A stretch of 7,290 nt of DNA from an uncultured Intestinimonas sp. (lineage in GTDB: Bacteria; Bacillota_A; Clostridia; Oscillospirales; Oscillospiraceae): NCBI GenBank assembly GCA_958435885.1, contig CAUBHZ010000085.1, positions 1 through 7,290 of the forward strand, in the 5' to 3' direction. The position numbers and the translations under genes are program-made. Below, one piece after another: positions 1-7,290 of this stretch. The notes beneath the pieces were generated by a model, which saw nothing but the letters and a program-made list of their open reading frames with translations, was not told the origin of the DNA and did no database searches. Within the stretch, counting starts at the first letter, position 1, and every line of letters begins with the position of its first letter.

Positions 1-720
1 GGCAAGAAGCTGCTGATGATGGGCAGCGAGTTCGGCCAGTGGAACGAGTGGCACTTTGAGTACTCCCTGGACTGGCACCTGATGGACAATGAGATCAATC
101 GGAAGACCCAGGCCTTCTTCAAGGCCGCCAACCACCTCTATCTGGAGCACCCGGAGCTGTGGCAGGAGGACTTCTCCTGGAAGGGCTTCGAGTGGATCTA
201 CGCCGACGACAACCAGGCCAACACCATCTCCTTCCTCCGCAAGGACGACAAGGGGGACACCCTGGTGGTGGTGTGCAACTTCTCGCCGGTGGACCGGACG
301 GGCTACTGCATCGGCGTGCCGGTACCCGGCGCCTACACCTGCATCTTCAACACCGACGACGAGGCCTTCGGCGGCGAGGGCCGGGGGGACAAGGAGCCGG
401 TGAAGAGCACCTATAACCCCTGCCACGGCCGGGAGCAGTCCATCATCATCACCCTGCCGCCCATGAGCGCGGTGATCTATAAGTGTACCCGCAAGTTCCC
501 CGCCCGGCGGAAGAAGGAGGCCAAGCTGGCCGTAAAGGCCCCGGCGTCCAAGCCGGCGGTGCGCAAGGCCGCGGCCAAGCCCGCCGTGAAGGAGAAGGCG
601 GCCAAACCCGCCCTGCGCAAGGCCGCCGCCAAGCCGGCGGTGAAGGAGAAGTCCCCCCACCCGGCGGTGCGCCCCAAGGCCCAGCACCCCGCCGTAAAGA
701 AGTCCCCCAAGGAGGGGTGA
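1..720 (+). CDS. glgB: 1,4-alpha-glucan (glycogen) branching enzyme, C-terminal part, with Lys/Ala/Pro repeat tail
   Basis: The reading frame is open from base 1 and ends at TGA 718-720; the 5' part, including the catalytic residues of this GH13 enzyme, lies outside the window. GlgB cuts alpha-1,4 glucan chains and re-attaches them as alpha-1,6 branches in cytoplasmic glycogen. The family motif MGSEFGQWNEW followed by LDWHLMD (about 19-87) marks the end of the catalytic barrel. The all-beta C-terminal domain follows (VVVCNFSPV, then YTCIFNTDDEAFGG). GlgB proteins usually end just after the LPP motif, seen here as LPPMSAVIYKC (to about 486). This protein continues for about 77 residues rich in Lys, Arg, Ala and Pro. 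I count 25 basic and 4 acidic residues in 487-717. The gene is followed by glgC after 54 bases, consistent with one operon. The assignment is secure; the function of the tail is unknown. Confidence 0.95.
   Translation, partial: GKKLLMMGSEFGQWNEWHFEYSLDWHLMDNEINRKTQAFFKAANHLYLEHPELWQEDFSWKGFEWIYADDNQANTISFLRKDDKGDTLVVVCNFSPVDRTGYCIGVPVPGAYTCIFNTDDEAFGGEGRGDKEPVKSTYNPCHGREQSIIITLPPMSAVIYKCTRKFPARRKKEAKLAVKAPASKPAVRKAAAKPAVKEKAAKPALRKAAAKPAVKEKSPHPAVRPKAQHPAVKKSPKEG
517..705 (+). repeat. 27-bp tandem repeats encoding the 9-residue units of the GlgB tail
   Basis: Seven consecutive in-frame 27-bp units encode EAKLAVKAP, ASKPAVRKA, AAKPAVKEK, AAKPALRKA, AAKPAVKEK, SPHPAVRPK and AQHPAVKKS, and PKEG then ends the protein. 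The consensus is x-x-(K/H)-P-A-V-x-x-x. Units 2-3 (544-597) and 4-5 (598-651) form a 54-bp super-repeat that differs at 8 positions, 6 of them synonymous. The composition resembles histone H1 C-terminal tails and bacterial H1-like proteins. No folded domain is expected, and the tail is probably disordered. Confidence 0.9.
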
Positions 721-730
721 GCCCCCCTCC
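711..730 (+). other. GC hairpin across the glgB stop codon
   Basis: GGAGGGG (711-717) can pair with CCCCTCC (724-730) around a 6-base loop that contains the TGA stop. No T-run follows, so an efficient intrinsic terminator is unlikely. It may slow the 3' end of glgB translation or stabilise a processed mRNA end, or it may be a chance product of Lys/Gly codons beside a C-run. Confidence 0.3.
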
Positions 731-762
731 CGCTGTTCTCCCGTGATCTCCACTTTGACCGA

Positions 763-770
763 GAGGTGAT
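763..770 (+). promoter_or_regulatory. Extended Shine-Dalgarno site of glgC
   Basis: GAGGTGAT matches the complement of the 16S rRNA 3' end over eight bases. The GAGG core ends 8 bases before ATG 775. A GTG at 766 lies inside this site, so it is a poor start candidate and the ATG is preferred. Confidence 0.8.
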
Positions 771-774
771 AGAG

Positions 775-1992
775 ATGAAAAAAGAATGTGTCGCCATGCT
801 GCTGGCGGGCGGACAGGGCAGCCGTCTGAAAGCTCTGACGTCAAAAGTAGCAAAACCCGCCGTCCCCTTCGGGGGCAAGTACCGCATCATCGACTTTCCC
901 CTGAGCAACTGCGTCAACTCCGGTATCGACACCGTGGGCGTCCTCACCCAGTACCAGCCCCTGGAGCTCAACGGCTACATCGGCAACGGCCAGCCCTGGG
1001 ACCTGGACCGCTCGGACGGCGGCGTCCACATCCTGCCCCCCTACGTGAAGGAGGGGGACAAGGGCACCTGGTACAAGGGCACCGCCAACGCCATCTACCA
1101 GAACATCGGCTTTATCTCCCTGTATGACCCCGACTACGTCCTCATCCTGTCCGGCGACCACATCTACAAGATGGACTACGAGCAGATGCTGGAGCACCAC
1201 AAGGCCATGAACGCCGCCTGCACCATCTCCGTCATGGAGGTCCCCATGGAGGAGGCGCCCCGGTTCGGCATCATGAACGTGGACCAGGACGACATGATCT
1301 ACGAGTTTGAGGAGAAGCCCAAAAAGCCCAAGAGCAACCTGGCCTCCATGGGCATCTACATCTTCAACTGGAAGCAGCTGCGGGAGTACCTCATCGCCGA
1401 CGAGGCCGACGAGAAGTCGGCCAACGACTTCGGCAAGAACATCATCCCCGCCATGCTGGCCAACAACGAGCGGATGGCGGCCTACCGCTTCTCCGGCTAC
1501 TGGAAGGACGTGGGCACCATCGACTCCCTGTGGGACGCCAACATGGATATGCTCTCCGTCCACAGCGGCATCGACCCCTACGACACCGAGTGGCCCATCT
1601 ACGCCCGCACGCCCACCCGTCCCCCCCACTTCACCGGCCCCAACGCCGTGGTCCACCACTCCCTGATGACCGGCGGCTGCGTGGTGGACGGCGAGGTGGA
1701 GAACTCCGTCCTCTTCCACTCCGTGACGGTGGAGAAGGGGGCCAAGGTGCGCTACTCCATCCTCATGCCCGGCGCCGTGGTCAAGGAGGGCGCCGACGTG
1801 GAGTACGCCATCGTGGCGGAGAACGCCGTCATCGGCGCCGGCGCCAAGGTGGGCGCCCCGCCGGAGGCGGAGGGTGCCGACGACGACTGGGGCATCGCCG
1901 TGGTCGCCGAGGGCATCAAGGTGGGTGACAACGCCGTGGTCTCGGCCAAGGCCATGGTCACCCGGAACGTGAAAGGGGGTGCGGCGAAATGA
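775..1992 (+). CDS. glgC: Glucose-1-phosphate adenylyltransferase (ADP-glucose pyrophosphorylase), catalytic subunit
   Basis: This enzyme makes ADP-glucose and pyrophosphate from glucose-1-phosphate and ATP, the committed step of glycogen synthesis in the cytoplasm. The protein has 405 residues from ATG 775, within the usual family range. The nucleotide-binding motif [12 protein letters not shown] is at residues 11-22, followed by [24 protein letters not shown] with Asp128 matches the catalytic aspartate region, and FEEKP with Lys181 matches the glucose-1-phosphate-binding lysine. YWKDVGT is at residues 242-248. The C-terminal part, from about residue 290, has the hexapeptide-like pattern of a left-handed beta-helix, which in this family serves oligomerisation and allostery. 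The start is set by the GAGGTGAT site upstream. The stop overlaps the glgD start (ATGA), suggesting translational coupling and a GlgC/GlgD complex. All active-site motifs appear intact. Confidence 0.96.
1975..1980 (+). promoter_or_regulatory. Ribosome binding site of glgD inside the glgC 3' end
   Basis: GGGGGT lies 8 bases before ATG 1989 and within the last codons of glgC. It is weaker than the other sites in the operon. Initiation of glgD may therefore rely partly on ribosomes terminating at the ATGA overlap. Confidence 0.5.
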
Positions 1993-3107
1993 CCAACAAG
2001 CTGCACGGGATCATTTTCGCATACCGCTCCAATCCTCAGCTCCGGGAGCTCTCCCAGCCCCGGAACACCTGCTCCATCCCCTACGGCGGCCGCTACCGGG
2101 TGGTGGACTTCATGCTCTCCAACATGGTCAACGCCGGCATCTCCGATGTGGGCCTCATCGTACACGCCAACTACCAGTCCCTCCTGGACCACGTGGGCTC
2201 CGGCAAGGACTGGGACCTCTCCCGCAAGCACGGCGGCCTGCGCATCCTGCCCCCCTTCGGCTACGCCGACAAGCAGCGGGAGGGCGACTACCGGGGCCGC
2301 ATGGACGCCCTGGCCGGCGTCTACTCCTACCTGGAGCGCATCCGTCAGGACTACGTGGTCCTGGCCGGCGGCGACGTGGCGGTGAACCTGGACCTGGACG
2401 ACGTCTTTGAGCACCACCTGCGCACCGGCGCCGACATCACCGCCGTGTGCACCCCGGTGCCCAGAGGGGACGCCCGCAGCTCCGACTACTTCACCGTCCG
2501 GGAGGACGGCGTCATCGCCGACGTGTCCGTCCACCCGGTGAGCCCCATGGGCTGCGAGTCCATGGAGGTGTACATCATGAGCAAGGACCTCCTGATGTCC
2601 CTGGTGGAGCACTGCATCGCCCACAACATCCCCTCCTTCAGCCAGGGAGTCCTCCTCAACATGAGCGGCCGGCTCAAGCTGGTGTCCTACACCTTCCAGG
2701 GCTACGCCGCCCGGCTCCAGTCGGTGGCCGGCTACTACGCCCGCAGCATGGAGCTGCTGGACCCCGCCGTCCGGGCCGACCTCTTCAACCCCCTGCGCCC
2801 CATCAAGACCAAGGACATGTCCAACCCCTCCACCTACTACGGCCCCGACTCCAAGTCCAAGAACTCCCTGGTGGCCGACGGCTGCATCATTGAGGGCGAG
2901 GTGGAGAACTCCATCCTCTTCCGCGGCGTCACCGTGGAGAAGGGCGCCAAGGTCCAGAACTGCATCCTCATGCAGGGCACGGTGATCCACCAGGGGGCGG
3001 TGCTCAAATACGCCATCACCGACAAGAACGTACAGGTCAACGCCGGCCGGATGCTCATGGGCCATGAGACCTACCCGCTGGCCATCGCCAAAAACGCCGT
3101 GGTATAA
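1989..3107 (+). CDS. glgD: GlgD, non-catalytic-type ADP-glucose pyrophosphorylase subunit
   Basis: This 372-residue homologue of GlgC shares its layout: an N-terminal nucleotidyltransferase-like domain and a C-terminal beta-helix, including [18 protein letters not shown] (compare [18 protein letters not shown] in GlgC). The catalytic motifs have decayed. The [12 protein letters not shown] loop is replaced by [12 protein letters not shown] (residues 11-22). FEEKP is missing (ADVSVHP in that area), and YWKDVGT is replaced by YAARLQSV. Asp129 in AGGD is kept. In Bacillota, GlgD acts with GlgC in a heteromeric enzyme and raises its activity, and the same role is inferred here. It starts at ATG 1989 within the glgC stop. 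The TAA at 3105-3107 is followed by a 152-base spacer before glgA. Confidence 0.94.
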
Positions 3108-3142
3108 CGGTACATAGACCGCGCAGAGCGGCGCAGGGATGC

Positions 3143-3162
3143 GGCCGCCGTGTACGGCGGCC
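3143..3162 (+). repeat. Perfect 8-bp inverted repeat (hairpin)
   Basis: GGCCGCCG (3143-3150) pairs perfectly with CGGCGGCC (3155-3162) around the loop TGTA. C-rich sequence, not a T-run, follows. It could be an RNA structure or part of a repeated intergenic element. Confidence 0.6.
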
Positions 3163-3190
3163 CCACACCTGCCCCCTCCGGGCACCCGCG

Positions 3191-3218
3191 GGTCCGCCCT
3201 GCATGGCGGCCGCGGACC
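3191..3218 (+). repeat. Inverted repeat with two alternative pairings
   Basis: GGTCCGC (3191-3197) pairs with GCGGACC (3212-3218). The inner CCGCC (3194-3198) can instead pair with GGCGG (3205-3209), which shares bases with the outer stem. The two stems therefore compete. Whether this has regulatory meaning cannot be told from one sequence. Confidence 0.45.
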
Positions 3219-3248
3219 GTGTCCGGACGCGGATCAAGGATGGAGAAA

Positions 3249-3253
3249 AGGAG
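3249..3253 (+). promoter_or_regulatory. Shine-Dalgarno site of glgA
   Basis: AGGAG ends 6 bases before ATG 3260. It fixes the start there rather than at the in-frame ATG 3203, which lies in the inverted-repeat region and would add residues not seen in GlgA. The mature-looking start MNILFAASEVAPFIKTGGL matches the family N-terminus. Confidence 0.85.
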
Positions 3254-3259
3254 TCATAT

Positions 3260-5161
3260 ATGAATATTTTGTTTGCAGCCTCCGAGGTCGCCCCCTTCAT
3301 CAAGACCGGCGGCCTGGCCGACGTGGCCGGTTCCCTCCCCCAGAAGCTGGCCGACATGGGCCATGACGTGAAGGTCATCCTCCCCCTCTACGAGGGCATC
3401 GCCCAGCAGTACCGTGAGAAGATGCGCTTCCTGTTCCACTGGAACTGCCGTCTGGCCTGGCGCACCCCCTACTGCGGCGTCTTCGAGCTGCGGGAGGGCA
3501 ACATCTCCTACCTCTTCGTGGACAACGAGTACTACTTCAAGCGGGCCGAGATCTACGGCCACTACGACGACGGCGAGCGCTTCGCCTTCTTCTCCCGGGC
3601 CGTCATCGAGACCCCGGCCCACCTGGACTGGCACCCCGACATCCTCCACTGCAACGACTGGGAGACCGCCCTGGTGCCCATCTACCTGCTGGAGGAGCGG
3701 GAGCGCATCTGGCAGCTCCGGGGCACCAAGAGCGTCTTCACCATCCACAACATAGAGTATCAGGGCCGCTACGGCGACCAGATCGTCCAGGACCTGCTGG
3801 GCCTCCACCCCGGCTACATGAACGAGCACATGCTGGCCTACCACGGGGACGTGAACCTGATGAAGGGCGCCATCTACGCCGCCGACTACGTCACCACCGT
3901 CTCCCCCACCTACGCCGGCGAGCTTCAGTACCCCTTCTACGCCCACGGCCTGGAGGGCGTGGTGGCCGACAACCGCTGGAAGATGCGGGGCATCCTCAAC
4001 GGCCTGGACACCGCCCTCTATGACCCCTCCAACGGCGCCGGCCTGGCCGCTCCCTTCAGCGCCGACGACCTGAGCGGCAAGGCCGCCTGCAAGAAGGCCC
4101 TCCAGCAGGCGGTGGGCCTCCGGGAGGACCCCGACGTGCCCATCATCGCCTGCGTGTCCCGGCTGGTCAAGCACAAGGGCTTCGAGCTGGTGGCCAACTC
4201 CATCCACGACATCATGGGCATGAACGTCCAGATGGTGGTGCTGGGCACCGGCGAGTGGAACTTTGAGGAGGCCTTCCGCCAGGCCCAGGCCCAGTACCCC
4301 GGCCGCTTCGCCGCCCGGCTCCAGTACTCCGCCGCCCTCTCCACCGCCATCTACGGCGGCGCCGACATCTTCCTCATGCCCTCCCTGGCCGAGCCCTGCG
4401 GCCTGAGCCAGATGATCGCCATGCGCTACGGCACCGTCCCCGTGGTCCGGGAGACCGGCGGCCTCAAGGACACCGTCATCCCCCACGGCGTCTTCGGCGA
4501 CACCGGCTTCACCTTCGCCAACATCAACGCCCACGACATGGTGTGGGTGCTGGGCGAGGCGGTGGGCCTCTACTACAACAACAAGGACGGCGAGGACGGC
4601 TGGCGGGTCCTCCAGCGCAACGGCATGACGAAGGACTTCAGCTGGAACAACCCCGCCCGGGAGTATGAGGACGTCTACTACCAGATCACCGGTATCCCCC
4701 GCCCTACTGAGCCGTCGCCGGAAGAAGCCCCGGTCCCGGCGGCGGAGACCCCTGTTCAGGCTGAGCCGGAAGCCGCGCCCGTAGAGGAGCCCGCCCCCAA
4801 GGCGGAGAAGAAGCCTGCCGCCAAGAAGGCGGCCCCCAAGGCGGCCAAGAAGCCCGCCGCCAAAAAGACCGCCCCCAAGGCTGAGAAGGCGGAGAAAAAG
4901 CCCACCGCCAAAAAGGCGGCCGCCAAGGCCAAGGAGGAGACCCCCGCCCCTGTCAAGGAGGCACCTAAGGCCGAGGAAAAGACCGCTGCCCCCGTCAAGG
5001 AGGCACCCAAGGCCGAGGAAAAGACCGCTGTCCCTGTCAAGGAGGCGCCCAAGGCTGAGGTGAAGGCCGCCGCCCCTGTCAAGGAGGCGCCCAAGGCCAA
5101 GGAGGAGGCTCCCACTCCCGCCAAAGAGGTCTCCGCCGTCAAGACAGAGGCCAAAAAGTGA
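3260..5161 (+). CDS. glgA: Glycogen synthase (ADP-glucose type, GT5) with long low-complexity C-terminal tail
   Basis: GlgA transfers glucose from ADP-glucose to the non-reducing end of alpha-1,4 glucan. The protein has 633 residues against about 480 for typical bacterial GlgA. The core is residues 1-482: KTGGL at 15-19 (ADP-glucose site), HCNDW at 130-134, the IHNIEYQG region, SRLVKHKG with Arg301 and Lys306, EPCGL with Glu378 (counterpart of E. coli Glu377), and RETGGLKDT at 397-405. All expected catalytic residues are present, so the enzyme should be active. After ITGIPRP a tail of about 151 residues begins. Residues 483-513 are Pro/Glu-rich, with 8 Glu and no Lys or Arg. About 45 residues rich in KKPAAKKAAPKA motifs follow, then 14-residue PVKEAPKAEEK repeats to the stop at 5159-5161. 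No membrane segment or signal peptide is visible. The tail's role is unknown; binding to other glycogen enzymes, to the granule or to nucleic acid are all possible. Confidence 0.95.
   Translation: MNILFAASEVAPFIKTGGLADVAGSLPQKLADMGHDVKVILPLYEGIAQQYREKMRFLFHWNCRLAWRTPYCGVFELREGNISYLFVDNEYYFKRAEIYGHYDDGERFAFFSRAVIETPAHLDWHPDILHCNDWETALVPIYLLEERERIWQLRGTKSVFTIHNIEYQGRYGDQIVQDLLGLHPGYMNEHMLAYHGDVNLMKGAIYAADYVTTVSPTYAGELQYPFYAHGLEGVVADNRWKMRGILNGLDTALYDPSNGAGLAAPFSADDLSGKAACKKALQQAVGLREDPDVPIIACVSRLVKHKGFELVANSIHDIMGMNVQMVVLGTGEWNFEEAFRQAQAQYPGRFAARLQYSAALSTAIYGGADIFLMPSLAEPCGLSQMIAMRYGTVPVVRETGGLKDTVIPHGVFGDTGFTFANINAHDMVWVLGEAVGLYYNNKDGEDGWRVLQRNGMTKDFSWNNPAREYEDVYYQITGIPRPTEPSPEEAPVPAAETPVQAEPEAAPVEEPAPKAEKKPAAKKAAPKAAKKPAAKKTAPKAEKAEKKPTAKKAAAKAKEETPAPVKEAPKAEEKTAAPVKEAPKAEEKTAVPVKEAPKAEVKAAAPVKEAPKAKEEAPTPAKEVSAVKTEAKK
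4805..4939 (+). repeat. Histone-H1-like KKPAAKK repeats in the GlgA tail
   Basis: Three related in-frame units encode EKKPAAKKAAPKA (4805-4843), AKKPAAKKTAPKAEKA (4844-4891) and EKKPTAKKAAAKAKEE (4892-4939). The stretch 4799-4939 has 18 Lys and 5 Glu. The pattern resembles histone H1 tails and bacterial Lys/Ala/Pro proteins such as AlgP of Pseudomonas, by composition only. Confidence 0.85.
4940..5149 (+). repeat. 42-bp tandem repeats encoding the 14-residue units of the GlgA tail
   Basis: Four units, TPAPVKEAPKAEEK (4940-4981), TAAPVKEAPKAEEK (4982-5023), TAVPVKEAPKAEVK (5024-5065) and AAAPVKEAPKAKEE (5066-5107), are followed by a degenerate fifth, APTPAKEVSAVKTE (5108-5149). Units 1 and 2 differ at only 4 of 42 bases and later neighbours at 6 and 8, which suggests fairly recent expansion. 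The unit is a multiple of three, so changes in copy number keep the frame. Confidence 0.9.
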
Positions 5162-5196
5162 GCGGTTTATCCTCCCCAAAATAGACAGTTCCAACA

Positions 5197-5225
5197 TTGA
5201 CAGAACGGATGGGCTGTGATAAACT
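5197..5225 (+). promoter_or_regulatory. Sigma-A-type promoter upstream of glgP
   Basis: A perfect -35 TTGACA (5197-5202) is followed by a 17-base spacer and TAAACT (5220-5225), a 4/6 match to TATAAT, with an extended -10 TG at 5217-5218. The surrounding bases are AT-richer than the rest of the window. Transcription would start near 5232, giving a leader of about 100 bases before glgP. This suggests that glgP can be expressed apart from glgBCDA. Confidence 0.65.
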
Positions 5226-5264
5226 TTGTGCGCCAATCCGTAGCCAAACGGAATGAGACGTAGA

Positions 5265-5290
5265 CGCGGCGGGGGCTTGCCCCCGCCGCG
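5265..5290 (+). terminator. Perfect GC hairpin in the glgA-glgP gap (possible terminator or leader attenuator)
   Basis: CGCGGCGGGGG (5265-5275) pairs perfectly with CCCCCGCCGCG (5280-5290) around CTTG, a known stable G(CUUG)C tetraloop. The sequence after it is only moderately T-rich (T at 5294, 5296, 5297, 5299, then TTTT 5304-5307), so termination would probably be partial. It lies downstream of the predicted glgP promoter, so it would sit in the glgP leader as well as end glgBCDA transcripts. Confidence 0.55.
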
Positions 5291-5322
5291 GCCTCTTGTC
5301 CCGTTTTGAACTTTATTGAAAT

Positions 5323-5326
5323 GGAG
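5323..5326 (+). promoter_or_regulatory. Ribosome binding site of glgP
   Basis: GGAG lies 4 bases before ATG 5331 and 10 bases before ATG 5337. Neither spacing is ideal, so the start is uncertain by two residues (MPMPTK or MPTK). Confidence 0.55.
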
Positions 5327-5330
5327 ACGT

Positions 5331-7290
5331 ATGCCAATGCCTACGAAATATACCAAAAAGGAGCTGGAGCAGCAGATCATCGGCAAGCTCCGCCGCAATT
5401 TTGGGCGTGAAGTGGAGGAGGCTACTTCTGTCCACATGTTCCGGGCCTGCGCCCTGGTGCTGCGTGACATCATGTCCGCCCGGGAGCTGGCCACTGAGAG
5501 CAAGATCCGTGACAGCCACGCCCGTCAGGTCCACTATCTGTCCCTGGAGTTTCTCATGGGCCGCTCCCTGGAGAAGAACGCCTACAACCTGGGCGTCCTG
5601 CCCCAGCTGAAGGAGGCCATTGAGGATCTGGGCTTCTCCGCCCCCGACCTCTTCGAGGTGGAGCCCGACGCCGGCCTGGGCAACGGCGGTCTGGGCCGTC
5701 TGGCCGCCTGCTACCTGGAGTCCATGACCACCCTGGAGATCCCCGCCACCGGCTACTCCATCTGCTACGAGCTGGGTCTCTTCAAGCAGAAGATCGTGGA
5801 CGGCCAGCAGGTAGAGCTGCCCGACAACTGGCTGGACATCTCCGACTGCTGGCTCATCCCCAAGATGGATGAGACCGAGAAGGTCCACTTCGGCGGCACC
5901 GTGAAGGACGTGTGGAACCCCGACGGCAGCCACTCCGTGGTCTATGAGGGCGGCAACGACGTGCTGGCCGTGCCCAAGGACATGGAGATCGCCGGCTACG
6001 GCACCGACCACGTCAACGTCCTCCGGCTGTGGGACGCCAAGAGCCCCACTCCCCTGGACATGTCCCTCTTCTCCCGCGGTGAGTACCTGAAGGCCACCGA
6101 GCAGAAGGCCATGGCCGAGTCCATCGCCAAGGTCCTCTACCCCGAGGACAACCACTACGAGGGCAAGTCCCTGCGTCTGAAGCAGCAGTACTTCTTCGTT
6201 TCCGCCACCGTGCAGTGCATCTGCCGGCAGCACAAGGCGGAGTACGGCACTCTGCGCAACTTCCACCAGAAGCATGTCATCCAGATCAACGACACCCATC
6301 CCACCCTGGTGATCCCCGAACTCATGCGCATCCTGCTGGACGAGGAGGGCTACACCTGGGACGAGGCCTGGCACATCGTCACCAACACCGTGGCCTACAC
6401 CAACCATACCATCATGGTGGAGGCCCTGGAGCGCTGGCCCCAGCAGCTCATTGAGTCCCTGCTGCCCCGCATTTGGCAGATCCTGGTGGAGATCAGCAAC
6501 CGCTACCAGGCGCAGCTCAACGAGTACTTCCACGGCGACCAGTCCAAGGTCCGTGACCAGGCTATCATCTGGGGCGGCGAGGTCCGCATGGCCAACCTGT
6601 GTGTGTGCGCCTGCTTCGCGGTGAACGGCGTGTCCGCCCTTCACTCCGACATCCTCAAGCGGGAGACCTTCCACGATATGTACGTCCGCACCCCCGACAA
6701 GTTCAAGAACGTGACCAACGGCATCGATCACCGCCGCTGGCTCAGTGAGATCAACCCCAAGCTGGACGCCCTCATCCAGGACTGCGGCGGCAAGGGCTAC
6801 CAGCTCCACCCCGAGCAGCTGGAGTGCCTGCTCAAGTACCAGGACGACGCCTCCGTGCTGGAGCGGCTGGCCGCCATCAAGGCCGAGAACAAGCGGAACT
6901 TTGCCGCCTATGTGGCCCGGGAGTCCGGCGTGGTGCTCAACACCGACGCCATGTTCGACGTGCAGGTCAAGCGCCTCCACGAGTACAAGCGCCAGCTCCT
7001 CAACGTGATGCACATCACCTACCTCTACCAGCAGCTCAAGAACAACGCCCACTTCGACTTCACCCCCCGGACCTACCTCTTCGGCGCCAAGGCGGCCCCC
7101 GGCTACTCCGTGGCCAAGGACATCATCCACCTCATCAACTCCCTGGCCCAGGCCGTCAACAGCGATCCCGTCTGCAAGGATCGGCTCCAGGTGGTCTTCC
7201 TGGAGAACTACCGGGTGAGCCTGGCCGAGAAGCTCATGCCCGCCAGCGAGCTCTCCGAGCAGATCTCCACCGCCGGCAAGGAGGCCAGCG
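5331..7290 (+). CDS. glgP: Glycogen/maltodextrin phosphorylase, N-terminal part
   Basis: This GT35 enzyme splits alpha-1,4 glucan with phosphate to release glucose-1-phosphate, the breakdown side of the pathway. The frame stays open to the window end, giving 653 codons of an expected roughly 800. Family motifs in order are YLSLEFLMGRSLEKN, EPDAGLGNGGLGRLAACYLES, INDTHPTLVIPELMRIL, NHTIMVEALERWP, DVQVKRLHEYKRQLLN and finally EQISTAGKEAS. The next residues in the family are GTGNMKF, which hold the pyridoxal-phosphate lysine, so the cofactor site is just outside the window. No stop or frameshift interrupts the visible part. It follows glgA by 169 bases and seems to have its own promoter and leader hairpin. 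Whether it also carries a repeat tail cannot be seen. GlgP and MalP types cannot be separated by eye; glycogen phosphorylase is favoured by context. Confidence 0.95.
   Translation, partial: MPMPTKYTKKELEQQIIGKLRRNFGREVEEATSVHMFRACALVLRDIMSARELATESKIRDSHARQVHYLSLEFLMGRSLEKNAYNLGVLPQLKEAIEDLGFSAPDLFEVEPDAGLGNGGLGRLAACYLESMTTLEIPATGYSICYELGLFKQKIVDGQQVELPDNWLDISDCWLIPKMDETEKVHFGGTVKDVWNPDGSHSVVYEGGNDVLAVPKDMEIAGYGTDHVNVLRLWDAKSPTPLDMSLFSRGEYLKATEQKAMAESIAKVLYPEDNHYEGKSLRLKQQYFFVSATVQCICRQHKAEYGTLRNFHQKHVIQINDTHPTLVIPELMRILLDEEGYTWDEAWHIVTNTVAYTNHTIMVEALERWPQQLIESLLPRIWQILVEISNRYQAQLNEYFHGDQSKVRDQAIIWGGEVRMANLCVCACFAVNGVSALHSDILKRETFHDMYVRTPDKFKNVTNGIDHRRWLSEINPKLDALIQDCGGKGYQLHPEQLECLLKYQDDASVLERLAAIKAENKRNFAAYVARESGVVLNTDAMFDVQVKRLHEYKRQLLNVMHITYLYQQLKNNAHFDFTPRTYLFGAKAAPGYSVAKDIIHLINSLAQAVNSDPVCKDRLQVVFLENYRVSLAEKLMPASELSEQISTAGKEAS

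Follow-up and report, generated by a model that had tools for sequence, protein, structure and literature searches.

The C-terminal tail of the glycogen-branching enzyme GlgB studied here is predicted to be disordered, is common to most near relatives, and is specific to GlgB among the proteins examined. Its net positive charge is maintained more than its sequence. In the window, the whole stretch of 7,290 nucleotides that was analysed, this tail stands in an Intestinimonas-like operon with the gene order glgB-glgC-glgD-glgA-glgP, and the glycogen synthase GlgA carries a second tail that evolves faster than that of GlgB.

Coordinates and supporting matches of the features in the window
Feature	Positions	Strand	Support
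C-terminal all-beta domain of the folded GlgB (3' part of glgB, whose 5' part lies beyond the window)	1..489	+	Pfam PF02806 4.5e-25
GlgB C-terminal tail, 76 aa, K/A/P-rich, net +21, 9-aa period	490..717	+	
glgC, without tail	775..1992	+	Pfam PF00483 3e-69
glgD, without tail	1989..3107	+	Pfam PF24894 and PF00483
glgA, GT5 glycogen synthase catalytic part, 478 aa	3260..4693	+	Pfam PF08323 2.9e-82
GlgA tail, acidic proximal segment, 32 aa, cumulative charge -7	4694..4789	+	
GlgA tail, basic block then 14-aa mixed-charge units, 123 aa, net +16	4790..5158	+	
glgP, cut by the window end	5331..7290	+	Pfam PF00343 2.9e-237

The catalytic parts of both tailed enzymes are assigned from Pfam domains. GlgA adds PF00534 (8.3e-14) to the match in the table and falls among the GT5 ADP-glucose glycogen synthases. 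The window holds only the C-terminal domain of GlgB, and the full set (PF02922, PF00128 and PF02806), which marks a GH13 branching enzyme, was read from the full-length orthologue at L001. We take the gene at 1989..3107 to be glgD from its operon position and its likeness to GlgC. Translation of GlgA likely starts at 3260 and not at 3203, with AAGGAG lying just 5' of the former.

The folded part of GlgB ends at VIYKCT (codon end 489), and the stop codon of the tail lies at 718-720. K, R, A and P make up 74% of its 76 residues, and the computed net charge agrees with the value of about +21 given by the sequence-only reading. The tail is most similar to itself at offsets of 9, 18 and 27 residues (identities of 0.40, 0.57 and 0.39, the 99% level of shuffled sequences being 0.33), and TRF reports glgB arrays of 27 and 54 nt. 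It is disordered in an AlphaFold model of the L001 orthologue, which shows 98% identity to the window's GlgB where the two overlap; the models of the two enzymes were built on shallow alignments of 25 and 26 rows. GlgB tails of at least 25 aa range from 26 to 200 aa with varying repeat units, and 55 of 56 are net positive. Flavonifractor plautii has a GlgB tail of 38 aa. GlgB of more distant family members may end in a short or acidic sequence (net -19 in G116), so the tail can be dispensed with over longer evolutionary distances.

The GlgA tail extends over 155 aa (4694-5158, stop codon 5159-5161) with a net charge of +9, and its opening segment is indeed acidic, as had been read from the sequence. 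Self-identity is highest at 14 and 28 residues (0.43 and 0.36; reference level 0.31), and the glgA arrays from TRF are of 15, 39, 48 and 42 nt. The earlier description of a 9-residue unit in GlgB and a 14-residue unit in GlgA is thus right in that the units differ, but the GlgA tail is not a 14-residue repeat throughout. Its distal part has a pLDDT of 30-40 in the AlphaFold model. The proximal part is best conserved among close relatives: the first 30 aa average 81% identity, compared with 57% for the remainder (15 pairs from six tails, computed over aligned columns). In every one of the 16 tails compared, the cumulative charge falls to -4 or below and the rest of the tail after this stretch is net basic, an arrangement that makes the tails of the two enzymes more alike than complementary. 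The acidic dip was matched by fewer than 5% of shuffles in 11 of these tails, and in the other 5 it did not go beyond the 5% level. This set excludes L006 and L091 (cut at contig ends), G041 (helix-like and also cut), and L001-L004, G075 and G101, which are identical or very near to included tails.

The GlgA tail has a narrower distribution. Intestinimonas massiliensis has a tailed GlgA, and a query with the basic part of the tail against 11 genomes of the genus matched only the GlgA tails of four close relatives, although the score may discount low-complexity matches and the search says little about other tails. Open-frame length proved an unreliable sign and was not counted, G088 and G132 having long frames without a tail. 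The tail was probably gained more than once. From the tree and loci we infer that it was acquired later than that of GlgB, on the Intestinimonas-Pseudoflavonifractor branch and, it seems, independently elsewhere.

Lys/Ala/Pro tails on GlgA and GlgB and their absence from GlgC and GlgD, as first noticed in the window, extend to the relatives: GlgC ends without a tail in 76 of 80 and GlgD in 80 of 80, with the longest end past the window's own being 15 aa and 17 aa, respectively. Across the 80 near-relative loci, K/R/A/P-rich ends were found on 46 of 62 GlgB proteins compared with 0 of 467 neighbours, and on none of 70 GlgC, 75 GlgD and 55 GlgP proteins; a tail on GlgP, which the sequence-only reading had proposed to look for, was therefore not seen among those called in the relatives. 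In a ranking of K/R/A/P-rich ends that covers 87% of one same-genus genome, GlgB came first of 1825 proteins, followed by GlgA, which shared second place with RNase R; the genes came from our own codon-usage caller for G002 rather than from Prodigal and cover 79% of the sequence. Of 2111 proteins called in 2.8 Mb of G002, 13 contained any K/R/A/P-rich basic stretch of 40 aa. In the same-genus genome, K/A/P-rich ends are also carried by, among others, TopA, trigger factor and RNase R, and by YgiQ, RnfB and one unnamed protein; the last three indicate that such ends are not confined to nucleic-acid proteins. A genome-wide low-complexity habit, which had been named as a finding that would undo the idea of a glycogen-assembly module, was rejected on this one-genome census together with the census of neighbours.

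Selection acts differently on the two tails. Charge-changing substitutions make up 25 of 84 amino-acid changes in the GlgB tail, compared with 44% expected (p = 0.005; 12 close pairs, hand-picked for independence). No such conservation was detected in the GlgA tail, where 19 of 44 changes alter charge, compared with 39% expected (p = 0.75; 2 independent pairs). In the GlgB tail pN/pS is 0.33, compared with 0.12 in the last 163 core codons, and in the fast-evolving GlgA tail it is 0.54; these tail values come from gapped repeat alignments with high pS. Synonymous differences were more frequent in the GlgB tail than in the last 163 core codons in 32 of 33 close pairs, and on this ground we judged both a constraint and a function of the repeat region at the DNA or RNA level to be unlikely. 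Rfam, at gathering scores, gave no match in the window. The charge evidence that bears on anchoring thus lies with GlgB.

The sequence-only reading had suggested tail-to-tail pairing, in which GlgA's acidic segment would attach to the basic GlgB tail and so build a synthase-branching module. The acidic proximal stretch, present in 16 of 16 compared tails and the best conserved part in close relatives, would suit such a role, and GlgB is also tailed in 7 of the 7 usable loci with a GlgA tail. However, the latter is expected anyway because 56 of 62 GlgB proteins are tailed. Among the 62 usable of 80 loci, 49 have a tail on GlgB only, 7 on both, none on GlgA only and 6 on neither, so that the correlation expected across genomes is absent (Fisher p = 1). 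GlgB tails are no more basic beside a tailed GlgA (7 versus 49 loci, p = 0.54), a GlgA tail of 113 aa in G092 adjoins a nearly uncharged GlgB end (22 aa, net +3), and the proximal GlgA stretch in the window is weakly acidic (-7) and gives way to a basic part. The GlgA tree contains no supported independent pair with a change in both traits (1 and 3 pairs, with almost no power). Pairing, tested in these three ways, was rejected as the leading idea, and we consider it very improbable.

There are two further rival explanations. The tails could be entropic bristles that keep the enzymes soluble and free on a crowded granule surface, with charge serving solubility only and no specific polyanion involved. 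Their disorder in the models, the wide variation in length and repeat unit, and the mixture of acid and base in GlgA tails would all fit; yet basicity is not required of a bristle, whereas nearly every GlgB tail is net positive and charge changes are under-represented there. We regard this explanation as unlikely, and give slightly less credence still to tolerated slippage, in which GC-rich in-frame repeats expand without function at a permissive C-terminus. Short-period repeats, arrays that change between close species, and the rapid evolution of the GlgA tail without charge conservation speak for slippage, an explanation better suited to parts of the GlgA tail than to that of GlgB. Against it are the absence of tails from GlgC, GlgD, GlgP and the 467 neighbours, a pN/pS well below 1 in the GlgB tail, and a charge kept across relatives.

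We tentatively favor, at somewhat less than even confidence, a model in which the tails are disordered polycation anchors on a polyanionic partner, the basic part of GlgA acting in parallel with the GlgB tail and not paired with it. Both tails are basic, low-complexity, unstructured C-terminal extensions, as in the lysine-repeat class to which the TopA and RNase R ends belong, and charge maintained by selection was found in the GlgB tail. Each would hold its own enzyme electrostatically on a polyanion, for which RNA, the nucleoid, the ribosome, polyphosphate, phosphorylated glucan or an acidic protein are candidates, and anchoring might lengthen dwell time or raise local concentration at sites of glycogen building. 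A broader and doubtful extension of the anchor model is that nucleic acid or another polyanion spatially organizes glycogen synthesis in this clade. Histone-H1-like tails would hold GlgB, and in Intestinimonas also GlgA, on RNA, the nucleoid, ribosomes or polyphosphate, and a polyanion scaffold or condensate, not the open cytosol, would be the place where granules begin and enlarge.

Enzymes that act on DNA and RNA are already known to bear Lys-rich disordered tails. A charge-selected tail on a glycogen-branching enzyme, apparently re-invented on the synthase, raises the question of how bacteria place and size their glycogen granules, for which there have been few molecular handles so far. The named carriers, Flavonifractor plautii for GlgB and Intestinimonas massiliensis for GlgA, make the anchor model directly testable.

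Relative to ordinary GT5 GlgA and GH13 GlgB, the catalytic parts are typical and the disordered tails are additions, absent from most GlgA proteins examined and from many distant GlgB proteins. The mycobacterial heparin-binding hemagglutinin and HU-type proteins carry K/A/P repeats of similar composition that bind heparin or DNA, but these are surface or nucleoid proteins, unlike the glucan enzymes. A search of the open-licence literature gave no report of glycogen enzymes with basic or disordered tails. In other bacteria, RNase R has a flexible Lys-rich end that is reported to recruit the enzyme to ribosomes; RNase R differs in being an RNA enzyme with key residues mapped. Most of that end can reportedly be removed without effect on trans-translation, which counts against the anchor model. 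A survey of prokaryotic low-complexity regions links Lys-rich ones to nucleic-acid binding and associates the regions found in polysaccharide enzymes with Ser/Thr; its authors caution that two organisms contribute many of this second group (PMC6821194). For actinobacterial DNA topoisomerase I (TopA), C-terminal lysine repeats are reported to stop the enzyme from leaving DNA and to raise its processivity (PMC7398561). Although GlgA and GlgB make or branch a glucan that is neutral unless modified, TopA too bears degenerate Lys-enriched C-terminal repeats on a polymer-acting enzyme.

The operon in the window runs glgB-glgC-glgD-glgA-glgP, with glgB truncated at the window start and glgP at its end, and its nearest named relatives are Intestinimonas species (the GlgA core of locus L001 is 98% identical). 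The Lys/Ala/Pro-rich C-terminal tails of GlgB and GlgA have different repeat periods, both above the 99% level of composition-preserving shuffles. Both tails are predicted to be unstructured, as AlphaFold models from shallow alignments (25-26 rows) give pLDDT values of 31-38 by blocks of ten for residues 641-705 of L001 GlgB, and 30-44 by blocks for the window GlgA past residue 490. The GlgB tail opens with nine residues that resemble a semi-conserved basic motif, approximately [RK][RK]xPxR[KR]xK, which by eye recurs in many Flavonifractor, Lawsonibacter and Intestinimonas relatives (consensus RKxPxRxKK) and is a candidate short motif separate from the repeats.

Positions and properties of tails, motif and hairpins in the window
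Feature	Positions	Properties
GlgB tail	490-717	76 aa, net +21, period 9 aa
Candidate motif at GlgB tail start	490-516	
Hairpin in glgD-glgA gap	3108-3259	-79.6 kcal/mol, z -2.9 vs shuffles
GlgA tail	4694-5158	155 aa, net +9, period 14 aa in distal part
Hairpin in glgA-glgP gap	about 5265-5290	fold of 5255-5305, -31.7 kcal/mol

The intergenic gaps have features of their own. The glgD-glgA gap holds a very stable long hairpin with no Rfam match; among the complete same-genus genome G002 and 80 loci of other genomes, similar DNA occurs in L001 (95% identity) and L002 (86%) only. Between glgA and glgP lies another hairpin, strong and rich in G+C, that is possibly a terminator or processing site parting glgP from the biosynthetic genes.

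Within the data examined, the tails are specific to GlgA and GlgB and do not reflect a genome-wide habit, a conclusion that follows from a protein census of G002 and from counts across the 80 loci. The census covered 2111 genes called from 2.8 of 3.22 Mb with a simple codon-usage caller. Among 1825 proteins of at least 150 aa, the highest K+R+A+P content in the final 50 residues belonged to GlgB (0.68), with GlgA and RNase R sharing second place (0.64); by low entropy GlgB and GlgA ranked fourth and sixth. RNase R had the best 40-residue stretch (0.78), ahead of GlgB (0.72) and GlgA (0.68), and further high-ranking ends belonged to TopA, YgiQ, RnfB, trigger factor and one unnamed protein. Only 13 of the 2111 called proteins contained a 40-residue stretch of this kind anywhere. 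The 80 loci, near relatives only, were the best 80 by GlgA likeness of at least 597 stretches. A C-terminus of the tail kind (K+R+A+P of 0.60 with 10 or more K+R in a 40-aa span) was found in 46 of 62 GlgB and 4 of 71 GlgA proteins, a threshold that may miss acid-rich GlgA tails, and in none of 70 GlgC, 75 GlgD, 55 GlgP or 467 other proteins of at least 150 aa. The sequence-only reading was right that GlgB and GlgA carry such tails, and the specificity seen here exceeds what it could know.

That reading had also raised the possibility that an acidic segment of the GlgA tail pairs with the basic GlgB tail, forming a synthase-branching enzyme module. The module is not supported; tail pairing may occur, but neither co-occurrence nor charge gives it any support. 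Both ends of both proteins could be scored in 62 of the 80 loci, the other 18 having a missing or cut gene. At a 25-aa threshold, 7 loci had both tails, 0 GlgA only, 49 GlgB only and 6 neither (Fisher p = 1), one of the seven being L006, whose GlgA tail leaves the contig after 32 aa; at 50 aa the counts were 5, 1, 40 and 16 (p = 1). All 11 same-genus genomes examined have a GlgA tail, 10 of at least 100 aa and one leaving its contig after 32 aa. Ten further genomes were chosen because their GlgA frames are long, and in five of them the GlgA tail reaches at least 25 aa; two of the five, G075 and G101, have the same tails as L008 and L044 and so add no new cases. In a third, G092, the GlgB end is only 22 aa long with net +3. 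In 19 more distant GlgB C-termini, chosen mainly for long frames and read by eye, basic K/A/P-like tails of at least 36 aa occur in six (G082, G096, G090, G157, G081 and G077), and the others are short, weakly charged or acidic (G116, -19).

The acidic-then-basic order itself recurs in GlgA. Every tail of the window and ten genus species shows an early dip (lowest cumulative charge -4 to -25) followed by a remainder of net +11 to +17. Five tails from outside the genus (L005, L008, L044, G153 and G092) follow this pattern too, their remainders carrying +9 to +16, and by eye so do P0029 (Intestinimonas massiliensis), P0044, P0058 and P0045. The dip is deeper than 95% of shuffles in 11 of 16 tails and not beyond that level in L082, L083, L086, L087 and G092. 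Because the tailed sequences are related, this order represents few independent origins: one in the Intestinimonas branch, one in G092 (absent from the tree) and perhaps one in L044/G101. On the best GlgA tree (64 rows), the GlgA tail changes twice, once for Intestinimonas with L006 and L008 and once for L044, and the well-supported branches by themselves force just one change. The GlgB tail changes three times on this tree, and supported independent pairs changing in both tails number 0, a comparison with almost no power.

Other GlgA C-termini differ in kind. In G041 (L236), another of the five tailed genomes chosen for long frames, GlgA ends in a long AAEEAAAKKAAEEEAARK-like Ala/Glu/Lys repeat that runs into the contig end; it resembles a single charged helix and not a K/A/P tail. 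In G053, of another genus in the same family, one fused protein joins GlgA to a GH13 alpha-amylase-type domain (L275:514-3774, minus strand; 1087 aa, PF08323 then PF00128), perhaps also in G026, G051, G084, G089, G104, G116, G139, G141 and G159, judged by open-frame length alone (1108-1290 aa).

Selection differs between the tails. Across 12 close GlgB pairs, chosen without shared branches by eye on the GlgA tree, pN/pS was 0.12 for the final 163 core codons versus 0.33 for the tail, a rough value given gapped repeat alignments and pS up to 0.62. Charge-altering changes made up 25 of 84 single-base amino-acid changes in the GlgB tail versus 44% expected (p = 0.005), and 53 of 242 versus 45% over all 33 close, non-independent pairs. 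Since these changes are fewer than expected and synonymous differences are higher in the tail than in the core (32 of 33 pairs), GlgB tail charge seems to be kept at the protein level. The GlgA tail (pN/pS 0.54) showed no charge retention beyond chance in two independent pairs (19 of 44 changes charge-altering versus 39% expected).

The analysis leaves a disordered tail on GlgB that keeps its charge and, parallel to it, a tail gained later by GlgA; a description of either was not found in the literature searched. Because charge is kept more than sequence, the GlgB tail, borne by one pathway enzyme, would most simply act as an electrostatic anchor for a polyanion. A survey of prokaryotic low-complexity regions associates Lys with nucleic-acid binding and Ser/Thr with polysaccharide enzymes, and the word glycogen is absent from its main text (PMC6821194). 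TopA and RNase R, which also bear such ends in G002, offer precedents for the anchor reading: loss of the lysine repeats makes TopA dissociate from DNA more easily and costs it processivity (PMC7398561), and the K-rich end of RNase R is required for ribosome recruitment, although most of it can be removed without effect (PMC3949413).
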